Shown here in pieces: positions 1 to 64,000 of a stretch of 64,000 nt of DNA (positions are counted from its first letter, which is position 1; every line of letters begins with the position of its first letter). The notes beneath the pieces were generated by a model. It saw nothing but the letters and a program-made list of their open reading frames with translations, made no database searches and was not told the DNA's origin. Where the stretch lies: the NCBI GenBank assembly GCA_030603805.1, contig JAUVXD010000002.1, forward strand, positions 62,001 to 126,000. Reading direction: 5' to 3'. The DNA comes from Acholeplasmataceae bacterium (lineage in GTDB: Bacteria; Bacillota_I; Bacilli_A; Acholeplasmatales; Acholeplasmataceae). Made by a program: the position numbers and the translations under genes.

Positions 1-826
1 CGTTAAATAAGTATTCACCATAAAGTTCGTTGGTACCATCAGATGGGTTTCTAGAGAACGCAACACCTGTACCAGAATCATCGCCCATGTTACCAAAGAC
101 CATGCCTTGAACGTTAACAGCTGTTCCCCATTCGTAAGGAATGTGGTTTAAACGTCTATACGTATTGGCACGTGGGTTATCCCATGATCTAAAGACTGCG
201 GTAATCGCTTCAATCAATTGTTCTCTTGGATCTTGTGGGAAGGGTTGTCCCTTTAATTCTTCATATTTTACTAAGAATTGTCCAACAAGCTTTTCTAAAT
301 CATCTGCATTTAAATCCGTGTCTAATTCAACACCTTTTTCATGCTTCATTGCTTCAAGCAGATGCTCGAAGTTTTCCTTATCGATTTCCATCACGACGTC
401 AGCAAACATCTGAATGAAACGACGATAGGAGTCATAAGCGAATCTTGGGTTGTTCGTCAGTTTTGCTAAACCTTTAACAGATACATTCGTTAAACCTAAG
501 TTTAAGATGGTATCCATCATGCCTGGCATAGATGCTCTAGCTCCAGAACGAACGGATACTAAGAATGGATCATTGGGGTCACCAAAAGTTTTTCCGTATT
601 CTTTTTCTGTAGCCTCAAGTGCTGCAAAAATTTGTTTGATGATTTCAGGCTTAATCACCTTTTTGTTTGCGTAATAATCGTTACATGCTTCTGTTGTAAC
701 GGTAAATCCTTGGGGAACTGGCATGCCTAGGGAAGTCATGTCAGCAAGGTTTGCACCTTTGCCGCCCAGAAGATTTTTCATTGACGCGTTGCCTTCTTTA
801 AATAGATAGACATATTTTGTGGTCAT
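1..826 (-). CDS. ppdK: Pyruvate, phosphate dikinase, N-terminal part (cut by window edge)
   Basis: PPDK interconverts pyruvate + ATP + Pi and phosphoenolpyruvate + AMP + PPi. With a PPi-dependent phosphofructokinase it lets a fermenter run a PPi-linked glycolysis in the cytosol. The translated N-terminus begins MTTKYVYLF and continues with NLLGGKGANLADMTSLGMPVPQGFTVTTEAC as read in pieces; this is the highly conserved ATP-grasp N-terminus of PPDK. The ATG at 826-824 is preceded by GAGAGGAAA, a good ribosome-binding site. The reading frame stays open to base 1, so about 275 of the usual ~875-900 residues are visible. It lies 41 nt downstream of pfkA on the same strand and is probably cotranscribed with it. 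Identity is secure; the catalytic His and the C-terminal PEP domain lie outside the window. Confidence 0.95.
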   Translation of the reverse strand, partial: MTTKYVYLFKEGNASMKNLLGGKGANLADMTSLGMPVPQGFTVTTEACNDYYANKKVIKPEIIKQIFAALEATEKEYGKTFGDPNDPFLVSVRSGARASMPGMMDTILNLGLTNVSVKGLAKLTNNPRFAYDSYRRFIQMFADVVMEIDKENFEHLLEAMKHEKGVELDTDLNADDLEKLVGQFLVKYEELKGQPFPQDPREQLIEAITAVFRSWDNPRANTYRRLNHIPYEWGTAVNVQGMVFGNMGDDSGTGVAFSRNPSDGTNELYGEYLFN

Positions 827-867
827 ATGCATTTCCTCTCTCTTTTTTTATATCAGTGAAGTCTCTT

Positions 868-1818
868 TTAAGAAACTTTCTTAACCAATCCATATAATTC
901 ATTTTTAGGTCTTTTTTGACCCACAACATTGACGAATGGTAAATGTACCATTCTTGAATCACGAACACCGACACAAACTCCATAAATATCATCATTTAAA
1001 AGCTCAACCGCGTAAGTACCCATACGAGATCCTAAAATGCGATCTTCAGGACATGGTGACCCGCCACGTTGAATGTATGATAAAACCGTTGCTCTTGATG
1101 TAAATCCTGATTTTTCAGAAATTTCTTTCGCAAATTCATGCACATCAAATTGATTTTCAGTGACCACGATAATCGCATGTCTACGTCCTTCTTTTTGATG
1201 TTTCTTAAGTCTTTCGATAATTTGTTCTTTATTCATTGGATGTTCAGGGGTTACAATAAACTCTGCGCCACCACAAATGCCTGAAAATAAAGCAAGATCC
1301 CCACAGTGTCTACCCATCACTTCAACAATAGAACATCTTCTATGTGAAGTTGATGTGTCTCTGAGTTTATCGATTGCATCCACGATTGTTTCAACAGCGG
1401 TATGAAAACCGATGGTAAAATCCGTACCAGCAATGTCGTTATCAATGGTTCCAGGTAATCCAATGGTTTTAACACCCATACGGGTTAAATCCATCGCACC
1501 ACGATAGGTGCCATCGCCACCAATGACGATTAACGCTTCTATGCCTCTATTTTTTAAATTTTGAACTGCTTTTTCTCTAACTTCTTCCTTTAAAAATTCA
1601 GGAGCTCTTGAAGTTCCTAAGAAAGTACCGCCTTTAGAAAGCATACCGGATACAGATTGATGATTAAGTAAAACCATATCATCTTCAATCATACCTTGGT
1701 AGCCATCTTTGATGCCATAAACTTCATGCCCGTAAGAAATCCCTGCACGTACAACAGCACGTACAGCAGCATTCATCCCGGGAGCATCGCCACCTGATGT
1801 TAAAACGCCAATTTTCAT
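868..1818 (-). CDS. pfkA: ATP-dependent 6-phosphofructokinase
   Basis: Phosphorylates fructose-6-phosphate to fructose-1,6-bisphosphate with ATP in cytosolic glycolysis. The 316 residues match the usual ~320-residue bacterial PfkA. The N-terminus MKIGVLTSGGDAPGMNAA is the ATP-binding glycine loop. GGDGTYRGA carries the glycine typical of ATP users (the position equivalent to E. coli Gly104). PGTIDND and TDFTIGF precede the catalytic Asp region, and VEVMGRHCG and QRGGSP are further family signatures. The ATG at 1818 follows AAGGGG. It faces a divergent gene for the PPi-using paralogue and is followed by ppdK, so the cell has both ATP- and PPi-linked entry steps at one locus. Whether both are active together cannot be told from sequence. 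Confidence 0.97.
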   Translation of the reverse strand: MKIGVLTSGGDAPGMNAAVRAVVRAGISYGHEVYGIKDGYQGMIEDDMVLLNHQSVSGMLSKGGTFLGTSRAPEFLKEEVREKAVQNLKNRGIEALIVIGGDGTYRGAMDLTRMGVKTIGLPGTIDNDIAGTDFTIGFHTAVETIVDAIDKLRDTSTSHRRCSIVEVMGRHCGDLALFSGICGGAEFIVTPEHPMNKEQIIERLKKHQKEGRRHAIIVVTENQFDVHEFAKEISEKSGFTSRATVLSYIQRGGSPCPEDRILGSRMGTYAVELLNDDIYGVCVGVRDSRMVHLPFVNVVGQKRPKNELYGLVKKVS

Positions 1819-1860
1819 ATGAATTTAATCCCCTTACATAAAAAAACGTACTGCACAATC

Positions 1861-1889
1861 ATTATAGCACAAAGAAGCTTATTTTTGAA
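1861..1889 (-). promoter_or_regulatory. Predicted promoter of pfkA-ppdK
   Basis: On the minus strand a perfect TATAAT (1861-1866) is preceded by TGC, giving an extended -10 (TGCTATAAT). A weaker -35 TTCAAA (1884-1889) lies at 17 nt spacing. It sits ~45 nt upstream of the pfkA start. Predicted by eye from the consensus. Confidence 0.6.
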
Positions 1890-1945
1890 TGCAATGACAT
1901 AAGATTTTGTTAAATTATGAAAACGATTTTTTAGCATGATAGAGG

Positions 1946-1972
1946 TTGATATCAGATAAACTGTGATAAAAT
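1946..1972 (+). promoter_or_regulatory. Possible promoter of the PPi-phosphofructokinase gene
   Basis: TTGATA (1946-1951) and TAAAAT (1967-1972) with a TGTGA extension before the -10 and a short 15-nt spacer. The extended -10 may compensate for the spacing. The gene's SD, GGTGAT, follows at 2005-2010, immediately before the ATG at 2014. Confidence 0.45.
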
Positions 1973-2013
1973 AACATAGGATTATCAAAATTTATTATAG
2001 AAATGGTGATTAT

Positions 2014-3258
2014 ATGAAAAACTTAGTAGGAGCAGCGCTCCTTGGCCAATCTGGTGGCCCAACAAGTGTGATTAATGCAAGCGCAGCAGGCGTTTTCATT
2101 GAAGCCTTAAAACAACCCAACATTACAGAAGTCTATGGCGCAGTCCATGGCATTAAAGGTATTTTGCATGAAGATTTTATTGATATCAAGCAAGAATCCT
2201 TAGAAGAACTTGAATTACTGAAGAATACACCATCATCTTCGATTGGTTCAGTACGTTACAAGTTAAAAGATCCTAAAAAGGATAGTTCAGAATACCAAAA
2301 ACTATTAGATGTCTTTAAGAAGTACAACATTCGTTACTTCTTCTATAACGGTGGTAATGACTCCATGGATACATGCAATAAGATTTCTAAGTTCTTTAAG
2401 AAATCAGGCTATGATTGCAATGTCATGGGTGTACCAAAGACTATCGATAATGACTTAAATGCTACTGACCACTCACCTGGTTATGCAAGTGCTGCAAAAT
2501 ATGTAGCAACCACGTTTATGGAACTTTTCCATGATGCAACCGTTTATGATACACCACAAGTGACGGTAGTTGAAGTGATGGGTAGAAATGCTGGCTGGCT
2601 TACTGCCGCTGCTGCACTCGCGCAATATAAAGGTCAAGGTCCAGATTTAATTTATCTGCCTGAAGTCGCATTTGATATTGATGCATTCTTTGCACAAGTC
2701 AACCAAGTCTTACTTGAAAAAGGTAAGGTGATTGTTGCTGTTTCTGAAGGTGTGAAGACAAAAGATGGTAAATACATTCCTGAATTATTCCAAGATTTAA
2801 AGAAAGATGCTTTCGGTCATGCTCAGCTAGGCGGAACTGCACAAGTTTTAGCTCAAGAAATTGGCAAGAGAACCAATGTTAAAGTCAGAGCTATTGAGTT
2901 TTCGCTACTTCAAAGATCTGCTGCACATTTAGCTTCTAAAGTCGATGTTGAGGAAGCATATAATGCAGGTAAAAAAGCTGTTCAAGCTGCAGTTCGTGGC
3001 ACAACAGATAAGATGGTAGGATTTAAGAGAATTTCTTCTAATCCTTATAAGATTAAGTATGTTTTACTACCATTAAAGCTTGCTGCAAATACAGAACAAA
3101 AAGTTCCACTTGAGTGGATCTTACCTGAAGGTAAAGGTTTAACTCAAGAATTTATTGATTATGCACTGCCTTTAATTCAAGGAGATTCTAAAGCGAAGCT
3201 CGTTGATGGACTTCCAAGATTTGCAAAACTTAAAAAAGTAAGAGTTCCTAAAAAATAA
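2014..3258 (+). CDS. pfp: Pyrophosphate-dependent 6-phosphofructokinase
   Basis: Uses inorganic pyrophosphate instead of ATP to make fructose-1,6-bisphosphate, reversibly, in the cytosol. The 414-residue protein has the phosphofructokinase fold: N-terminal GQSGGPTSVINAS, then FFYNGGNDSMDT, PKTIDNDL, DHSPGYASAA and VVEVMGRNAGWL. Two diagnostic substitutions separate it from pfkA next door: Asp follows GGN where ATP enzymes have Gly, and PKTIDND has Lys where ATP enzymes have Gly. Both are the accepted hallmarks of PPi use in this family. Length also fits PPi-PFKs (~400-420) rather than PfkA (~320). It is monocistronic, ending in a strong terminator, and is transcribed divergently from pfkA-ppdK. 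PPDK, which handles PPi, is 2 kb away, which supports the PPi-linked reading. The symbol is the generic one for this activity. Confidence 0.92.
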   Translation: MKNLVGAALLGQSGGPTSVINASAAGVFIEALKQPNITEVYGAVHGIKGILHEDFIDIKQESLEELELLKNTPSSSIGSVRYKLKDPKKDSSEYQKLLDVFKKYNIRYFFYNGGNDSMDTCNKISKFFKKSGYDCNVMGVPKTIDNDLNATDHSPGYASAAKYVATTFMELFHDATVYDTPQVTVVEVMGRNAGWLTAAAALAQYKGQGPDLIYLPEVAFDIDAFFAQVNQVLLEKGKVIVAVSEGVKTKDGKYIPELFQDLKKDAFGHAQLGGTAQVLAQEIGKRTNVKVRAIEFSLLQRSAAHLASKVDVEEAYNAGKKAVQAAVRGTTDKMVGFKRISSNPYKIKYVLLPLKLAANTEQKVPLEWILPEGKGLTQEFIDYALPLIQGDSKAKLVDGLPRFAKLKKVRVPKK

Positions 3259-3264
3259 ATGATA

Positions 3265-3297
3265 TAGGCACATGATTCCATGTGCCTATCTTTTTTT
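3265..3297 (+). terminator. Rho-independent terminator after the PPi-phosphofructokinase gene
   Basis: Perfect 10-bp stem TAGGCACATG (3265-3274) / CATGTGCCTA (3279-3288), 4-nt loop, then TCTTTTTTT. It lies 6 nt after the stop codon. The T-run also covers the stop codon of the convergent gene. Confidence 0.93.
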
Positions 3298-4126
3298 AGT
3301 CGATTAAAAATGAAATGATATATTTGAGACTTTCTTTTTCTGGATGTTCTAGTGTTTTCATTTGATATGATAACCTATCTTCTTTCAAACCAGCTTCTAA
3401 ATGATAGATGGCAATCCCCATATCTAAAAGTTGGATTGGAAAGGATAGTGATGTCCCATAGTTTGGGGTTGGTTCTAAATAAAGATGAATCTTTTTATCT
3501 TCAATTAAGAGTCTCCAGGGTTGTTTATTAGATGCTGATGGACCTGCTTGAACATAAAGTAGACTATGATAATAAGGGATATCATGAGGGATTAAGGTTT
3601 CAAGAGGATGCACAAAATCATTTAAATAGAAAAGCTCATTAAATGGTTTTCTACGATCTGCTTGAATACCAAATCGAATCACTTTTTCTCTTAATGAAAA
3701 CTTCTCTAGAGGATATCCTACAGGAGAAATAGCTGGGATGATTTCATGACCTGAAACCATAAAATTAAAAGCACTTCGATTAAATGTTCCGCCAAGCCAA
3801 ACAGTACCTAGTTCGTGTTTGGTAAGTTCAATGATGATATGTTCAAAAAGGTATCCAAAATCAATCAAATGCTCAAACTCATTTTGAGTGATACCACCAA
3901 AGAATGCAGGAGGATTTTTGACAAACCCATAAGTCCCAATCTTTTTGGCATCATCATCTAAAAAGGCTTGCTGGTCATGGAAAAAGAAATGAGCCTCATG
4001 ACCAAAGGGTCCTTTCATTTGATTTGTTTGTAAAATGAGTGCTTCTGTGAGTTTTTTTGTATCATCTGATAATTTTCTTTTTTCATAAGTTCTTACCGAT
4101 CTACGGTTTAAAATATCATCTCTCAT
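3296..4126 (-). CDS. Nitroreductase-family protein (TM1586-like)
   Basis: A predicted FMN-binding flavoprotein of the nitroreductase superfamily; substrate unknown. Two halves resemble a duplicated or swapped nitroreductase fold. The N-terminus MRDDILNRRSVRTYEK has the RRSxRxY element that contacts FMN phosphate. In the second half GPSASNKQPWRLLI matches the family's PxxxNxQPWR element. This layout fits the group named after Thermotoga TM1586. I start it at ATG 4126, with AGGAG 11 nt upstream; a GTG at 4135 lies almost inside that SD. Length is then 276 residues. It is a single gene, convergent with the PPi-phosphofructokinase gene and divergent from the 4274 operon. The physiological role (detoxification, flavin chemistry) is not shown by context. 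Confidence 0.75.
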   Translation of the reverse strand: MRDDILNRRSVRTYEKRKLSDDTKKLTEALILQTNQMKGPFGHEAHFFFHDQQAFLDDDAKKIGTYGFVKNPPAFFGGITQNEFEHLIDFGYLFEHIIIELTKHELGTVWLGGTFNRSAFNFMVSGHEIIPAISPVGYPLEKFSLREKVIRFGIQADRRKPFNELFYLNDFVHPLETLIPHDIPYYHSLLYVQAGPSASNKQPWRLLIEDKKIHLYLEPTPNYGTSLSFPIQLLDMGIAIYHLEAGLKEDRLSYQMKTLEHPEKESLKYIISFLID

Positions 4127-4273
4127 TTGGATCACGTCTCCTATATCTTAACTTTATCACAAATCTCATCATTTGAAGAATGAGGATTGATGCTTCTTTT
4201 AAAAAAGAAATGATTATTCTTTGAAATCGATTATAATAAAATAAACGACTTATTGAAACTGAGGTGTATGGAT

Positions 4274-5002
4274 ATGGCTTTTCTAAATGCTTGGTGGGTT
4301 TATCTGGTTGTAGGGATTATTTTTTCCTATGTCTTGATGCAATCCGCCGTTTTTTTGCTTAAGGCAAGAAAAAAAGCATTATCACTTGGATTTACAAAAG
4401 AACAAATTAATCAAACGATTACATCATCGGCAGTCTTTACGATTGCACCATCAGTAGCTATTTTGATTGGACTGGTGACACTCGCTAAGATTTTTGGTCC
4501 TATGATTGCCGGCATGCGACTTGGAACATTAGGGGCTTTAACTTATGAACTTCCAACAGCACTGATTGTCTTAAAAGAATTCGGATTTGAAGCGGGTGAA
4601 GTCTTAAATCCGAGAGTTGTAACGACTGCACTTTGGGTGATGACATTTGGATGTATTCCACCACTTTTAATTATTCCTTTATTCTTTAAAAAGTATAGTG
4701 CACGTATCAATAGAATTCAAGATCAAGATAATTCATGGAAACAGATTATGATGGATGCACTCTTTATTGGAATGATTTCAGCCTTTGTTGGTTTTGTGGT
4801 TGCACCTAAAACAATTAATAATGAAACATTTATCTCAATTTTAGCAATCTTGGTTTTCTTAACCTCTGCACTACTCATTGTCATTTTTGGACTCATGATG
4901 AAGAAGTTTAAATGGGAATGGCTTAAAAATTATGCTTTGCCGTTATCCATGATTGGTGCCATGGCGTTTGCCATTATTTATGCAAGTCTGGGGGTAAGAT
5001 AA
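4274..5002 (+). CDS. Polytopic membrane protein, DUF5058-like
   Basis: A predicted 6-7-helix integral membrane protein of ~242 residues. The stretch SSAVFTIAPSVAILIGLVTL followed by GALTYELPTA resembles the uncharacterised DUF5058 family, as I remember it. Hydrophobic segments fall near residues 8-28, 50-75, 115-140, 160-185, 190-215 and 225-240. I start it at ATG 4274, because GAGGTG at 4261-4266 is then correctly spaced; an in-frame TTG at 4253 lies upstream of the SD and is unlikely. A TATAAT at 4232-4237 may be its -10. It is followed 1 nt later by a second membrane protein, and then by an M20 hydrolase overlapping that gene. I infer that the two membrane proteins form one complex, possibly a permease feeding the hydrolase. 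No function is established. Confidence 0.7.
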   Translation: MAFLNAWWVYLVVGIIFSYVLMQSAVFLLKARKKALSLGFTKEQINQTITSSAVFTIAPSVAILIGLVTLAKIFGPMIAGMRLGTLGALTYELPTALIVLKEFGFEAGEVLNPRVVTTALWVMTFGCIPPLLIIPLFFKKYSARINRIQDQDNSWKQIMMDALFIGMISAFVGFVVAPKTINNETFISILAILVFLTSALLIVIFGLMMKKFKWEWLKNYALPLSMIGAMAFAIIYASLGVR

Positions 5003-5003
5003 T

Positions 5004-5663
5004 ATGGATAAAGCTTATCAAGATCAACTACATTTAACCGGTAGATACTGGATGCTTGGTGCATTAGCACTCTTTATTACTGCACCACTTGTAATGAGTA
5101 TTATGACGGGTGTTTGGCCAACTTTTCAAGAATTCTTACCAGGATTTATTGCGACTGCAGTTGTTTTTTGGCCCATTACAACCATTGAAGTCTTTACATT
5201 TACACCAATGCTTGGGACTGGCTCAAGTTATTTATCGTTTGTGACTGGAAATTTAGCAAGCATTAAGGTGCCTGTGGCACTGAATGCTCAAGATGCATTA
5301 AACATTGAAAAAGGATCTGAAGCAGGTGATGTGATATCAACCATTGCAGTTGCAACTTCTTCAATTGTGACAACCCTAATTATTATTATTGGTGCATTGC
5401 TGATTATACCGCTCACCCCGCTTTTAGAATCATCTATCATGAAACCTGCATTTGACAATGTCGTTCCCGCACTTTTTGGTGCACTTGGATTTGTTTATAT
5501 TTCTAAGCGTTGGAAGATTGCATTAATACCGCTCATTTTCATGCTTGCTTTCTTCTTACTTGTACCTGGAAGTGGTGGTTTGGTAGGTGCAATGGTACCA
5601 GTTGGTGTTTTAATTACACTCATTAGTTCACGTATTTTATATAAGAAAGGGCTGATTAAATAA
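5004..5663 (+). CDS. Polytopic membrane protein, partner of the DUF5058-like protein
   Basis: A 219-residue membrane protein with about five to six predicted helices (near 17-37, 47-67, 113-137, 148-165, 170-190, 193-210). A conserved-looking loop reads TGSSYLSFVTGNLASIKVPV. The ATG at 5004 begins 1 nt after the previous stop. The 3' end overlaps the start of the next gene by 1 nt (TAATG), so all three genes are translationally coupled. I do not recognise a characterised family. The constant coupling to a DUF5058-like protein suggests the two are subunits of one membrane complex, which is inference. Confidence 0.65.
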   Translation: MDKAYQDQLHLTGRYWMLGALALFITAPLVMSIMTGVWPTFQEFLPGFIATAVVFWPITTIEVFTFTPMLGTGSSYLSFVTGNLASIKVPVALNAQDALNIEKGSEAGDVISTIAVATSSIVTTLIIIIGALLIIPLTPLLESSIMKPAFDNVVPALFGALGFVYISKRWKIALIPLIFMLAFFLLVPGSGGLVGAMVPVGVLITLISSRILYKKGLIK

Positions 5664-7090
5664 TGGAATGGTATATCCTTGGTGGTATCCTGCTCCTACT
5701 TATTCTTATCATTACCATCAGAACATTAAAATATAAACCAAAGCAATTTCCTGAAATGAAAAAAATGCACGAAATTGATCAAAAACATGCGATCGAATCC
5801 CTATCGAAAATGCTGCAATTTAAGACCATCTCAAACATCGATCCAGCACTTGAAGATTTGAAAGCATTTGATGATTTTAGAGCTTATATAAAGGAAAGAT
5901 TTCCTCATGTCTTAAAGCATGCAACATACTCTGAACATGAACGAGGCATGCTCTTTCATATTCAAGGGGAGTCGAGTGAACAACCGATAGTTTTGATGTC
6001 TCATTATGATGTTGTTCCAGTTAATGGCACATGGGATGAAGACCCCTTTAGTGGCCGTGTGAATGAAAAAACTATTTATGGTCGTGGTGCACTAGATACC
6101 AAGAGTAGCTTAAATGCGATTATGGAGGCTTGTGAGCATCTTTTAAGTCAAGGTAAAGTATTTAAGAACGACCTTTATTTGGCTTTCGGAGGCGATGAAG
6201 AGGTTTATGGTAAGTCTGCAAAATCGATTGTGACTTATTTGAAAACACAAGGCGTGAAACCTTATATGGTCCTTGATGAAGGTGGTGCGATTGTCTCCAA
6301 TGCATTTCCTGGGGTAAAAGAAAAAACAGCTGTTGTAGGTCTTTCTGAAAAAGGATTTATGAACATTAAACTCACTGCATTATCGATGGGTGGACACGCA
6401 TCAACTCCACCTAAAAAAACACCAATTACTGAGTTATCAAAGGCTGTCACAAGACTTAATCAAACAAAAAAATTCAAGCTCAAATTAACAAAACCTGTGA
6501 GATATTTATTTGATAGTTTAGCACCCAATAGTAAGTCTTTACCGATTAAGATTTTGTTTGCAAATTTATGGTTATTCATGCCAGTTGTTAAGTTGATTGC
6601 AAGGCTTTCTGGTGGTGAGTTTCTCGCGATGTTTAAGACCACTCAAGCATTCACGGTATCATCAGGTTCTGAAGCATATAATGTCTTACCTTCTAAAGCA
6701 AGCATTGGTATTAATTACCGAATTAGACCGGGTGAGACTTCAGAGGATGTCGTAAAAATTATTAAGAAAGTTATTAAGAATCCTAATATCTTGGTTGAAG
6801 TGATTGAAGCCAGTGAAGCAACCTCAATTAGTTTAAAAGATGATGCATTTAAGATGCTCACCAAAGCTATTAATTATACATGGCCTGAAGTACTTGTTGC
6901 ACCATACTTGATGGTTGCAACCACAGACTCAAGACATTATCATGAGATTTGTGAAAGGGTCTATAAGTTTTCACCCATGGATGTGTCTAGAGATGACTTA
7001 AAGAAGATTCATGGAATCAATGAAGATATCTCAATTGATAATGTGATTCACGGTGTACAATTTTACATCAATTTATTAGAACAATTATAG
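5663..7090 (+). CDS. Membrane-anchored M20 family metallohydrolase (PM20D1-like)
   Basis: A 475-residue zinc amidase/peptidase of the M20 family. An N-terminal transmembrane segment (~2-20) is followed by basic residues, so the catalytic domain may be on the outer face or tethered to the membrane. Zinc-site motifs are present in order: SHYDVVPVNG (first His), IYGRGALDTK (bridging Asp), LAFGGDEEVYG (catalytic Glu pair) and a late TTDSRHYHEI (C-terminal His). The lid/dimerisation domain has GGHASTPPKK. This pattern fits N-acyl-amino-acid or dipeptide hydrolases such as PM20D1. It is the last gene of an operon with two membrane proteins, which may move the substrate or product. The substrate is not determined by the sequence. 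Confidence 0.88.
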   Translation: MEWYILGGILLLLILIITIRTLKYKPKQFPEMKKMHEIDQKHAIESLSKMLQFKTISNIDPALEDLKAFDDFRAYIKERFPHVLKHATYSEHERGMLFHIQGESSEQPIVLMSHYDVVPVNGTWDEDPFSGRVNEKTIYGRGALDTKSSLNAIMEACEHLLSQGKVFKNDLYLAFGGDEEVYGKSAKSIVTYLKTQGVKPYMVLDEGGAIVSNAFPGVKEKTAVVGLSEKGFMNIKLTALSMGGHASTPPKKTPITELSKAVTRLNQTKKFKLKLTKPVRYLFDSLAPNSKSLPIKILFANLWLFMPVVKLIARLSGGEFLAMFKTTQAFTVSSGSEAYNVLPSKASIGINYRIRPGETSEDVVKIIKKVIKNPNILVEVIEASEATSISLKDDAFKMLTKAINYTWPEVLVAPYLMVATTDSRHYHEICERVYKFSPMDVSRDDLKKIHGINEDISIDNVIHGVQFYINLLEQL

Positions 7091-7107
7091 TTTTTATTCA
7101 CAATAAA

Positions 7108-7151
7108 AAAAGAGCAAACTTGAAATCATGATGATATGGGTTTGCTCTTTT
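7108..7151. terminator. Bidirectional terminator between convergent M20 and lipoprotein genes
   Basis: 12-bp stem AAAAGAGCAAAC (7108-7119) / GTTTGCTCTTTT (7140-7151) with a 20-nt loop. It is flanked by A-rich DNA on the left and T-rich DNA on the right, so it can serve both strands. It fills the only gap (7091-7175) between the two operons; nothing else is seen there. Confidence 0.85.
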
Positions 7152-7175
7152 CTTATTTAATACAAGGAGAATGGG

Positions 7176-7697
7176 CTATGTAATAATACTCACATAGCGA
7201 TATGCTTTTGTTTCATTACCTCTTGAATCTGTGGCGATATATGTGATGATGTAAGTACCTGCTTGTGCGATATTGACAACACCTTGAGTCACAAGTGTGT
7301 ACGTTCCAGAGTTATCTGTAACCTGCACCGAACTATCTATCCATGTTTCACCAATCTTTATGGTATCTATGCCAGGATTCAGTGATATTACGGGTGGTGT
7401 TTGATCTAAGACTTGGACATACCGCTTAAAAATATAGGTTCTGCTGTTATTTGTCGCCGTATAAGTGACTTCATACATGCCTTCTTGTTGGTTATTAATT
7501 GAATGTGTTGCTGTAGCTTCTAATACCTTCACTCCATATTTGACATAAATCCCGCCATCAACCCAAACTTCTCCAATATCAATCGTGTCTTTTGAAGGTA
7601 ATAGCCGGTATTCGGGTATCACAGTAGCAGGATTCACACATGCTGAGATGCCTAATAGCAACATCAATATCATGAAACTTATTCCAATTTTCTTCAT
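7176..7697 (-). CDS. Lipoprotein with two Ig-like (DUF5011/HYR-type) repeats
   Basis: A 173-residue predicted lipoprotein. The signal peptide MKKIGISFMILMLLLG ends in the lipobox ISAC, with the acylated Cys at residue 20. Two Ig-like repeats follow (about 30-95 and 100-173). Each has the pattern ISLNPGIDTIKIGETW...VNIAQAGTYIITYIATDSRGN typical of the DUF5011 surface-protein repeat. The start overlaps the upstream gene's stop by 4 nt (ATGA), so it is the third gene of the surface operon. It is the only member with a lipid anchor, so it could be the membrane attachment point for its secreted partners; that is inference. The first Ig block shares the 13-residue string PPVISLNPGIDTI with the upstream protein. 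Confidence 0.85.
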   Translation of the reverse strand: MKKIGISFMILMLLLGISACVNPATVIPEYRLLPSKDTIDIGEVWVDGGIYVKYGVKVLEATATHSINNQQEGMYEVTYTATNNSRTYIFKRYVQVLDQTPPVISLNPGIDTIKIGETWIDSSVQVTDNSGTYTLVTQGVVNIAQAGTYIITYIATDSRGNETKAYRYVSIIT

Positions 7698-8746
7698 AGA
7701 TAAAATACCTCCTCTTTATTAGGAAATAATACATCTTGAAAAATCTTGAACACAAATACATAGAGCGTGTGTGTATAGGTTACATCTTGATAAGTCACAC
7801 CGTATATGACTTGATATGCTCCTGTTTGCGATGAATTTATATTGGATGATAGGACATCACAAGGCATAGTGATGCCATCAATATTCACCGAACATCCCTT
7901 ATTTTCAAACTTACCACCAATAGGTAGTGTTGTCACAGTAGGTACAATAGAGAAGATGACTACTTTTTGTTTTTCGATTACATGAACATACCGCACAATC
8001 ACCATTTCTTGGTCACCATAAATCACGCGATAACTAATTGCGTAGGATCCAAGAGCCTGAGTATTTACCTGATTATCTACAATCACTTCAAACGCTCCAG
8101 CATAAATGACATTAATATGTGCGTCCGTATGAATACTGCCTATGCTAATCGTATCAATACCTGGGTTTAACGATATAACCGGTGGGATTAAAGGCACTTC
8201 AGGTGCTTGAATGACTGTATAAGCAATCGGATTTGCGTTCGAGTCTGATAGCTTAAGTACCATATTAAAATTATCGAAAGTTAAATCATCTAAAGTACTC
8301 GTGATTTTAAAAAGTTGATAAGGATTGATGATGTTCTGCAAGGCTACAAGTTTAATTGTAGCCAGTGCAGTATATCCTTCACTATATTGATATCCCTCAT
8401 CAAAACTTAAATCTTTAGAAACTAAATAGGATGCAATATCATCATTGACCTCATTAACCCATATTTGTGAATTTGAGTAAAAGATATACCCTTCATTCAT
8501 GAGATAAGGATTAAGATTGGTTTGTGTTGTAAATTGATTAAAATCCTTTTGAATATCCAGTTGAAATCCATATAAGTCGTTGTAATTTCTGACATGGATG
8601 GTTAGTGTCATCACTTCATTATTTTGATAATTCTCTTTGTCAAAAACAAGGTAGACTTCAACAGGTTCTGTCGCTGCATGAACTTTGATTGAAAGCATCC
8701 ATGCAGCGATGACTAGGATGAATAAACAGAATGTTTTCTTCAGCAT
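7694..8746 (-). CDS. Secreted protein with cohesin-like N-terminal domain and Ig-like repeats
   Basis: 350 residues with a cleavable-looking signal peptide (1-24, ending VHAA). Residues ~28-180 resemble a cohesin: VYLVFDKENYQNNEVMTLTI, then NDLYGFQLDI and later a GYTALATIKLVAL strand, which follow the order of strands in the cohesin fold. Two Ig-like repeats follow (~190-265 and 268-340). There is no lipobox, LPXTG or C-terminal transmembrane helix, so retention would need a partner. It starts at ATG 8746 with GAGGAGACG upstream, 9 nt after the stop of the giant gene, and overlaps the lipoprotein gene by 4 nt. Because the giant upstream protein carries dockerin-like modules, a cohesin-dockerin contact between the two is an attractive but untested inference. 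Confidence 0.75.
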   Translation of the reverse strand: MLKKTFCLFILVIAAWMLSIKVHAATEPVEVYLVFDKENYQNNEVMTLTIHVRNYNDLYGFQLDIQKDFNQFTTQTNLNPYLMNEGYIFYSNSQIWVNEVNDDIASYLVSKDLSFDEGYQYSEGYTALATIKLVALQNIINPYQLFKITSTLDDLTFDNFNMVLKLSDSNANPIAYTVIQAPEVPLIPPVISLNPGIDTISIGSIHTDAHINVIYAGAFEVIVDNQVNTQALGSYAISYRVIYGDQEMVIVRYVHVIEKQKVVIFSIVPTVTTLPIGGKFENKGCSVNIDGITMPCDVLSSNINSSQTGAYQVIYGVTYQDVTYTHTLYVFVFKIFQDVLFPNKEEVFYL

Positions 8747-8755
8747 ATCGTCTCC

Positions 8756-11700
8756 TCATCTGTGATTACGTGCGGCAATGACATCATAAATATCAACGAC
8801 ACCATCACGGTTAATGTCAAAGAAACTAATATCTTCATATAAATAGGTCTTGTTATAATGCTTGATGAAGATTAAGATATCTTGATCATTGACTATACCA
8901 TCTTGGTTGAAATCAAAATTGAGTTGATAACGATAAATATTTTGAAGCTGTGCGATTTGACTAAATTCATTAAATAATGTTTGTGTAAAACGTACGGACA
9001 CTTTATCTAGTTGTTGAGTTGTAATCAAATCTATTTCTAAGATTGGATTTTGTAGATTCAGTGGTGTAGCACTAGCAACTGCAATTCTGATATATCCTGC
9101 TTGATTTTTATTGACAATATAATATGCATTTTGTAATTCAGAGGATAATCTGATTTCACCAACACTAACACCTTGCTCAATTTCAATGGTTGTTTCAAAG
9201 CTATATAAATCATACTTAAAGTAATCTAAGGACACTGGGACGGTTAAGCCAGTTTCATGGCTTCTCATTTGACCTGCCTTAATGACACCTTGAGTGCTTT
9301 GATTTTGAGCACTTGTTGTTGAATAATTACCTGAAACATCTCCAATCAGTATTGCTTGAATGCTTTGACTTGAATAGTTTCTATTTAGACCTGGATAACT
9401 TGCTTGTGGATAAACAAACTTCCAAGCCGATGAAGTACCTTCAAATGGGATTGTTCTCATGCCTGCAACATATTGTAAAATCATTGAGGCATCCATACTA
9501 TTAATTGCTCCATCGCTGTTAACATCTGCAGCAATTTTTTGATTGTTTGTCAGTGATGTTAATTGAACAGCGTGTTGAAGAATGAGGGATGCATCATAAG
9601 CTGTAATGGCATCCAATTGATTTTCTTTAAATGCTTTGAGTTCATAGTCATCTGAAACGATACCACTGAAACTGAATGTTCCATCCATAGGTGTCGTTGC
9701 GCTATAGAGCGCAAGCGGACTTCTAAGTTCTACTTTGACGCCTGGTACTACATTGTTATTGAAATAGTAGAAAACTGTACCAGAGAAACTATAAACTGTA
9801 GAGAATGTGATGGTTCCATTTTGTATACCGATGCCATCGTTGATACTGTTGATATTGACTGAATCAATCGTAATTTGTGTGCTTGTTGCTGCGATGGCAG
9901 TTTTTGCTTGGAACTTAAGCATAAGGATATCGCCGCTACCAGAGATTGATGTGTCACTTGCCATGGATATCAATACTTTATTGGTTTGATTTGAATTCAT
10001 TGCCAAATTGAATCTTCCAGTTAAGGCACTCTTTGTTGCACTGACAAATGTAAGAACTGTTGCATCATAACCAATGGTTAAATCCATTGCAACTAAACCT
10101 TGAGCATTTTCTACACGTACTGGAATTTGGAATTCACTACCCTTAGATACTGTACCGTTACTAATCACAATACGAACATCATCGTTATAATATTCGAAAG
10201 CATTATAAAGTGTGTGTGATGAGCCATCAGGATTGACAACCTTGACATTTACACGACCTGGTGAGAATGCTGGTGTTTTAACTTTAATCGTGTTTTCATC
10301 TTCAACGACAACATTTAATCCTTCGAGATGAGAGAAGTAAACTTTTGCTCCTGGTTTAAAGTTAATACCTGAAATGACAACACTACTATTACCTTGATAA
10401 ATCCCTTTATTAGGCGAAATAGTTACAACCGTTGGATTATCTTTTATGTCGACAATATTAGGTGTAGCTGCCGATCCGTGTGCAACTGAACTTCTGCCAT
10501 CAGAAACCTCAATGTAATAAGCAATACCTGGTATTTGTGCATGGCTTGCTGGAATCTTGCCTGTATATCGGTTGTTCGTTCCTAGAATCATTTCAACTTC
10601 TTTATATGTGTCTTCTGAAATATTTCTATAGAACAATTTGGCTGATTTAATACCAATATTGTCAATCGCCGTTGCAAAAATCTGAATTTCTTGTCCTACA
10701 TTTGCTGTAAAGATAGGTGTGTGGAATAATTGTGGAGGGATGATGTCATAAGCAGCAGCAAACGCGATATTACTGAATTTAGATTCAGTTAAGTCTGTCT
10801 TCACGATTGTAAACTTATAGAAGTAAGGTTGTCCTGGTAATACATTGTAATCAATATAACTGTTGGTTTCTGTTGTAATCAGTACAGAATTAATCTTTTC
10901 ATAGGTGCCATTAAGATCTGCACTACGATAAATGTTATAACCTGCTAAGGTATCAAATTCATCTTGCATCCAGGAAAGTTCAATACTACCTTCGCCGCCT
11001 GTTGCTTGAAGATTCATTGCTTCTGCACCGAAAGATCGGATTTCAAACATGAATCGTCCATCGTCATCACCCATCCATAGGAATGGATTATCAGCCGCAA
11101 CTGCATCACGAATTCTAAAATATTGCTTACCATCGCCGGTGAGTGGTGTAATGGTATAAGTGCCTTGCCATGTCTTTTGATCAATCCATTGACCTTGAAC
11201 TTCATAATCCGTAAACGGATAATCTGGACCGAAGAACACCTTAAGTGGAACATTCATATCCATAGATCGATTAAAGCTAATTGTTACCGTAATTGTTTCA
11301 GCACCGACAATTCTCATGTTCGATTCAGAGTCATTACTGATATTAACTTTTGTAATAAATGGATACATCATCGCATTGCCTTCAGTTAAGAATGGCGTGA
11401 CTTTTATGTGTGCATACTGTTGATAATCATTGAAGTCAACAACTTGTTTACCTACAAGATCTGGATCAGAGGTGCCCCAATAGTTGTTACTAAAGACATA
11501 AGTCTGATCACCTTCATTGGTAAAGAATCTTAACCAATTTCTTACATCTAAATCATAAAGGTTATTTAAAATCGCATTGTTATAGAAGGTTGAGTTGTGT
11601 CCCTCTAAGACGTAAGTTTGGAAGTAAGCTTGAATTTCAGATTGAGTCCAATAATGACGTGTGGGTATCTCTGTGTTTTGTCCTTCACTGATTGATTCAG

Positions 11701-14700
11701 TTAAGAAATAATACGTATAATCACTTGCTGGATTACTAAAGAAGTCCGTTACAGCATTATGTTCCATTTGCACACGATAAGACATGTTCGGTTGTAAAGG
11801 ATTTGTAGGTGTTAAAATCAATGTGTCCCAATCAATAGTTTTTTGCGTTGATACAATATGATCGTTTGCATCAAGTAAGTATATGGTTGAGAAGTTAATA
11901 CTTTGGCGAATTGCTTCATTAAATTTAATTCTGATTTGAGTATCTAATGACACATCGGTTTGATTCCAACTGGGCACTGTTGATACTCTTGTAGGTGCTA
12001 TTGAATCACTTTCAGCACCAAAATATACTTCTCTAGGTGTAAAGTTGTTCACTTTTGAGAAATCTGCAAGCTGACCCGAAGCATTGTCTCCCCAAATATT
12101 AAGTTTACCTTCACTTGTTATTGCAATTGCATTGTTGTAACCAACTTTAATTTTTGAAATGCTGTTTAAAGCAATTAAAGATGGATTAGCCTCACCATTA
12201 TTGATAAAGTTTTGACCATTACCCAGTTGACCTAGTTGATTGTTACCAAATGCGTAATGCTTACCTTCAATCGTTTTAAAGACTTGATAGCCATTTCCAA
12301 AATACATTTCTGAAACAACATGACTGTTGGTGATTTGCTGGAAGTAGCGGTAAGGAGCAGTGCTGGTGATATGATACGAATAAACTTCATTATTCTCTGT
12401 TAGCCAGAAAATAGAATCATCGTTGGGTCGTTGAATGAGTTGCTTAATTCTCATGCTTCCAGGAAGGTTAACTACTTTTGGTGTTGAATACGTGTTATTG
12501 TATCCAAACGCATAGAGTGTGCCATTTTCTGTTAAAACATAAGAAGAGTTGTTGTTTGCTAGTATTTGTTTCGCATTTTCAATACCATTAACTTGAATTG
12601 GCATTGAACGATCTTGATTTGTACCATCACCAAGTTGATAACTGCCATTATGACCCCATGACCAAACCGTGCCATCATCTTTAAGTGCTAACGTATGATG
12701 ATATCCTAATGAAACATCGATTATGTTGTTCAAATAGTTAGCTTTTGTAAATGTTTGTGATTCCCAAGATCCATTACCAGCACTATAATAACTACCTATA
12801 CTCCAAACTGTACCATCTTGTTTAATGAATGAAACTCTTCTAACCCATGTTTCTGAATTGTTTGAATGCATGGATTTAACACCCGATATTTCTAGTTTAC
12901 GTGGAGTTGTAACATCATCTTCCCAGATGCCTCTACCAAGTGCACCTTGACCCCATGTCCATACGCTTCCATCACTTTGTAAAGCAAAGACTGCGGTTTT
13001 ATTATTATAATAAAGAGAAGTTACATCTATGATAGTTGGTTGAGCCATAGCTGATTCGGTGATGCTGACAATGATATCTTTATAAACCGTAGAGTGTTCA
13101 GCTTGAGCACGAATAATAATGGTTCCAATATTAACAGGTACAAGTTTTCCGTTACCATCAAAATAAGCGACATTATTGTTACTGCTTCTCCAAATAATAT
13201 TCTTATTGGTTGCAGTTACTGGTAAAACTTCAACATCAATTTGAAGTGGTTGATCTTCAACGGTCATCATAACCATGTATTGATCATAAACAATACTTGT
13301 GACTGGCTCAATGACTTGTACACTCACTGAATCACTATATTGACCCGATAGAGACGTTGCTGTAATTATGGTTGCACCATTCATCTTACCTTTAACAAAA
13401 CCATATTCATCGACGGTTGCTACACTTGGATCGCTTGATGTCCAAATGATGTCTTCGTTGTAATTGGATGGGCTGACAAGAATTCGAATTCGCTCTGTTT
13501 GATCTTTTTGAATGACCATAGAGGATTCTTGAATATCCATAGAGGTTATATAAATTCGATGAATGACTTCAAAATTGATTAACCAAACATACTTAAGATC
13601 TTCCGTATAAACTTTAAGTGTCGCAACACCCATACCGACTGGTGTGACGATGCCTTGAGCATTAACGGTAATAACATTGGTATTCAAACTTTCAAATAAT
13701 AATGGTGTGTTCCAATCCGGATGTAGATTATAGGCGACTTGAACAGGTTCATCGTTGATATCGATGCGATAGTTCGTACGCGTAAAATCAACACCTTTTT
13801 CAGTTGTAAATGTATAGGTATCACCATTATTTGCATAACCGAAATAATTGGTTACTGTCGTATGAGGTATCGATAATGTATAGGTATGACCATAAAGTAA
13901 TGGCGTCATGGATTGGATATAGATCTTATCAAATACATGCATTTTTTGAATCGATACTTGGTTGCCAGATCCATCATAGAGTTTTAAGTTTGCATAATTG
14001 TATTGAACTTGTACTGCTTCACTAAAGTCTATAACAATTTGTCCATCGATCTTGATTTCACCGCCATTTTCTGATGTCACAGATGTAATGTATGGTTGAT
14101 GTGTGGGTTGCGTTGAACCGATCAATATATTGGCAGGTTTAATCACATAGTAAGGCAGTCTTGAGTTGCCTAAATTATTGTTGCTGTTGAACCCCCACAT
14201 ATAGATCTTGCCTTCATTGGTGATGGCATAAGAATTATATCTTGCATTCATAATCTTGCTAATATTTCTTAATCCTGTATCCACATAGTTGTAATAAGAA
14301 TTGGTTCTCGTATTGTTACCGAGTTGGCCATGGTAATTATAGCCCATAGCAAATACTTTACCCGATTCTGTTAAGGCAAGTTTATGACTATCTTCGGTTT
14401 CCGTGTAGTCAATAATTGCTTCTCCAAATAGAGTTGCATCTATCGATGTCACTTCAATACTATTTCCGGCAAGACTTACTTTAAAATATCTGCCTATGCT
14501 GTCTTTAGCAATCACCATGCGTTGATTCGAATGATATGATTCATAAGTTGCTATAGAGACGATATCTTGAAGATCCGGTATTAAGGTCGCGCCAGATTTT
14601 TGATTTGGATTACCTGAATAATAGAGTCTACCACCGTTCGTCAAATAAACTGATGATTCATATAATGCAATCGCTTGTTTAATATTTGCCAATCCTTCGA

Positions 14701-17700
14701 GTTGAACATAACCATTGACACTGGTGAATGGAATACCCGCAAGTTGACCAAAATCATTATTGCCTTCTCCCCATACAGTGCCATCACTTCTAACGAGTAG
14801 AGAATGTGGAACACTATAATCCTGCAAGGATATGTGGGTAATATTGGTAATACCTGCTGCAATCTGTTCTATATTATTGTTTTGAGTGGTTGCTGTTACA
14901 CGATAAACTTCTCCTGTTGCCTTTTGCATGAGTCCACTATGAATCGAGAAGTCCATACGAACGATGTTGTTTAAGTTTGTCATGAGTTTAGGTGTTTGTG
15001 TACCTCTACCCCAATACCAAACATCACCCGTTTGAGTTAATGCATAAGTTCTTACATAGTCACCATATCCTAATGTTTTCACATCAATAAATTTGATACT
15101 ATCGACATCGACATCCGTAACTGTAACGATGATATCTGCATAAAGATTGCTGTATTTGACCATAGCTCTAATCACTGCGATACCTGTGTTAACTGGTGTT
15201 AACAAACCTTCTTTAGTTATGGATGCAATTTCAGGCGATGCAGAAATAAACTCAACTTCTTTATTGGTTGCTGTTTCAGGTAAAATAATTACTTGAAGTT
15301 GTTTAGAATCTGAGTTCTTATAAATCACCATTTCTGGATCATTGAAATAAACGTGAGTTACAGGTTCGATGACTGTAACTAAAATGGTATCGCTGTAAAG
15401 TCCTGATCTTGAAGTTGCAGTAACTGTAACTACGCCATTCTTAAGTCCTCTGACAAATCCAAACTCGTCGATGGTTGCCACGGTTGGATCACTTGAAGTC
15501 CAGAGAATGTCTTCGTTATAATTACTTGGTGTAACCATAAGATTAATGCGTTGAGATACACCTTTACTAATAGTCATGGATTCTTCTGTGATATTGAGAT
15601 CTGTGATGGATATGCGTTCTATGACTGTCACCATCAGCTGCCATAAATATCTACCATCTGCAGAAGATACTTGAATTTCTGTGTTTCCAATCGAAATAGG
15701 TGTTATGATGCCAAACTCATCAACTGTCGCTACACTTTCATTACTAGATACAAAGATTAAATCTTGATTCCACTTCGCATTGACACTATAATCCAGTTGT
15801 AAGGGTTCATCATGGATATCCATACGATATTGTGTACGGTTAAAAATCACACCTTGTTCCGTTGTGAAATTCAATGTGCTTTGATTATTGGTATTCATAA
15901 AGTAATCCATAACAGATTGGGCAGGTAAAATAAGTGTGTAATTTTCTCCAAATCTGAGTGGAGTTACTGGGGTAATGTAAAGTTTATCTAGTTTTAATTG
16001 TTTAACAATAGACACCTGTCGATTGTTTTGATCTAGAAGTTGAATGCTTGCATAATTTTGATACGCACGCACGCCTTCATTAAAATCAATCATGATGGTT
16101 GCATCTACAGGTATATGAAGTTGATTATGAACTGGATATTGACTTTCAATATAAGGTTTTTCTTCATCTACAGATAATCCAATCATGGATTTAAACGGTG
16201 TTAATCGATGTTCTGAAGATAAATCACCAATTTGCTGGCTGCTATTTCTACCCCAAATATAGATGTCACCATTTTCAGTAATGACGAGTGCATTTTGACC
16301 AAATGCGAAAACCTTAGAAACATGATCTATATCAACTTTTTGATAGGTACTTTGATAGCTTGTGTGACCAAGACCGAGTTGACCATAATCATTACTTCCA
16401 CGTGCATATAGTTTACCCTCTTTGGTTAAAGCAAGTTGGAAATAACCACTTTGCTCAGCATAATCTTTGAGTTCACTTTGATTGAGTACTGTAAACATCG
16501 TTGGTGATGGGGTTGAACTATTCATATCAACACGATAGAAACGTCCTAAACTATCTTGAGCAACAAAATTAAAATGTCCATCCCAATCCAATCCGCCACG
16601 CTTGATTTCAACAATGTTTGAGAGTCCCTGAATTTGAGTAAGTTGTTTCTTATTGGCTGAACCGCCCAGATAATATACTTTACCGTCTTGACCAAGCATG
16701 ACACTACTATGTCCAAGTGCTAATGCACTCTTCATGCCTAAAACGCCTTCTAGCTGAATGAAATTATTGGTGTAAGTGAACAATCCTTCTCCGAGTTGCC
16801 CGTGATAATTATAACCACGACCCCAAACGGTGCCATCATCTTTAACAATTAAATCAATTGGATAATTATAGGAGTTTGTTGAAACGGTTGTAATATTATC
16901 AATACCTGTATTGAGTAAGTAGATATTATTAGATGCTCCATTCATGCTAACTTCATAAACTTTGCCGTCGTGAGTTAAGAACCATCCGCGATGTGTGCTC
17001 ATACTGATATGCTTCACATTAGAAATATTAGGTATTCTTTGAGGTAAAAATGCATTCCCATTTCCCCAATACCAAACATGGCCTTCGTCTGTAAGTGCAT
17101 ATATTCTAACTTCACTTGAATATCCCATAGCTTGAATGTCAACAAATTTTGTTGTATGTGAAATTTCATCTGTAATGGTTACGATGATTTCAACAAATAA
17201 ATGCGTATGTTCTGCAGTACCACGAATAATTGCGGTACCTTTAGAAACTGCATGGAGATATCCTTGTGTGTCAACATACGCGATATTAGGAGACGCTGTT
17301 TCCCAAATAACATTCTTATTGGTTGCACCTTCAGGTCCTATAATAACTGGAACTTGAATGGGATCATCATTTAAATTAAATACGATAAATTCTTCAAGTA
17401 CGGATATATGTGTGACAGGTTCGATAACTGTGACGTTGAGTGAATGACTAACCATGCCTGTGACTGTAGCTGCTGTGATTGTGACTGTGCCATCTTTATG
17501 ACCCGTTACAAAACCGAACTCATCTACAGATGCAACAGATGAATCACTTGAACTCCAAACAATATCCTCATTATAATCTATTGGTGTAATGGTAGGAATA
17601 AGGCGTCTCGTTGTTTGTGTGTTAATAAAGATTTGTTCATCAGCAAAACTAATATCAGTGACTGGAATACGATGAACTACTTCTACATAAACCTTCCACT

Positions 17701-20700
17701 TATAAGAACCAGATGGATTTTGAATCGTAATTTCAGTAAGTCCTAAACCTTGTGGTGTGACAACACCTTGCTGATTGACAGTTGCAACACCTTCGTTAGA
17801 ACTTGTAAATACTATATCTTCATTCCATTTTTCGTTGACAACATACGTAATTTCAACAGGTTCATCATGAATATCAATCTTGAAGTTTGTACGATCAAGT
17901 ATGATGCCGGATTCAGTCTCAAATCCGACTTCAAACCATTCGTTTGGCAGATTGACATGGTCAACTATTGTATATGCCGGTACATCTAAACGATACTTTT
18001 CGCCATACTTAAGTGCTGTAACTGGTTTAACAATCAACTCGTTAATCTTAAGTTGTGTTTCAATTGAGACTTGTTGATTTAAACTGTTGTAAAGTCTAAT
18101 GTTTGCAATATTATTCGATTTGATCTTTTCATTAAATCTGATGACAATCGATTGATTGATGCTTACATTTTGAGATTGGTGCGTCGGATTGATGGAAAGA
18201 ATTTGTGGGTTCAATGTATCTCGCTTATATCCAATCATCAATTTTTGAGGTGTAGGTTCATCTTTAAATGTTAAATTGCCAACTTGTGAAAAATACCCAT
18301 TCATACCCCAAATGTAGAGGTCACCTGTAGTTGTGATTGCATAAGAATTATTGCGATGAACAAAGATCTTAACCACATTTTCTAAATTGACTTTTCCGTA
18401 GGCAGAAACATAATTCGAACTTGTTGTTCCAAGGCCTAATTGTCCATAATAATTATTTCCTTTGGCATAGACATGTCCTAAGTGGTTCAGAACAAGGGTA
18501 TGTGAATTATTTTGTTCCATGGAAACGACAGTGCCTTCAACATTTTGGAAACTTTCTAATTCGGATGATGCTGTACCATCGGCATTGTATAAATTGACTG
18601 TATAGTATTTATTCATGTTATCTTTAACAATCAATTGAATACCTGAATCATAATCATTGGAGTATCGTTTGATTTCAACGATGTGTCCTAGATTAGATAT
18701 TTCTCCAATCATATTTTGTCCACTATAGAGAACTCGACCATCTTCAGTCAAGAATGCATTAAATCCATACAGTGATACAACTTGTTTGATGTTAATTAAG
18801 CCTGGAAGTTGTGTAAACTGATTAATTTGATTGCCTGTTAGTCCGTAGAGTTCACCATTATAATTACTGCCTCTTCCCCAAACTGTTCCATCTTCTTTGA
18901 GAATAATAAAGTAATCATAACCATAGTCTGTCATAGAGAATTGTTTGATATTGGTGATGCCTGTGTTATACGTACTAATCTGATCATTATTGTATACATA
19001 ACTTCTATAAAGATCACCTGATGCGGTTAGGAAATATGCATAATGATATGAACTTTCCATTTGAACGACGTTGCTTATATTCAGTTTTGTAGCATATTTT
19101 TCAGCAGCATGTCCCCAATGCCAAACATTGCCTTGATCATCAAGTGCATAAGTTCTTAAAGCATCGCCATAGTGAGTTGTTTTGACATCCACAAACTTTA
19201 TAGCAGCAAGATCAAGTTCAGTAATTACAAGATACATGTCATGGAAAAGTGTGGTATGTTCTGCTCTTGCACGAATAATAACTTCGCCTGCTTGATGTAG
19301 GGTAACTAAACCATTTGAATCCACTGATGCAATATTTGGATTTGCAGATTCCCAGATCAATGTCTTATTGGTTGCTGTTTCTGGTAAAACTATTGCCTGA
19401 ACTTGAATAGTTCCTTGTGAAAGTTCTACAACTTCATGCAGCTTCATCTGTTTAACTTCTGTTACAGGTTCCACAACTGTGACTTGAATAGAATCAGAAT
19501 AAGTTCCTAATAGGGATGTTGCAGTTATGGTGACTGTACCATTCTTTAATCCCTTAACAAAGCCGAATTCGTCGACTGAAGCAATCGCTGCATCTGAAGA
19601 CGACCATAAAACATCTTCATTATAATTGATAGGTAACACTTGGATTATAACCCTTTGTGTTGAGCCTGCATTCATGATTACATCTTGACTTGTGATATCA
19701 AGTGAAGTGATATGAATTCTTTCAATAACTTCAACCGCAATGATCCACTCATATGTTGATTGAGTATTCCTAATGGTGATGGTTGTTGTACCAATCGCTT
19801 TAGGTGTCATGATACCAAATGCATCCACTTCAACCACATCTAGATTATTACTAGTAAAGACAAGAGGATCAGTCCATTTTGGATTGACATCATAGGTGAT
19901 TGCTGTCGTTCCTTCGTTGATATCTAACTTATATTGAGTTCTATTTAACGTGATGCCTTCTTCTGTTTTAAAATTAATCATTTGGTAACTATTCACATTG
20001 TTAAAATAGTCAACAACCGCTTGGTGAGCAATAATTAAGCTATAAGATTTGCCATAAACGAGTGGTGTGACAGGATCAATGATGAGCTGATTAAGGACGA
20101 CACGTCTTTGAATGGAGACAGGGTTATTGTTTTCGTCAATAAGACGGACACTCATAATGGATGTATGTGCTTTAATAGCCTCATCAAAGGAAATGATCAG
20201 ATCCTGATTGATATCGAACGACTGAGTTAGATTATGTGTAGTAATTTGTGGTCCTTGGACATCTTTTGTAAACCCAATAAGGGGTTGTGTGGGTCTTAAG
20301 CGATTGATGGTTGTTAAATCACCAACTTGATAATTCGCATTATATCCCCAAACATATATTCTACCGTCATTGGTTAATGCAAATGTATTATAATAGGTTG
20401 CATAAATCTTTTGGATATTGGATAAATTGACGGTTTGGAAATTTCCATAGGTCGAACTTGTATGCCCTAAACCTAGTTGTCCATACCCATTCCATCCCAT
20501 GGTGTAAACTTTACCAGATTCACCTAAAGCAACATAATGATTACCCGTAAAACGATATTGAATGATGGGCTCATTAATGCCTTGGAAATTCTGCTTATAA
20601 ACATGGGGGAATGAATCGCTAAAATCAATATGATATTGGTTATGATAGATGTCGGTAGCAATCACTCGAGTGTATCCGAAATCCCATGTTTCACTTCGAT

Positions 20701-23700
20701 GAATGGATGTAATATTTGTAAGACCTTGAATTTCAGAAAGTACTGATGAACTATTGGGATGTCCACTGTAATAAACTTTACCATCGGTTTTCAAGTAGAT
20801 AGATGCTCGATATGTCGCAAGCATTTGAGTGACATCAGAAACATCTAATTGTAGGTATTCACTGGCTTGTTCATAATAAACACCAGGAAGTTCACCATTG
20901 TAGTTGTTCCCAATACCCCAAACTGTTCCATCTTCTCTTAAAATCAAAGTATAGCCGTTATTGTTGTGATCATAACTTTGATTTTTAACAGATTTGATGT
21001 TTGTAAAATCAAGTTGTAATTGAGTAATCTGATTTCCTCCCCAAACAGGTCTTACTCGATAGGCTTTTCCATCATGAGTTAAAAAGACTGCATCATAATA
21101 TCCAGAATTAATCTCTTTAATGTTGGAAAGTTGTGTGATCTGCTCAGGCAATGAGAATCCTTCTCTACCCCAGTGCCATACTTCTCCCGTTTGAGTTAAA
21201 CCGTAGAATCTTGGATAATCTGGACTGCCAATAGTCTGAATATCTATAAATTTAGTATTGGCTACACTTTCAGAAGTAACGGTCACTGTTAATTCTGTAT
21301 AAACACTTGTATGCTGAGCAGTCGCTCTGATTACAGCCATACCATTAGATACTGCATGAAGATAACCGTCTTCGTCAACATAAGCAACATTTGGGTTAGC
21401 AGATTGATAGACAATTGTCTTATTTGTTGCATCCGAGGGGTTGATTAAAATCGCAGTATTAATAGGATCTGACCCCACATAGGTAATAATGTATTCGTTT
21501 GTAAATTTAAGTGAAAGTACTGGTGAAACAACCTTAATGGTGATTTGATCTTTAATCAATCCATTAGGGCTTTCAACAAATACTGTAACAAATCCTGGTC
21601 GATGTGTTGTTAATCGACCTTGTTGATCTACGGTTGCAATATTGGAATCATCAACCGACCAATTAAACGAAAGTTCCGTTGTATTAAAAGGTGTCAATGT
21701 ATAAGGCAAACGATAAACTTGATTGATATTAATTTGTTCTTGAGCTACGAGTTTGATGTTTTCAAGTGGGACTGTTTGAATGACGGATAGCGAGATTGAT
21801 TTGGAGATCACTTGGTCTTTTGATCGGATAACAAGTGTTGTTTGTCCGAGTGCATGAGGTGTGACGACACCGTTTTGATCTATAGTCGCAATATTTTCAT
21901 TCATAGAATACCATTCAAGATCGTTATGATTTGCAGTTATAGGCAATAGTTCATATCTAACTTGATAGGGAAGAGATTCAAGACCTAAAGTTAAGAACGC
22001 ACTATCTAACACGATATCATTGACATAAATATCACCGGTAATCTCGATAAGATAGGATCCACTATTTGATTTATACCAAAAACCATCGGTTCTTATGGAT
22101 ACATATTGGCTAAAATTCGGATTATCGTCATCAGCAGAAAAATTCTGATATCCTAATAGATCACGATTAATCCATTGATAACCGTCAACTGCATTTGCGA
22201 ACCATAAGCCAATATTCGTTTGACCTGATATGTTTCTTCGAATAAAATCATTTTCTTTAGCCGTATTGATTACTGCGAGATGCCCTCCTAATTGACGAGC
22301 AAATCGTTGAGCATATTCATAACGACTTAATCCACTGACTTGAACATAGGTTGTTCCTGTTTCTTCATCTCTAAAAATCTTGTTTATATCGATATTGGAA
22401 TCAGAATTTCTGTAATAAACCCAGCCTTGTGACACATAAAGTTGGTCTTGGTAATAACCCATATCTCTCACAAAGTTATTGAGGAAGACGTTGTTTTCAC
22501 CTTCAAATTGAATGTTTGCGTAGTTGCTATCAAAAAGAGAACCTGTGACATATCCATCAATATAAAGACTTCCCGTTTTACCTCCAAGCTTCCAAAAGAT
22601 GGATGAATCGATTGAACTTGCTACTATTTCAGGGCGAGTCCAACTACAATAGACATTGCCTCCAGATAAAAATCTAAACATCATTATGTCTTGGTTTTGT
22701 GTAAAGTAACTATTTGAAATGGTCGATACGTTGATTTTAGGATTTTGAACTTCTGTGTAGTTCATGTAAATCTGACCACTATTCTGTCTAAAAATCTTGA
22801 CCTCAAAATTGTCAAATAAGCCACTTGGGTATATCTTTACTGGATTTTCTGCTGTTCCGTTTAAGAATAATCTGCCATCAACCCTCAAATATGCAATCGG
22901 TGTTTCTGCATATGGATCTTCAGGTTTTGTACTCCAAAATTGAATATTTGTTCCTTCTTCGACGGTTACAGTGACACCCTCAGCGATTCGAGTTGCATTA
23001 GCAATGATGTAAAATTTATCATTGGTGAGCACCATATCTTCGGTAATCATGTTGGGTAATTCGACACCATTTCTGACATTAATGGTAAAAAACATTCTTG
23101 GATCAATTCCAAACTCATAGATTGTTTCGTCTTGATCATCTAAGCCATTTTTAGCAGTAACAACGACATTAATATTGATTGTATAGTCATTTGGAGTATT
23201 TGGAGAGACGCGCATGATGAAAGGCTGATCAACGCTAGTCACCATCCCTCCTTCGTTATAGACAAAACCATTATCTGCAGTGCTAAAAGAACCGACTTTG
23301 CCATAGTTTACAGTATCATTGATAAAGGTGACGTAGGGATCATCTACACCACCAGGTCCGGTTGTGTTGAGTTTGACCTCTACATTTTTTGCTTGTCCCC
23401 AATGGTTTCTAATGTATAACCCGAAGTAAATGAGTTCCCCAGAATCAATCACGCCATTTCCATTATTACTTGAATCGATTGTTTCTGAATCGAAAACAAA
23501 GTAATCATAAAAAGTGATGTTGGGTTTAGGTGTTTGGGTGAGTGCATTGATTGCACTTACTTGGTAATAATAATCCCAACCTAATCGATAAGCAAATTTA
23601 TAATAATCTGGGATGTGTATTGGCTGAGTAGCTGTGCCAATGAGTTGTCCCATAATAAATCTTGAGTTGTGATGTTCTTCAGTAAATTTTGAACGTAGAA

Positions 23701-25000
23701 GAGCAGCAATACCTGAAACAATAGGTGCTGCCATTGATGTACCTGACCATTTTGCATATCTATTATTTGGTAATGTTGACATAATGAATGTACCAGGTGC
23801 AGTAATCGAATATTCGTGAGCATCTTCTGGCCAATAGTCGAAGTTAGAAAAACCTGCTAATGTGTTGCCACTAGATGCCATAACGCCAACAACCCATGGA
23901 TAAGCAGCAGGATACATGTTTCTACCTACTTGATGAGGTCTATTGATATATGCATCATTTCCAGCAGCAGCAATTAAGACAGCTCTGGAAAATGCAATTG
24001 CAAGCGCATCTTCAACCGCATTTGATTTCGCATAACCACCAAAACTCATGTTGATAACATCTGCACCATTTTGATAAGCATAGGCAACAGCTTCAGCAAT
24101 ATCTGATGCTAAAAAAATGCCCGATGATGCACTCGCTTTAATCGCCATAATTCGGACATTGTCCGCAACACCACGAATACCAACACCATTGCCACCGCGA
24201 CCAGCGATAATACCGGCAACATGTGTGCCATGACCGTGGTCATCCATAGGATTTCCAGTATGGAACCATGTGTTACTTACTGTACTTGCACCATAGATGT
24301 CATCGACAAATCCATTACCATCATCATCAATACCATTACCTGGTATCTCGGCAGTGTTGACCCACATATTTGGTGCTAAATCTTGATGTGTATAATCAAC
24401 GCCGGTATCAATTACAGCAACAACAACATCTCTTGAACCCCCACCATTAATGCCAAGTGATTCAAGATGTGCTCGAGCTTCATTGATTGCGACTGAGTTT
24501 AAATAATACTGTTCGGAAACTAAAGGATCTTCAACAATTTCAGGATTACCTTCGCTCGTTGTAAAATACATATAGTTGGGTTCAGCTGAAATGACTTGAG
24601 GTATTCCGCCTAGGTTAGCTAAAACATCGATGACGGAAAGTTCTTTATCGATGTAAGCACGAATCCATTGTGGTTGAGGTTTCCCGTTTGATAGATGCGC
24701 AACGCCAATGGATTGATTGACCTGTCCGAGTTTAACATAATTGACAATCCCAGCATCTTTGAGTTTTTGATCAAGTAAGTTTTGCTCTGATTTGCCAAAT
24801 GCAAGTGTCATTGTAGTATCTAGTTGATACTTAATTAAAACTTGCCCTTTTTCGTATTCCCCCTCAATTTTTAAGAACCTGTCATTTGTTTCTTGATGAC
24901 TTACCAATTGATTGGTAGCTGGTGTTTCAAAATGAATCGAAATCATCAGATAAACAAGCAAAAAAAGAATCAAACTAATGATTGTTTTTTTATTACACAT
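8756..25000 (-). CDS. Giant secreted multidomain protein: subtilisin-like protease, C-type lectin-like, RCC1/Ig repeats, cohesin and dockerins
   Basis: One uninterrupted 5,414-residue frame. Order of parts: signal or anchor helix 5-22; propeptide-like region ~48-150; S8 serine protease ~165-490 with complete triad Asp198 (VIDTG), His257 (HGHGTH), Ser422 (SGTSMAAP) and oxyanion Asn348; beta-rich linker with a calcium-like DSSNNGNGVIDSGE; beta-helix-like region ~650-860; C-type lectin-like domain ~876-985 (YEYAQRFARQLGGHLAVIN ... GYQWINRD); Big_2 domains ~990-1245. Five ~684-residue modules follow (see repeat entry), then FN3 ~4660-4750, IPT/TIG ~4854-4940, cohesin ~4941-5071, regulatory-like domain plus dockerin ~5072-5182, a second cohesin-like domain ~5234-5348 and a terminal dockerin ~5354-5414. 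The SD is GGGAGG. There is no sortase motif or C-terminal membrane helix. Probable role: surface protease/adhesin; targets are unknown. First gene of the surface operon. Confidence 0.93.
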   Translation of the reverse strand: MCNKKTIISLILFLLVYLMISIHFETPATNQLVSHQETNDRFLKIEGEYEKGQVLIKYQLDTTMTLAFGKSEQNLLDQKLKDAGIVNYVKLGQVNQSIGVAHLSNGKPQPQWIRAYIDKELSVIDVLANLGGIPQVISAEPNYMYFTTSEGNPEIVEDPLVSEQYYLNSVAINEARAHLESLGINGGGSRDVVVAVIDTGVDYTHQDLAPNMWVNTAEIPGNGIDDDGNGFVDDIYGASTVSNTWFHTGNPMDDHGHGTHVAGIIAGRGGNGVGIRGVADNVRIMAIKASASSGIFLASDIAEAVAYAYQNGADVINMSFGGYAKSNAVEDALAIAFSRAVLIAAAGNDAYINRPHQVGRNMYPAAYPWVVGVMASSGNTLAGFSNFDYWPEDAHEYSITAPGTFIMSTLPNNRYAKWSGTSMAAPIVSGIAALLRSKFTEEHHNSRFIMGQLIGTATQPIHIPDYYKFAYRLGWDYYYQVSAINALTQTPKPNITFYDYFVFDSETIDSSNNGNGVIDSGELIYFGLYIRNHWGQAKNVEVKLNTTGPGGVDDPYVTFINDTVNYGKVGSFSTADNGFVYNEGGMVTSVDQPFIMRVSPNTPNDYTININVVVTAKNGLDDQDETIYEFGIDPRMFFTINVRNGVELPNMITEDMVLTNDKFYIIANATRIAEGVTVTVEEGTNIQFWSTKPEDPYAETPIAYLRVDGRLFLNGTAENPVKIYPSGLFDNFEVKIFRQNSGQIYMNYTEVQNPKINVSTISNSYFTQNQDIMMFRFLSGGNVYCSWTRPEIVASSIDSSIFWKLGGKTGSLYIDGYVTGSLFDSNYANIQFEGENNVFLNNFVRDMGYYQDQLYVSQGWVYYRNSDSNIDINKIFRDEETGTTYVQVSGLSRYEYAQRFARQLGGHLAVINTAKENDFIRRNISGQTNIGLWFANAVDGYQWINRDLLGYQNFSADDDNPNFSQYVSIRTDGFWYKSNSGSYLIEITGDIYVNDIVLDSAFLTLGLESLPYQVRYELLPITANHNDLEWYSMNENIATIDQNGVVTPHALGQTTLVIRSKDQVISKSISLSVIQTVPLENIKLVAQEQININQVYRLPYTLTPFNTTELSFNWSVDDSNIATVDQQGRLTTHRPGFVTVFVESPNGLIKDQITIKVVSPVLSLKFTNEYIITYVGSDPINTAILINPSDATNKTIVYQSANPNVAYVDEDGYLHAVSNGMAVIRATAQHTSVYTELTVTVTSESVANTKFIDIQTIGSPDYPRFYGLTQTGEVWHWGREGFSLPEQITQLSNIKEINSGYYDAVFLTHDGKAYRVRPVWGGNQITQLQLDFTNIKSVKNQSYDHNNNGYTLILREDGTVWGIGNNYNGELPGVYYEQASEYLQLDVSDVTQMLATYRASIYLKTDGKVYYSGHPNSSSVLSEIQGLTNITSIHRSETWDFGYTRVIATDIYHNQYHIDFSDSFPHVYKQNFQGINEPIIQYRFTGNHYVALGESGKVYTMGWNGYGQLGLGHTSSTYGNFQTVNLSNIQKIYATYYNTFALTNDGRIYVWGYNANYQVGDLTTINRLRPTQPLIGFTKDVQGPQITTHNLTQSFDINQDLIISFDEAIKAHTSIMSVRLIDENNNPVSIQRRVVLNQLIIDPVTPLVYGKSYSLIIAHQAVVDYFNNVNSYQMINFKTEEGITLNRTQYKLDINEGTTAITYDVNPKWTDPLVFTSNNLDVVEVDAFGIMTPKAIGTTTITIRNTQSTYEWIIAVEVIERIHITSLDITSQDVIMNAGSTQRVIIQVLPINYNEDVLWSSSDAAIASVDEFGFVKGLKNGTVTITATSLLGTYSDSIQVTVVEPVTEVKQMKLHEVVELSQGTIQVQAIVLPETATNKTLIWESANPNIASVDSNGLVTLHQAGEVIIRARAEHTTLFHDMYLVITELDLAAIKFVDVKTTHYGDALRTYALDDQGNVWHWGHAAEKYATKLNISNVVQMESSYHYAYFLTASGDLYRSYVYNNDQISTYNTGITNIKQFSMTDYGYDYFIILKEDGTVWGRGSNYNGELYGLTGNQINQFTQLPGLINIKQVVSLYGFNAFLTEDGRVLYSGQNMIGEISNLGHIVEIKRYSNDYDSGIQLIVKDNMNKYYTVNLYNADGTASSELESFQNVEGTVVSMEQNNSHTLVLNHLGHVYAKGNNYYGQLGLGTTSSNYVSAYGKVNLENVVKIFVHRNNSYAITTTGDLYIWGMNGYFSQVGNLTFKDEPTPQKLMIGYKRDTLNPQILSINPTHQSQNVSINQSIVIRFNEKIKSNNIANIRLYNSLNQQVSIETQLKINELIVKPVTALKYGEKYRLDVPAYTIVDHVNLPNEWFEVGFETESGIILDRTNFKIDIHDEPVEITYVVNEKWNEDIVFTSSNEGVATVNQQGVVTPQGLGLTEITIQNPSGSYKWKVYVEVVHRIPVTDISFADEQIFINTQTTRRLIPTITPIDYNEDIVWSSSDSSVASVDEFGFVTGHKDGTVTITAATVTGMVSHSLNVTVIEPVTHISVLEEFIVFNLNDDPIQVPVIIGPEGATNKNVIWETASPNIAYVDTQGYLHAVSKGTAIIRGTAEHTHLFVEIIVTITDEISHTTKFVDIQAMGYSSEVRIYALTDEGHVWYWGNGNAFLPQRIPNISNVKHISMSTHRGWFLTHDGKVYEVSMNGASNNIYLLNTGIDNITTVSTNSYNYPIDLIVKDDGTVWGRGYNYHGQLGEGLFTYTNNFIQLEGVLGMKSALALGHSSVMLGQDGKVYYLGGSANKKQLTQIQGLSNIVEIKRGGLDWDGHFNFVAQDSLGRFYRVDMNSSTPSPTMFTVLNQSELKDYAEQSGYFQLALTKEGKLYARGSNDYGQLGLGHTSYQSTYQKVDIDHVSKVFAFGQNALVITENGDIYIWGRNSSQQIGDLSSEHRLTPFKSMIGLSVDEEKPYIESQYPVHNQLHIPVDATIMIDFNEGVRAYQNYASIQLLDQNNRQVSIVKQLKLDKLYITPVTPLRFGENYTLILPAQSVMDYFMNTNNQSTLNFTTEQGVIFNRTQYRMDIHDEPLQLDYSVNAKWNQDLIFVSSNESVATVDEFGIITPISIGNTEIQVSSADGRYLWQLMVTVIERISITDLNITEESMTISKGVSQRINLMVTPSNYNEDILWTSSDPTVATIDEFGFVRGLKNGVVTVTATSRSGLYSDTILVTVIEPVTHVYFNDPEMVIYKNSDSKQLQVIILPETATNKEVEFISASPEIASITKEGLLTPVNTGIAVIRAMVKYSNLYADIIVTVTDVDVDSIKFIDVKTLGYGDYVRTYALTQTGDVWYWGRGTQTPKLMTNLNNIVRMDFSIHSGLMQKATGEVYRVTATTQNNNIEQIAAGITNITHISLQDYSVPHSLLVRSDGTVWGEGNNDFGQLAGIPFTSVNGYVQLEGLANIKQAIALYESSVYLTNGGRLYYSGNPNQKSGATLIPDLQDIVSIATYESYHSNQRMVIAKDSIGRYFKVSLAGNSIEVTSIDATLFGEAIIDYTETEDSHKLALTESGKVFAMGYNYHGQLGNNTRTNSYYNYVDTGLRNISKIMNARYNSYAITNEGKIYMWGFNSNNNLGNSRLPYYVIKPANILIGSTQPTHQPYITSVTSENGGEIKIDGQIVIDFSEAVQVQYNYANLKLYDGSGNQVSIQKMHVFDKIYIQSMTPLLYGHTYTLSIPHTTVTNYFGYANNGDTYTFTTEKGVDFTRTNYRIDINDEPVQVAYNLHPDWNTPLLFESLNTNVITVNAQGIVTPVGMGVATLKVYTEDLKYVWLINFEVIHRIYITSMDIQESSMVIQKDQTERIRILVSPSNYNEDIIWTSSDPSVATVDEYGFVKGKMNGATIITATSLSGQYSDSVSVQVIEPVTSIVYDQYMVMMTVEDQPLQIDVEVLPVTATNKNIIWRSSNNNVAYFDGNGKLVPVNIGTIIIRAQAEHSTVYKDIIVSITESAMAQPTIIDVTSLYYNNKTAVFALQSDGSVWTWGQGALGRGIWEDDVTTPRKLEISGVKSMHSNNSETWVRRVSFIKQDGTVWSIGSYYSAGNGSWESQTFTKANYLNNIIDVSLGYHHTLALKDDGTVWSWGHNGSYQLGDGTNQDRSMPIQVNGIENAKQILANNNSSYVLTENGTLYAFGYNNTYSTPKVVNLPGSMRIKQLIQRPNDDSIFWLTENNEVYSYHITSTAPYRYFQQITNSHVVSEMYFGNGYQVFKTIEGKHYAFGNNQLGQLGNGQNFINNGEANPSLIALNSISKIKVGYNNAIAITSEGKLNIWGDNASGQLADFSKVNNFTPREVYFGAESDSIAPTRVSTVPSWNQTDVSLDTQIRIKFNEAIRQSINFSTIYLLDANDHIVSTQKTIDWDTLILTPTNPLQPNMSYRVQMEHNAVTDFFSNPASDYTYYFLTESISEGQNTEIPTRHYWTQSEIQAYFQTYVLEGHNSTFYNNAILNNLYDLDVRNWLRFFTNEGDQTYVFSNNYWGTSDPDLVGKQVVDFNDYQQYAHIKVTPFLTEGNAMMYPFITKVNISNDSESNMRIVGAETITVTISFNRSMDMNVPLKVFFGPDYPFTDYEVQGQWIDQKTWQGTYTITPLTGDGKQYFRIRDAVAADNPFLWMGDDDGRFMFEIRSFGAEAMNLQATGGEGSIELSWMQDEFDTLAGYNIYRSADLNGTYEKINSVLITTETNSYIDYNVLPGQPYFYKFTIVKTDLTESKFSNIAFAAAYDIIPPQLFHTPIFTANVGQEIQIFATAIDNIGIKSAKLFYRNISEDTYKEVEMILGTNNRYTGKIPASHAQIPGIAYYIEVSDGRSSVAHGSAATPNIVDIKDNPTVVTISPNKGIYQGNSSVVISGINFKPGAKVYFSHLEGLNVVVEDENTIKVKTPAFSPGRVNVKVVNPDGSSHTLYNAFEYYNDDVRIVISNGTVSKGSEFQIPVRVENAQGLVAMDLTIGYDATVLTFVSATKSALTGRFNLAMNSNQTNKVLISMASDTSISGSGDILMLKFQAKTAIAATSTQITIDSVNINSINDGIGIQNGTITFSTVYSFSGTVFYYFNNNVVPGVKVELRSPLALYSATTPMDGTFSFSGIVSDDYELKAFKENQLDAITAYDASLILQHAVQLTSLTNNQKIAADVNSDGAINSMDASMILQYVAGMRTIPFEGTSSAWKFVYPQASYPGLNRNYSSQSIQAILIGDVSGNYSTTSAQNQSTQGVIKAGQMRSHETGLTVPVSLDYFKYDLYSFETTIEIEQGVSVGEIRLSSELQNAYYIVNKNQAGYIRIAVASATPLNLQNPILEIDLITTQQLDKVSVRFTQTLFNEFSQIAQLQNIYRYQLNFDFNQDGIVNDQDILIFIKHYNKTYLYEDISFFDINRDGVVDIYDVIAARNHR
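11690..21258 (-). repeat. Five tandem ~2.05-kb coding repeats (RCC1 propeller + Ig-like module)
   Basis: Within the giant gene, near-equally spaced anchors (KFIDIQT, KFVDVKT, KFVDIQA, KFIDVKT, TIIDVTS) start modules at about 21258, 19205, 17150, 15095 and 13045. The period is ~2,050-2,055 bp or ~684 residues. Each module has an RCC1-type propeller (~370 residues; GxxxxGQLGLG-type blades such as GNNYYGQLGLG), an SbsA/Big_5-like Ig domain (IxxNEAI...PVTPLxxGxxY), then three Big_2-type Ig domains with the recurring NYNEDxxWSSSDxxxASVDEFGFV. The fifth stops after its Big_5 domain. Copies differ at many positions, so the array is old rather than freshly amplified. Confidence 0.88.
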
Positions 25001-25072
25001 ACATTATTTCCTCCCTAATGATTTAATGTATAATGATTTTGCTTTAACATACATTATTACTAATATGTATGT
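24997..25072 (-). promoter_or_regulatory. Repeated 12-mer and palindrome upstream of the giant surface gene
   Basis: ACATACATTATT occurs at 24997-25008 (over the start codon) and exactly 50 nt away at 25047-25058. The second copy is the left arm of a palindrome with perfect outer arms ACATACAT (25047-25054) and ATGTATGT (25065-25072). This looks like an operator or a 5' UTR hairpin; its binding protein is unknown. The rest of the 281-nt gap 25001-25281 is AT-rich with no gene seen. Confidence 0.45.
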
Positions 25073-25239
25073 ATTCGTCATGTTATATTGTTTATAATTA
25101 TATCATTTGTTATTTTGTTTGTGATTCATCTCATGTCAAATAAGATGCATTCTTTTTATAAAAAACGAGATTGAAATTGTTTTGAAATGAATTAGAATAA
25201 GATTAGAAATCTATACTTATTTTTGTACTATTTTTTTGA

Positions 25240-25255
25240 TAATCTTGTGTATAAT
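25240..25255 (+). promoter_or_regulatory. Extended -10 promoter for the 25282 gene
   Basis: TGTGTATAAT: a perfect TATAAT at 25250-25255 with an upstream TGTG. No good -35 is seen at 16-18 nt, as expected of an extended -10 promoter. The start codon follows 27 nt downstream. Confidence 0.55.
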
Positions 25256-25281
25256 AAGGATAATGAAGGCTAGGTGATACG

Positions 25282-25878
25282 ATGCAGAAAAGCAAGCTTA
25301 TAAAGCAACAAAAAAAGGCGAATGATTACATTCGCTTATTAGGTTGGATATTGGTTATTATTGTTCCAACCATTCTCATTATAAATACGTATATTTCGAC
25401 ATATCGTGAGTCTCTGAAAGTCACTTTTGATATTGAGGTAACTCCCAATAGTATCTATGTTGAAGATTTTATTCTATCCAATGAATTACAAACTATTGAT
25501 CTTGTTGTCGACTGGATTGAATTTAAAAGGCCAAATCAAAGTAACAGTGGGGAGTTATCTGATGGGTCTTATACATTTCATATTTCTTATACAGTGAAGC
25601 CTGGCATTTCAGTCTCACAAGTGATGGTAACCCCCGTTTTGCAAACAAAGTGGGCTTCTATTAGAGAAGTGGGTGCATCTCAACTGATTGGAAGTTCTGC
25701 CGTAAAATATAAAATTGATTTTAATCATTTATTGCCTCAGCGTCCTTTATATTTTATTAAGGTTGATGAGCCTATACTTTATTTAAAGATTTCACTGATT
25801 CAGCAAATTGGATCCAATCAGATTCCACATACTTATTATGTTATATATGATTTGACTCATCAGTATCCTTCTAATTAA
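25282..25878 (+). CDS. Small membrane-anchored protein of unknown function
   Basis: 198 residues. A strongly basic N-terminus (KSKLIKQQKKAND) is followed by one transmembrane helix (~20-38). A ~155-residue, beta-strand-rich domain with no cysteines then follows on the outside if the positive-inside rule holds. I do not recognise a family. The ATG at 25282 follows AGGTGATACG, the close-spaced SD form used by several genes in this window. It is transcribed divergently from the giant surface gene across a 281-nt gap and converges on the CvpA-like giant, so it stands alone between two huge surface-protein genes. A role in that surface system is only suggested by position. Confidence 0.7.
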   Translation: MQKSKLIKQQKKANDYIRLLGWILVIIVPTILIINTYISTYRESLKVTFDIEVTPNSIYVEDFILSNELQTIDLVVDWIEFKRPNQSNSGELSDGSYTFHISYTVKPGISVSQVMVTPVLQTKWASIREVGASQLIGSSAVKYKIDFNHLLPQRPLYFIKVDEPILYLKISLIQQIGSNQIPHTYYVIYDLTHQYPSN

Positions 25879-25904
25879 TCCTTTAAGTTTTAACTTGTTT
25901 AAAT

Positions 25905-25937
25905 GAAAAGCCACCCGATTACTCGAGTGGCTTTTTC
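25905..25937. terminator. Bidirectional terminator
   Basis: GAAAAGCCAC...GTGGCTTTTTC hairpin with an inner CGA/TCG extension after one C·A mismatch and a short loop. A-run and T-run flanks let it serve both the 25282 gene and the convergent CvpA-like gene ending at 25943. Confidence 0.88.
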
Positions 25938-25942
25938 ATGTT

Positions 25943-28900
25943 TTATAAGAAGTTTAATGCTGTAGCAATTGAAGTTCTCTTGAGTCTGACTCTTGTTGGT
26001 CCATCCATGACGTAATAATCATCTGCATTCATTGGATCAATTAAATCAAACACATTATTTGATGGGTCAACGACATCACTAATCAAGTAGTAAATGATAG
26101 TATTTGGTCCATCAGTATCTTCTTCTACTAAGAATTCAATATCTTCTGGGCTTAATGCCTTCAGACCTGCAATCGTAATGTCACTTGCTACATTTGCAAT
26201 ACTTGTAATACCAAGGATATTCATAGACTGAGCTATATGCGTCATTTCTGCAATCTTAATATCATAAATTGCTGGTACTAATGGAAGCTCACCGTCGTAG
26301 TTTCTAGCATTAATGTCAGTGACTCTTGCATCTTCATTTGCAATACCTGCATCGTTAATACCAATTGAAATCATTCTATAGACGATTAATGAATCTTCTG
26401 CAATTAAATCAAGTAAGAGATCGCCGTTAAATGATTGTGGATCAATCGTTACATCAGAAAGTGTTGTTGTAGCTTCATCGACTGGATCAACATTACCAAT
26501 TAACTTAATCGATGCAACTAAGCTCTTGATTTCATCATAGTGTAGATCGTAATCGTTTCTATAGGCTGTTGATGGAATACCATAATCGAATCCACCACGA
26601 ACATCCGTTACAGATTCAACGAGTGGTGTTGACATAATATGAACAATGATTGGAGAGTATCCAAGTGGATGTTCATAAGCTGAGCCAACGGTACCAAGGG
26701 CTAAGACTTCACTTAAATCAGCAAATGTGACTTGTGCTGCACCGATGCTACCAGCACCGTTTGTATCTAATCCAAGAATATCTAGGGCTTCAAGTAAGTT
26801 GTCAATTTCGATTCTTAAGACATCCTTCTTATATTCTGGATCTAATGGATTTTGTTCTACAAAGGACTCAATTGGCATATTTGGAATATTTTGGATAAGC
26901 GCTGTTGAAATCACTCGATTTAAGATCAATGAATTTTCATCAAAGTCTTTAAGTGTTTGAACTGAAAGCGCAGTCTCATCAAATGTGATTGCTGAAACCT
27001 TCATCGCGTTGTTTTGTCCTGAAAGTTCATAAAGCGCATCAATCATATAGCCAATTTCATCGTTGGTTAATCGATCTTCATCATCATTGTTGCGGTAAGC
27101 AGAAAGTGGGATTTCAATATTTGCTGTCACAAGCATATCTACAATCGCATCACTAATGATCTGTTTAATAATCACTGAACCATTAGTCTTAAGTTGTTGT
27201 GTTTGTCCAACGGTTGGATCGACATCGATATCAATTAAGAGGACATGATCCACATCACCAGGAACTACTGATCCTGCAAGAATTTCAAGTGCAAGAATCA
27301 TTTCATCAATTTCTGATTGTTTCAAGTTCTTCGTATTATCATCATCGATATAAGCATCGTCTGGTACATTGGCAACGCCAACAGCTTCAATAATTGAATC
27401 AGAAATCAGTTTTTGAATAATAAGTGAGTCTAAACCGTTTAAATCTTTAAGCTGTCCAATGGTGATATCTGTTGAAATAGCTGTCACAAGTAGGTCATCA
27501 TCACCATTCGATAAGACATCTAATGCACCAATCATTTCACTAATTTCATCATTGGTGAGTCTGTTATTGGAATCACCATCAATATATGCACCTGCTGGAA
27601 CATTCGCTGCACCAATCATCTCAACAATCGCATCACTGATGATTTGCTTAATAATTAATGAATTATTTTCTGCATCAAGCTTCTTGGTTTGACCTACGGT
27701 CACATCTGTTGAAACATCGGTTAAGAGGATATGATCCACATCACCAGGAACCACTGATCCAGCTAGTATTTCAAGTGCCTTAATCATTTCATCAATTTCT
27801 GCTTGAGTTAAGTTGTTGTTCGCATCACCATCGATATATGCATCAAGTGGGACATTATCAACACCGACAGCATCAATAATCGAATCAGAAATCAGTTTTT
27901 GAATAATGAGTGACTCTAAACCGTTTAAACCTTTAAGCTGTCCAATGGTGATATCTGTAGATATATCTGTGACAAGCACACTATCATCACCATCAGCAAG
28001 AATATCAAGCGCACTTAGCATTTCACTAATTTCATCATCAGTGAGTCTATTATTAGAATCACCATCGATATAAGCATCCACTGGAACATTGGCTGCACCA
28101 ATCATATCGACAATGGCATCACTAATAATTTGTTTAATAATTAAAGAATTGTTTTCAGCATTTAGTTTCTTCGTTTGACCTACGGTCACATCCGTTGAAA
28201 CGTCAGCGACTAAAATGTGATCCACATCACCTGGAACCACTGAACCTGCAAGAATTTCAAGTGCATTAATCATTTCTGTCAGTTCTGCATTCGTGAGTCT
28301 GTTATTCGAATCACCATCGATATAGGCATCAAGCGGGACATTATCAACACCAACAGCATCAACAATTTGATCTGACATGAGTTGCTTCATAATGATAGAA
28401 TCTATGTTATTAAGACCCTTTAATTGTCCAATCGTTAAATCTGTTGTAATATCAGTGACTAAGACGTCTTCATCTTCATTGGCAAGCACATATAGTGCAT
28501 CAATCATCGCATCAATTTCAGATGGGAGAAGTCTATTATTTGAATCACCATCAATATATGCAGAAAGTGGGATATCCGCAGCTCCGATTGCATCCACGAT
28601 GGCATCGGATAAGAGTTGTTGAATAATATAAGATTCTGAGCCTTTCATACCTAATGCTTGTCCAACAGTGACATCCGTACTAATATCAGTAACTAAGTCA
28701 TCATCATCACCAAGCACAGCCAGTGCATCAATCATCGCATCAATTTCTTGATCGGTTAGTCTCTTATTTGGATCTAAATCAATATAAGCTTCAAGTGGAA
28801 TATTGTCAACACCAATAGCATCAATAATTGCATCTGATACAAGTTGCTTAATTACGAAAGATTCAGTGCCTTTAAGTTGTTTTGCTTGACCAATGGTCAC

Positions 28901-31900
28901 ATCTGTACTAATTTCAGTGACTAAGTCGCTATCTTCACCTAAAATACCTAAAGCATCAATCATCGCATCAATTTCTTGATCGGTTAATCGCTTACTTGGA
29001 TCTTGGTCTACATATGCTTCTAGTGGAATATTATCCACACCAATGGCATCAATAATTGCATCCGATACCAGTTGCTTAATCACAAATGACTGTGTACCTT
29101 TAAGTTCTTTAACTTGACCTACGGTCACATCCGTACTAATATCTGCAACCAAAGTATTTGGGTTATGGTTTGCCAAAATATTTAATGCATCAATCATCGC
29201 GTTTAATTCATCATCTGTAAATCTCTTGGTTGGATCTTGATCAACATAAGCATCCAGTGGAATCTTACCTTCATCATCTGGATCAATAATCTTAACGATT
29301 TCAGTTGTAATTTGTTGTTTAATAATGAGTGAACCATTGGTCTTGAGTCCATTCATATGACCTACGGTGATACTTGCAAAATCAATTTCAGTTAGGGTCT
29401 TTGTGTCATCACCATCTGCAAGAATGCTTAATGCATCGACTAAAGCTTCAATTTCATCTTTAGTTAAGAGTTTATCTGCTGGGTCTCCATTAAATGCTTC
29501 AACTGGAATCTTACCTTCATCATCTGGGTCAATCGCTTGAATAATCGCTTCTGAAACTAAACTTAAAACAATGACGGAATCAGTTTCGTCAAGAATTTGT
29601 TTAATTTGTTCAATCGTAATACCCTCTGGATCAAAGGATTCAAAATCAGAGATTTCTAAGATTTCTAAGGTCTTGAAGATATCCTTAATTTCTGACTTCT
29701 TAATCTTATTCGGATAATTGGGATCATCTGCAGGATTTAATGCGCCGAGTGGAATTGCAAATGTATCTTGACTCTTAAGAATTAAGTCAATTAAGGTGTA
29801 GAGATAATCAGAATCAACAATTGTGTCAATTTCAGGACCTGATAAACCTAATAGTGTATCTTGATTGATATTACCTAGTGAATCTTCATCCACGATACCA
29901 ATGGTGTTTAGTCCAACAAAAATCTTATAAATTTCATTTTTGGTGAGTCGATCTTTGCCATCGACATTGATGGTTGCTGATGCTGGTAGTTCAAAATCTG
30001 CAGGATCAAATAAACCATTAGCAATCATTTCAATAATGGCTTCTGATTGTAATAATATCGAAATCTTATCTTGGAGATAAATGGATCTTAAGAATCGGTC
30101 CATATCATCTTCTTGGGTATCTGGATCAATATTGGCACCTAAGAGTCCCATAATTGAACCAATACCAATCGAATCGATATCTCCTAATAGCTTAAATGAA
30201 ACCATTAAGTTTCTCAGTTCATCTCTTGTAATCACATCTTCATCAAGGGCACCAATCACTTGACCTTTTGCATCACTTGGGGGTGTCATATCTAAGGCTT
30301 GTTCATCATCACCAAAGACACCAGAAAGCATACCACCAATATAATCACCAAAGCCTTCATTACTAAAAAGTCTTGCTAAAACGATATAAATAAAGTCTGA
30401 TGCGATAAATATAGAGAAATCATCATCCTCTTCATAAGGATCGATCATATCTGTAAATGTATTTAAACCAATGCCTGATAAATCACCGAGTAATCCAAAT
30501 GAAATAAACATACGTCTAAATTCAGCTTTGGGTACTCTTCCAACTTCAACTTCTGAATCTAATAGAGTTCCTAACATTGCTGGATGTGGTGTTAAATCAA
30601 GATCATCAATGGTAATACCTAATGCTTCACCTAAAACTTGTCCAACATAATCACCTAAAGACTCAATCTTTAAGGCACGGTCTAAAATAATATAAATATA
30701 ATGTGCTTTAAAGACACGATCAAAATCGTCTTCATTGGTATCTGGATCGATATTTCTACCATTTAAAGTAGAGAATGTTTCAAGTCCAACGCTACCAAAC
30801 GCTTCAGAATTGGTGAGTCCTAATGCATGAAGCGCAATTAAGATATTGGCGATTTCTTCTTTCTTAAAGAGGTCTCCATCCATTAATACGGGATCAACCG
30901 ATAAGAAATCACTATCCAGTGTAACAATCTCTTGAAGGTTATTTAAGAAGTTCACTCCAAAGGTTTGAATTTGCTCATTATTCAACACATTTGAAATGAG
31001 TGAATGAATAATATAGGAATCAAAGAACTCATCAAATGTGCCATCTTGTGTCATTTGATAGAATGTTTCAATGCCAAGAGGTGCACTCACATCAATAAAC
31101 GATAACGCTTCAACCATTTCAATAATTTCTTGTCTTCTTAAGACTTGGTTTTCATCATACGCTCTCGTGTCATAATGAAGAATTGTAGGTTCCAAGGTTA
31201 AGCCATCAAATGTTGGATTACCCGCAAGAATTGAATTATTCACATAAGATACAATAATCTCATCCATTTCAAGACCATTGTATTCAAAGTTTAAGACTTT
31301 ATCAAAGATTGCCACAAGTAGATTAGATTCTAAGATAACATCGATATGACGATTGCCATCAGCACCTGTCTCTAATAAGATTCCTGATAAGTTTGCAGCA
31401 AGTGCAACACCAGAACCAAGCTCTAAGGATGTCCAATCTAGACGTGTACCCGCAAGCAAGAACTTCTTGATTTCAGAAACCTTGATGCCACCTTCTCTTG
31501 CACCACCGACTTCAATCATTTGATACTTAGGTAATGTAAAGCTCACATCTTCTTTCGTAAATGTCTTATCAAAACCGGTTTGTGCTAAGACTTGTTCAGA
31601 GGCAAGTACTGCAAGTTGTTCATAGAAATCTTCATTGGTAAATACATAATTGACTTGATCATAGAGCCAATTGGATTGGAAAAGTTTTTCAATCACAGTT
31701 GTGTTATAAATCTTAGAATGAGCAACTGGGAGACTCGCTAATGTTGAAAGCTCTGCTGATGTATAAATGCCTAGTTCATTAAATGCTATAATAAATGCCT
31801 TAAACTCGTTGGTATCAAATAAACCATCTACCCCACGGTAAGTTCCAAGACCACCAATAATCGCTTCAAAATTTGGATTGACTTGACCAAGAAGTGCTTG

Positions 31901-34900
31901 AGAACTTTGAACACCTTCATAAGAGGCTCTAGCCAAATCTGCTAAGGAATTAATTATGCCTTCATCAGCCAGTGCAAATGTAAAGAGTTCCTTTAAGATC
32001 TTACCATCAAAGACAGCATCTAGTTTAGCTTGATCAAAGGTATGTAAGAATGCATAAATACCTTCTGTTGGATTATTATAGAAATCTTCTGTAATTTGAA
32101 GTGCTTTAATGGCAATAAATAACTCAGCTAATTCACTACCTGGAAGTTCGTTATTGGGTCTTTCAAATGCTAAGAAACTATCACTTGGTGTAACAAAGCC
32201 TGTATTAGCGACCATAGTTCTTGCATACGCTTGGAAATCTGGGTTAAGCAGTGCGTCACCTACAAATCCACGAAGGAGTGTTATATGAGCAAATGCTTCA
32301 ATATCTGCATCATCTAATAGATTATACGCATTCACATACTCAAACAACGATGCAAAATTCATCGCTTCAGCTACGGTTGAATAACCTAAGGTATCATTCA
32401 TGCCCTCTAAGAGCGAGGCGATACCTGAAATGAGTTCAACAAACATACCGGTCTTTAGCATGTCATCTTCAACAGCAATTAAAGGTGTCTTTACCTCATA
32501 TCCGCCAAGCATTGCACCTGTCGTAGCACCAAAGGTATCAATTGCTGTTTTAATACTCGATCTAAAAATCACTGAACTATCTAATGATCCAAAGGTTGCT
32601 TCTGCGATTGCTGGATTCGATAAACGTGTAATGAGAGACACTTTTGCTTGAGTTGGATCTTCTGCTAAAGTCAACACATCACGAATCGATAGATTAAACG
32701 CATTGGTCGACTCAAAGGATGCAGCAACATCAAAGATTGCACCAAGGAGCGCATTGAGTTCATCTTGCCAAATTTGTGCTTCAGGAGAAGCGACAGCAAA
32801 GATAGCTGGAATCGATAGATATTGTGAAATGGTTTCATCATTTGCATATTGTTGGATATTATATGCCAGGGTTGCAAGCAGTAAATTCGAGTGATTGTTG
32901 AGTTCTGTAGCAAGGAGATGTGATCTAAATACTGGGTCAGCAAAGAGTGGTGAAAAGTCAATATCTTCAAGGAGGTCATAAGTTTCTAGACCTTCATGCA
33001 AATATTTAGCTGCATAATAAACTAAACCTAAAATGGATGTGATTTCTTCTCCAAGATTCACATCAAAAGAAGGCACATAGATTTGTGCAATACCTAAGGT
33101 GTCTTTGGCATATTGAAGACCTTGATTACCAATTCTTGATAAGATTTGTAAGTCTTCAAACGCATTTTTAAATGTGTTATATTGAACATTTGATAATGAT
33201 CCAAAACCTGCAGCAATCTCTAACATAGATTCTGTGCCTAAATCGGTCATGTTCATTAAATCAGAAATCGTTGTAAATTGATAAATGGTTTCAATAATCG
33301 TTAAAATATTGTTAATTTCGCGACCAAAACTAAAATTGATTGCGCCAGATTCAGGATTTACATCTAAAGCGGCTTCAACTAAGGTTTTTAGTTCTGGATC
33401 TTCAATATAGGAATTTAAAACAATGGGGCTTGCAAGCTCTAAAGCTGCATTAACGACTTCAGATTCTTCAAAGATTTTTGAAACAATGGTTCTAACGATA
33501 TCCATACGATTAAGTGCAATTTCATCAACTAATGCAAAGTAATCAGGATTTTCACCAAAAATACTTGCAAGTCCTAATTTCGCAATTTCTTTATAAATAT
33601 CTCCAATGTTTAAAATTTCATCTGACCAATCGACTGTTTCTAATGTTGAAACAATTTGATCTGCAAGTTCACGTTCAACTTGGTCACCAAGTGCACTATA
33701 AACACCAAAGTCAATGGCGAAAGGAATGGTTTCCATTAAGATTTGAAGGTTCACTATTTTTTCTAAAAGGAATACAAAATATTCACTATTATTTGGATCA
33801 AGATAGGTTGCCGGATCCGATGAATTGGCAACAATCGATGCTAAGTTGACATCATAATCGTCCGTAAAGAGTGCTTGAATTAAATCAGCAAGTCGACTAA
33901 TTTCACCTGTTTCTCCAATAAAGAACTGTGGGTTTTCCAAAATGAATGATAATCGGTCTTGTAAATATGCTTCTCTTTCTGCTTCATCAATCCAAGTGAT
34001 TTGGGATTGAATATCAGCAAGTGTTGTTGCGTAATCTGCAGCAGCTGAGATTAAGACAAGCATATCGAGTTCACCCATCGCACGGATGATATTTGCGAAT
34101 CTTTCACCTTCTTCAGGAGAAAGTTCAAAAATAAGCTCTGGGTTCGATGCATAGTTCATAAGTTCTCCAACAGAACCAAACTCTAGAAGTGCTTCAATGA
34201 CACCATAAATATTACCAAATTCATTGGTCCAATCAATGGATGTAAACTCATTTAAAGCATTCGCACTATTGGGTCGATCATAAGGATTGTATCCCAAAAG
34301 GTCAGGAATCAAATTTTCTGCACCATATCTGGTTGCAAACGGAATCATATATGAAATGATATTGGATTGTCCGATATAGGTGAAAATCTGTTCAATATCT
34401 CCTAAATTTTCACTTGAAATTGTGTTATAGTCGTATCCATACTCTAAGTATCCGCCTTGCAAAATAATATTGGCAATACCTAAAATACCTTCAACTTCAC
34501 CAATCCAGTTGATATCAACTGGATCTTGATCTTCAATGACAATCTTTGTGGTAAACACCATATCAAATAAAAGTCGATCAATCGGTTTATCGTTAATAAT
34601 AATTTGTCTTGTAATCATGCCAAGACCTTGTTGATTCATTTCTTCAACTTGAGCCAGGTAATCGGTCACCATGGTCGGTAATTGAATGAGTGGTCTAGGT
34701 TCTTCTCCAGCACTTAAAGTTTGATTTGGATTATGTGCACTGGTTTGGAGTGCATCTGATGCGCCAGTGATAAAACCTGCAAAAATTAAAACGGGTAGTA
34801 AAAAGACAAAAGCGAGCACAAAACCATGCACGCCACCTGCAAGTGCGCCACCTAATCTTGAAAAAACAGTCTTTTTAAGACGTTTAGAAGGCACAAACTT

Positions 34901-35371
34901 TTTATTTCTTGTATTTTTTTCTTCAAATGCTACACGTGCTTTATCATTTTGACGTGCAAGTAAAGGCTTTTTAATAAAGTACTTCCAAATCGGTACGAAT
35001 AAAACTAACGTTAAAAGTCCCTTCAAAATCGGGTATAAAACGATATAGGCAACAATTCTTAAAATCAAATCGATGATTGCAATCGCAAATGGCACAAGTG
35101 CTGGGTCTGTAATATAAGGTTCTACAGCTGCAGGAATTTGGAAATTGGCCATGCCAGCTATTTGGGAGACCAAATCAAAAAATGTATAAGAAGAGGATAA
35201 AAAAAGATTGAGTGAGATGAGTGAAATCAGATAGAACGTGAGTAAAGTTGTGGCTACGGTCGCGACCAGATAGAAGGTTGATTTACTCGTTCCTCTCATA
35301 AATCCTAATAAAAAGCGTGTCCCTACGAAGAATGCGACAACACCCCATTGCATGATTAATAAAGATGGCAT
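25943..35371 (-). CDS. Giant CvpA-like membrane protein with acidic extracellular repeat region
   Basis: About 3,142 residues from the preferred ATG 35371 (AAAGGCGG 8 nt upstream; an ATG at 35395 lacks a good SD). Residues 1-205 resemble the CvpA (colicin V production) membrane domain: helices near 3-23, 31-57, 92-126 and 173-202, with GTRFLLGFMRGTSKS early and RLGGALAGGVHGF before the last helix. The loop at 130-172 is rich in Lys/Arg, so by the positive-inside rule the remaining ~2,900 residues face outside. That tail is acidic and helical, built of degenerate repeats: three ~117-residue units (containing NIDPDTxEDD) around residues 1600-1850, then about eleven ~80-residue units (~1931-2813). 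No signal peptide, LPXTG or second anchor is seen. Function unknown; a spacer, adhesin or surface-layer role is inference. Confidence 0.82.
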   Translation of the reverse strand: MPSLLIMQWGVVAFFVGTRFLLGFMRGTSKSTFYLVATVATTLLTFYLISLISLNLFLSSSYTFFDLVSQIAGMANFQIPAAVEPYITDPALVPFAIAIIDLILRIVAYIVLYPILKGLLTLVLFVPIWKYFIKKPLLARQNDKARVAFEEKNTRNKKFVPSKRLKKTVFSRLGGALAGGVHGFVLAFVFLLPVLIFAGFITGASDALQTSAHNPNQTLSAGEEPRPLIQLPTMVTDYLAQVEEMNQQGLGMITRQIIINDKPIDRLLFDMVFTTKIVIEDQDPVDINWIGEVEGILGIANIILQGGYLEYGYDYNTISSENLGDIEQIFTYIGQSNIISYMIPFATRYGAENLIPDLLGYNPYDRPNSANALNEFTSIDWTNEFGNIYGVIEALLEFGSVGELMNYASNPELIFELSPEEGERFANIIRAMGELDMLVLISAAADYATTLADIQSQITWIDEAEREAYLQDRLSFILENPQFFIGETGEISRLADLIQALFTDDYDVNLASIVANSSDPATYLDPNNSEYFVFLLEKIVNLQILMETIPFAIDFGVYSALGDQVERELADQIVSTLETVDWSDEILNIGDIYKEIAKLGLASIFGENPDYFALVDEIALNRMDIVRTIVSKIFEESEVVNAALELASPIVLNSYIEDPELKTLVEAALDVNPESGAINFSFGREINNILTIIETIYQFTTISDLMNMTDLGTESMLEIAAGFGSLSNVQYNTFKNAFEDLQILSRIGNQGLQYAKDTLGIAQIYVPSFDVNLGEEITSILGLVYYAAKYLHEGLETYDLLEDIDFSPLFADPVFRSHLLATELNNHSNLLLATLAYNIQQYANDETISQYLSIPAIFAVASPEAQIWQDELNALLGAIFDVAASFESTNAFNLSIRDVLTLAEDPTQAKVSLITRLSNPAIAEATFGSLDSSVIFRSSIKTAIDTFGATTGAMLGGYEVKTPLIAVEDDMLKTGMFVELISGIASLLEGMNDTLGYSTVAEAMNFASLFEYVNAYNLLDDADIEAFAHITLLRGFVGDALLNPDFQAYARTMVANTGFVTPSDSFLAFERPNNELPGSELAELFIAIKALQITEDFYNNPTEGIYAFLHTFDQAKLDAVFDGKILKELFTFALADEGIINSLADLARASYEGVQSSQALLGQVNPNFEAIIGGLGTYRGVDGLFDTNEFKAFIIAFNELGIYTSAELSTLASLPVAHSKIYNTTVIEKLFQSNWLYDQVNYVFTNEDFYEQLAVLASEQVLAQTGFDKTFTKEDVSFTLPKYQMIEVGGAREGGIKVSEIKKFLLAGTRLDWTSLELGSGVALAANLSGILLETGADGNRHIDVILESNLLVAIFDKVLNFEYNGLEMDEIIVSYVNNSILAGNPTFDGLTLEPTILHYDTRAYDENQVLRRQEIIEMVEALSFIDVSAPLGIETFYQMTQDGTFDEFFDSYIIHSLISNVLNNEQIQTFGVNFLNNLQEIVTLDSDFLSVDPVLMDGDLFKKEEIANILIALHALGLTNSEAFGSVGLETFSTLNGRNIDPDTNEDDFDRVFKAHYIYIILDRALKIESLGDYVGQVLGEALGITIDDLDLTPHPAMLGTLLDSEVEVGRVPKAEFRRMFISFGLLGDLSGIGLNTFTDMIDPYEEDDDFSIFIASDFIYIVLARLFSNEGFGDYIGGMLSGVFGDDEQALDMTPPSDAKGQVIGALDEDVITRDELRNLMVSFKLLGDIDSIGIGSIMGLLGANIDPDTQEDDMDRFLRSIYLQDKISILLQSEAIIEMIANGLFDPADFELPASATINVDGKDRLTKNEIYKIFVGLNTIGIVDEDSLGNINQDTLLGLSGPEIDTIVDSDYLYTLIDLILKSQDTFAIPLGALNPADDPNYPNKIKKSEIKDIFKTLEILEISDFESFDPEGITIEQIKQILDETDSVIVLSLVSEAIIQAIDPDDEGKIPVEAFNGDPADKLLTKDEIEALVDALSILADGDDTKTLTEIDFASITVGHMNGLKTNGSLIIKQQITTEIVKIIDPDDEGKIPLDAYVDQDPTKRFTDDELNAMIDALNILANHNPNTLVADISTDVTVGQVKELKGTQSFVIKQLVSDAIIDAIGVDNIPLEAYVDQDPSKRLTDQEIDAMIDALGILGEDSDLVTEISTDVTIGQAKQLKGTESFVIKQLVSDAIIDAIGVDNIPLEAYIDLDPNKRLTDQEIDAMIDALAVLGDDDDLVTDISTDVTVGQALGMKGSESYIIQQLLSDAIVDAIGAADIPLSAYIDGDSNNRLLPSEIDAMIDALYVLANEDEDVLVTDITTDLTIGQLKGLNNIDSIIMKQLMSDQIVDAVGVDNVPLDAYIDGDSNNRLTNAELTEMINALEILAGSVVPGDVDHILVADVSTDVTVGQTKKLNAENNSLIIKQIISDAIVDMIGAANVPVDAYIDGDSNNRLTDDEISEMLSALDILADGDDSVLVTDISTDITIGQLKGLNGLESLIIQKLISDSIIDAVGVDNVPLDAYIDGDANNNLTQAEIDEMIKALEILAGSVVPGDVDHILLTDVSTDVTVGQTKKLDAENNSLIIKQIISDAIVEMIGAANVPAGAYIDGDSNNRLTNDEISEMIGALDVLSNGDDDLLVTAISTDITIGQLKDLNGLDSLIIQKLISDSIIEAVGVANVPDDAYIDDDNTKNLKQSEIDEMILALEILAGSVVPGDVDHVLLIDIDVDPTVGQTQQLKTNGSVIIKQIISDAIVDMLVTANIEIPLSAYRNNDDEDRLTNDEIGYMIDALYELSGQNNAMKVSAITFDETALSVQTLKDFDENSLILNRVISTALIQNIPNMPIESFVEQNPLDPEYKKDVLRIEIDNLLEALDILGLDTNGAGSIGAAQVTFADLSEVLALGTVGSAYEHPLGYSPIIVHIMSTPLVESVTDVRGGFDYGIPSTAYRNDYDLHYDEIKSLVASIKLIGNVDPVDEATTTLSDVTIDPQSFNGDLLLDLIAEDSLIVYRMISIGINDAGIANEDARVTDINARNYDGELPLVPAIYDIKIAEMTHIAQSMNILGITSIANVASDITIAGLKALSPEDIEFLVEEDTDGPNTIIYYLISDVVDPSNNVFDLIDPMNADDYYVMDGPTRVRLKRTSIATALNFL
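26930..29580 (-). repeat. About eleven tandem ~240-bp coding repeats with a 486-bp higher-order period
   Basis: Units of 76-85 residues follow the pattern IIKQxISDAIVDxIG...VPLDAYIDGDSNNRLTxxEIDEMIxALxIL...VTDISTDVTVGQxKxL. Alternate units carry an extra EILAGSVVPGDVDH segment. Its DNA recurs at 27247, 27733 and 28219, exactly 486 bp (162 residues) apart, so a two-unit block was duplicated more recently than the single units. The DGDSNNRLTDDE loop fits the spacing of EF-hand calcium ligands (positions 1, 3, 5 and 12). Confidence 0.9.
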
Positions 35372-35411
35372 ACCGATTCCGCCTTTCTCATTCAATTGAT
35401 TAGCCTTATTT

Positions 35412-35476
35412 TAACAAAAAAGACACCTTTATACAATCAAATATAACTACGTTTATATTTTTTAGACAGGTATCTT
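35412..35476 (-). terminator. Terminator after the CDF transporter gene
   Basis: Read on the minus strand, AAGATACCT (35476-35468) pairs with AGGTGTCTT (35428-35420), and an inner stem AAATATAA/TTATATTT fills the loop. A TTTTTTG run follows. It sits just after the stop at 35479 and before the CvpA-like gene. Confidence 0.75.
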
Positions 35477-35478
35477 CG

Positions 35479-36375
35479 TCATTTTTGTTTATTATGATAG
35501 GGATTCACATGAACCATGCAGTGAATCACATCAGGAAATCTAATTTCTACTCGATGATGGACTGTTTCAGCGATGTTATGGGCTTTTTTCAATGAAAGTT
35601 CACCATCGACTGCAATTTCAACATCAACATAACGTTTATTCATGTGTCTTCTTACCTTAAGGTCATCGACCTTAATCACGCCTGCGATGGATAATATGAG
35701 TTCTTCAATCTGCTTCATTTCTTCTTCTGAAGGAGACATATCGGTTAAATAGCTGATGGCATCTTTGATAATCTCAATGCCTAATCTTAGAATAAATAAC
35801 CCTATAATGAAGGATGCAATCGCATCAAAGATAATTAAGTCGAGTTGCGCTAATCCTAAACCAATCACGGATGCTAAGGTAGCCCATGCATCAATCAAAT
35901 GGTTTTTTGCATCAGCTTTGATGGTGGGTGAATCCACTTTCTTACTTACTTTTCGTAAATATGTGTAAAGTAAAACTTTAATAACCAAAGCAACAGATGA
36001 AATAATGAATGTGATAAAACTTGGCTTAACCATAGATGACCCATCACTGATTAAATCGATGATGGCATGCGATGCTTGAAAACCTATATAAAGCGCAATG
36101 ATGAAGAAAATAATGCCTAAGGCAAAGTAAGCAAGTCCCTCGTATTTCTCGTGACCATAGGGGTGATCATCATCCGGCTTTTGAGTTGCAATCTTCATAA
36201 AAAATAAAAGCATGACGGATATCAAAACATCTGATAGTGAGTTTAAGCCATCAGAAAAAAGGGCTTGCGCATTGCCAATCACTCCAAATGCAAGTTTAAG
36301 TCCTGCAAGCAGAATATTGACGATAAGCCCAATTTTGAGTGCATTTAAAATGTGTCTTTTACTTTCTTTTGTCAA
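35479..36375 (-). CDS. Cation diffusion facilitator (CDF) family metal exporter
   Basis: A 298-residue divalent-metal/proton antiporter in the cytoplasmic membrane. It has six predicted helices, then a C-terminal ferredoxin-like regulatory domain (~210-295, ending HCMVHVNPYHNKQK). The family motif FSDGLNSLSDV in helix 2 and DAKNHLIDAW in helix 5 supply the transport site. In both, the residue pair is Asn-x3-Asp (N45/D49 and N158/D162) rather than the His-x3-Asp of many zinc carriers; this suggests Mn2+ or Fe2+ rather than Zn2+, as inference. The start codon is TTG with AGAGGT upstream. It lies 8 nt after the preceding gene and ends in a terminator, closing the dnaE transcription unit. Confidence 0.9.
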   Translation of the reverse strand: MTKESKRHILNALKIGLIVNILLAGLKLAFGVIGNAQALFSDGLNSLSDVLISVMLLFFMKIATQKPDDDHPYGHEKYEGLAYFALGIIFFIIALYIGFQASHAIIDLISDGSSMVKPSFITFIISSVALVIKVLLYTYLRKVSKKVDSPTIKADAKNHLIDAWATLASVIGLGLAQLDLIIFDAIASFIIGLFILRLGIEIIKDAISYLTDMSPSEEEMKQIEELILSIAGVIKVDDLKVRRHMNKRYVDVEIAVDGELSLKKAHNIAETVHHRVEIRFPDVIHCMVHVNPYHNKQK

Positions 36376-36383
36376 AATGACCT

Positions 36384-36908
36384 CTAATGTTTCAAGCGTT
36401 TATGTGAGAGTCCATATTCATCTATTTCGAAGACATAAATATCAAAACCACTTAAAAAATCATATTCATTTAAGTGTTTTTCTGCATCCTCATCAATGGC
36501 TGTAATGGCTAAGTAATATCTACCAATGTATAAAATCATTTCGATTAATTTTCTCATATCTTGACCATTCGTGATAGAAAGTTCATTAAGTTCCATCGCA
36601 TCGTAGTCATTGTAAAAATAAAGGTCGCATTGATATTCTTTGAGTTCTTCGACATAGTAAAGATAAACATCATATTCTAGTGCAGACAAAAACATCCGTT
36701 CAATTAAGGCTTCAACGGCATAGGTATCTTTATACTGAAGTGCTTGATATGTAATATTTCCCACATTGTCTAAGAGTTCTTTAAGTAAGACTGGGTCACT
36801 ATCTGTATGATAAAGTTTTTTCATGGCGCGAACTTGACCGCCAAAACGTCTTTTATAATCGATATCAAGTTCTTGTTTTTGTTCTTTAGTCCATGTATCA
36901 AATCTCAT
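36384..36908 (-). CDS. Conserved-looking cytosolic protein of unknown function
   Basis: 174 residues from ATG 36908 (MRFDTWTKEQ), chosen because GAAGGTG lies 5 nt upstream; an ATG at 36929 would overlap the previous gene and has no SD. No signal or membrane helix. The sequence is rich in Tyr, Asp and Glu (LYFYNDYDAMELNE) and mostly predicted helical. I do not recognise a family. It lies 10 nt after the hydrolase gene and 8 nt before the CDF transporter, in what looks like one operon with dnaE at its head. Confidence 0.65.
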   Translation of the reverse strand: MRFDTWTKEQKQELDIDYKRRFGGQVRAMKKLYHTDSDPVLLKELLDNVGNITYQALQYKDTYAVEALIERMFLSALEYDVYLYYVEELKEYQCDLYFYNDYDAMELNELSITNGQDMRKLIEMILYIGRYYLAITAIDEDAEKHLNEYDFLSGFDIYVFEIDEYGLSHKRLKH

Positions 36909-36918
36909 GGTTTCACCT

Positions 36919-37638
36919 TCACGTTTCAAACATCCATGTGATAATCAAATCTAATGTGATGTTTTGTTGTTCTACTCTTGTTATTGTAGCACTTCCGTCC
37001 CCTTTTTGTTCACCATAATGACCAAAATAGGCATGATTTCCACCTTCAATGGCAACATAGAGGGTATCGTTTGGCAAAAGTGCTTGTGTTTCTAAATATG
37101 TTTCATGATTTAAGATGAGATCTAAGGTTCCATAAATGGAAAGTATTTTCAAATTTGTTTCTGATAAATCTGCTGAATTTGCCGGATAAGCCCCTAAGAA
37201 AACAATACCTAAAATCTTTGAGTGATGATCTTTAGCCCATAGGGATGCTGAAGCACCACCTAAAGAATGTCCACCGATATACCAAGGTAAGTCACTCTGA
37301 TAGTTCTCAATGATAGAGGATGCTGCATTGATATTTGTGATTGCCAAACCTAAAGGCATATCAACTAAAAAGACTCGAACACCAGAGTCACTTAATGATT
37401 TTAAAAGTGGTGCATAAGCTCTTTCATCAACAAATCCACCTGGATAGAAGATGAAATTTGCGTGATATGTTTCTGGTTCAAAAAGATAAAGATTACCTTT
37501 TTTTTGAGCTAAAGATATAAGATCTAAAGCCTCAGTCATCGGTTTATACGTTGAAATTCTGACATAAATGAAGATGCCTGCACTAAGGAGTGCAAGCAAA
37601 AAAATGATCGTTAGGATGACTTTTTTTAGTATGTTCAT
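36919..37638 (-). CDS. Membrane-anchored alpha/beta hydrolase
   Basis: 239 residues with an N-terminal transmembrane helix (~4-26), then an alpha/beta hydrolase domain. The nucleophile elbow is GGHSLGGASA (Ser). The likely acid is in SIYGTLDLIL and the catalytic His in GGNHAYFGHYG. FYPGGFVDERAYAPL supplies the oxyanion-hole GG. Such proteins are esterases or lipases; the substrate is unknown. I start it at ATG 37638; the GTG at 37644 belongs to the SD GAGGTG. It begins 7 nt after dnaE ends, so it is probably cotranscribed with it. The domain most likely faces outward, given the basic residues before the helix. Confidence 0.82.
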   Translation of the reverse strand: MNILKKVILTIIFLLALLSAGIFIYVRISTYKPMTEALDLISLAQKKGNLYLFEPETYHANFIFYPGGFVDERAYAPLLKSLSDSGVRVFLVDMPLGLAITNINAASSIIENYQSDLPWYIGGHSLGGASASLWAKDHHSKILGIVFLGAYPANSADLSETNLKILSIYGTLDLILNHETYLETQALLPNDTLYVAIEGGNHAYFGHYGEQKGDGSATITRVEQQNITLDLIITWMFET

Positions 37639-37645
37639 GTACACC

Positions 37646-40609
37646 TCAAGATATGGCTTTAATTGCCTCTAACACAAATGTTTTCTTGTCGTTGAAGGTG
37701 TTTGTTCTTATCTTAAACATCATCACTTGATCTGAAAGCATGGATTCATACTTTAAAAAACTTTCAGAAAAGAGTGTCACTTCAAGTTCAGAGGCACCAT
37801 CATCAAGCAATAGAAAAGCCATAGGCTTACCTTGCTTAGTTTTTATTTTCTTCATTTTCTTAATATATGCAAGTACAATGCCCTCATGGATTGTTTCAAA
37901 GTCAAAAAGTGTTTTAAGCTGATGTTTTTGAATCAATGCTTGATGGACTTGAAGTGGATGATAGGTAATATTAAACCCTAATGCTTCTTTTTCATAGGCA
38001 ACAAGTTCAGAAAAATTAAATTCCTCATAGGTTTTCACCTGGTAATCTGTAATGTATTGTTCATAACCAGCATCACTCATTTTAATGGAATTCATCATGG
38101 TCTGATGATTCATGCCTAATTGATCTAAAGCTCCTGAATGGATAAGCATTTCCAAATTTTTCTCATTAATCTCTTTTTTGAGTCTAAGCTTAAGGCTTAA
38201 AAAATCTTGATATACACCGTTTATTTGTCTTTCTTCTATGATTTTTGTTACAGTAAGTCTTCCAATACTTTTAATCGCTAAAAGGGGTAAATAAATCTTG
38301 CCTTCAATGGTGACATAGTGATCATTTGATAAGTTGATGTCTGGTGGTAAAATCTTAATATTTTTTCTTCTAACCTCGTTTAAATAGTCCGATGTTAGAC
38401 CTTCATTACCCGTGACACTGGATAAAAGGATGGTCATAAAGATTGAGAAATAGTTTGCTTTTAAATAAGCCATTTGATAAGCAACCATCGCATATGCGAC
38501 ACTATGGCTTCGGTTGAATCCATAATCTGCGAACTTTACAATATAATCATAAATCTGTTCAGCTAAATCTTTCGTGTAGCCTTTGGCATGACATTTTTGG
38601 GTAAATCTCTGACGTTCTTCTTCAAGGATATTTTTATCTTTTTTAGAGATTCCACGTCTGAGTAAATCTGCTTCTGCGAGTGTGTATCCTGCGAACTCAG
38701 AAGCAATTCGCATGATTTGTTCTTGGTAAACAATGATGCCGTAAGTCTTCGATAAAATCGGTGATAAATTCGGATGAATCATATCATAGAATTTACCATT
38801 TCTGCGGCTTATATATTCATCAATATTATCCATTGGACCTGGTCGATAAAGGGCTAAAATAGCCACGATATCTTCAAAGGTATTGGGTTTAAGTTTGCGT
38901 AAAACAGCCCGCATCCCACTTGATTCTAATTGAAAGATACCCGAGGTCTCTGCTTGAGATAAGAGTTCATAAGTTAAGGCATCATCAAATGGAATATCAT
39001 AAATTGATAACGGCTTTATTGTGCGATTAATCTCTTTTAAGACATCATCAATCACTGCAAGATTTCGAATCCCTAGAAAGTCCATCTTTAATAGTCCTAA
39101 GGACTCTAAATCAGAGGCTTCTAATTGACTTTGATAAAACTGATATGGCCCTTTTTGAAGGGGAATATGGAGGGATAAATCTTGATGGGCTAAAATCATG
39201 CCCGCTGCATGTGTTCCAGTATGCCTTGGAAGTCCTTCAATGGCTTTAGCAACTCTTAATAGTCTCATCATTTCTTGATCGGTTTCATCAATCTTTTCTG
39301 AAATAACCGATTGAATAATCCCTGTCACTCTTTGAGGGTCAATTTTCATAACACGTGCAATATCTCTAATCGAAGATCTTAACGCAAATGTGCCAAAGGT
39401 GACAATTGATACCATATGGAAATCCCCATATTTTTCTCTGACATACTGTAAAACCTCATCTCTTTTATTATCTGGGAAGTCCATGTCAATATCTGGCATA
39501 GAAAGTCGTTCCGGATTTAAGAAACGTTCAAATAAAAGATCATACTGTATAGGATCTACATCGGTGATTCCAAGACAATAAGCAACCAGTGATCCCGCTG
39601 AAGAACCACGTCCTGGACCCACTAAGATATCATGTGTTTTCGCATATCTGACAAAATCATAGACGATTAAAAAATAGTTGTCAAATCCCATCTGATGAAT
39701 GACCGATAACTCATATAAAAGTCTCGTTTGGTAAAGCTTATGATCAGGATTTTTTTGTTTGGAGAGTCTCTTTTTTAAACCAAGTGTAGAAAGTGATTTT
39801 AAATAAGCCTCTGGAGTTCCTTGTGGTATAGGAAATATTGGCATATCAAAATGAGGTTTTTCAAATGTGTAGGTAATCTCTTCGATGACTTTGGATAAAG
39901 AGTCAAATACAAAGGGATAATCTGCAAACAAAGCTTTAAGCTCGTTTTGGTTTAAAAACGCATAATTTGCATCCTTAGGCACTTCATTTTTTTCGTCCTC
40001 AATTTTAAGTAGTGCTTCATAAACTTCTTGATCTTCTTTATTTAAATAAGATGTTTGGTGAATCGGTAGCATTTTAATTTTGACATGTTCAGATAGCTGA
40101 TAAAGTTTGGGTGCAACTTTCATCTCAAGATCAAATGTATCTAAGGATAATCCAAAATAGAAATCTGATAACGATTCTTTAAATTGATTGGCGTGATATT
40201 TTGCAAGGTCCATGTTATCTTCAAGGATGTACTTGGTGAGTATAGAATCTAGACCGCATGTGACAAAAATTAAACCTTTTTGATGTGCCTTTAAATCACT
40301 TAACTCCAAAGCTTTCTCTTGACTTTTGAGATTGAGTTTTAATAAATTTTGATAACCTTCTTGATTTTTAACGTAAACTAAAAAGCCACTCTCTAAAAGA
40401 TCGATGGTTAGCTTAAGATGCATGCCTAAGATAGGTTTGATTTGAGCCTCATGAGCGAGTTTAAATAATGAGATCATACCGTGTAGATTGGAATCTGAAA
40501 GCGCAATAAAATCATATCCCCCAGCTTTAGCCTTTAGAACTAAAGTCTTAAGAGGGATGGCATTATGGAGCATGCTATATGAACTTTGAAGATAGAGTAT
40601 ACCAAACAC
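37646..40609 (-). CDS. dnaE: DNA polymerase III alpha subunit, DnaE type
   Basis: Replicative C-family polymerase, 987 residues from GTG 40609 (MFGILYLQSSYS). AGGTGAT sits just upstream; the GTG at 40618 is part of that SD. Parts: PHP domain (1-~260); palm with GPGRGSSAGSLVAYCLG and catalytic PDIDMDFPD (Asp373, 375, 377); YRPGPMDN and GIIVYQEQIM; helix-hairpin-helix; and an OB fold near the C-terminus (KPMAFLLLDD). It is shorter than E. coli DnaE (1,160), close to compact Firmicute DnaE forms. The PHP metal motifs are eroded: HxH is replaced in ILYLQSSYS, and DHGN is replaced in LSDSNLHG, so no proofreading metal site is expected. A -10 TATAAT at 40627-40632 places the mRNA start within ~15 nt of the start codon. 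Confidence 0.95.
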   Translation of the reverse strand: MFGILYLQSSYSMLHNAIPLKTLVLKAKAGGYDFIALSDSNLHGMISLFKLAHEAQIKPILGMHLKLTIDLLESGFLVYVKNQEGYQNLLKLNLKSQEKALELSDLKAHQKGLIFVTCGLDSILTKYILEDNMDLAKYHANQFKESLSDFYFGLSLDTFDLEMKVAPKLYQLSEHVKIKMLPIHQTSYLNKEDQEVYEALLKIEDEKNEVPKDANYAFLNQNELKALFADYPFVFDSLSKVIEEITYTFEKPHFDMPIFPIPQGTPEAYLKSLSTLGLKKRLSKQKNPDHKLYQTRLLYELSVIHQMGFDNYFLIVYDFVRYAKTHDILVGPGRGSSAGSLVAYCLGITDVDPIQYDLLFERFLNPERLSMPDIDMDFPDNKRDEVLQYVREKYGDFHMVSIVTFGTFALRSSIRDIARVMKIDPQRVTGIIQSVISEKIDETDQEMMRLLRVAKAIEGLPRHTGTHAAGMILAHQDLSLHIPLQKGPYQFYQSQLEASDLESLGLLKMDFLGIRNLAVIDDVLKEINRTIKPLSIYDIPFDDALTYELLSQAETSGIFQLESSGMRAVLRKLKPNTFEDIVAILALYRPGPMDNIDEYISRRNGKFYDMIHPNLSPILSKTYGIIVYQEQIMRIASEFAGYTLAEADLLRRGISKKDKNILEEERQRFTQKCHAKGYTKDLAEQIYDYIVKFADYGFNRSHSVAYAMVAYQMAYLKANYFSIFMTILLSSVTGNEGLTSDYLNEVRRKNIKILPPDINLSNDHYVTIEGKIYLPLLAIKSIGRLTVTKIIEERQINGVYQDFLSLKLRLKKEINEKNLEMLIHSGALDQLGMNHQTMMNSIKMSDAGYEQYITDYQVKTYEEFNFSELVAYEKEALGFNITYHPLQVHQALIQKHQLKTLFDFETIHEGIVLAYIKKMKKIKTKQGKPMAFLLLDDGASELEVTLFSESFLKYESMLSDQVMMFKIRTNTFNDKKTFVLEAIKAIS

Positions 40610-40654
40610 GTTAATCACCTAGTCTTATTATAACTGATTTTTAAGACCAATTTT

Positions 40655-40687
40655 ATAAAAAAAATGCTTGAGTTAAGCATTTCTTTT
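40655..40687 (-). terminator. Terminator after the flavodoxin gene
   Basis: AATGCTT (40663-40669) pairs with AAGCATT (40675-40681) across a 5-nt loop. On the minus strand the stem is followed by a run of T (plus-strand A run 40656-40662). It separates flavodoxin from dnaE, which has its own -10 just beyond. Confidence 0.85.
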
Positions 40688-40695
40688 TTAAGTTC

Positions 40696-41124
40696 TTAGA
40701 AATTTGCGAAACGACTTCCAAATTCTACACAGAGTTCTTCTTCTTCAGATGAAGGTGTCGAATTTACTTTAAGTCCTTCTTCAAATAGTTTAGCGCCGGT
40801 TGCGATGGTGCGTTCTTGCCATGCATCCATCCATTCCCCTTCGCCCCAACCATAAGATCCAAATAGTGCAACTTTCTTGCCTGCAAGTAAGCCTTCAACT
40901 GCTTCAAAGAAAGGTTCAAATTCGTCTTCTTCTAAGGTTTCAACACCCATCGATGGGCAACCAAATGCAATCTTATCATATCCTTCAACATCGCCTGCAT
41001 CCACTTGATCGACGGTTTTGAAATCAACAGTAGCACCTGAACTTTCTAATCCTTCTTTAATCTTTTCAGCCATAATTTCTGTATTGCCAGTACCGCTCCA
41101 ATAGACAAGTAATACGTTTGCCAT
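40696..41124 (-). CDS. Flavodoxin
   Basis: A 142-residue FMN electron carrier of the cytosol. SGTGNTEIMAE binds the FMN phosphate; FGSYGWGEGEWMDAW supplies the second flavin loop. The protein is acidic, as flavodoxins are. I start it at ATG 41124 (MANVLL) with AAAGGAG ideally spaced; the longer reading from 41151 would begin upstream of the SD. It is a single gene with a consensus promoter and its own terminator, which suggests high constitutive expression. Possible clients include chorismate synthase, which needs reduced FMN and is encoded in this window, but no direct link is shown. Confidence 0.95.
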   Translation of the reverse strand: MANVLLVYWSGTGNTEIMAEKIKEGLESSGATVDFKTVDQVDAGDVEGYDKIAFGCPSMGVETLEEDEFEPFFEAVEGLLAGKKVALFGSYGWGEGEWMDAWQERTIATGAKLFEEGLKVNSTPSSEEEELCVEFGSRFANF

Positions 41125-41165
41125 ATGTTTTCTCCTTTGTTTATAAGTCATTCATCTACGGACAT

Positions 41166-41194
41166 ATTATAGTCAAATCCTTCGTTTTTGTCAA
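41166..41194 (-). promoter_or_regulatory. Consensus promoter of the flavodoxin gene
   Basis: Exact TTGACA (41189-41194), 17-nt spacer and exact TATAAT (41166-41171) on the minus strand, ~40 nt upstream of the start codon. This is the best match to the vegetative sigma factor consensus in the window. Confidence 0.9.
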
Positions 41195-41204
41195 AAGATA
41201 TCGC

Positions 41205-43271
41205 CTACATCCTTTTATAGAAATAAAAGATTGCTGCACCGCCTAATATGGTAACAACCACTATGGGTAAAAACTGATCAGGTGAATAGGTTTGCTCAGG
41301 AGATGTGATATGAATGATTCTTTCCTTGGTTGTGTAATTGCCTCTGGCATCCATTGCAATATAAGTTACACTCTTTTTACCAGGTGTGGTGGTATCAATG
41401 GTTTTAGGGAAATAGGTCACTGTAACAAAACCAGATTCATCAAAAGCCTCAATACCTTCTAAGGGGTTAAAGAATGCATTGAGTTTCATTTCTAATGAAC
41501 TAATCTTTAGTGTGGGTGGCTTGGTATCATCAACAATCACTTTGAGTTTTGCACATGTCTCATTTTGTGATGAATCCTTAATCTGATAAATGATTTCATA
41601 TCGACCGAGTGTTTGATAATCAATAGACCCCAAAATAACAACATCCTCAACCTTCAAGTGATCATAATTGTCAGTTAGGCTATGAATGAATGTGATTAAG
41701 TTTAAAGGCATACTCATCACTTCAACGGTAATGATAGTTTGTTTTAAGATAAGTTTAGGTTCTTCAATATCAAGAATCAAAACTTCTGTCTCTAGCATCG
41801 AAAGGTTATCTGATCGATCGATGGCGTAAATAAGCAATGGATACGCACCTATCTTATCATAAAAAACTTTTGAGTCATCGATTGTTAAGGTTAAATGAGA
41901 AAGTGCATCATAATTATCTTTCATTGAAAAATAATATGATAAATTTTTCTTGGAAAAATCAGTAATGATGATGTCATTATGTTGAGTCAATTCTGGAGGT
42001 ATTCGATCAACAACCTCAAGATACGTTTGATAAATGGCGATATTCTTAGCTGCATCTGTGACTTCGACTCTAATTAAATATTTGCCTAATGTCTGCATTT
42101 TATATGTTCCAACAAATTTAAAGATTAAATCATGAGATGCTGTATAATTGTCCTCAAATTCAAAATATGAAATTAAAATGGGTTCAGGACTAAACACATC
42201 GAAAATGAGAGGTTCTGTTTGTCTAATGATTGGTTTTTCTAAGTCAGCGACTCTGATTTTAAGTTTCGTTGATAGTTTATTACCTGATTGATCAGAAACC
42301 TCATAATAAATAAAATATTCACCTAAATAGCTGGACTCTATATCGTGCGTACATATGACATCATCTATAGTAAGCACATCATAATTATCAGAAACAGATA
42401 AAATCAAGGACTTCATCCAAGCATCTGTGACATCAAAAAAAACATTGATTGGTGTAATAGTTTTAAATCTAATCTCCGGAGATTTTAAATCAAGGATGGT
42501 TAATGTTGTATGAAACGTCGTTTCATGACCACTCGAATCTTTAGCAGAAATAACAACAGGATAACTTCCAATACGGTCATAATTGACTAAACTATGATTG
42601 ACAAAAACTTCTGGAAATAAATCGTAATTATCTTTGATGTCAAAAAAGTTTTGCCATGCCCATGTTTCACCAAAAGCGATTTGTAAAGCCTTTTTCGGTG
42701 TAATGGTTGGGGGTAGATGGTCATAGATTTCTACAACCGATTCATATAAAGTAACATTACCGGATACATCTGAAAGTTGATAATAAACAGGATAAATTCC
42801 AACCTTCCCAACTAAGACTTGTTGTGTGGAAACAGTTAAATTTAGAGCAGTTGGTGGGTCATAATTATCTGAGATCAAAACACCTTCTTTAAAATTAGGC
42901 ATCTTATCACTGACTGTTATTTTTAATCTTGGAACATAAAGAAATTCTGGAGGGATTTGATCAACAATATTAAACGTAATGGTATGTACATGGGTGATGT
43001 TATACGTTGGAAAAAAGACACGTTGTTTAATATGGTATGCCCTGACGATACTCGTATTAACTGTACTCATAAAGGTCCATTCAACACGATCTCTTTCATA
43101 ATAAACCTCAGGATCAAAGACAAGTTCTCCATTAATAAAAAGTCTGGCTTCTGGTAATGTGCTATAATTGGTTGCACTTTCTTTAAGGGGGATATCAATA
43201 AAATCATTAATCCAATCTACCCGTGTGGAAAAAATTTGAAAAAAACCGATTAAAGATAACAAAAAGGACAT
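41205..43271 (-). CDS. Cell-surface protein with about seven Ig-like (HYR/DUF5011-type) repeats and a C-terminal membrane anchor
   Basis: 688 residues: short signal peptide (1-16), an N-terminal domain to ~105, then seven Ig-like repeats of ~75-85 residues. A terminal hydrophobic helix FLPIVVVTILGGAAIFYFY ends in KRM, a stop-transfer anchor. Repeats end in VxDxxPPxx-type linkers (VDQIPPEF, YDHLPPTI, VDRIPPEL, DDTKPPTL). Six carry DNY(D/T) in the same place (SDNYDPP, KDNYDLF, SDNYDVL, EDNYTAS, KDNYDAL, TDNYDHL), which may bind calcium. It starts at ATG 43271 after AGAGGTG, 48 nt downstream of the ABC exporter genes, and may share their transcript. Likely role: adhesion or surface coat; the ligand is unknown. 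Confidence 0.85.
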   Translation of the reverse strand: MSFLLSLIGFFQIFSTRVDWINDFIDIPLKESATNYSTLPEARLFINGELVFDPEVYYERDRVEWTFMSTVNTSIVRAYHIKQRVFFPTYNITHVHTITFNIVDQIPPEFLYVPRLKITVSDKMPNFKEGVLISDNYDPPTALNLTVSTQQVLVGKVGIYPVYYQLSDVSGNVTLYESVVEIYDHLPPTITPKKALQIAFGETWAWQNFFDIKDNYDLFPEVFVNHSLVNYDRIGSYPVVISAKDSSGHETTFHTTLTILDLKSPEIRFKTITPINVFFDVTDAWMKSLILSVSDNYDVLTIDDVICTHDIESSYLGEYFIYYEVSDQSGNKLSTKLKIRVADLEKPIIRQTEPLIFDVFSPEPILISYFEFEDNYTASHDLIFKFVGTYKMQTLGKYLIRVEVTDAAKNIAIYQTYLEVVDRIPPELTQHNDIIITDFSKKNLSYYFSMKDNYDALSHLTLTIDDSKVFYDKIGAYPLLIYAIDRSDNLSMLETEVLILDIEEPKLILKQTIITVEVMSMPLNLITFIHSLTDNYDHLKVEDVVILGSIDYQTLGRYEIIYQIKDSSQNETCAKLKVIVDDTKPPTLKISSLEMKLNAFFNPLEGIEAFDESGFVTVTYFPKTIDTTTPGKKSVTYIAMDARGNYTTKERIIHITSPEQTYSPDQFLPIVVVTILGGAAIFYFYKRM

Positions 43272-43319
43272 GGTTTCACCTCTGCCTTATAGTAGAGATC
43301 CCATATCCTTTTTACTTGT

Positions 43320-45149
43320 TTATACGAGCGTATCTTCGAGTTCCTTCGTTTTTTCTTTGAAAAATTGATTTCGATAAAGCTCAAAGTATGCACCGCGCTT
43401 AGAAAGTAGCGTTTCATGATTACCCATTTCGATGATTTCACCCATCTCAAGCATCACGATTAAATCAGCATTCACAATCGTTGACAATCTATGTGCGACA
43501 ATAAAGCTTGTTCGATCACTTAAAAGTTGATCGGTTGCGTGTTGAATAATAGCTTCAGATTCTGAGTCAATCGATGAGGTTGCCTCATCTAAAATTAAAA
43601 TTCTTGGATTTGCAAGCACGGCTCTCGCAAATGAAATCAGTTGTTTTTGCCCAACAGATAAAAGATTTCCACCTTCACCAACAAAAGTTTCATACCCTTT
43701 TTCTAAGTTTTGAACAAAGTTGTCGACACCGACCATCTTTGCAGCATAAATCACTTCTTCATCGGTTGCATCTAATCTGCCGTAACGAATATTTTCCATG
43801 ACGGTTGTTGAAAATAAATGCGGACTTTGAAGCACATAACCTAATCTAGAGTGGAGCCAATGGATACTTCTTTCTCTATAATCCTTACCATCAATTAAGA
43901 TAGACCCTTCTTTAGGTTCATAAAATCTTGAGAGCAAATTGACTAGCGTCGTTTTACCTGAACCTGTGTGCCCAACAAGAGCAACACTCATACCTGCCTT
44001 AACTTCAAGATTAAAATTCTTTAAGATGATTTCGTTATCTTTATAGTAGAATGTAACATCCTTGAATGTGACATCGCCTTTTAAATCTTCCCAATTTTCC
44101 TTATGATCAACAAAGAGGGTTCCATACGTTTTTTCCACATCTTCTGTATCGACAATTTCTGGCTTCGTTTCAATCAAACCAACAATACGTTCAGCAGATG
44201 CTTGTGCATTTTGGAAGTCTGATAAAATTCTTGAGATCGCCATCACAGGTTCAAAGAAGTTCACGGTATATGAAATAAACATTTGAAGTGTTCCTACGGT
44301 AATAATCACTTCAAGCACATAAATGGACCCTTGAACAAAGGTGAGAGTAACTGCAAGGTATGCTAAAACTAAAATAATTGATGAGAATAAGGCTGATGAG
44401 ATGACTGCTTTAATGCTTGCTCTTTTAAGCTTGTTTGCTGTGAGTCTAAATTCATCATAATTAGAATCTTCAATCGATAAACTTTTCGTTGTTTTCGCGC
44501 CTAAGAATCCTTCTGAGTATTGCGCTGTTAATTGTGAATTATGTTTGCGCGCAATACGGTGTTGTTTTAAAATGAGTTTTCTAAAGAAATATGCAATGAT
44601 GAGCATGATTGGAACGATAATCGTCACAATCAATGCGAGCTTAAAGAATGTCACATATAAAACAATTAAGATAATAAGCATCGATAACGCAGCCCAAACA
44701 AAATCAACTAATCCCCATGAAATAATTAAGGATAATCGTCTTGCATCTGAGGTCATACGTGCCATAATCCACCCTTGTGGGGTTTTATCAAAGTATGAAT
44801 AAGATAATTTTTGAAGATTTTTAAATGCTTGACGTCTCAGTTCATAGCTGACTTCTGCTTCGATAATCCCCGCTTGATGAATGAATCCCCAAACAAAGAG
44901 TCCAAAGCCAACCGCTAAACCAAACATGCCTAAGGCAAATAATGGCCATGTCTCATATTCTCCAGCAATAAAGAACTTATCGACTGCATACCGAGTAAAT
45001 AAGGGGAATGCGCCATCTAATATGGCAATCGATGCTGAAAAAATGATCAGTAAAATCAGATGTCTTTTCGATTTAAATATAATACTAATGATTTTTTTCC
45101 ATGTGGAAAGCTGGACCTTATACTGTATGTCCTGATCATCTTGATACAT
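43320..45149 (-). CDS. ABC exporter half-transporter, subunit B (canonical Walker B, variant signature)
   Basis: 609 residues: a six-helix type IV exporter domain (~20-310), then a nucleotide-binding domain with Walker A GHTGSGKTT, Q-loop VLQSPHLF, signature LSVGQ, Walker B ILILDEATSSID with catalytic Glu, and H-loop AHRLST. It pairs with the upstream gene's product to form a heterodimer of the BmrCD/TM287-288 type. Start at ATG 45149: the GTG at 45158 is part of the SD AGGTG. It overlaps the end of the partner gene by 14 nt, so the two are translationally coupled. Substrate unknown; drugs, lipids or peptides are all possible. Confidence 0.92.
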   Translation of the reverse strand: MYQDDQDIQYKVQLSTWKKIISIIFKSKRHLILLIIFSASIAILDGAFPLFTRYAVDKFFIAGEYETWPLFALGMFGLAVGFGLFVWGFIHQAGIIEAEVSYELRRQAFKNLQKLSYSYFDKTPQGWIMARMTSDARRLSLIISWGLVDFVWAALSMLIILIVLYVTFFKLALIVTIIVPIMLIIAYFFRKLILKQHRIARKHNSQLTAQYSEGFLGAKTTKSLSIEDSNYDEFRLTANKLKRASIKAVISSALFSSIILVLAYLAVTLTFVQGSIYVLEVIITVGTLQMFISYTVNFFEPVMAISRILSDFQNAQASAERIVGLIETKPEIVDTEDVEKTYGTLFVDHKENWEDLKGDVTFKDVTFYYKDNEIILKNFNLEVKAGMSVALVGHTGSGKTTLVNLLSRFYEPKEGSILIDGKDYRERSIHWLHSRLGYVLQSPHLFSTTVMENIRYGRLDATDEEVIYAAKMVGVDNFVQNLEKGYETFVGEGGNLLSVGQKQLISFARAVLANPRILILDEATSSIDSESEAIIQHATDQLLSDRTSFIVAHRLSTIVNADLIVMLEMGEIIEMGNHETLLSKRGAYFELYRNQFFKEKTKELEDTLV

Positions 45150-46983
45150 CAGGGTCACCTGCCTTCAGTAACGCTTCGAACTCGTGTTCGAGCTTGCCTT
45201 GGATATCCCATAATTTCTTATACAAGCCTTCTTGCTTGGATAAAACATCATGCGTGCCAATCGCTTCAATATTGCCTTGATCTAAGACAATAATTTGATC
45301 AGCTTCCTTAGCGGTTGTAATACGATGTGTAATGATAATGGTGGTATGCTTATACGTTTTATTAAGGAGTGCCTCGCGGATCATGAGATCTGTTTTCGTA
45401 TCAACTGCACTTAATGCATCATCAAAAATGAGAATTGGCTTATCTGCAACTAAGACTCGTGCAATCGCAACTCTTTGTTTTTGCCCACCTGATAATGTTG
45501 TGCCTTTTTCACCAACAATGGTTTCATAGCCTTGTTTAAAGGTTTTAATGTCTTTTTCTAATGCTGCTGTTTGTGCAGCGACATAAACACGATCTTTATC
45601 CACATTTTTATGGGCAATCGCGATATTCTCAAACACTGTTTTCGAATAAAGGAATGGATCTTGTAAGACCACACCAATCTGATTTCTAATATGCTTTTTC
45701 TTAATGTCTTTTAAAGATGTGCCATCAATTAAGATATCACCGTCTAAATACTCATACATACGAAGTAATAAATTAATAATCGTTGATTTACCTGATCCAG
45801 TTCTACCGATAATGGCGACTGTTTGACCGGCTTTGATTTTAAAACTCACACTTTTTAATAAATGTTCATTGGTATCAGAAAACTTAAAGGATACGTTCTT
45901 AAACTCAATACCACCTTTAATGGTTGGCTCTAGAGTACCATCACTTAGGTATTCGGATGGTTTATCTAAGATTTCATTAATACGATCGGATGCGACAAGT
46001 GCTTTACCAAAATCATTGATGATTCTACCTAAACCACGAATCGGCCAAATAAGCATACCAACTAAAGCTACTGATGCAACAACGCCAGCAGCATCCATCG
46101 TATTGTTTTGAATGGCATAAAAACCAATCGCTATAATGATTAAATACTGCCCAATCCCGATGAAGTCCATCACACCCCAATAAATCGCAACGATTTTATT
46201 CGCGCGCTTGAGTGCATCACGGTACTCACTATTTTTGGTTTCCATTTTCTTAATTTCGTAAGCTTCATTTGCAAAAGCTCTCACAACACGTGCACCAGAT
46301 AAGTTTTCTTGAACGACAGTCATCATCTTCGATTCTGTTTTTTCTATATCATCAAAGATTTTTTCAATCTTAACGAAATAGATGGTTGAAGAAATACCAA
46401 TAAATGGGACAATGGCGAGCGTAATATAAACCATGGTTGGATTAATTAATATTAGTTGATACGCACCAAAAAAGAGTGTCGCAACCAAATGTACGACATC
46501 AAGCATTCTGCCCGATAAGAAGTTTGTTGTGGTTTCAACATCGGATGTAACTCTTTGGATTAAATCGCCACTATCTGATTTGTTATGAAATTCATAGTTT
46601 AAATCTTGAATGTGTTGATATAAACGAATCCGCATCTTTTCAGATACACGTTCTTGAAGATCACCTTTAAGCCACATTTCAACAAATCTCAGTGAAAATC
46701 TAAAGAGTTGAAGCACCATCAGTGAAATGGCAACTCTAAAAACAATCCCCATGACTTCATCATCAGATTGAAAGAAATTGATGAGAAACTGTGGCAAATT
46801 GACTTGCCCAACAGAGACATTGCCAGGTGCAATGCCTGGAACTTCTAAGAGTGTCTTGATTAAAAATTGTGTGAATAAGGGAACATTTGAGTAAGTCCAT
46901 TGGTGAAAGGCTGTGAGAAATGCAGCCACCAGAAAGAGTACAGAAAAGCCCTTTGCTAAGTTGAATAATTTGATTGTTCGCAT
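45136..46983 (-). CDS. ABC exporter half-transporter, subunit A (degenerate Walker B)
   Basis: 615 residues: six membrane helices (~15-330), then an ATPase domain with Walker A GRTGSGKST, Q-loop VLQDPFLY, canonical signature LSGGQ, H-loop THRITT, and Walker B ILIFDDALSAVD. Asp replaces the catalytic Glu of Walker B. In a heterodimer its Walker A/B face the partner's signature, which is also altered (LSVGQ), so both changes fall in the same composite ATP site. That matches the asymmetric exporters with one non-hydrolysing site. ATG 46983 follows AAGGAGG. A strong promoter lies 25-53 nt upstream, and the XRE-type regulator gene lies just beyond that. Confidence 0.92.
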   Translation of the reverse strand: MRTIKLFNLAKGFSVLFLVAAFLTAFHQWTYSNVPLFTQFLIKTLLEVPGIAPGNVSVGQVNLPQFLINFFQSDDEVMGIVFRVAISLMVLQLFRFSLRFVEMWLKGDLQERVSEKMRIRLYQHIQDLNYEFHNKSDSGDLIQRVTSDVETTTNFLSGRMLDVVHLVATLFFGAYQLILINPTMVYITLAIVPFIGISSTIYFVKIEKIFDDIEKTESKMMTVVQENLSGARVVRAFANEAYEIKKMETKNSEYRDALKRANKIVAIYWGVMDFIGIGQYLIIIAIGFYAIQNNTMDAAGVVASVALVGMLIWPIRGLGRIINDFGKALVASDRINEILDKPSEYLSDGTLEPTIKGGIEFKNVSFKFSDTNEHLLKSVSFKIKAGQTVAIIGRTGSGKSTIINLLLRMYEYLDGDILIDGTSLKDIKKKHIRNQIGVVLQDPFLYSKTVFENIAIAHKNVDKDRVYVAAQTAALEKDIKTFKQGYETIVGEKGTTLSGGQKQRVAIARVLVADKPILIFDDALSAVDTKTDLMIREALLNKTYKHTTIIITHRITTAKEADQIIVLDQGNIEAIGTHDVLSKQEGLYKKLWDIQGKLEHEFEALLKAGDPDVSR

Positions 46984-47007
46984 GTCGTTCCCTCCTTAGC
47001 CAAAAAC

Positions 47008-47036
47008 AGTATATAAGAAAAATGATTTTTAGTCAA
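47008..47036 (-). promoter_or_regulatory. Promoter of the ABC exporter operon
   Basis: Minus strand TTGACT (47031-47036), exact 17-nt spacer, TATACT (47008-47013). It sits ~25 nt upstream of the ATG at 46983, in the 136-nt gap after the regulator gene. The remainder of that gap holds the regulator's terminator. Confidence 0.8.
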
Positions 47037-47075
47037 TTTTTCGAGATGAAATGCATGAATCCGTGGACGAAAAGT

Positions 47076-47106
47076 AAAAAGATTAAGAAAAAAGTCCTTA
47101 ATCTTT
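47076..47106 (-). terminator. Terminator after the XRE-type regulator gene
   Basis: Perfect 10-bp stem AAAGATTAAG (47078-47087) / CTTAATCTTT (47097-47106) with a 9-nt loop. On the minus strand it is followed by TTTTTAC. It separates the regulator from the exporter operon. Confidence 0.8.
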
Positions 47107-47119
47107 GAAAATCACGCCA

Positions 47120-48358
47120 TCATGCCATTTTCAATGCCTTAATTTTGGGCATCAACTCAGTAATGGTTTGATTGGCTTCTTTATAATATTGGAATGATGA
47201 AAATAAGGATTGTGTATCATACATTAAGTATTCCAAAACATCCATATGATCTGTCAAATGATTTAATCCGATGACTTCATGTCTTAAATAATGAATGATT
47301 TGACTTTTTTCAAAGGTGTATTTATATAAGAGATGTTTGATTAATTTATTTAATGCCTCTGATGTGAGACTGCTTGAAGGTATAGACTCAATGGTTTTAA
47401 GGATAGTTTCTTTTTGTTCAAGTGCATCTAAAGCAAGTAACTGATAAATCTTGATTTCGGGATGAAAATTCTTTTCTTTAGCTGCAAGTTCACATGCCAT
47501 CTCATAAGATTGGTGATGATAATGGCTTTTAATCAGTGAAATTAATTTTTCAGTGTTGCTTAGTTTTTTAATGTGAGAGATTTTTCTTTTTAAGATTTCA
47601 GGCCTGACAAACTCCGATTCAAACTCAATCGATTTTCTCTTAATATCTTCAAATAAATGCATATGATAGTTGTTCATAGTTGTCGAAATGAATTTATGGT
47701 AATCATTTAACACGGTTTCAAAATGTTTGAGTTTAAAGGCTATTTTAATGCGAATACTTTGAATAAGTAAGTTAATCATTTCTGGAACGTCTTCGATTTG
47801 AATCGCTATCTTAGTGATTTCAAAGGCATCTTGATAGCGTTCCTTGTGATAAAGCATTTCTGCAATCATTAAGATGATCAAGGAAAATTCTAAGTCCGAT
47901 AAAACAGTCATCAGTGATTTGATGTCATCATAGATCATTTGAGTTTTTTGATATTCTTTTCTTGTAAAGTGATACCCCATTCGTAACAACAATGCTTGGT
48001 GATCGATACGGTCATGATATGAACTATCTAAATCAATTTCAAAGACATCATGATGAAAAAGTGATTCTAAAAGATGATTTAAATCCTTTTGGTACGAAGG
48101 ATCTGGGCTTGCATAGTCCTCTTTAATACTAAATCTTTCCAAAAGTTTTTCTAAGAATTGTTCATTACATTCGATTTGATTGTTTTCTAACTTAGATAGA
48201 TAAGAGACTGAGCAAATGCCTTCAGAACCTTCCTCAAGTGTCATTTTAAGCTCTTTTCTTCGCATTTTGATTGCAGAACCTATCGGTTTGGCTTCATAAA
48301 CTAAGTCTTCTTTCCTTCGTGCAGCATACTTTTTAAACTGTCTGACATTAAATTCCAT
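47120..48358 (-). CDS. XRE-type HTH regulator with TPR-like C-terminal region
   Basis: 412 residues. A helix-turn-helix spans ~26-78: IGSAIKMRRKELKMTLEEGSEG, then SYLSKLENNQIECNEQFLEKLLERF, the pattern of XRE/Cro domains. The remaining ~330 residues are all-helical and resemble the TPR sensor regions of Rgg/PlcR/ComR-type Firmicute regulators, which often bind short peptides. No peptide pheromone gene is evident nearby. The start follows GGAGGGAAC. The gene lies upstream of, and codirectional with, the ABC exporter operon but has its own terminator. Regulation of the exporter is therefore plausible by position, not shown. Confidence 0.8.
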   Translation of the reverse strand: MEFNVRQFKKYAARRKEDLVYEAKPIGSAIKMRRKELKMTLEEGSEGICSVSYLSKLENNQIECNEQFLEKLLERFSIKEDYASPDPSYQKDLNHLLESLFHHDVFEIDLDSSYHDRIDHQALLLRMGYHFTRKEYQKTQMIYDDIKSLMTVLSDLEFSLIILMIAEMLYHKERYQDAFEITKIAIQIEDVPEMINLLIQSIRIKIAFKLKHFETVLNDYHKFISTTMNNYHMHLFEDIKRKSIEFESEFVRPEILKRKISHIKKLSNTEKLISLIKSHYHHQSYEMACELAAKEKNFHPEIKIYQLLALDALEQKETILKTIESIPSSSLTSEALNKLIKHLLYKYTFEKSQIIHYLRHEVIGLNHLTDHMDVLEYLMYDTQSLFSSFQYYKEANQTITELMPKIKALKMA

Positions 48359-48430
48359 GTTCCCTCCAAGACGTATTTATTTTTGATATAATTTTTGCAC
48401 AGTAAGGCCCATTTAATCAAAATAAATTAT

Positions 48431-48456
48431 AAAAAACAAGACCTCATAGAGGTCTT
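48431..48456 (-). terminator. Terminator of the recG-nth operon
   Basis: 8-bp perfect stem AAGACCTC (48438-48445) / GAGGTCTT (48449-48456) with a 3-nt loop. It overlaps the nth stop codon and is followed on the minus strand by GTTTTTTA. Confidence 0.88.
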
Positions 48457-49087
48457 AGCTTGTTGTTTTATTGGGATATTGACATAAATCATAAAGTGGG
48501 CATGAAAAACATTTAGGTTTTTTTGCTAAACAATGATATCTTCCAAAAAATATAAGCTGATGATGTAACTGCTGCCACCTAGATTTTGGAAATTTTTTCA
48601 TCAGTTTTTGTTCGATTTCTAAGACACTATCCTTTAAGTCTGCAAGTCCTAAACGAACAGATACTCTTGCGACATGCGTATCAACTGCAATTGCAGGAAC
48701 ACCAAAGGCATTAGATAATACAACATTCGCTGTTTTTCTACCGACTCCAGGAAGTGATTCAAGTGCTTCTCTTTCTTGAGGGACTTGATCTTGATAATTT
48801 CTATGAATTTGATCTGCGAGCATGATGATATTTTTTGCTTTATTTCGATAAAGCCCAATTGTTTGAATGAAAGACTCAACATCTTTTAAGTTAGCTTCTG
48901 CTAATGCTTTGGGTGTTTTGTATGCTTCAAAAAGTTTGGGTGTGACCTTATTGACTGCAACATCAGTCGTTTGTGCAGATAAGACAACAGCAACCAAAAG
49001 TTCAAAGTCATTGTTGTGCGTAAGTTCGACATGAGCATCAGGAAACATTTGGTCTAACGCATTTAAAATAATCGTTTCTTTTTTCAT
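48455..49087 (-). CDS. nth: Endonuclease III (DNA glycosylase/AP lyase)
   Basis: Base-excision repair enzyme that removes oxidised pyrimidines and nicks abasic sites. The 210 residues match the usual ~211. Visible signatures: helix-hairpin-helix LPGVGRKTANVVL with catalytic Lys, VDTHVARV with catalytic Asp, and the C-terminal iron-sulphur cluster C-x6-C-x2-C-x5-C (CLAKKPKCFSCPLYDLC). Its ATG overlaps the stop of the dnaD-like gene by 4 nt (ATGA). A dnaD-nth pair is common in Firmicutes, so the neighbourhood supports both calls. Confidence 0.97.
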   Translation of the reverse strand: MKKETIILNALDQMFPDAHVELTHNNDFELLVAVVLSAQTTDVAVNKVTPKLFEAYKTPKALAEANLKDVESFIQTIGLYRNKAKNIIMLADQIHRNYQDQVPQEREALESLPGVGRKTANVVLSNAFGVPAIAVDTHVARVSVRLGLADLKDSVLEIEQKLMKKFPKSRWQQLHHQLIFFGRYHCLAKKPKCFSCPLYDLCQYPNKTTS

Positions 49088-49698
49088 TTCATACTCTTGA
49101 AGAGTTCATCTAATGCTTGATCGACGTCTTGATCAATTAAAATCTTTTCAGGAATAATTTGATTTAAAAGTCGTTCAACATATTTAATGCTCATACGTTC
49201 TGATGCTTGTTTGCAGGCGTTGATGATTTGATCATGTGTGAAGGCTTTGTCATCGTACCATCTTCTAATGTTTTCAAGTTCATAAGGGAGTAAACCTCTA
49301 CCTAAACCTTGTTCGATTAAGGTGATGGTATCAGCAATTTCTGATTGTTGAGCTGCTCTTGTTTCATCTAAATCATCTTGTATAAAAAGAGATTCAATCT
49401 TCTTAAATGTTTGATCTAAATTAAAGATTTCTCTTTGCTTGCCATCTTTAGATTCTAACTCAATGGTTAAAAACCCTTTATCCATTAAAGATTCTACGGC
49501 TTTTCCAATCTCTTCTGTAGAAAGTTCAACACGTTTTGCAATTGAGGCTGTTGAAAAATTCTTTCGTTTTTTATAGATCGAAAAAAGAGCAAGCAAAACA
49601 GACATCTCTTGCATGGTAAGTTTGAGTCTTTTATACTCCTTGATTAAGATACGTTCGATGGAAAGATCAAAATCCTCAAACAGCTTCTTTAAGATCAT
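49084..49698 (-). CDS. DnaD-like replication protein
   Basis: 204 residues from ATG 49698 (MILKKLFEDF), which has GAAGGG upstream; a longer frame to 49770 lies inside rnc. An N-terminal winged-helix-like part (~25-95, STASIAKRVELSTEEIGKAVESL) is followed by a DnaB_2/DnaD C-terminal domain (~120-190) with YELENIRRWYDDKAFTHDQIINAC. This resembles the YxxxIxxWxxxxxxxxxI pattern of DnaD proteins that help load the replicative helicase. It overlaps the end of rnc by 23 nt and nth by 4 nt. Confidence 0.85.
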   Translation of the reverse strand: MILKKLFEDFDLSIERILIKEYKRLKLTMQEMSVLLALFSIYKKRKNFSTASIAKRVELSTEEIGKAVESLMDKGFLTIELESKDGKQREIFNLDQTFKKIESLFIQDDLDETRAAQQSEIADTITLIEQGLGRGLLPYELENIRRWYDDKAFTHDQIINACKQASERMSIKYVERLLNQIIPEKILIDQDVDQALDELFKSMK

Positions 49699-50350
49699 AG
49701 TTTCCCTTCTTGAGTGCATCATGCGCAGCATTTTGTTCTGCTTCTTTTTTTGTTTTTCCAGTTCCAACACCCAGTGTGATGATATTATCCAGTCTTACTG
49801 CAGCCTCAAAAGCTTTATCATGCGAAGGACCAGATTCCTTAATGATATGATAACTGATATTTCTTTTATCCCCACTTTGAATATATTCTTGAAGGGTTGA
49901 TTTGTAGTCTTTAATTTTCCAAACATGGTTTAAATGAGGGACTACAATCTTATTAAATAGCTTTTTAGCTTCTCTAAATCCTAGATCGAGATAGGTTGCA
50001 CCAAAAATAGCTTCAAAAGCATCTGCAATCATAGCAGCATTGGCGCCTTTAGCAGCTTCGCCTTTACCTAATTTTAAAAAATCTTTAAGTTTTATTTTTG
50101 AAGCATAAATCGATAACGCTTCCTCGCAGACAGCTTGGGCTCTGCGTTTGGTCATCGTGCCTTCATCTGCTAAATCCTCACGATAAAGATAATCACTCAT
50201 GAGTAGTTCAATGACAGCATCACCAAGAAATTCAAGTTTTTCATTCTTTTCAGTATGATTTTCATTGGCATAAGATGAATGTGTGAGTGCTGTTTCATAA
50301 AGGGATTCATCTTTATAGGGGAGATTTAGCATCTCCAATAGTTCTTTCAT
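49676..50350 (-). CDS. rnc: Ribonuclease III
   Basis: Double-strand RNA endonuclease for rRNA and mRNA processing. The 224 residues match the family. The RNase III domain carries the signature NEKLEFLGDAVIELL (metal-binding Glu/Asp) and a second acidic site in DAFEAIFGATYLD. A double-stranded-RNA-binding domain follows (~150-220, ISYHIIKESGPSHDKAFEAAV ... KKEAEQNAAHDAL). The start overlaps the plsX stop by 4 nt. In many Firmicutes the order is recG-plsX-fab genes-acpP-rnc; here the fab and acpP genes are absent between plsX and rnc. Confidence 0.97.
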   Translation of the reverse strand: MKELLEMLNLPYKDESLYETALTHSSYANENHTEKNEKLEFLGDAVIELLMSDYLYREDLADEGTMTKRRAQAVCEEALSIYASKIKLKDFLKLGKGEAAKGANAAMIADAFEAIFGATYLDLGFREAKKLFNKIVVPHLNHVWKIKDYKSTLQEYIQSGDKRNISYHIIKESGPSHDKAFEAAVRLDNIITLGVGTGKTKKEAEQNAAHDALKKGNYDLKEAV

Positions 50351-51354
50351 TCGCCTTGGTCTTCCTTCTTTGAGAGTGCTTCTGAGACGAGCTCAATGAC
50401 ATGGGCTTCAACCATTTCTTTCGCTTGACGAATCGCATTAAAGAAACCATATGATTTTGAAGCGCCTTGTGCTTTAATCACGACACTATTAAACCCCATG
50501 AGTAATGCACCACCAATTTCAGATGCATCTAATGATTTTTTAAATCGTTTGAGCGCTTTTCTCATGAAGAGTGCACCAATGATAGCAAAAATCGAGGACT
50601 TAATTTCACGTTTTAAAACTTGACCTAATCCTTTAGCTGTTCCTTCCATTGTTTTCATGACGATGTTTGCAGTAAAACCATCAGAAACTAAAATATCCGC
50701 TTCTGTGGTGAAAACTTCCTTAGGTTCTAAATTGCCATAAAAATTAATATCTGGATGAGCTTTTAAGAGTTTAAAAGTCTCTTTATCTTCTTCTCTACCC
50801 TTACCTTCTTCAGTTCCAATATTAATTAAGGCAACTGTAGGTTTATCTCTTTTTAAGACTTTTTCTGCCATGATGGTTGCGTAAACTGCAAAATCAACCA
50901 AATGTTCAGGCTTAAAATCAACGTTTGCACCAGAATCCATTAAGATTCTACCCCTTTGATCATATGATGGGATAATCGGTGCAATTGCAACTCTCTTCAT
51001 GGCTGGCATTTTTCTAATGATAAAATGTCCTCCAACCACTAGGGCTTGCGTAGGTCCTGCACTAATGATGGCATCTGCATGACCATCTTTAACGTATTGC
51101 ATGGCCATAAACATCGACATCTCTTTATTGGATCGATATTGTCTAATGGGATCTTTTTCGCCCATTTCAAGATAATGGGGTGTATGAACGATTTTTAATC
51201 TCTGGTGTTGCTTTAAAAAAGGTGCCATTTTGGTTTCATCACCAAAAAGCGTGATTTCAATGTTGTCAAATTTTTCTAAGGCCAGTAATGTGCCTGATAC
51301 GATGGGTTCTGGTGCGTAGTCGCCACCCATACCATCAACTGCTAAGCGAATCAT
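50347..51354 (-). CDS. plsX: Phosphate acyltransferase PlsX
   Basis: Converts acyl-ACP to acyl-phosphate for the PlsX/PlsY route to lysophosphatidic acid; peripheral membrane enzyme. The 335 residues match. Signatures: AVDGMGGDYAPEPIV at the N-terminus, QALVVGGHFIIRKMPAMKRVAIAPIIP and MDSGANVDFKPEHLV, with DGFTANIVMKTMEGTAKGL late. It lies 30 nt after recG and overlaps rnc by 4 nt. Confidence 0.97.
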   Translation of the reverse strand: MIRLAVDGMGGDYAPEPIVSGTLLALEKFDNIEITLFGDETKMAPFLKQHQRLKIVHTPHYLEMGEKDPIRQYRSNKEMSMFMAMQYVKDGHADAIISAGPTQALVVGGHFIIRKMPAMKRVAIAPIIPSYDQRGRILMDSGANVDFKPEHLVDFAVYATIMAEKVLKRDKPTVALINIGTEEGKGREEDKETFKLLKAHPDINFYGNLEPKEVFTTEADILVSDGFTANIVMKTMEGTAKGLGQVLKREIKSSIFAIIGALFMRKALKRFKKSLDASEIGGALLMGFNSVVIKAQGASKSYGFFNAIRQAKEMVEAHVIELVSEALSKKEDQGE

Positions 51355-51384
51355 GATATCCCTTCTTTCATGTGATTAATTATA

Positions 51385-53349
51385 TCATATTTTCATGGTG
51401 TCCGTCATGAACTTGTTTAAATAACGATAATCTGGATGAGTCTTAAAATCTGGTTTTGAAATGAGTGTTTCTGCATCTTTTTGAGCTTCAAGCAAAATCT
51501 TTTCATCCGTTAGAAGGCTTAGAAACTTAAAATCAATGTATCCACTTTGAAGCGATCCTAAAAAATCTCCGGGTCCTCTTTCAATTAAATCATACTCTGC
51601 AAGCTTAAATCCATCATCTGTTTTAGATAAAGTTTCTAATCGTTCTATATCCTCTTTTTCAGAAATGAGATAACAAAATGAAGGGAGATTCCCCCTTCCA
51701 ACTCTACCTCTGAGTTGGTGGAGTTGGGATAATCCAAATGATTCGGCTGAGTAAATGCCCATGAGTGTTGCTGTTGGAATATCGATACCCACTTCAATCA
51801 TCGTGGTTGCAATCATAATTGAACCTGGTGTGTAGATGAAGTGATCCATCATACGATCTTTTTCTTCTTGCGTAAGTTTCCCATGGAGCACAAAGATAGG
51901 CACCTTAAATTCTGCACTAATTGATTCATAAACAGTTTCAATGTTATCAGATACTTTTGATGATGTAATTGCAGGAACAACCAAAAAGATATGTTCTTTT
52001 CTAATGATTGCCGAATACATCATATCATACATTTCTGAGATGGTTGGTTTAGTGATATATCTTGTTTGAATGACTTGTCTAGATTTGGGCTTTTCTCTAA
52101 TAATTGAAACGTGTTGATTACCGTACTCAATTAAAGCCAAAGTTCTTGGAATGGGAGTTGCAGTCAAATAGAGAACATCTTTTGAACTCGATTTTAAAAT
52201 CAATTCTTCTCTTGTTTTTACACCAAATTTGTGTTGCTCATCAATGACGATAAAGCCTAATTTTGCAAACTTAACATCCTCTTCAATCAGCGCATGAGTG
52301 CCAATGACTAAATCAATTTCATGGTGTTCAATCTGTTTTTTTAATGTTTCCTTATCTTTTGTTTTACCCGTTAATAAAGCGATTCTCACATCTTTAAGCA
52401 TCATGGTAAATGTTTGAAAGTGCTGTTTAGCAAGAAGTTCAGTAGGAGCCATAAAGGAAACCTGCTCACCAGCTGTAATAATGGCTAAAATGGCAATCAT
52501 CGAAACCATCGTTTTTCCTGAACCTACATCGCCTTGAATCAAGCGATAGGTCGAATGATTTTTCTTAAAGTCTCGAAAAATATCGTTGACTGCATTTTTT
52601 TGATCACTTGTGAGTTCATAAGGAATCGTTTGAATGAAATCCTTAACCTTTTGAATATCATAAGCTTTTGGGGGTCTTTCGTGAAACTTTGGTTGTTTAG
52701 AAATGAGCTTAAGTTGTAGGAAAAATGCTTCCTCATATTTAAGTCTTTGTCGCGCTTTTTCGATATCACTAAAGTCTTTAGGTAAATGAAGCATGTGGTA
52801 TGCATCTTTTCGAGACATCCAATTTTTAGATGTCACGATTTCCTTAGGTAGAGTTTCATAGATGCTCACTAATTGCTCATCAAACACTGTCTTAACGATG
52901 TTTGATACTGATTTATCATGAAGATTTTCAATACCATAAATCGGTTTAATTTCAGTCTGTTTTTCTGATAAAGTAACTGAGGATGCATTGATACTTTCGC
53001 GATATAAATCATAAGTTCCTTTTAGAATAATTTCATCATGTAGATTGATTTGTTTTAAGAGATAACCCCTACCAAAGACGACTACATCAAGTAGTTGATG
53101 AAACACCTTAACACGAAAGATAATACGCTCAGTTTTTCCACCACGAATCATTCTAAGTGGGGTTTCCACTTTGGTTTTTAATGTGATACTTTGTTTATGA
53201 TGAAGTTCATCAATTGAGGTAATAGAGAAATCTTCATAGGTTTTAGGGACGTGTAAAACAAGGTCATAAGTTGACCATATGCCGTGATTTCTAAAATATT
53301 TTATATTTTGTGGTCCAACGCCTTTAACGTCTTCTAACTTGATTTCCAA
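51385..53349 (-). CDS. recG: ATP-dependent DNA helicase RecG
   Basis: Branch-migrating helicase that remodels stalled replication forks. I start it at TTG 53349 (MEIKLEDVKGVGPQNIKYF), because AGGTGATAAT lies directly upstream; the longer reading to 53391 passes through that SD and the -10 region. Length 654, close to the usual ~680. Wedge/OB domain ~1-200, then SF2 motifs: GDVGSGKTMV (Walker A), VIDEQHKFG (a DExH box variant, DEQH), TATPIPRTL (motif III), QLRGRVGRG (motif VI). A perfect TATAAT (plus 53366-53371) precedes it with no clear -35. It shares a ~165-nt divergent region with hsp20. Confidence 0.96.
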   Translation of the reverse strand: MEIKLEDVKGVGPQNIKYFRNHGIWSTYDLVLHVPKTYEDFSITSIDELHHKQSITLKTKVETPLRMIRGGKTERIIFRVKVFHQLLDVVVFGRGYLLKQINLHDEIILKGTYDLYRESINASSVTLSEKQTEIKPIYGIENLHDKSVSNIVKTVFDEQLVSIYETLPKEIVTSKNWMSRKDAYHMLHLPKDFSDIEKARQRLKYEEAFFLQLKLISKQPKFHERPPKAYDIQKVKDFIQTIPYELTSDQKNAVNDIFRDFKKNHSTYRLIQGDVGSGKTMVSMIAILAIITAGEQVSFMAPTELLAKQHFQTFTMMLKDVRIALLTGKTKDKETLKKQIEHHEIDLVIGTHALIEEDVKFAKLGFIVIDEQHKFGVKTREELILKSSSKDVLYLTATPIPRTLALIEYGNQHVSIIREKPKSRQVIQTRYITKPTISEMYDMMYSAIIRKEHIFLVVPAITSSKVSDNIETVYESISAEFKVPIFVLHGKLTQEEKDRMMDHFIYTPGSIMIATTMIEVGIDIPTATLMGIYSAESFGLSQLHQLRGRVGRGNLPSFCYLISEKEDIERLETLSKTDDGFKLAEYDLIERGPGDFLGSLQSGYIDFKFLSLLTDEKILLEAQKDAETLISKPDFKTHPDYRYLNKFMTDTMKI

Positions 53350-53418
53350 ATTATCACCTAGTTTTATTATATTACAAATCCGTAGATCCACACATAAATC
53401 TCATTTTTGTATCAAAAA

Positions 53419-53461
53419 TTGGCACTTAACTATTGACAGTGCCAATACTTTGTGATATGAT
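53419..53461 (+). promoter_or_regulatory. hsp20 promoter overlapped by a CIRCE-like (HrcA) operator
   Basis: TTGGCACTT (53419-53427), 9-nt spacer, CAGTGCCAA (53437-53445). This matches the CIRCE element TTAGCACTC-N9-GAGTGCTAA at 14 of 18 positions with the exact spacing. The right half-site overlaps the -35 TTGACA (53433-53438); the -10 TATGAT (53456-53461) follows at 17 nt. A repressor bound here would block RNA polymerase, the usual HrcA arrangement. HrcA itself is not in the window. Confidence 0.82.
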
Positions 53462-53466
53462 ATAAA

Positions 53467-53486
53467 TGAACTTATATATAAGTTCA
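53467..53486 (+). promoter_or_regulatory. Perfect 20-nt palindrome at the hsp20 transcription start
   Basis: TGAACTTATA followed by its exact reverse complement TATAAGTTCA, starting ~6 nt after the -10, at or next to the predicted transcription start. It could be a second operator, or a 5' hairpin protecting or thermally gating the mRNA. The SD AAAGGAAG and ATG 53515 follow. Confidence 0.6.
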
Positions 53487-53514
53487 AGAACAATTTGAAA
53501 GGAAGCGATGTTTT

Positions 53515-53925
53515 ATGTTGAGTTTACTCAAAAAGGACCGAGACTTCTTTGATAGCTTGTTCGATGAATTAAGAGCAACACCATTTGGCAATGATGTCTC
53601 CATGAGAACAGATATCAAAGAAAATGATCAAGGCTACGAATTAGCCATTGAAATGCCTGGTTTTGATAAACAAGATGTCAAAGTGAGCCTAAATGATGGA
53701 TATCTTTTAGTGGAAGCTGAAAGAAAAAATGAAACCAATCAAAATGACCCTAAAGGCAAATTCATTAAACGTGAACGTTATTATGGTGTCATGAGACGTA
53801 GTTTCTATGTAGGCGATGTTCACTTAGAAGATATTAAAGGTTCCTTTGATAAAGGGGTATTAACGATTGTTATCCCAAGGGAATCTAAGAAAATCGAAAC
53901 CAAAAAATACTTGGAACTTGAGTAA
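53515..53925 (+). CDS. Small heat-shock protein, Hsp20/alpha-crystallin family
   Basis: ATP-independent holdase chaperone of 136 residues. The alpha-crystallin domain spans ~30-125: YELAIEMPGFDKQDVKVSLNDGYLLVEAER, then RRSFYVG, and GVLTIVIPRE with the conserved G-V-L-T strand; a KKIE tail follows. The ATG at 53515 follows AAAGGAAG; an ATG at 53508 is out of frame. It stands alone, with a CIRCE-like operator and its own terminator, so heat-shock control by HrcA is likely. Confidence 0.96.
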   Translation: MLSLLKKDRDFFDSLFDELRATPFGNDVSMRTDIKENDQGYELAIEMPGFDKQDVKVSLNDGYLLVEAERKNETNQNDPKGKFIKRERYYGVMRRSFYVGDVHLEDIKGSFDKGVLTIVIPRESKKIETKKYLELE

Positions 53926-53927
53926 CA

Positions 53928-53958
53928 AAATCGGAGCCACAGTGGCTCCGATTTCTTT
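53928..53958. terminator. Bidirectional terminator between hsp20 and the metal ATPase gene
   Basis: Perfect 11-bp stem AAATCGGAGCC (53928-53938) / GGCTCCGATTT (53944-53954), 5-nt loop, T-rich flank on both strands. It lies 3 nt after the hsp20 stop and 15 nt from the convergent gene's stop. Confidence 0.9.
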
Positions 53959-53973
53959 ATCATATATCAAGTG

Positions 53974-56094
53974 TTATACCTTGTCTTTGATTTTTACCTT
54001 GGTTTTAAAGATTCGAATCGCATTAAAGACTGCAAGAATGGAGACACCAACATCAGCAAAAATAGCAAGCCACATATTGGCATATCCTAAAGCTCCTAAA
54101 ACTAAGACAATCAGTTTGACACCAAGAGCCATCACGATGTTTTGATAAACGATGCGCATCGTTTTTGTAGAAATTTTGAGTGCAGCAATCACTTGATATG
54201 GATCATCATTCATAATCACGGCATCTGCTGCTTCAATGGCTGCATCACTGCCTATACCTCCCATCGCAATCCCTAGGGTTGCAATCGATAAGACTGGTGC
54301 ATCATTCATGCCATCACCAATAAAAGCAGTTTTTGAGTCTTTAGAAAGTTCAGATACGATTTGGACTTTGTCTTCTGGTAAGCAGTTGGCATAATAATCA
54401 TCAATGCCTAAAATATAAGATACATCCATTGCACCTGTCTGATAATCACCTGTGACCATGGTGACTTTTTTACCTAACCGAAGAAGTGTATGAACCATCT
54501 TTTTAGAGGATTCTTTTACCTGATCTTTAATCACAATATAGCCCATATACTCTTTATCCGCAACCACATAAATAATGGTTCCAATTTCATGGGTTTTTAA
54601 ATAATGAATCTTAAAATCATCTAAAAGCTTATGATTCCCAACTAAAAGTTGAATACCTTTGTAGTTTGCAACAACACCTTTACCTGCAATTTCTCTGATA
54701 GAATAGACTAAGCTCTCATCGAGAGGTTTTTGATATGCTTTAATTAAAGACGCTGCAATGGGATGATTGGAGTGATATTCCGCATGAGCTGCATATTCTA
54801 AGATTAATTCTGGCTCACCAGATACGGTTGCTGAAACACTGAATTCTCCCTTAGTGAGCGTTCCTGTTTTATCAAAGACGAAATGATCAATTTGACTCAT
54901 CATTTCTAAATCACTACCACTTTTAAATAAAATCCCTTTTCTAGATGCCGCACCAATGCCTGCAAAAAAGGAAAGCGGAATCGATAAGACTAAAGCACAG
55001 GGACAACTAATGACTAAAAAGATTAAAGCACGTTCAAAATAAATCGGAAAGTAATGACCAAAAGTTTCTACAGTAAATAAAGATAATCCTAAAGGTACTA
55101 AAAACGCCAAGAGGAGCGCCATCAGGACAACAATGGGGGTATATATTTTTGCAAATTTGGAAATAAATTTTTCTGCATCTGCTTTCTTAGATGCGTTATG
55201 TTCAACAAAATCTAAAATTTTAGCAACTGTGGAATCCACATATTTCTTTTGAACTTGAACGGTGATTAACCCTGAGGTATTAATTGACCCCGAGATGACT
55301 TCAATACCTTCATAGGCATCTCTTGGAAGGACCTCTCCCGTAATGCTTGATGTATCTAACCAAGAACTTCCTTCTGTAATAATACCATCGACTGGAACTT
55401 TTTCACCTGGACGAATGATAATCTGTTGTCCAACCTCAAGTTTTTTAGGATCAATATCAAAAATGCCTTGGTTTGTGACTAAATGTGCAATCGTGGGTTG
55501 AACATCGATGAGTTCTTTAATATTTCTTCTAGATTCTGAAACAGAACGATTTTGAAGATGTTCACCAATTCGATAAAATAGCATAACGGCTATCGCTTCT
55601 ACAAATTCTGCGATTCCAAATGCACCTAAGGTTGCAAGGGTCATTAAGAGGTTTTCATCAAAAAATTGTCCTTTAAAAATATTCTTAACTGCTTTAATAA
55701 TGACTTGTCCACCAAAGACTACATATGAGAACACATAAAAAGGCACATAAATGATTGGGGAAACATTTCCATTTGTCATTTTCTCTAGGATATATCCTAA
55801 AATCATGAATGCTAACGCGAATCCATAGAGTATCCATTCTTGAGTCGATAGATAATGATCTTCTAATTGATCTGGTGTGTATTCATCAAAGATTTTAACA
55901 CCGTCTTCAATTGTTTGTGCCATTGTTTCTAAATCACGAGCATTAATTTGATCAAGCTTACCTTCAAGATAAATTTTTTCAGCAGCAAGATCAACACGCG
56001 CCAGTTTGACACCATCAATTTTTTTAAATGCTTCTTCAATTTTAAGTGCACAGTTTGCACAGGTTAGGGCTTGAACATGATATGTTTTTTTCAT
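53974..56094 (-). CDS. P1B-type heavy-metal-exporting ATPase (CadA/ZntA-like)
   Basis: 706 residues from ATG 56094 (AAGGAGGG upstream). A short N-terminal metal-binding domain carries TCANCA (Cys12, Cys15). Eight predicted helices, with the transport motif SCPCALVLS (Cys364-Pro-Cys366), are followed by the phosphorylation motif DKTGTLT (Asp408), HSNHPIA (the HP motif of P1B pumps) and GDGMNDAPVL. The CPC motif suits Zn2+/Cd2+/Pb2+ or Cu+. Pairing with a CadC/SmtB-type ArsR regulator, 1 nt upstream, favours Zn/Cd/Pb. Its level is probably induced by the exported metal. Confidence 0.93.
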   Translation of the reverse strand: MKKTYHVQALTCANCALKIEEAFKKIDGVKLARVDLAAEKIYLEGKLDQINARDLETMAQTIEDGVKIFDEYTPDQLEDHYLSTQEWILYGFALAFMILGYILEKMTNGNVSPIIYVPFYVFSYVVFGGQVIIKAVKNIFKGQFFDENLLMTLATLGAFGIAEFVEAIAVMLFYRIGEHLQNRSVSESRRNIKELIDVQPTIAHLVTNQGIFDIDPKKLEVGQQIIIRPGEKVPVDGIITEGSSWLDTSSITGEVLPRDAYEGIEVISGSINTSGLITVQVQKKYVDSTVAKILDFVEHNASKKADAEKFISKFAKIYTPIVVLMALLLAFLVPLGLSLFTVETFGHYFPIYFERALIFLVISCPCALVLSIPLSFFAGIGAASRKGILFKSGSDLEMMSQIDHFVFDKTGTLTKGEFSVSATVSGEPELILEYAAHAEYHSNHPIAASLIKAYQKPLDESLVYSIREIAGKGVVANYKGIQLLVGNHKLLDDFKIHYLKTHEIGTIIYVVADKEYMGYIVIKDQVKESSKKMVHTLLRLGKKVTMVTGDYQTGAMDVSYILGIDDYYANCLPEDKVQIVSELSKDSKTAFIGDGMNDAPVLSIATLGIAMGGIGSDAAIEAADAVIMNDDPYQVIAALKISTKTMRIVYQNIVMALGVKLIVLVLGALGYANMWLAIFADVGVSILAVFNAIRIFKTKVKIKDKV

Positions 56095-56095
56095 G

Positions 56096-56449
56096 TTATC
56101 CCTCCTTAATATGTTCAATTGATTGATTAAAAATCAAATGCACATGTTCATCGGCTAATTGATAGAAAACTGTTTTACCTTCTTTTCTAAAGGTTACAAG
56201 ATTGGCATGTTTTAAAACTCTAAGTTGATGAGAAATCGCACTTTGCGTCATATTTAAAATCACTGAGATATCACAGACACAAAGTTCTTGTTTTTCAAGT
56301 GCAAAAAGAATTCTAATTCTTGTGGGATCAGAAAGCACTTTAAAAAGATCAGACATTTCAAGAATTGTCTTTTCATCAAGGATATGAGATTGAACTTCCT
56401 TAATGGCATCTTCGTGAATAATGATTGCTTCACATTGATATTTGTTCAT
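56096..56449 (-). CDS. ArsR/SmtB-family metal-sensing repressor (CadC-like)
   Basis: 117 residues from ATG 56449, with AAGAGGAG upstream; the longer reading to 56482 lies within the operator. A winged helix-turn-helix is preceded by KVLSDPTRIRILFAL. Two metal sites can be read: ELCVCD (Cys57, Cys59) plus an N-terminal Cys6, as in the CadC alpha3N site for Cd/Pb; and a C-terminal D-x-H-x10-H-x2-E (DEH...HIKE), the exact SmtB/CzrA alpha5 zinc site. Having both, it could respond to Cd/Pb and Zn. It is cotranscribed with the ATPase gene and probably represses its own promoter. Confidence 0.92.
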   Translation of the reverse strand: MNKYQCEAIIIHEDAIKEVQSHILDEKTILEMSDLFKVLSDPTRIRILFALEKQELCVCDISVILNMTQSAISHQLRVLKHANLVTFRKEGKTVFYQLADEHVHLIFNQSIEHIKEG

Positions 56450-56464
56450 ATAAAACTCCTCTTC

Positions 56465-56492
56465 ATATGAATATTTGCTCATATGTTCATAT
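56465..56492 (-). promoter_or_regulatory. Imperfect inverted repeat, likely operator of the ArsR regulator
   Basis: ATATGAATATTT (56465-56476) and ATATGTTCATAT (56481-56492) form arms that agree at 10 of 12 positions across a 4-nt centre, 16 nt upstream of the regulator's start. TATATA next to it may be the -10. AT-rich imperfect 12-mers of this kind are typical ArsR/SmtB operators. Assignment is by position and shape. Confidence 0.6.
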
Positions 56493-56520
56493 ATAGTTTA
56501 CCCTAATTCCCTTGAATATG

Positions 56521-56549
56521 CAACAAAAAAGAGCGTTGTTTGCGCCCTT
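56521..56549 (-). terminator. Terminator of the aro operon
   Basis: Read on the minus strand, AAGGGCG pairs with CGCTCTT (one G·T pair) across a 7-nt loop, then TTTTTTG. It starts at the aroC stop codon. Confidence 0.8.
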
Positions 56550-57534
56550 ATTGATAAGCCTTATACATGAGGTATTGATCAGCAAGCACAATGGCGAGCA
56601 CATTTTCTAAAACAATCCCTGCTCTTCTTGCGATACAGACATCATGTCTTCCGCCAATTTCTAAAGATTTGGTTTGATATGTTTCAAAATCAAACGTGTC
56701 TTGAGCCTTTTGGATGCTTGAGGTTGGTTTAATCATGACTGTAACCAATAGATCATTTCCATTAGAAATACCACCTGTGATACCTCCACTATGATTGGTC
56801 TTAGTCAATCCTTTATCATTGATGATTTCATCATTAAAAGCACTACCCAACATGGTTTTCCCTTCAAACCCTGTACCAATACTTACTGCCTTGACGGCTG
56901 GCATAGAAAACATCATTTTAGCAATTTCAGCATCGAGTTTTGAAAAGAAGGGTTCACCGATTCCAACAACCATGTCTTTAACTGTTAATAAAATCGTTCC
57001 ACCAACAGAATCGCCTTGTTTTGCGATTTCTAAGAGGTAATCATCGATTTTGCTCATGTCCGTTAAACTACCCACTTGCGTGAGTTGATGTTCAATTTTA
57101 AAAGGTATGATCATTTTAGCAATTGCCCCAGCAGCAACCAATGCCGCGGTGAGTCTGCCTGAAAAACGACCGCCACCACGATAATCTTGATACCCTTTAT
57201 ATTTCACTTCAGAGACAAAATCAGCATGACCTGGTCTTGGATGTTTTCTTAAATGTTCATAATCTTTAGATTGAACATTGGTATTTTCAATCATGAGATG
57301 AATTGGAGATCCCGTTGAGTGTCCTTGAAACATACCTGAGGTGATTTCAAAAAGGTCTGCTTCTTTTCTAGGTGTTGTACCGATAGCGCCAGGTTGTCTT
57401 TTCTTTAAATCTTCAGCAATTTGATTTAAATCAATTTTTATTCCTGCGGGTATGCCATCAATGACGACACCAATTGCTTTTTGATGGGATTCACCATAAA
57501 GTGTGATTTTAAATAATGTGCCATAAGTGTTCAT
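56548..57534 (-). CDS. aroC: Chorismate synthase
   Basis: Last step of the shikimate pathway: EPSP to chorismate, needing reduced FMN. 328 residues, somewhat shorter than the common 360-390. Signatures: YGESHQKAIGVVIDG, KRQPGAIGTTPRKEAD, GHSTGSPIHLMIENTN, RPGHADF and GGGRFSGRLTAA, with a late GRHDVCIARR. The short form looks complete at both ends. Overlaps aroE by 4 nt and is the last gene of the operon. Confidence 0.97.
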   Translation of the reverse strand: MNTYGTLFKITLYGESHQKAIGVVIDGIPAGIKIDLNQIAEDLKKRQPGAIGTTPRKEADLFEITSGMFQGHSTGSPIHLMIENTNVQSKDYEHLRKHPRPGHADFVSEVKYKGYQDYRGGGRFSGRLTAALVAAGAIAKMIIPFKIEHQLTQVGSLTDMSKIDDYLLEIAKQGDSVGGTILLTVKDMVVGIGEPFFSKLDAEIAKMMFSMPAVKAVSIGTGFEGKTMLGSAFNDEIINDKGLTKTNHSGGITGGISNGNDLLVTVMIKPTSSIQKAQDTFDFETYQTKSLEIGGRHDVCIARRAGIVLENVLAIVLADQYLMYKAYQ

Positions 57535-58316
57535 TTGAAAATAACTTCCTTAAGTTCAGAAACGAGCATATCGGTAATATCAATTTTTCTTTCCCACCAA
57601 ATCTCTTCGGATTTTAATGCTTGAATAATGAGCATATATAGTCCACCAATTCCGAGTTTGGCATATTTCATGATTTTAGTTTCCATCGGATTATAGATCA
57701 GGTCAACAACCGTTTGATTTTCGACATAAACTTTGGTTAACACAGATTCTTCGACATTTGGATAAGCTCCAATGGGGGTGGCTTGAATGTAGATATCCAC
57801 ATCAAATGGGTTTAATTTCTTGTAGGTTGTTACTTTTTGGAAAAGTGGATCAAGTCCTTGAGATTGTCTAGAAACGACGGTGATTTTCGCGCCCAAATCC
57901 GATAAAACAATATAAGCAGCCTTCGCAGCGCCACCTGCACCTAAGATATAGACGTTTTTATCTTTGACATTGACACGGTTTCTGGTCAACAATCCTAAAA
58001 AACCATCATAATCCGTATTATCACCCACAATTTTTCCATTTTTCATATAAATGGTATTAACTGCACGAATACGTGATGCCTTTGGTGTTAAGATATCGAC
58101 ATATTTCATCACTGTTTGTTTATAAGGCACCGTGACGTTGAAGCCTTTAAATGTGCCATTACGCATATGTTTGAAAAGTTGAGAAATATCTGATTCCTCA
58201 ATATCAAACAAATCATATCTCACATCTAGTCCAAACTTTTTTGCCATGAATTCATGAATTTTGGGGGATTTGCTGTAACCGATGTTTTTTCCAATCAAAC
58301 CATATCTGTCACTCAT
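57531..58316 (-). CDS. aroE: Shikimate dehydrogenase
   Basis: Reduces 3-dehydroshikimate to shikimate with NADPH. 261 residues. N-terminal substrate domain with YSKSPKIHEF, NVTVPYKQ (catalytic Lys) and GDNTDYDGF (catalytic Asp); Rossmann motif GAGGAAKAAY; and RNTI-like IRAVNTIY. Overlaps both neighbours by 4 nt. The enzyme that makes its substrate (3-dehydroquinate dehydratase) is not in this operon. Confidence 0.96.
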   Translation of the reverse strand: MSDRYGLIGKNIGYSKSPKIHEFMAKKFGLDVRYDLFDIEESDISQLFKHMRNGTFKGFNVTVPYKQTVMKYVDILTPKASRIRAVNTIYMKNGKIVGDNTDYDGFLGLLTRNRVNVKDKNVYILGAGGAAKAAYIVLSDLGAKITVVSRQSQGLDPLFQKVTTYKKLNPFDVDIYIQATPIGAYPNVEESVLTKVYVENQTVVDLIYNPMETKIMKYAKLGIGGLYMLIIQALKSEEIWWERKIDITDMLVSELKEVIFK

Positions 58317-58567
58317 TTTTGTACCTCCTTGGATAATCTCATGATTTCCTTTAAAAAAGATTCATAATGAGGCCATAAGGACTCATCGTTTAATTTTTGT
58401 TTTCTAAGTGATAAGAGTTCTTGCTCTCTTTTTTCATCTAAAATCGGTAGACCTTGATTTTTTTTATAGATACCTACTTCTTGAGAGATCGCCATACGTG
58501 CTTTAAAGAGATCCATCATTTGATCGTCAATCGCATTTATCTTTAATCTGAGTTGTTCTAAATTCAT
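58313..58567 (-). CDS. Chorismate mutase, AroQ type
   Basis: Converts chorismate to prephenate for tyrosine and phenylalanine. A free-standing 84-residue, all-helical AroQ domain: LRLKINAIDDQMMDLFKARM, EVGIYKKNQGLPILDEKREQELL and a late MRLSKEVQ. Conserved Arg, Lys and the D-x-x-R-E pattern of the active site are visible. No fused prephenate dehydratase or DAHP synthase. Four-nt overlaps with aroA upstream and aroE downstream. Confidence 0.93.
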   Translation of the reverse strand: MNLEQLRLKINAIDDQMMDLFKARMAISQEVGIYKKNQGLPILDEKREQELLSLRKQKLNDESLWPHYESFLKEIMRLSKEVQK

Positions 58568-59817
58568 TGGATAACACCTCCAAGAGCTTGATAGTCTTTA
58601 AAGAAATTGGGGTATGATTTTTGAATGGCTTCACTGTTTGTAATGGTAATCGGTCCATCTGCCTTAATGGCTGCAATCGATAATGCCATGACAATCCTGT
58701 GATCATGAAAGCCTTCTAATGTTTGATTACCTTTAAACTGATTGATACCAGTAATGGTCAGTTCATCATTGATATGTTCTAGTGGGACACCAAGCTTTTT
58801 TAGATTATAAATCATCGCTTCTAATCGATTAGATTCTTTGATTATTAATCGTTTACAATGTTTAAACCGTGTTTTTCCTTCGGAACATGCTGCAAGCACC
58901 ATCAAAATCGGACCTAAATCAGGGATTTGACTCAAATCGATTTCAATACCATAGGTTTGACTGGGTTTAACCACATAGCTTCGATTTAAGTGATCATAGT
59001 CGATATCACCTTGCATCTGTTTAATGATATCCACCATTTCAGCATCACCTTGTTTGGATAGAGGGTTCAGTTTTTTAAGTTCGATTTCACCAGATAGAAG
59101 TCCCGCAACCATGAAAAACGCAGCTTGGGAATAGTCACCTTCGACGGTTGCTTCTTGTGGCTTATAGGACTGATTGCCTTTGATATAAATAAAAGGGTCA
59201 GTCACTAAAATATGTATGCCAAATTTTTGAAGGACATCGATGGTTAAATCCACGTAGCCTTTGGATTCTAAGGGTGAGATAAGTTCAATGACTGAGTCTT
59301 TAGATAATAAAGGGAGTGCATAAAGCAGTCCTGTAATGAACTGTGATGAGACATCACCTCTCATTTTGTAATACCCTGGTTTTATTCGTCCTTTAACTTC
59401 TAAAGGTAAATAGTTATCTGTGAGTTTCTTGTAATAATTATGTTTTTGGTCAAAGACATCAAAATAAACATCTAAAGGACGATTGGGTAATCTACCTTTT
59501 CCAGTAAATGTGACAACCTCTCTTTGAAGCATTGCAATCGGAATCATAAATCTTAAAGTGGACCCTGATTCTTTACAGTCAATGATATCCGTCATTTTCT
59601 TAAACTCTTGACCTGTGATGCATTGACCTTCAATTAAAACATTGAATGCCTTGAGTGCTTCTTTGGTTGCGATTAAATCGTCTGATTCTAATAAGTTATG
59701 AATTTTGCTTTTACCTTGAGCAAGACCTGCTGCAATCAAATACCGGTGAGAAAGTGATTTTGATGATACAACATCTAACTTACCGGTTAAAGGTTTTGGA
59801 ATGATTGTGATATTCAT
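58564..59817 (-). CDS. aroA: 3-phosphoshikimate 1-carboxyvinyltransferase (EPSP synthase)
   Basis: Adds PEP to shikimate-3-phosphate. 417 residues, near the usual 427. Signatures: SSKSLSHRYLIAAGLAQGKS, CKESGSTLRFMIPIA, GRLPNRPLDVYFD, GDVSSQFITGLLYALP, and a late ESNRLEAM and GFHDHRIVMAL. Overlaps aroB and the mutase gene by 4 nt each. Confidence 0.97.
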   Translation of the reverse strand: MNITIIPKPLTGKLDVVSSKSLSHRYLIAAGLAQGKSKIHNLLESDDLIATKEALKAFNVLIEGQCITGQEFKKMTDIIDCKESGSTLRFMIPIAMLQREVVTFTGKGRLPNRPLDVYFDVFDQKHNYYKKLTDNYLPLEVKGRIKPGYYKMRGDVSSQFITGLLYALPLLSKDSVIELISPLESKGYVDLTIDVLQKFGIHILVTDPFIYIKGNQSYKPQEATVEGDYSQAAFFMVAGLLSGEIELKKLNPLSKQGDAEMVDIIKQMQGDIDYDHLNRSYVVKPSQTYGIEIDLSQIPDLGPILMVLAACSEGKTRFKHCKRLIIKESNRLEAMIYNLKKLGVPLEHINDELTITGINQFKGNQTLEGFHDHRIVMALSIAAIKADGPITITNSEAIQKSYPNFFKDYQALGGVIQ

Positions 59818-60827
59818 AAAAGATCCATAGCCTTTAACTTGATGATTTCAGGAAAACCTGGTTTATGAACAATGATAAAGTTTAAACCATCTGCTAAAAA
59901 CTTCTTATCATGGATGATTTCTGATTTGTAATCTTCCATCTCTAAGAGAGGTTCTTGAACCAGACCTCTCTTTAAGAATAGGGATTTGACTTCATCGTAA
60001 AGATTAGGATCTGTTTTTCCAAGGGTCATGCCAAGTTGAAGTGCAATAAGCATACCATAACTAATCGCTTCACCGTGTTTATAGGTTTCATAACAATGCT
60101 TCTTTTCAATGGCATGACCAAAGGTGTGACCAAAATTAAGTAGCATTCGTTCTTTATAATCATAGGGATCGATTAAAACAACTTCTCTTTTCACATGAAT
60201 AGACTGTTCAATTTCCTTAATCGTAACTGTGTCATGCTCGAGTAAGTATTGGTATAATTTTTTATCCCCAATCAGTCCAGCCTTAATCATTTCAGCAAGT
60301 CCGTTGTTATATTCTCTTTGGGGTAGTGTCTTTAAAAAACTTGTATCGATAAAGACAAGCTTGGGTTGATAAAAGGAGCCTAATAGATTTTTACCTTGTT
60401 TTAAGTCAATACCTACTTTACCACCGATACTGCTATCGACCATCGCAAGGAGTGTCGTGGGTATTTGAATATAAGGTATACCTCTAAAAAGGGTTGCAGC
60501 AACAAATCCTGTGAGGTCTCCAATGACACCACCACCTAAAGCAATCATTAAATGATTTCGTTTAATGCCTTTTTCAATTAAGGTATCGACAACTTTTTGA
60601 TAAGTGTCGAGTGATTTTGAAGATTCACCTTCAGGAACAACCACATAAGATACATGAAAAGATGCAAGAGCCTCAACCATCTCTTGATGATAAAGTGCAT
60701 AGACCTTTTGATCAGTAACAACAAAAAGTTCATCATATCTATAAATAGATTTGATGTGCTTTGAAAGTTCTAAAAGATTGTGATCATGGATGACAATGTC
60801 ATAGTTTGGCATCTTAATCTGTGTCAA
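59814..60827 (-). CDS. aroB: 3-dehydroquinate synthase
   Basis: Cyclises DAHP to 3-dehydroquinate with NAD+ and a divalent metal. 337 residues. NAD loop ALGGGVIGDLTGFVAAT, phosphate loop PTTLLAMVDSSIGGK, KQGKNLLGSFYQP, metal ligands in GLAEMIKAGLIGD and NFGHTFGHAIE. The start overlaps tyrA by 14 nt. Confidence 0.97.
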   Translation of the reverse strand: MTQIKMPNYDIVIHDHNLLELSKHIKSIYRYDELFVVTDQKVYALYHQEMVEALASFHVSYVVVPEGESSKSLDTYQKVVDTLIEKGIKRNHLMIALGGGVIGDLTGFVAATLFRGIPYIQIPTTLLAMVDSSIGGKVGIDLKQGKNLLGSFYQPKLVFIDTSFLKTLPQREYNNGLAEMIKAGLIGDKKLYQYLLEHDTVTIKEIEQSIHVKREVVLIDPYDYKERMLLNFGHTFGHAIEKKHCYETYKHGEAISYGMLIALQLGMTLGKTDPNLYDEVKSLFLKRGLVQEPLLEMEDYKSEIIHDKKFLADGLNFIIVHKPGFPEIIKLKAMDLL

Positions 60828-61644
60828 AGGCTTTCCTCTTTTCTTTCGCTTCTTTTAAATAAGTCTTTAAGGATTCTAGGTCATCGTTTTCAATCATTGA
60901 TTTTAACGCATTGAGCTCATGACTGAAATCATCGATTTTTTTAATGAGCGCTTCTTTATTTTCTAAAAAGAGTTCACTCCACATGACTTCATTGATTTTT
61001 GCAATTCGAGTTAAATCTCTAAATGAGTCGCCGGTTGCTTTTTTAGTTTCAGTTAAATGGTCACTATGCATCAGTGCAACTGCAAGTGCATGGGTGAGTT
61101 GTGAGGTGAATGCAATCAGTTCATCGTGCGTGTTTGCATCTGTTACTGTTATTTTACCAAATTTTAAGTCGTTTGCGACAGACTTGAGCAAATCAATATC
61201 TGATGATTTAGACTTAACTCCAGTCACAATAATGAAATTTGCGCCATCAAACATGTTCACATCTCTGGCATTAAACCCATTTTTTTCTCTTCCAGCCATG
61301 GGGTGGTGCGACGTGTAAGAAACGTATTCGGGAAGATAGTGTTCAATTTCTTTCATCATCCATGATTTAGTACCACTTAGATCAGTGACCACTTGTTTTT
61401 TTACGAAATGATGACCATAAGATTTGATGAACTCAACGTTATCTTTTGGATATAAAGCTAAAATTATTAATTCTGATTCTTTTAATAGAGTTAAATCACT
61501 TGATGGGTGAATCACATGTGCTAAAATAGCTTGATTCATTATTTCTGGATTAGCATCATATCCATAGACATCATGTCCTGCTTTTTTGAGTCCTTCGGCA
61601 TATGAGCCTCCCATCAGACCCAAGCCAACGATAAAGATTTTCAT
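60814..61644 (-). CDS. tyrA: Prephenate dehydrogenase
   Basis: Oxidatively decarboxylates prephenate to 4-hydroxyphenylpyruvate, the committed step to tyrosine. 276 residues: Rossmann motif VGLGLMGGSYAEGLKKAG with a following Asp (YGYDANPE) that favours NAD+, and HHPMAGREKNGF, the substrate loop with catalytic His. No C-terminal ACT domain, so no obvious allosteric tyrosine control of the protein; control may instead lie in the leader RNA of this operon. Its position directly after aroF points to tyrosine as the end product sensed. Confidence 0.95.
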   Translation of the reverse strand: MKIFIVGLGLMGGSYAEGLKKAGHDVYGYDANPEIMNQAILAHVIHPSSDLTLLKESELIILALYPKDNVEFIKSYGHHFVKKQVVTDLSGTKSWMMKEIEHYLPEYVSYTSHHPMAGREKNGFNARDVNMFDGANFIIVTGVKSKSSDIDLLKSVANDLKFGKITVTDANTHDELIAFTSQLTHALAVALMHSDHLTETKKATGDSFRDLTRIAKINEVMWSELFLENKEALIKKIDDFSHELNALKSMIENDDLESLKTYLKEAKEKRKAFDTD

Positions 61645-62660
61645 TTGAGTTTTTTATCTAAAACTGTGGACAGTTTTTCTAGTTCATCCATCATATGGCT
61701 AAACTTAGATAGCTTAAGCGATTGTGCTCCATCGGATAAGGCATGTTCGGGATCATGATGAACTTCAACAATCAGTCCATCTGCACCAACAGCCATCGAT
61801 GCCATCGAAAGTTTTTCAATCATGTTCCATCTGCCTGCTGCATGGGATGGGTCAATGATGACAGGTAGATGTGAAACTTCTTTAACAGCGAGTACTGCAC
61901 TAATATCTAATGTATTTCTTGTATATTTTTCAAAGGTTCGAATACCACGTTCGCATAAAATGACATTTTCGTTACCGCCAGCCATAATATATTCTGCAGA
62001 CATCAGCCATTCTTCAATGGTTGCAGATAAACCTCTTTTAAGTAAAATAGGCTTTGTTGATTTCCCAAGTGCTTTAAGAAGGTGGAAGTTTTGCATATTT
62101 CTAGCACCGACTTGAATGACATCGACATATTGTTCAAAAAGAGGTAGTAAATCAGCTGAAGGAATTTCTGTGACAATGGCTAACCCCAGTTCATCTCCGA
62201 TTTTTCTTAACAATTTCAAACCTTCAAGTTCTAAACCTTGAAACGCATAAGGTGAAGTTCTTGGCTTATACGCACCACCTCTAAGCATGTGCGCACCTGC
62301 TTTTTTGATTCCTTTGGCTATCACTCTTAATTGATCTTCTGATTCAACAGAACAAGGTCCTGCCATCATCACAAATTGATCTCCACCAATTTCAATATCT
62401 TCTCTTATTTTGACAATCGTATCTTTTTTCTTAAAGCTACGACTTGCTTTCTTAAAGGGTGTTGAAACACGGATAACTTCCTTGACACCTTCGAAAGCGT
62501 AAAGATCACTAGGATCAATGGCTGAGATATCTCCAATAATGCCGAAAACAACCACATCATCACTTGATGCGTCTTTAATTTCTAAGTTTTTACTTCGAAT
62601 AAATTCAACGAGTCTTTCATATTCTTTTTTCGTTGCTTCTTTTTTCATTTGAACAATCAT
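61641..62660 (-). CDS. aroF: 3-deoxy-7-phosphoheptulonate (DAHP) synthase, type I-beta
   Basis: First step of the shikimate pathway, joining PEP and erythrose-4-phosphate. 339 residues from ATG 62660 (AAAGGAG upstream); the longer reading to 62693 runs through the terminator hairpin. An N-terminal ferredoxin-like extension (~1-70) typical of the I-beta group can act as a regulatory domain. The barrel has MAGPCSVESEDQL, RGGAYKPRTSPYAFQGL, LKRGLSATIEEWL, DPSHAAGRWN and EVHHDPEHALSDGAQSL. First structural gene of the operon, 123 nt after the leader-peptide stop. Confidence 0.97.
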   Translation of the reverse strand: MIVQMKKEATKKEYERLVEFIRSKNLEIKDASSDDVVVFGIIGDISAIDPSDLYAFEGVKEVIRVSTPFKKASRSFKKKDTIVKIREDIEIGGDQFVMMAGPCSVESEDQLRVIAKGIKKAGAHMLRGGAYKPRTSPYAFQGLELEGLKLLRKIGDELGLAIVTEIPSADLLPLFEQYVDVIQVGARNMQNFHLLKALGKSTKPILLKRGLSATIEEWLMSAEYIMAGGNENVILCERGIRTFEKYTRNTLDISAVLAVKEVSHLPVIIDPSHAAGRWNMIEKLSMASMAVGADGLIVEVHHDPEHALSDGAQSLKLSKFSHMMDELEKLSTVLDKKLK

Positions 62661-62680
62661 CGTTCTTCTCCTTTGGTTTA

Positions 62681-62783
62681 AAAATAAAAACACCCCTCAA
62701 GGAACCTCGAGGGATGAATGAGTTTCATGTGCCTGCTGTTCCTTTTTTATCGCATAAAAAGGAATGCCTAGCAATCCTTTTGT
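62681..62783 (-). promoter_or_regulatory. Transcription attenuator of the aro operon (alternative hairpins and terminator)
   Basis: Directly after the leader peptide, four segments can pair in exclusive ways (minus strand). Segment 1 AAAAGGA...TGC (62781-62771) pairs with segment 2 GCA...TCCTTTT (62767-62757). Segment 2 TTCCTTTTT (62764-62756) pairs with segment 3 AAAAAGGAA (62747-62739). Segment 3 AAGGAAC (62744-62738) pairs with segment 4 GTTCCTT (62705-62699). The terminator CATCCCTCGA (62716-62707) pairs with TTGAGGGGTG (62700-62691) and is followed by TTTTTATTTTT. Stalling at the Tyr codons leaves segment 1 free, so 1:2 and 3:4 form and transcription continues. A ribosome at the stop codon covers segment 1, so 2:3 and the terminator form. 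Confidence 0.75.
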
Positions 62784-62828
62784 TTAATGATATGCGTAAT
62801 AATAAACAACAGTTTTATGGGTTAACAT
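62784..62828 (-). CDS. Tyrosine-rich leader peptide of the aro operon
   Basis: 14 codons: MLTHKTVVYYYAYH, with Tyr at positions 9, 10, 11 and 13. The ATG at 62828-62826 follows AAGGTGAT with 4 nt between, the same close-spaced SD used by recG, dnaE and the 25282 gene, so it should be translated. It lies ~20 nt after the predicted transcription start and 1-3 nt before the first hairpin arm of the attenuator. The peptide itself probably has no function; ribosome speed over its Tyr codons would report Tyr-tRNA supply. Too short for most gene finders. Confidence 0.78.
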   Translation of the reverse strand: MLTHKTVVYYYAYH

Positions 62829-62855
62829 CGAAATCACCTTTCTTTGCTTGTAGAT

Positions 62856-62884
62856 ATAGTATCACATTCACTTAAAATTGACAA
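62856..62884 (-). promoter_or_regulatory. Promoter of the aro operon
   Basis: Minus strand TTGTCA (62879-62884), 17-nt spacer, TACTAT (62856-62861) preceded by TGTGA, an extended -10. The transcription start would be near 62849, ~190 nt before aroF. No other promoter is seen in the leader. Confidence 0.72.
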
Positions 62885-62927
62885 GATATAGATTTGAAAA
62901 GAAAATAACTTTTTTTGAAAATAGGTA

Positions 62928-62968
62928 TTGTGTTTTGCACAGTACGGTGTTATTATAGTAGTGTGCAA
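62928..62968 (+). promoter_or_regulatory. padR promoter with overlapping inverted-repeat operator
   Basis: TTGTGT (62928-62933), 17-nt spacer, TATTAT (62951-62956). The -10 sits in the centre of an inverted repeat, TTGCACAGTAC (62935-62945) and GTAGTGTGCAA (62958-62968), whose arms agree at 10 of 11 positions. Repressor binding there would exclude polymerase, as in autoregulated PadR genes. The aro promoter on the other strand is only ~44 nt away. Confidence 0.7.
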
Positions 62969-62989
62969 CACACAGTAAGGAGGTATGAC

Positions 62990-63313
62990 ATGAATACACA
63001 ATTCAAAAAAGGTATCCTAGAAATGTGCATTCTTTCGCTCATCAAAGATCATGACATGTATGGTTTTGAAGTGATTGAACGATTATCATCAGAAATTGAT
63101 GTGAACGAAAACACGGTATATCCGATTTTAAGAAGACTCACAACACAAGGACTTTTTGAAACCTACGTTGAGCAAACCAACATCGGAGCACCTAGAAAGT
63201 ATTACCGGTTGACTAAAGCAGGCGACAAAAAATTAGAAGCCTATGAACACGAATGGCGAACATTCTTAAAAGGTGTATTTAAAATATTAGGAGGTATGGA
63301 ACATGAAAAATAA
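62990..63313 (+). CDS. PadR-family transcriptional regulator
   Basis: 107 residues from ATG 62990, with AAGGAGG ideally spaced; an upstream start at 62915 would cover the promoter. The winged helix-turn-helix reads KKGILEMCILSLIKDHDMYGFEVIERL, then VNENTVYPILRRLTTQGLFETY and GAPRKYYRLTKAGDKKLE, the PadR hallmark sequence. A short C-terminal helix mediates dimerisation. It overlaps the next gene by 11 nt. PadR plus HAAS-type membrane protein is a common Firmicute pair whose signal is usually unknown. Confidence 0.94.
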   Translation: MNTQFKKGILEMCILSLIKDHDMYGFEVIERLSSEIDVNENTVYPILRRLTTQGLFETYVEQTNIGAPRKYYRLTKAGDKKLEAYEHEWRTFLKGVFKILGGMEHEK

Positions 63314-64000
63314 ATATTTAGACGCTCTAAGAGCACAACTTGTGGAGTTTAAAGCAGAAAACTCAGATATCGAAGAAATATTAAGTGACTACAGTCAACT
63401 TTATGATGATGCACTAGACACTAAAGGATCTGATGAAGAGGTGTGGAAGTTATTAGGTGATCCTAAAACAGTTGCTTATGACCTAATCGACACATTAAAG
63501 ATTAAAAAACAAAAAGAAAGAAACATAAAGACAAAACTGATTGCTATTACACCTTTCATCTCTTTAATGACTTTCTTTATCTTAGGGTTTTACTTTGATT
63601 TATGGCATCCAGGGTGGTTAGTCTTCTTACTCATCCCAGTGACATCTATCCTACTTTCAACAAGACTTAAACAAGGCATTATCGCACTCTCACCCTTTGT
63701 TGCCGTCATTACATTTATGATTTTAGGATTTGGGTTTAATTTATGGCATCCAGGCTGGATGATCTTCTTCATCATTCCTTTGGTTTCTATCATCTTAAGT
63801 GCAAAAGCAAAAGAAATCCCAGTAGCCATCTCACCTTTTATAGCAGCAGTCATTTTCTTTATCTTAGGTGAAGTTTATGGTTTATGGAATCCAGGTTGGC
63901 TTGTCTTTTTAATGATTCCGATGATTGGGATTCTTTACAGTAAAAACACACTACACAAAATCATTTATGAATTATCTTTTATCTTCGCGATCGGATTTTA
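63303..64000 (+). CDS. HAAS/DUF1700-like membrane protein with repeated LWHPGW hairpins (runs off the window)
   Basis: ATG 63303 overlaps the padR stop; the frame is open to base 64000, giving 232 residues so far. A cytosolic HAAS-like N-terminal domain (~1-75) contains MKNKYLDALRAQLVEF and VWKLLGDPKTVAYDLID, the usual partner domain of PadR regulators. Three tandem membrane hairpins of ~47 residues follow, each built as SPFIAxxxFxILG...LWHPGW...F..IP..SI; the third has LWNPGW. The internal repeat implies local duplication. Function unknown; membrane stress sensing is inferred from the family pairing. Confidence 0.82.
   Translation, partial: MKNKYLDALRAQLVEFKAENSDIEEILSDYSQLYDDALDTKGSDEEVWKLLGDPKTVAYDLIDTLKIKKQKERNIKTKLIAITPFISLMTFFILGFYFDLWHPGWLVFLLIPVTSILLSTRLKQGIIALSPFVAVITFMILGFGFNLWHPGWMIFFIIPLVSIILSAKAKEIPVAISPFIAAVIFFILGEVYGLWNPGWLVFLMIPMIGILYSKNTLHKIIYELSFIFAIGF

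Follow-up and report, generated by a model that had tools for sequence, protein, structure and literature searches.

Ribosome-mediated attenuators of the E. coli trp, pheA and his type carry regulatory codons in a leader peptide, followed by alternative hairpins, and a ribosome at the leader stop codon favours termination. In 1980 a tRNA-Tyr attenuator was proposed for E. coli aroF-tyrA, as cited in PMC2659441 and PMC8632094, and an anti-antiterminator was described for Shewanella leuA (PMC2659441). In C. glutamicum aroR-aroF, according to the account of Neshat et al. 2014 in the review PMC11802643, Phe limitation evokes a response and Tyr availability has no effect. The closest described system is uORFC-13-1 (PMC8632094, RNA Biol 2021), with 24 representatives upstream of aroF in Acholeplasma and environmental sequences: a promoter, RBS and start codon are followed by a terminator directly downstream, and uORF attenuation was proposed with Phe as the tentative amino acid, the published description of the motif containing no switch mechanism.

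The window analysed here was a stretch of 64,000 nt (contig JAUVXD010000002.1, positions 62,001 to 126,000), and all coordinates are positions in this window unless another contig is named. The host is a wall-less bacterium, a relative of Acholeplasma. At 62686-62854 on the minus strand, upstream of the DAHP synthase gene (aroF), lies a leader region which is predicted, with a probability of about 0.88, to be a ribosome-mediated transcription attenuator sensing charged tRNA-Tyr and controlling the operon aroF-tyrA-aroB-aroA-aroQ-aroE-aroC. The ORF, its Tyr codons, the pairings with their covariation and the operon content are seen in the sequence and its comparison with relatives; the tyrosine assignment and the switch anatomy are new here. 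Among the literature searched, no attenuator was shown to be tyrosine-dedicated, and a phrase search for a tyrosine attenuator gave nothing. Judged from the descriptions, the leader and uORFC-13-1 are probably the same element, as the window leader likewise lies upstream of aroF in an Acholeplasma relative and has a promoter, RBS and terminator. Unlike uORFC-13-1 with its Phe-coding U-run, the window leader contains no Phe, Tyr being the constant residue, and, unlike in that report, the alternative pairings were worked out here.

The promoter, Shine-Dalgarno sequence (SD), 14-codon ORF and four Tyr codons named in the first-pass annotation of this DNA were all present on the minus strand. The promoter-like site of sigma-70 type (62856..62884; -35 TTGTCA, 17-nt spacer, extended -10 TG-TACTAT) has counterparts of the form TTGTC...TGTGATACTAT at the matching position in genus relatives. 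The SD AAAGGUGAU (62833..62841), which is of the AGGTGAT type in most genus leaders, and the ATG at 62828 begin about 20 nt past the presumed transcription start. The leader ORF (62784..62828) encodes MLTHKTVVYYYAYH before its stop codon, with Tyr codons at positions 9, 10, 11 and 13. Within it, segment S1 (CUGUUGUUU, 62804..62812) abuts the first Tyr codon and pairs with segment C as an anti-antiterminator, this helix reaching into the Tyr codons by MFE fold and swap test (see below). Segment A (AAAAGGAUUGC, 62771..62781) starts 2 nt past the stop codon and pairs with the nearly invariant segment B (GCAUUCCUUUUU, 62756..62767), which can pair with C in its place. Segment C (AAAAAAGGAACAGCAG, 62733..62748) is the switch strand, with S1, B or D as partner; segment D comprises the 5' arm and loop of the intrinsic terminator hairpin (D + E, 62691..62716; 6 GC, 4-nt loop), and a T-run follows at 62690-62680. 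Four overlapping segments had been described before, and A, B, C and D do exist, but the fifth, S1, had been missed; the terminator, given earlier as 10 bp, measured 11 bp (62716-62691). The leader folds at -49 kcal/mol, whereas dinucleotide shuffles average -31.2 +/- 4.0 (z = -4.5).

From this arrangement we infer translation of the leader, stalling of the ribosome and an effect on transcription. In an untranslated leader, S1:C and A:B would pair and the terminator would form, so that S1:C would serve as a default-off arm. With uncharged tRNA-Tyr, a ribosome would stall on the Tyr codons and cover S1; A:B would form, and the free C could pair with the terminator loop and 5' arm, giving read-through. 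When Tyr is plentiful, a ribosome at the stop codon would cover A, the freed B would capture C, and the terminator would form, keeping the operon off. The regulatory codons, alternative hairpins and stop-codon termination are common to this leader and the E. coli trp, pheA and his type; unlike there, Tyr alone would act as regulatory codon, C forms the antiterminator with the terminator loop and 5' arm, and the default-off state would be set by pairing between the Tyr-codon region and the antiterminator strand. In this last feature, S1:C resembles the Shewanella leuA anti-antiterminator (PMC2659441).

The states were modelled by folding under a ribosome mask, which covered 18 nt on the 5' side of the first A-site base and 12 nt on its 3' side. 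Mean occupancies of C were taken over 36 leaders with the transcript folded before D is made: without a ribosome, C was held by S1 (0.63); a ribosome at the first Tyr codons left it freest (0.46 unpaired), and with one at the stop codon B held it (0.62). When D was added in the window, the expected C:D pairs were 2.7, 13.6 and 3.3 for no ribosome, Tyr and stop, respectively. The register proposed earlier, in which a Tyr-stalled ribosome favours read-through and one at the stop codon termination, agrees with this, C tending to be free or D-paired in the former state and held by B in the latter. None of 60 spacer shuffles of the window reached the real switch score, nor did any of 60 shuffled sets reach the real mean switch across 19 lineages. 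In equilibrium folding, only about every second lineage switched strongly and the others weakly, and in the Tyr-stalled state of the window B:C competes with A:B until D is transcribed; the model therefore needs a co-transcriptional order of events. In full-length folds with the ribosome at Tyr, the terminator still prevailed in 10 of the 11 leaders examined. S1 of Acholeplasma sensu stricto overlaps the leader ribosome-binding site and is not beside the Tyr codons, and one leader of this group (L037) gave no switch in the ribosome-mask model.

Covariation was assessed by a swap test, in which each lineage's own arms were compared with arms swapped among the 19 lineages (groups formed from k-mer similarity and not from a tree) in 5000 permutations. 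The own arms paired at a mean of -16.7 vs -12.7 kcal/mol for swapped arms in S1:C and of -12.5 vs -9.2 kcal/mol in C:D, with 0/5000 permutations as low in either case. These values support both predicted pairings of C, the antiterminator formed with the terminator and the anti-antiterminator formed with the Tyr-codon region, and the mutually exclusive arms, on whose conservation the first-pass annotation had made its model depend, are thus retained: own C:D and S1:C beat swapped arms in all permutations. Examples of C:D pairs across lineages are GGAAC/GUUCC, GGACA/UGUCC, GGAGAU/AUCUCC and GGCG/CGCC. The antiterminator had been considered the weak point for its length of 7 bp; this is correct for the core in the window (AAGGAAC:GUUCCUU), but the full duplex has -14.0 kcal/mol, and in most genus relatives C:D is a 10-bp two-part helix, whose four additional CCAA/UUGG pairs with the terminator 5' arm answer the objection. 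For A:B the swap test was uninformative, B being almost without variation. RNAalifold, run on a fixed-column alignment, recovered only A:B and the terminator, so the swap test was used in its place; S1:C is missed there because its register shifts between lineages. In the window, S1 and C are shifted jointly by one codon (CUGUUGUUU with GAACAGCAG), and in Acholeplasma sensu stricto (L037, L083, L191, L194) the shift goes onto the SD, C pairing with the leader ribosome-binding region (e.g. GGUCACAUU/AAUGUGACC), where folding may also shut leader translation.

Among 61 relative genomes, DAHP synthase was found in 52, and a leader with a Tyr cluster was present in 18/18 same-genus genomes that have it; the same-genus genomes without leader (G001, G008) gave no DAHP synthase match either. 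A covariance model of the leader matched 32/61 genomes, always in single copy, which argues against chance, and 27/346 genomes of a class-wide sample, other families included. The leader is thus found beyond the genus, in further genera of the family, order and class. Leaders outside the order keep the Tyr triplet, e.g. MTFIFSTYYYGDI and MATLHTAYYYSIVTQ..., each preceding DAHP synthase; the leader of Acholeplasma granularum reads MFKTNYYYYYYHM. Conservation of the Tyr codons in relatives, on which the first-pass annotation had likewise made its model depend, was confirmed by leader comparison: Tyr clusters (2-6 codons per leader) occurred in 36/36 leaders compared and Trp in 0 of the 36, both synonymous Tyr codons being used (TAT 115, TAC 41). 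The predicted ORF, SD and start codon are kept, with 13-16 codons in most relatives. In strain zrk7 (L047 / L076), the leader is intact and the DAHP synthase frame appears broken, with overlapping matches in two frames and internal stops.

The operon following the leader begins with the aroF-type DAHP synthase gene (61641..62663, minus strand; NF006421 / TIGR01361 above cut-off), continues with tyrA (60814..61644, minus) and ends with aroB, aroA, chorismate mutase (aroQ), aroE and aroC (56548..60827, minus). The sole tyrosine-specific gene is the putative prephenate dehydrogenase gene tyrA, named from its operon position and from strong prephenate dehydrogenase scores below the models' curated cut-offs (best E 2e-48). 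BLAST of the operon against plasmids gave short stretches only, with 60-80% identity, the best over aroF. Neither prephenate dehydratase (PF00800) nor PF00425 (the anthranilate / aminodeoxychorismate [PABA] synthase family) was found in this genome, which is 99.9% complete, and tyrosine is therefore the operon's only aromatic amino acid by known routes.

The published suggestion for uORFC-13-1, that the leader senses phenylalanine, or a wider one, that it senses aromatic amino acids generally, is considered very unlikely for this locus. Phe was deduced in PMC8632094 from a conserved U-run; C. glutamicum aroR, with codons Phe-Tyr-Phe unlike those of the window leader, is likewise a leader peptide preceding a DAHP synthase gene and responds to Phe, not Tyr, according to PMC11802643; and ten leaders pair Phe with Tyr codons, their genomes keeping prephenate dehydratase. 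Against this, the window leader has no Phe and its genome no detectable prephenate dehydratase, and Tyr occurs in every leader, internal Phe (position 2 excluded) being missing from 22/32. The U-run probably corresponds to the S1 arm UUUUCCUAUU found in one clade, reading Phe-Ser-Tyr, and it would be conserved because it also pairs with AAUAGGAAA. The tyrosine reading thus suggests a correction to the published Phe guess.

With residue 2 ignored, Phe occurred in the leader of 10/15 genomes with prephenate dehydratase vs 0/17 without (Fisher p = 5e-5), and of 8/13 vs 0/10 in high-quality genomes (p = 0.003). In one genus, Phe is present in the leaders of four genomes that have the enzyme and missing from that of G046 (99% complete), the one that lacks it. 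The association is suggestive, these counts ignoring kinship and including some incomplete assemblies. No leader-bearing genome tested among the 61 had PF00425, and a search for a Phe-specific leader before pheA in 13 genomes gave none that was convincing, nor a T-box. A tentative reading, to which we give slightly less than an even chance, is that this is the first tyrosine-dedicated ribosome-mediated attenuator and that leader codons follow the terminal branch kept: Tyr only without prephenate dehydratase, Tyr and Phe in many genomes with it, and never Trp where anthranilate synthase is absent. If so, the sensor would be a readable record of pathway output; it is suggested, and can be tested, that leader codons go with the end products which a genome is still able to make.

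It is similarly improbable that the leader is a metabolite- or protein-binding RNA (riboswitch or TRAP-like) in which the ORF is incidental. Segment B is more constant than pairing by itself would demand, but this can be attributed to its pairing with both A and C, and perhaps also to RNA polymerase pausing at hairpin A:B. Outside the pairing arms, the leader has no large conserved loop or junction, and the Rfam scan of the window gave no family matching it; the good SD, the start codon, the length of 13-16 codons in most relatives and the Tyr codons conserved through synonymous TAT/TAC changes all speak against an incidental ORF. That the locus holds just a constitutive terminator of the ordinary kind, or hairpins that arose by chance and regulate nothing, is scarcely credible: the terminator is the most stable element alone and dominates full-length equilibrium folds, but it sits between the promoter and aroF, the neighbour upstream is divergently transcribed, and the swap test shows covariation of the exclusive pairings.

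T-boxes (RF00230) resemble the tyrosine attenuator proposed here in sensing tRNA charging and in preceding DAHP synthase in another genus of the order; they differ in that no leader is translated, and none is located on this aro operon. Rfam gave no match to a T-box core or specifier loop in the window, and the 12 T-box matches of this genome all lie outside it. One of them (C20; L139 2042-2217, minus strand; 77.5 bits, below the Rfam gathering score) stands directly before tyrS, plausibly with UAC at the specifier position. With the leader on the aro operon and this T-box, the genome probably has two ways of sensing tyrosine. In the relative genus, L052 and L054 have a T-box before DAHP synthase (121.6 and 105.7 bits) and no leader peptide, so that two sensors have been exchanged on that gene within the order; since the clade uses T-boxes elsewhere, it allows two sensors of tRNA charging, exchanged on a single operon, to be compared directly. 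The region upstream of DAHP synthase in L053 looked similar to these T-boxes by eye. The view that a peptide-coded Tyr sensor is unusual among relatives with T-box or TRAP-type control holds in so far as the same gene has a T-box in the relative genus; it is weakened by amino-acid leader-peptide attenuators reported in Staphylococcus (PMC5794164) and Listeria (PMC5864092), and by the Acholeplasma aroF motif, described as a possible uORF in 2021 (PMC8632094).

Other leaders upstream of DAHP synthase were noticed. In Clostridium-type genomes (L080, L086, L121, L096), a mixed-aromatic leader ORF (...KFYSFFYFMFWGFYFSAGYLFCKKLNN...) precedes a terminator and has no Rfam match; it is a candidate for a separate aromatic attenuator. 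In Bacteroidales-labelled genomes (L128, L130, L133), the leaders are MKTVNAYFYYFWFTRQYAG-like and contain each of the three aromatic residues, and a terminator with its T-run is also present. Between the window leader and the gene upstream, which is divergent and PadR-like, palindromic repeats of the type TACTGTGT..ACACAGTA at 62920-63000 are kept in genus relatives and are probably the PadR operator.
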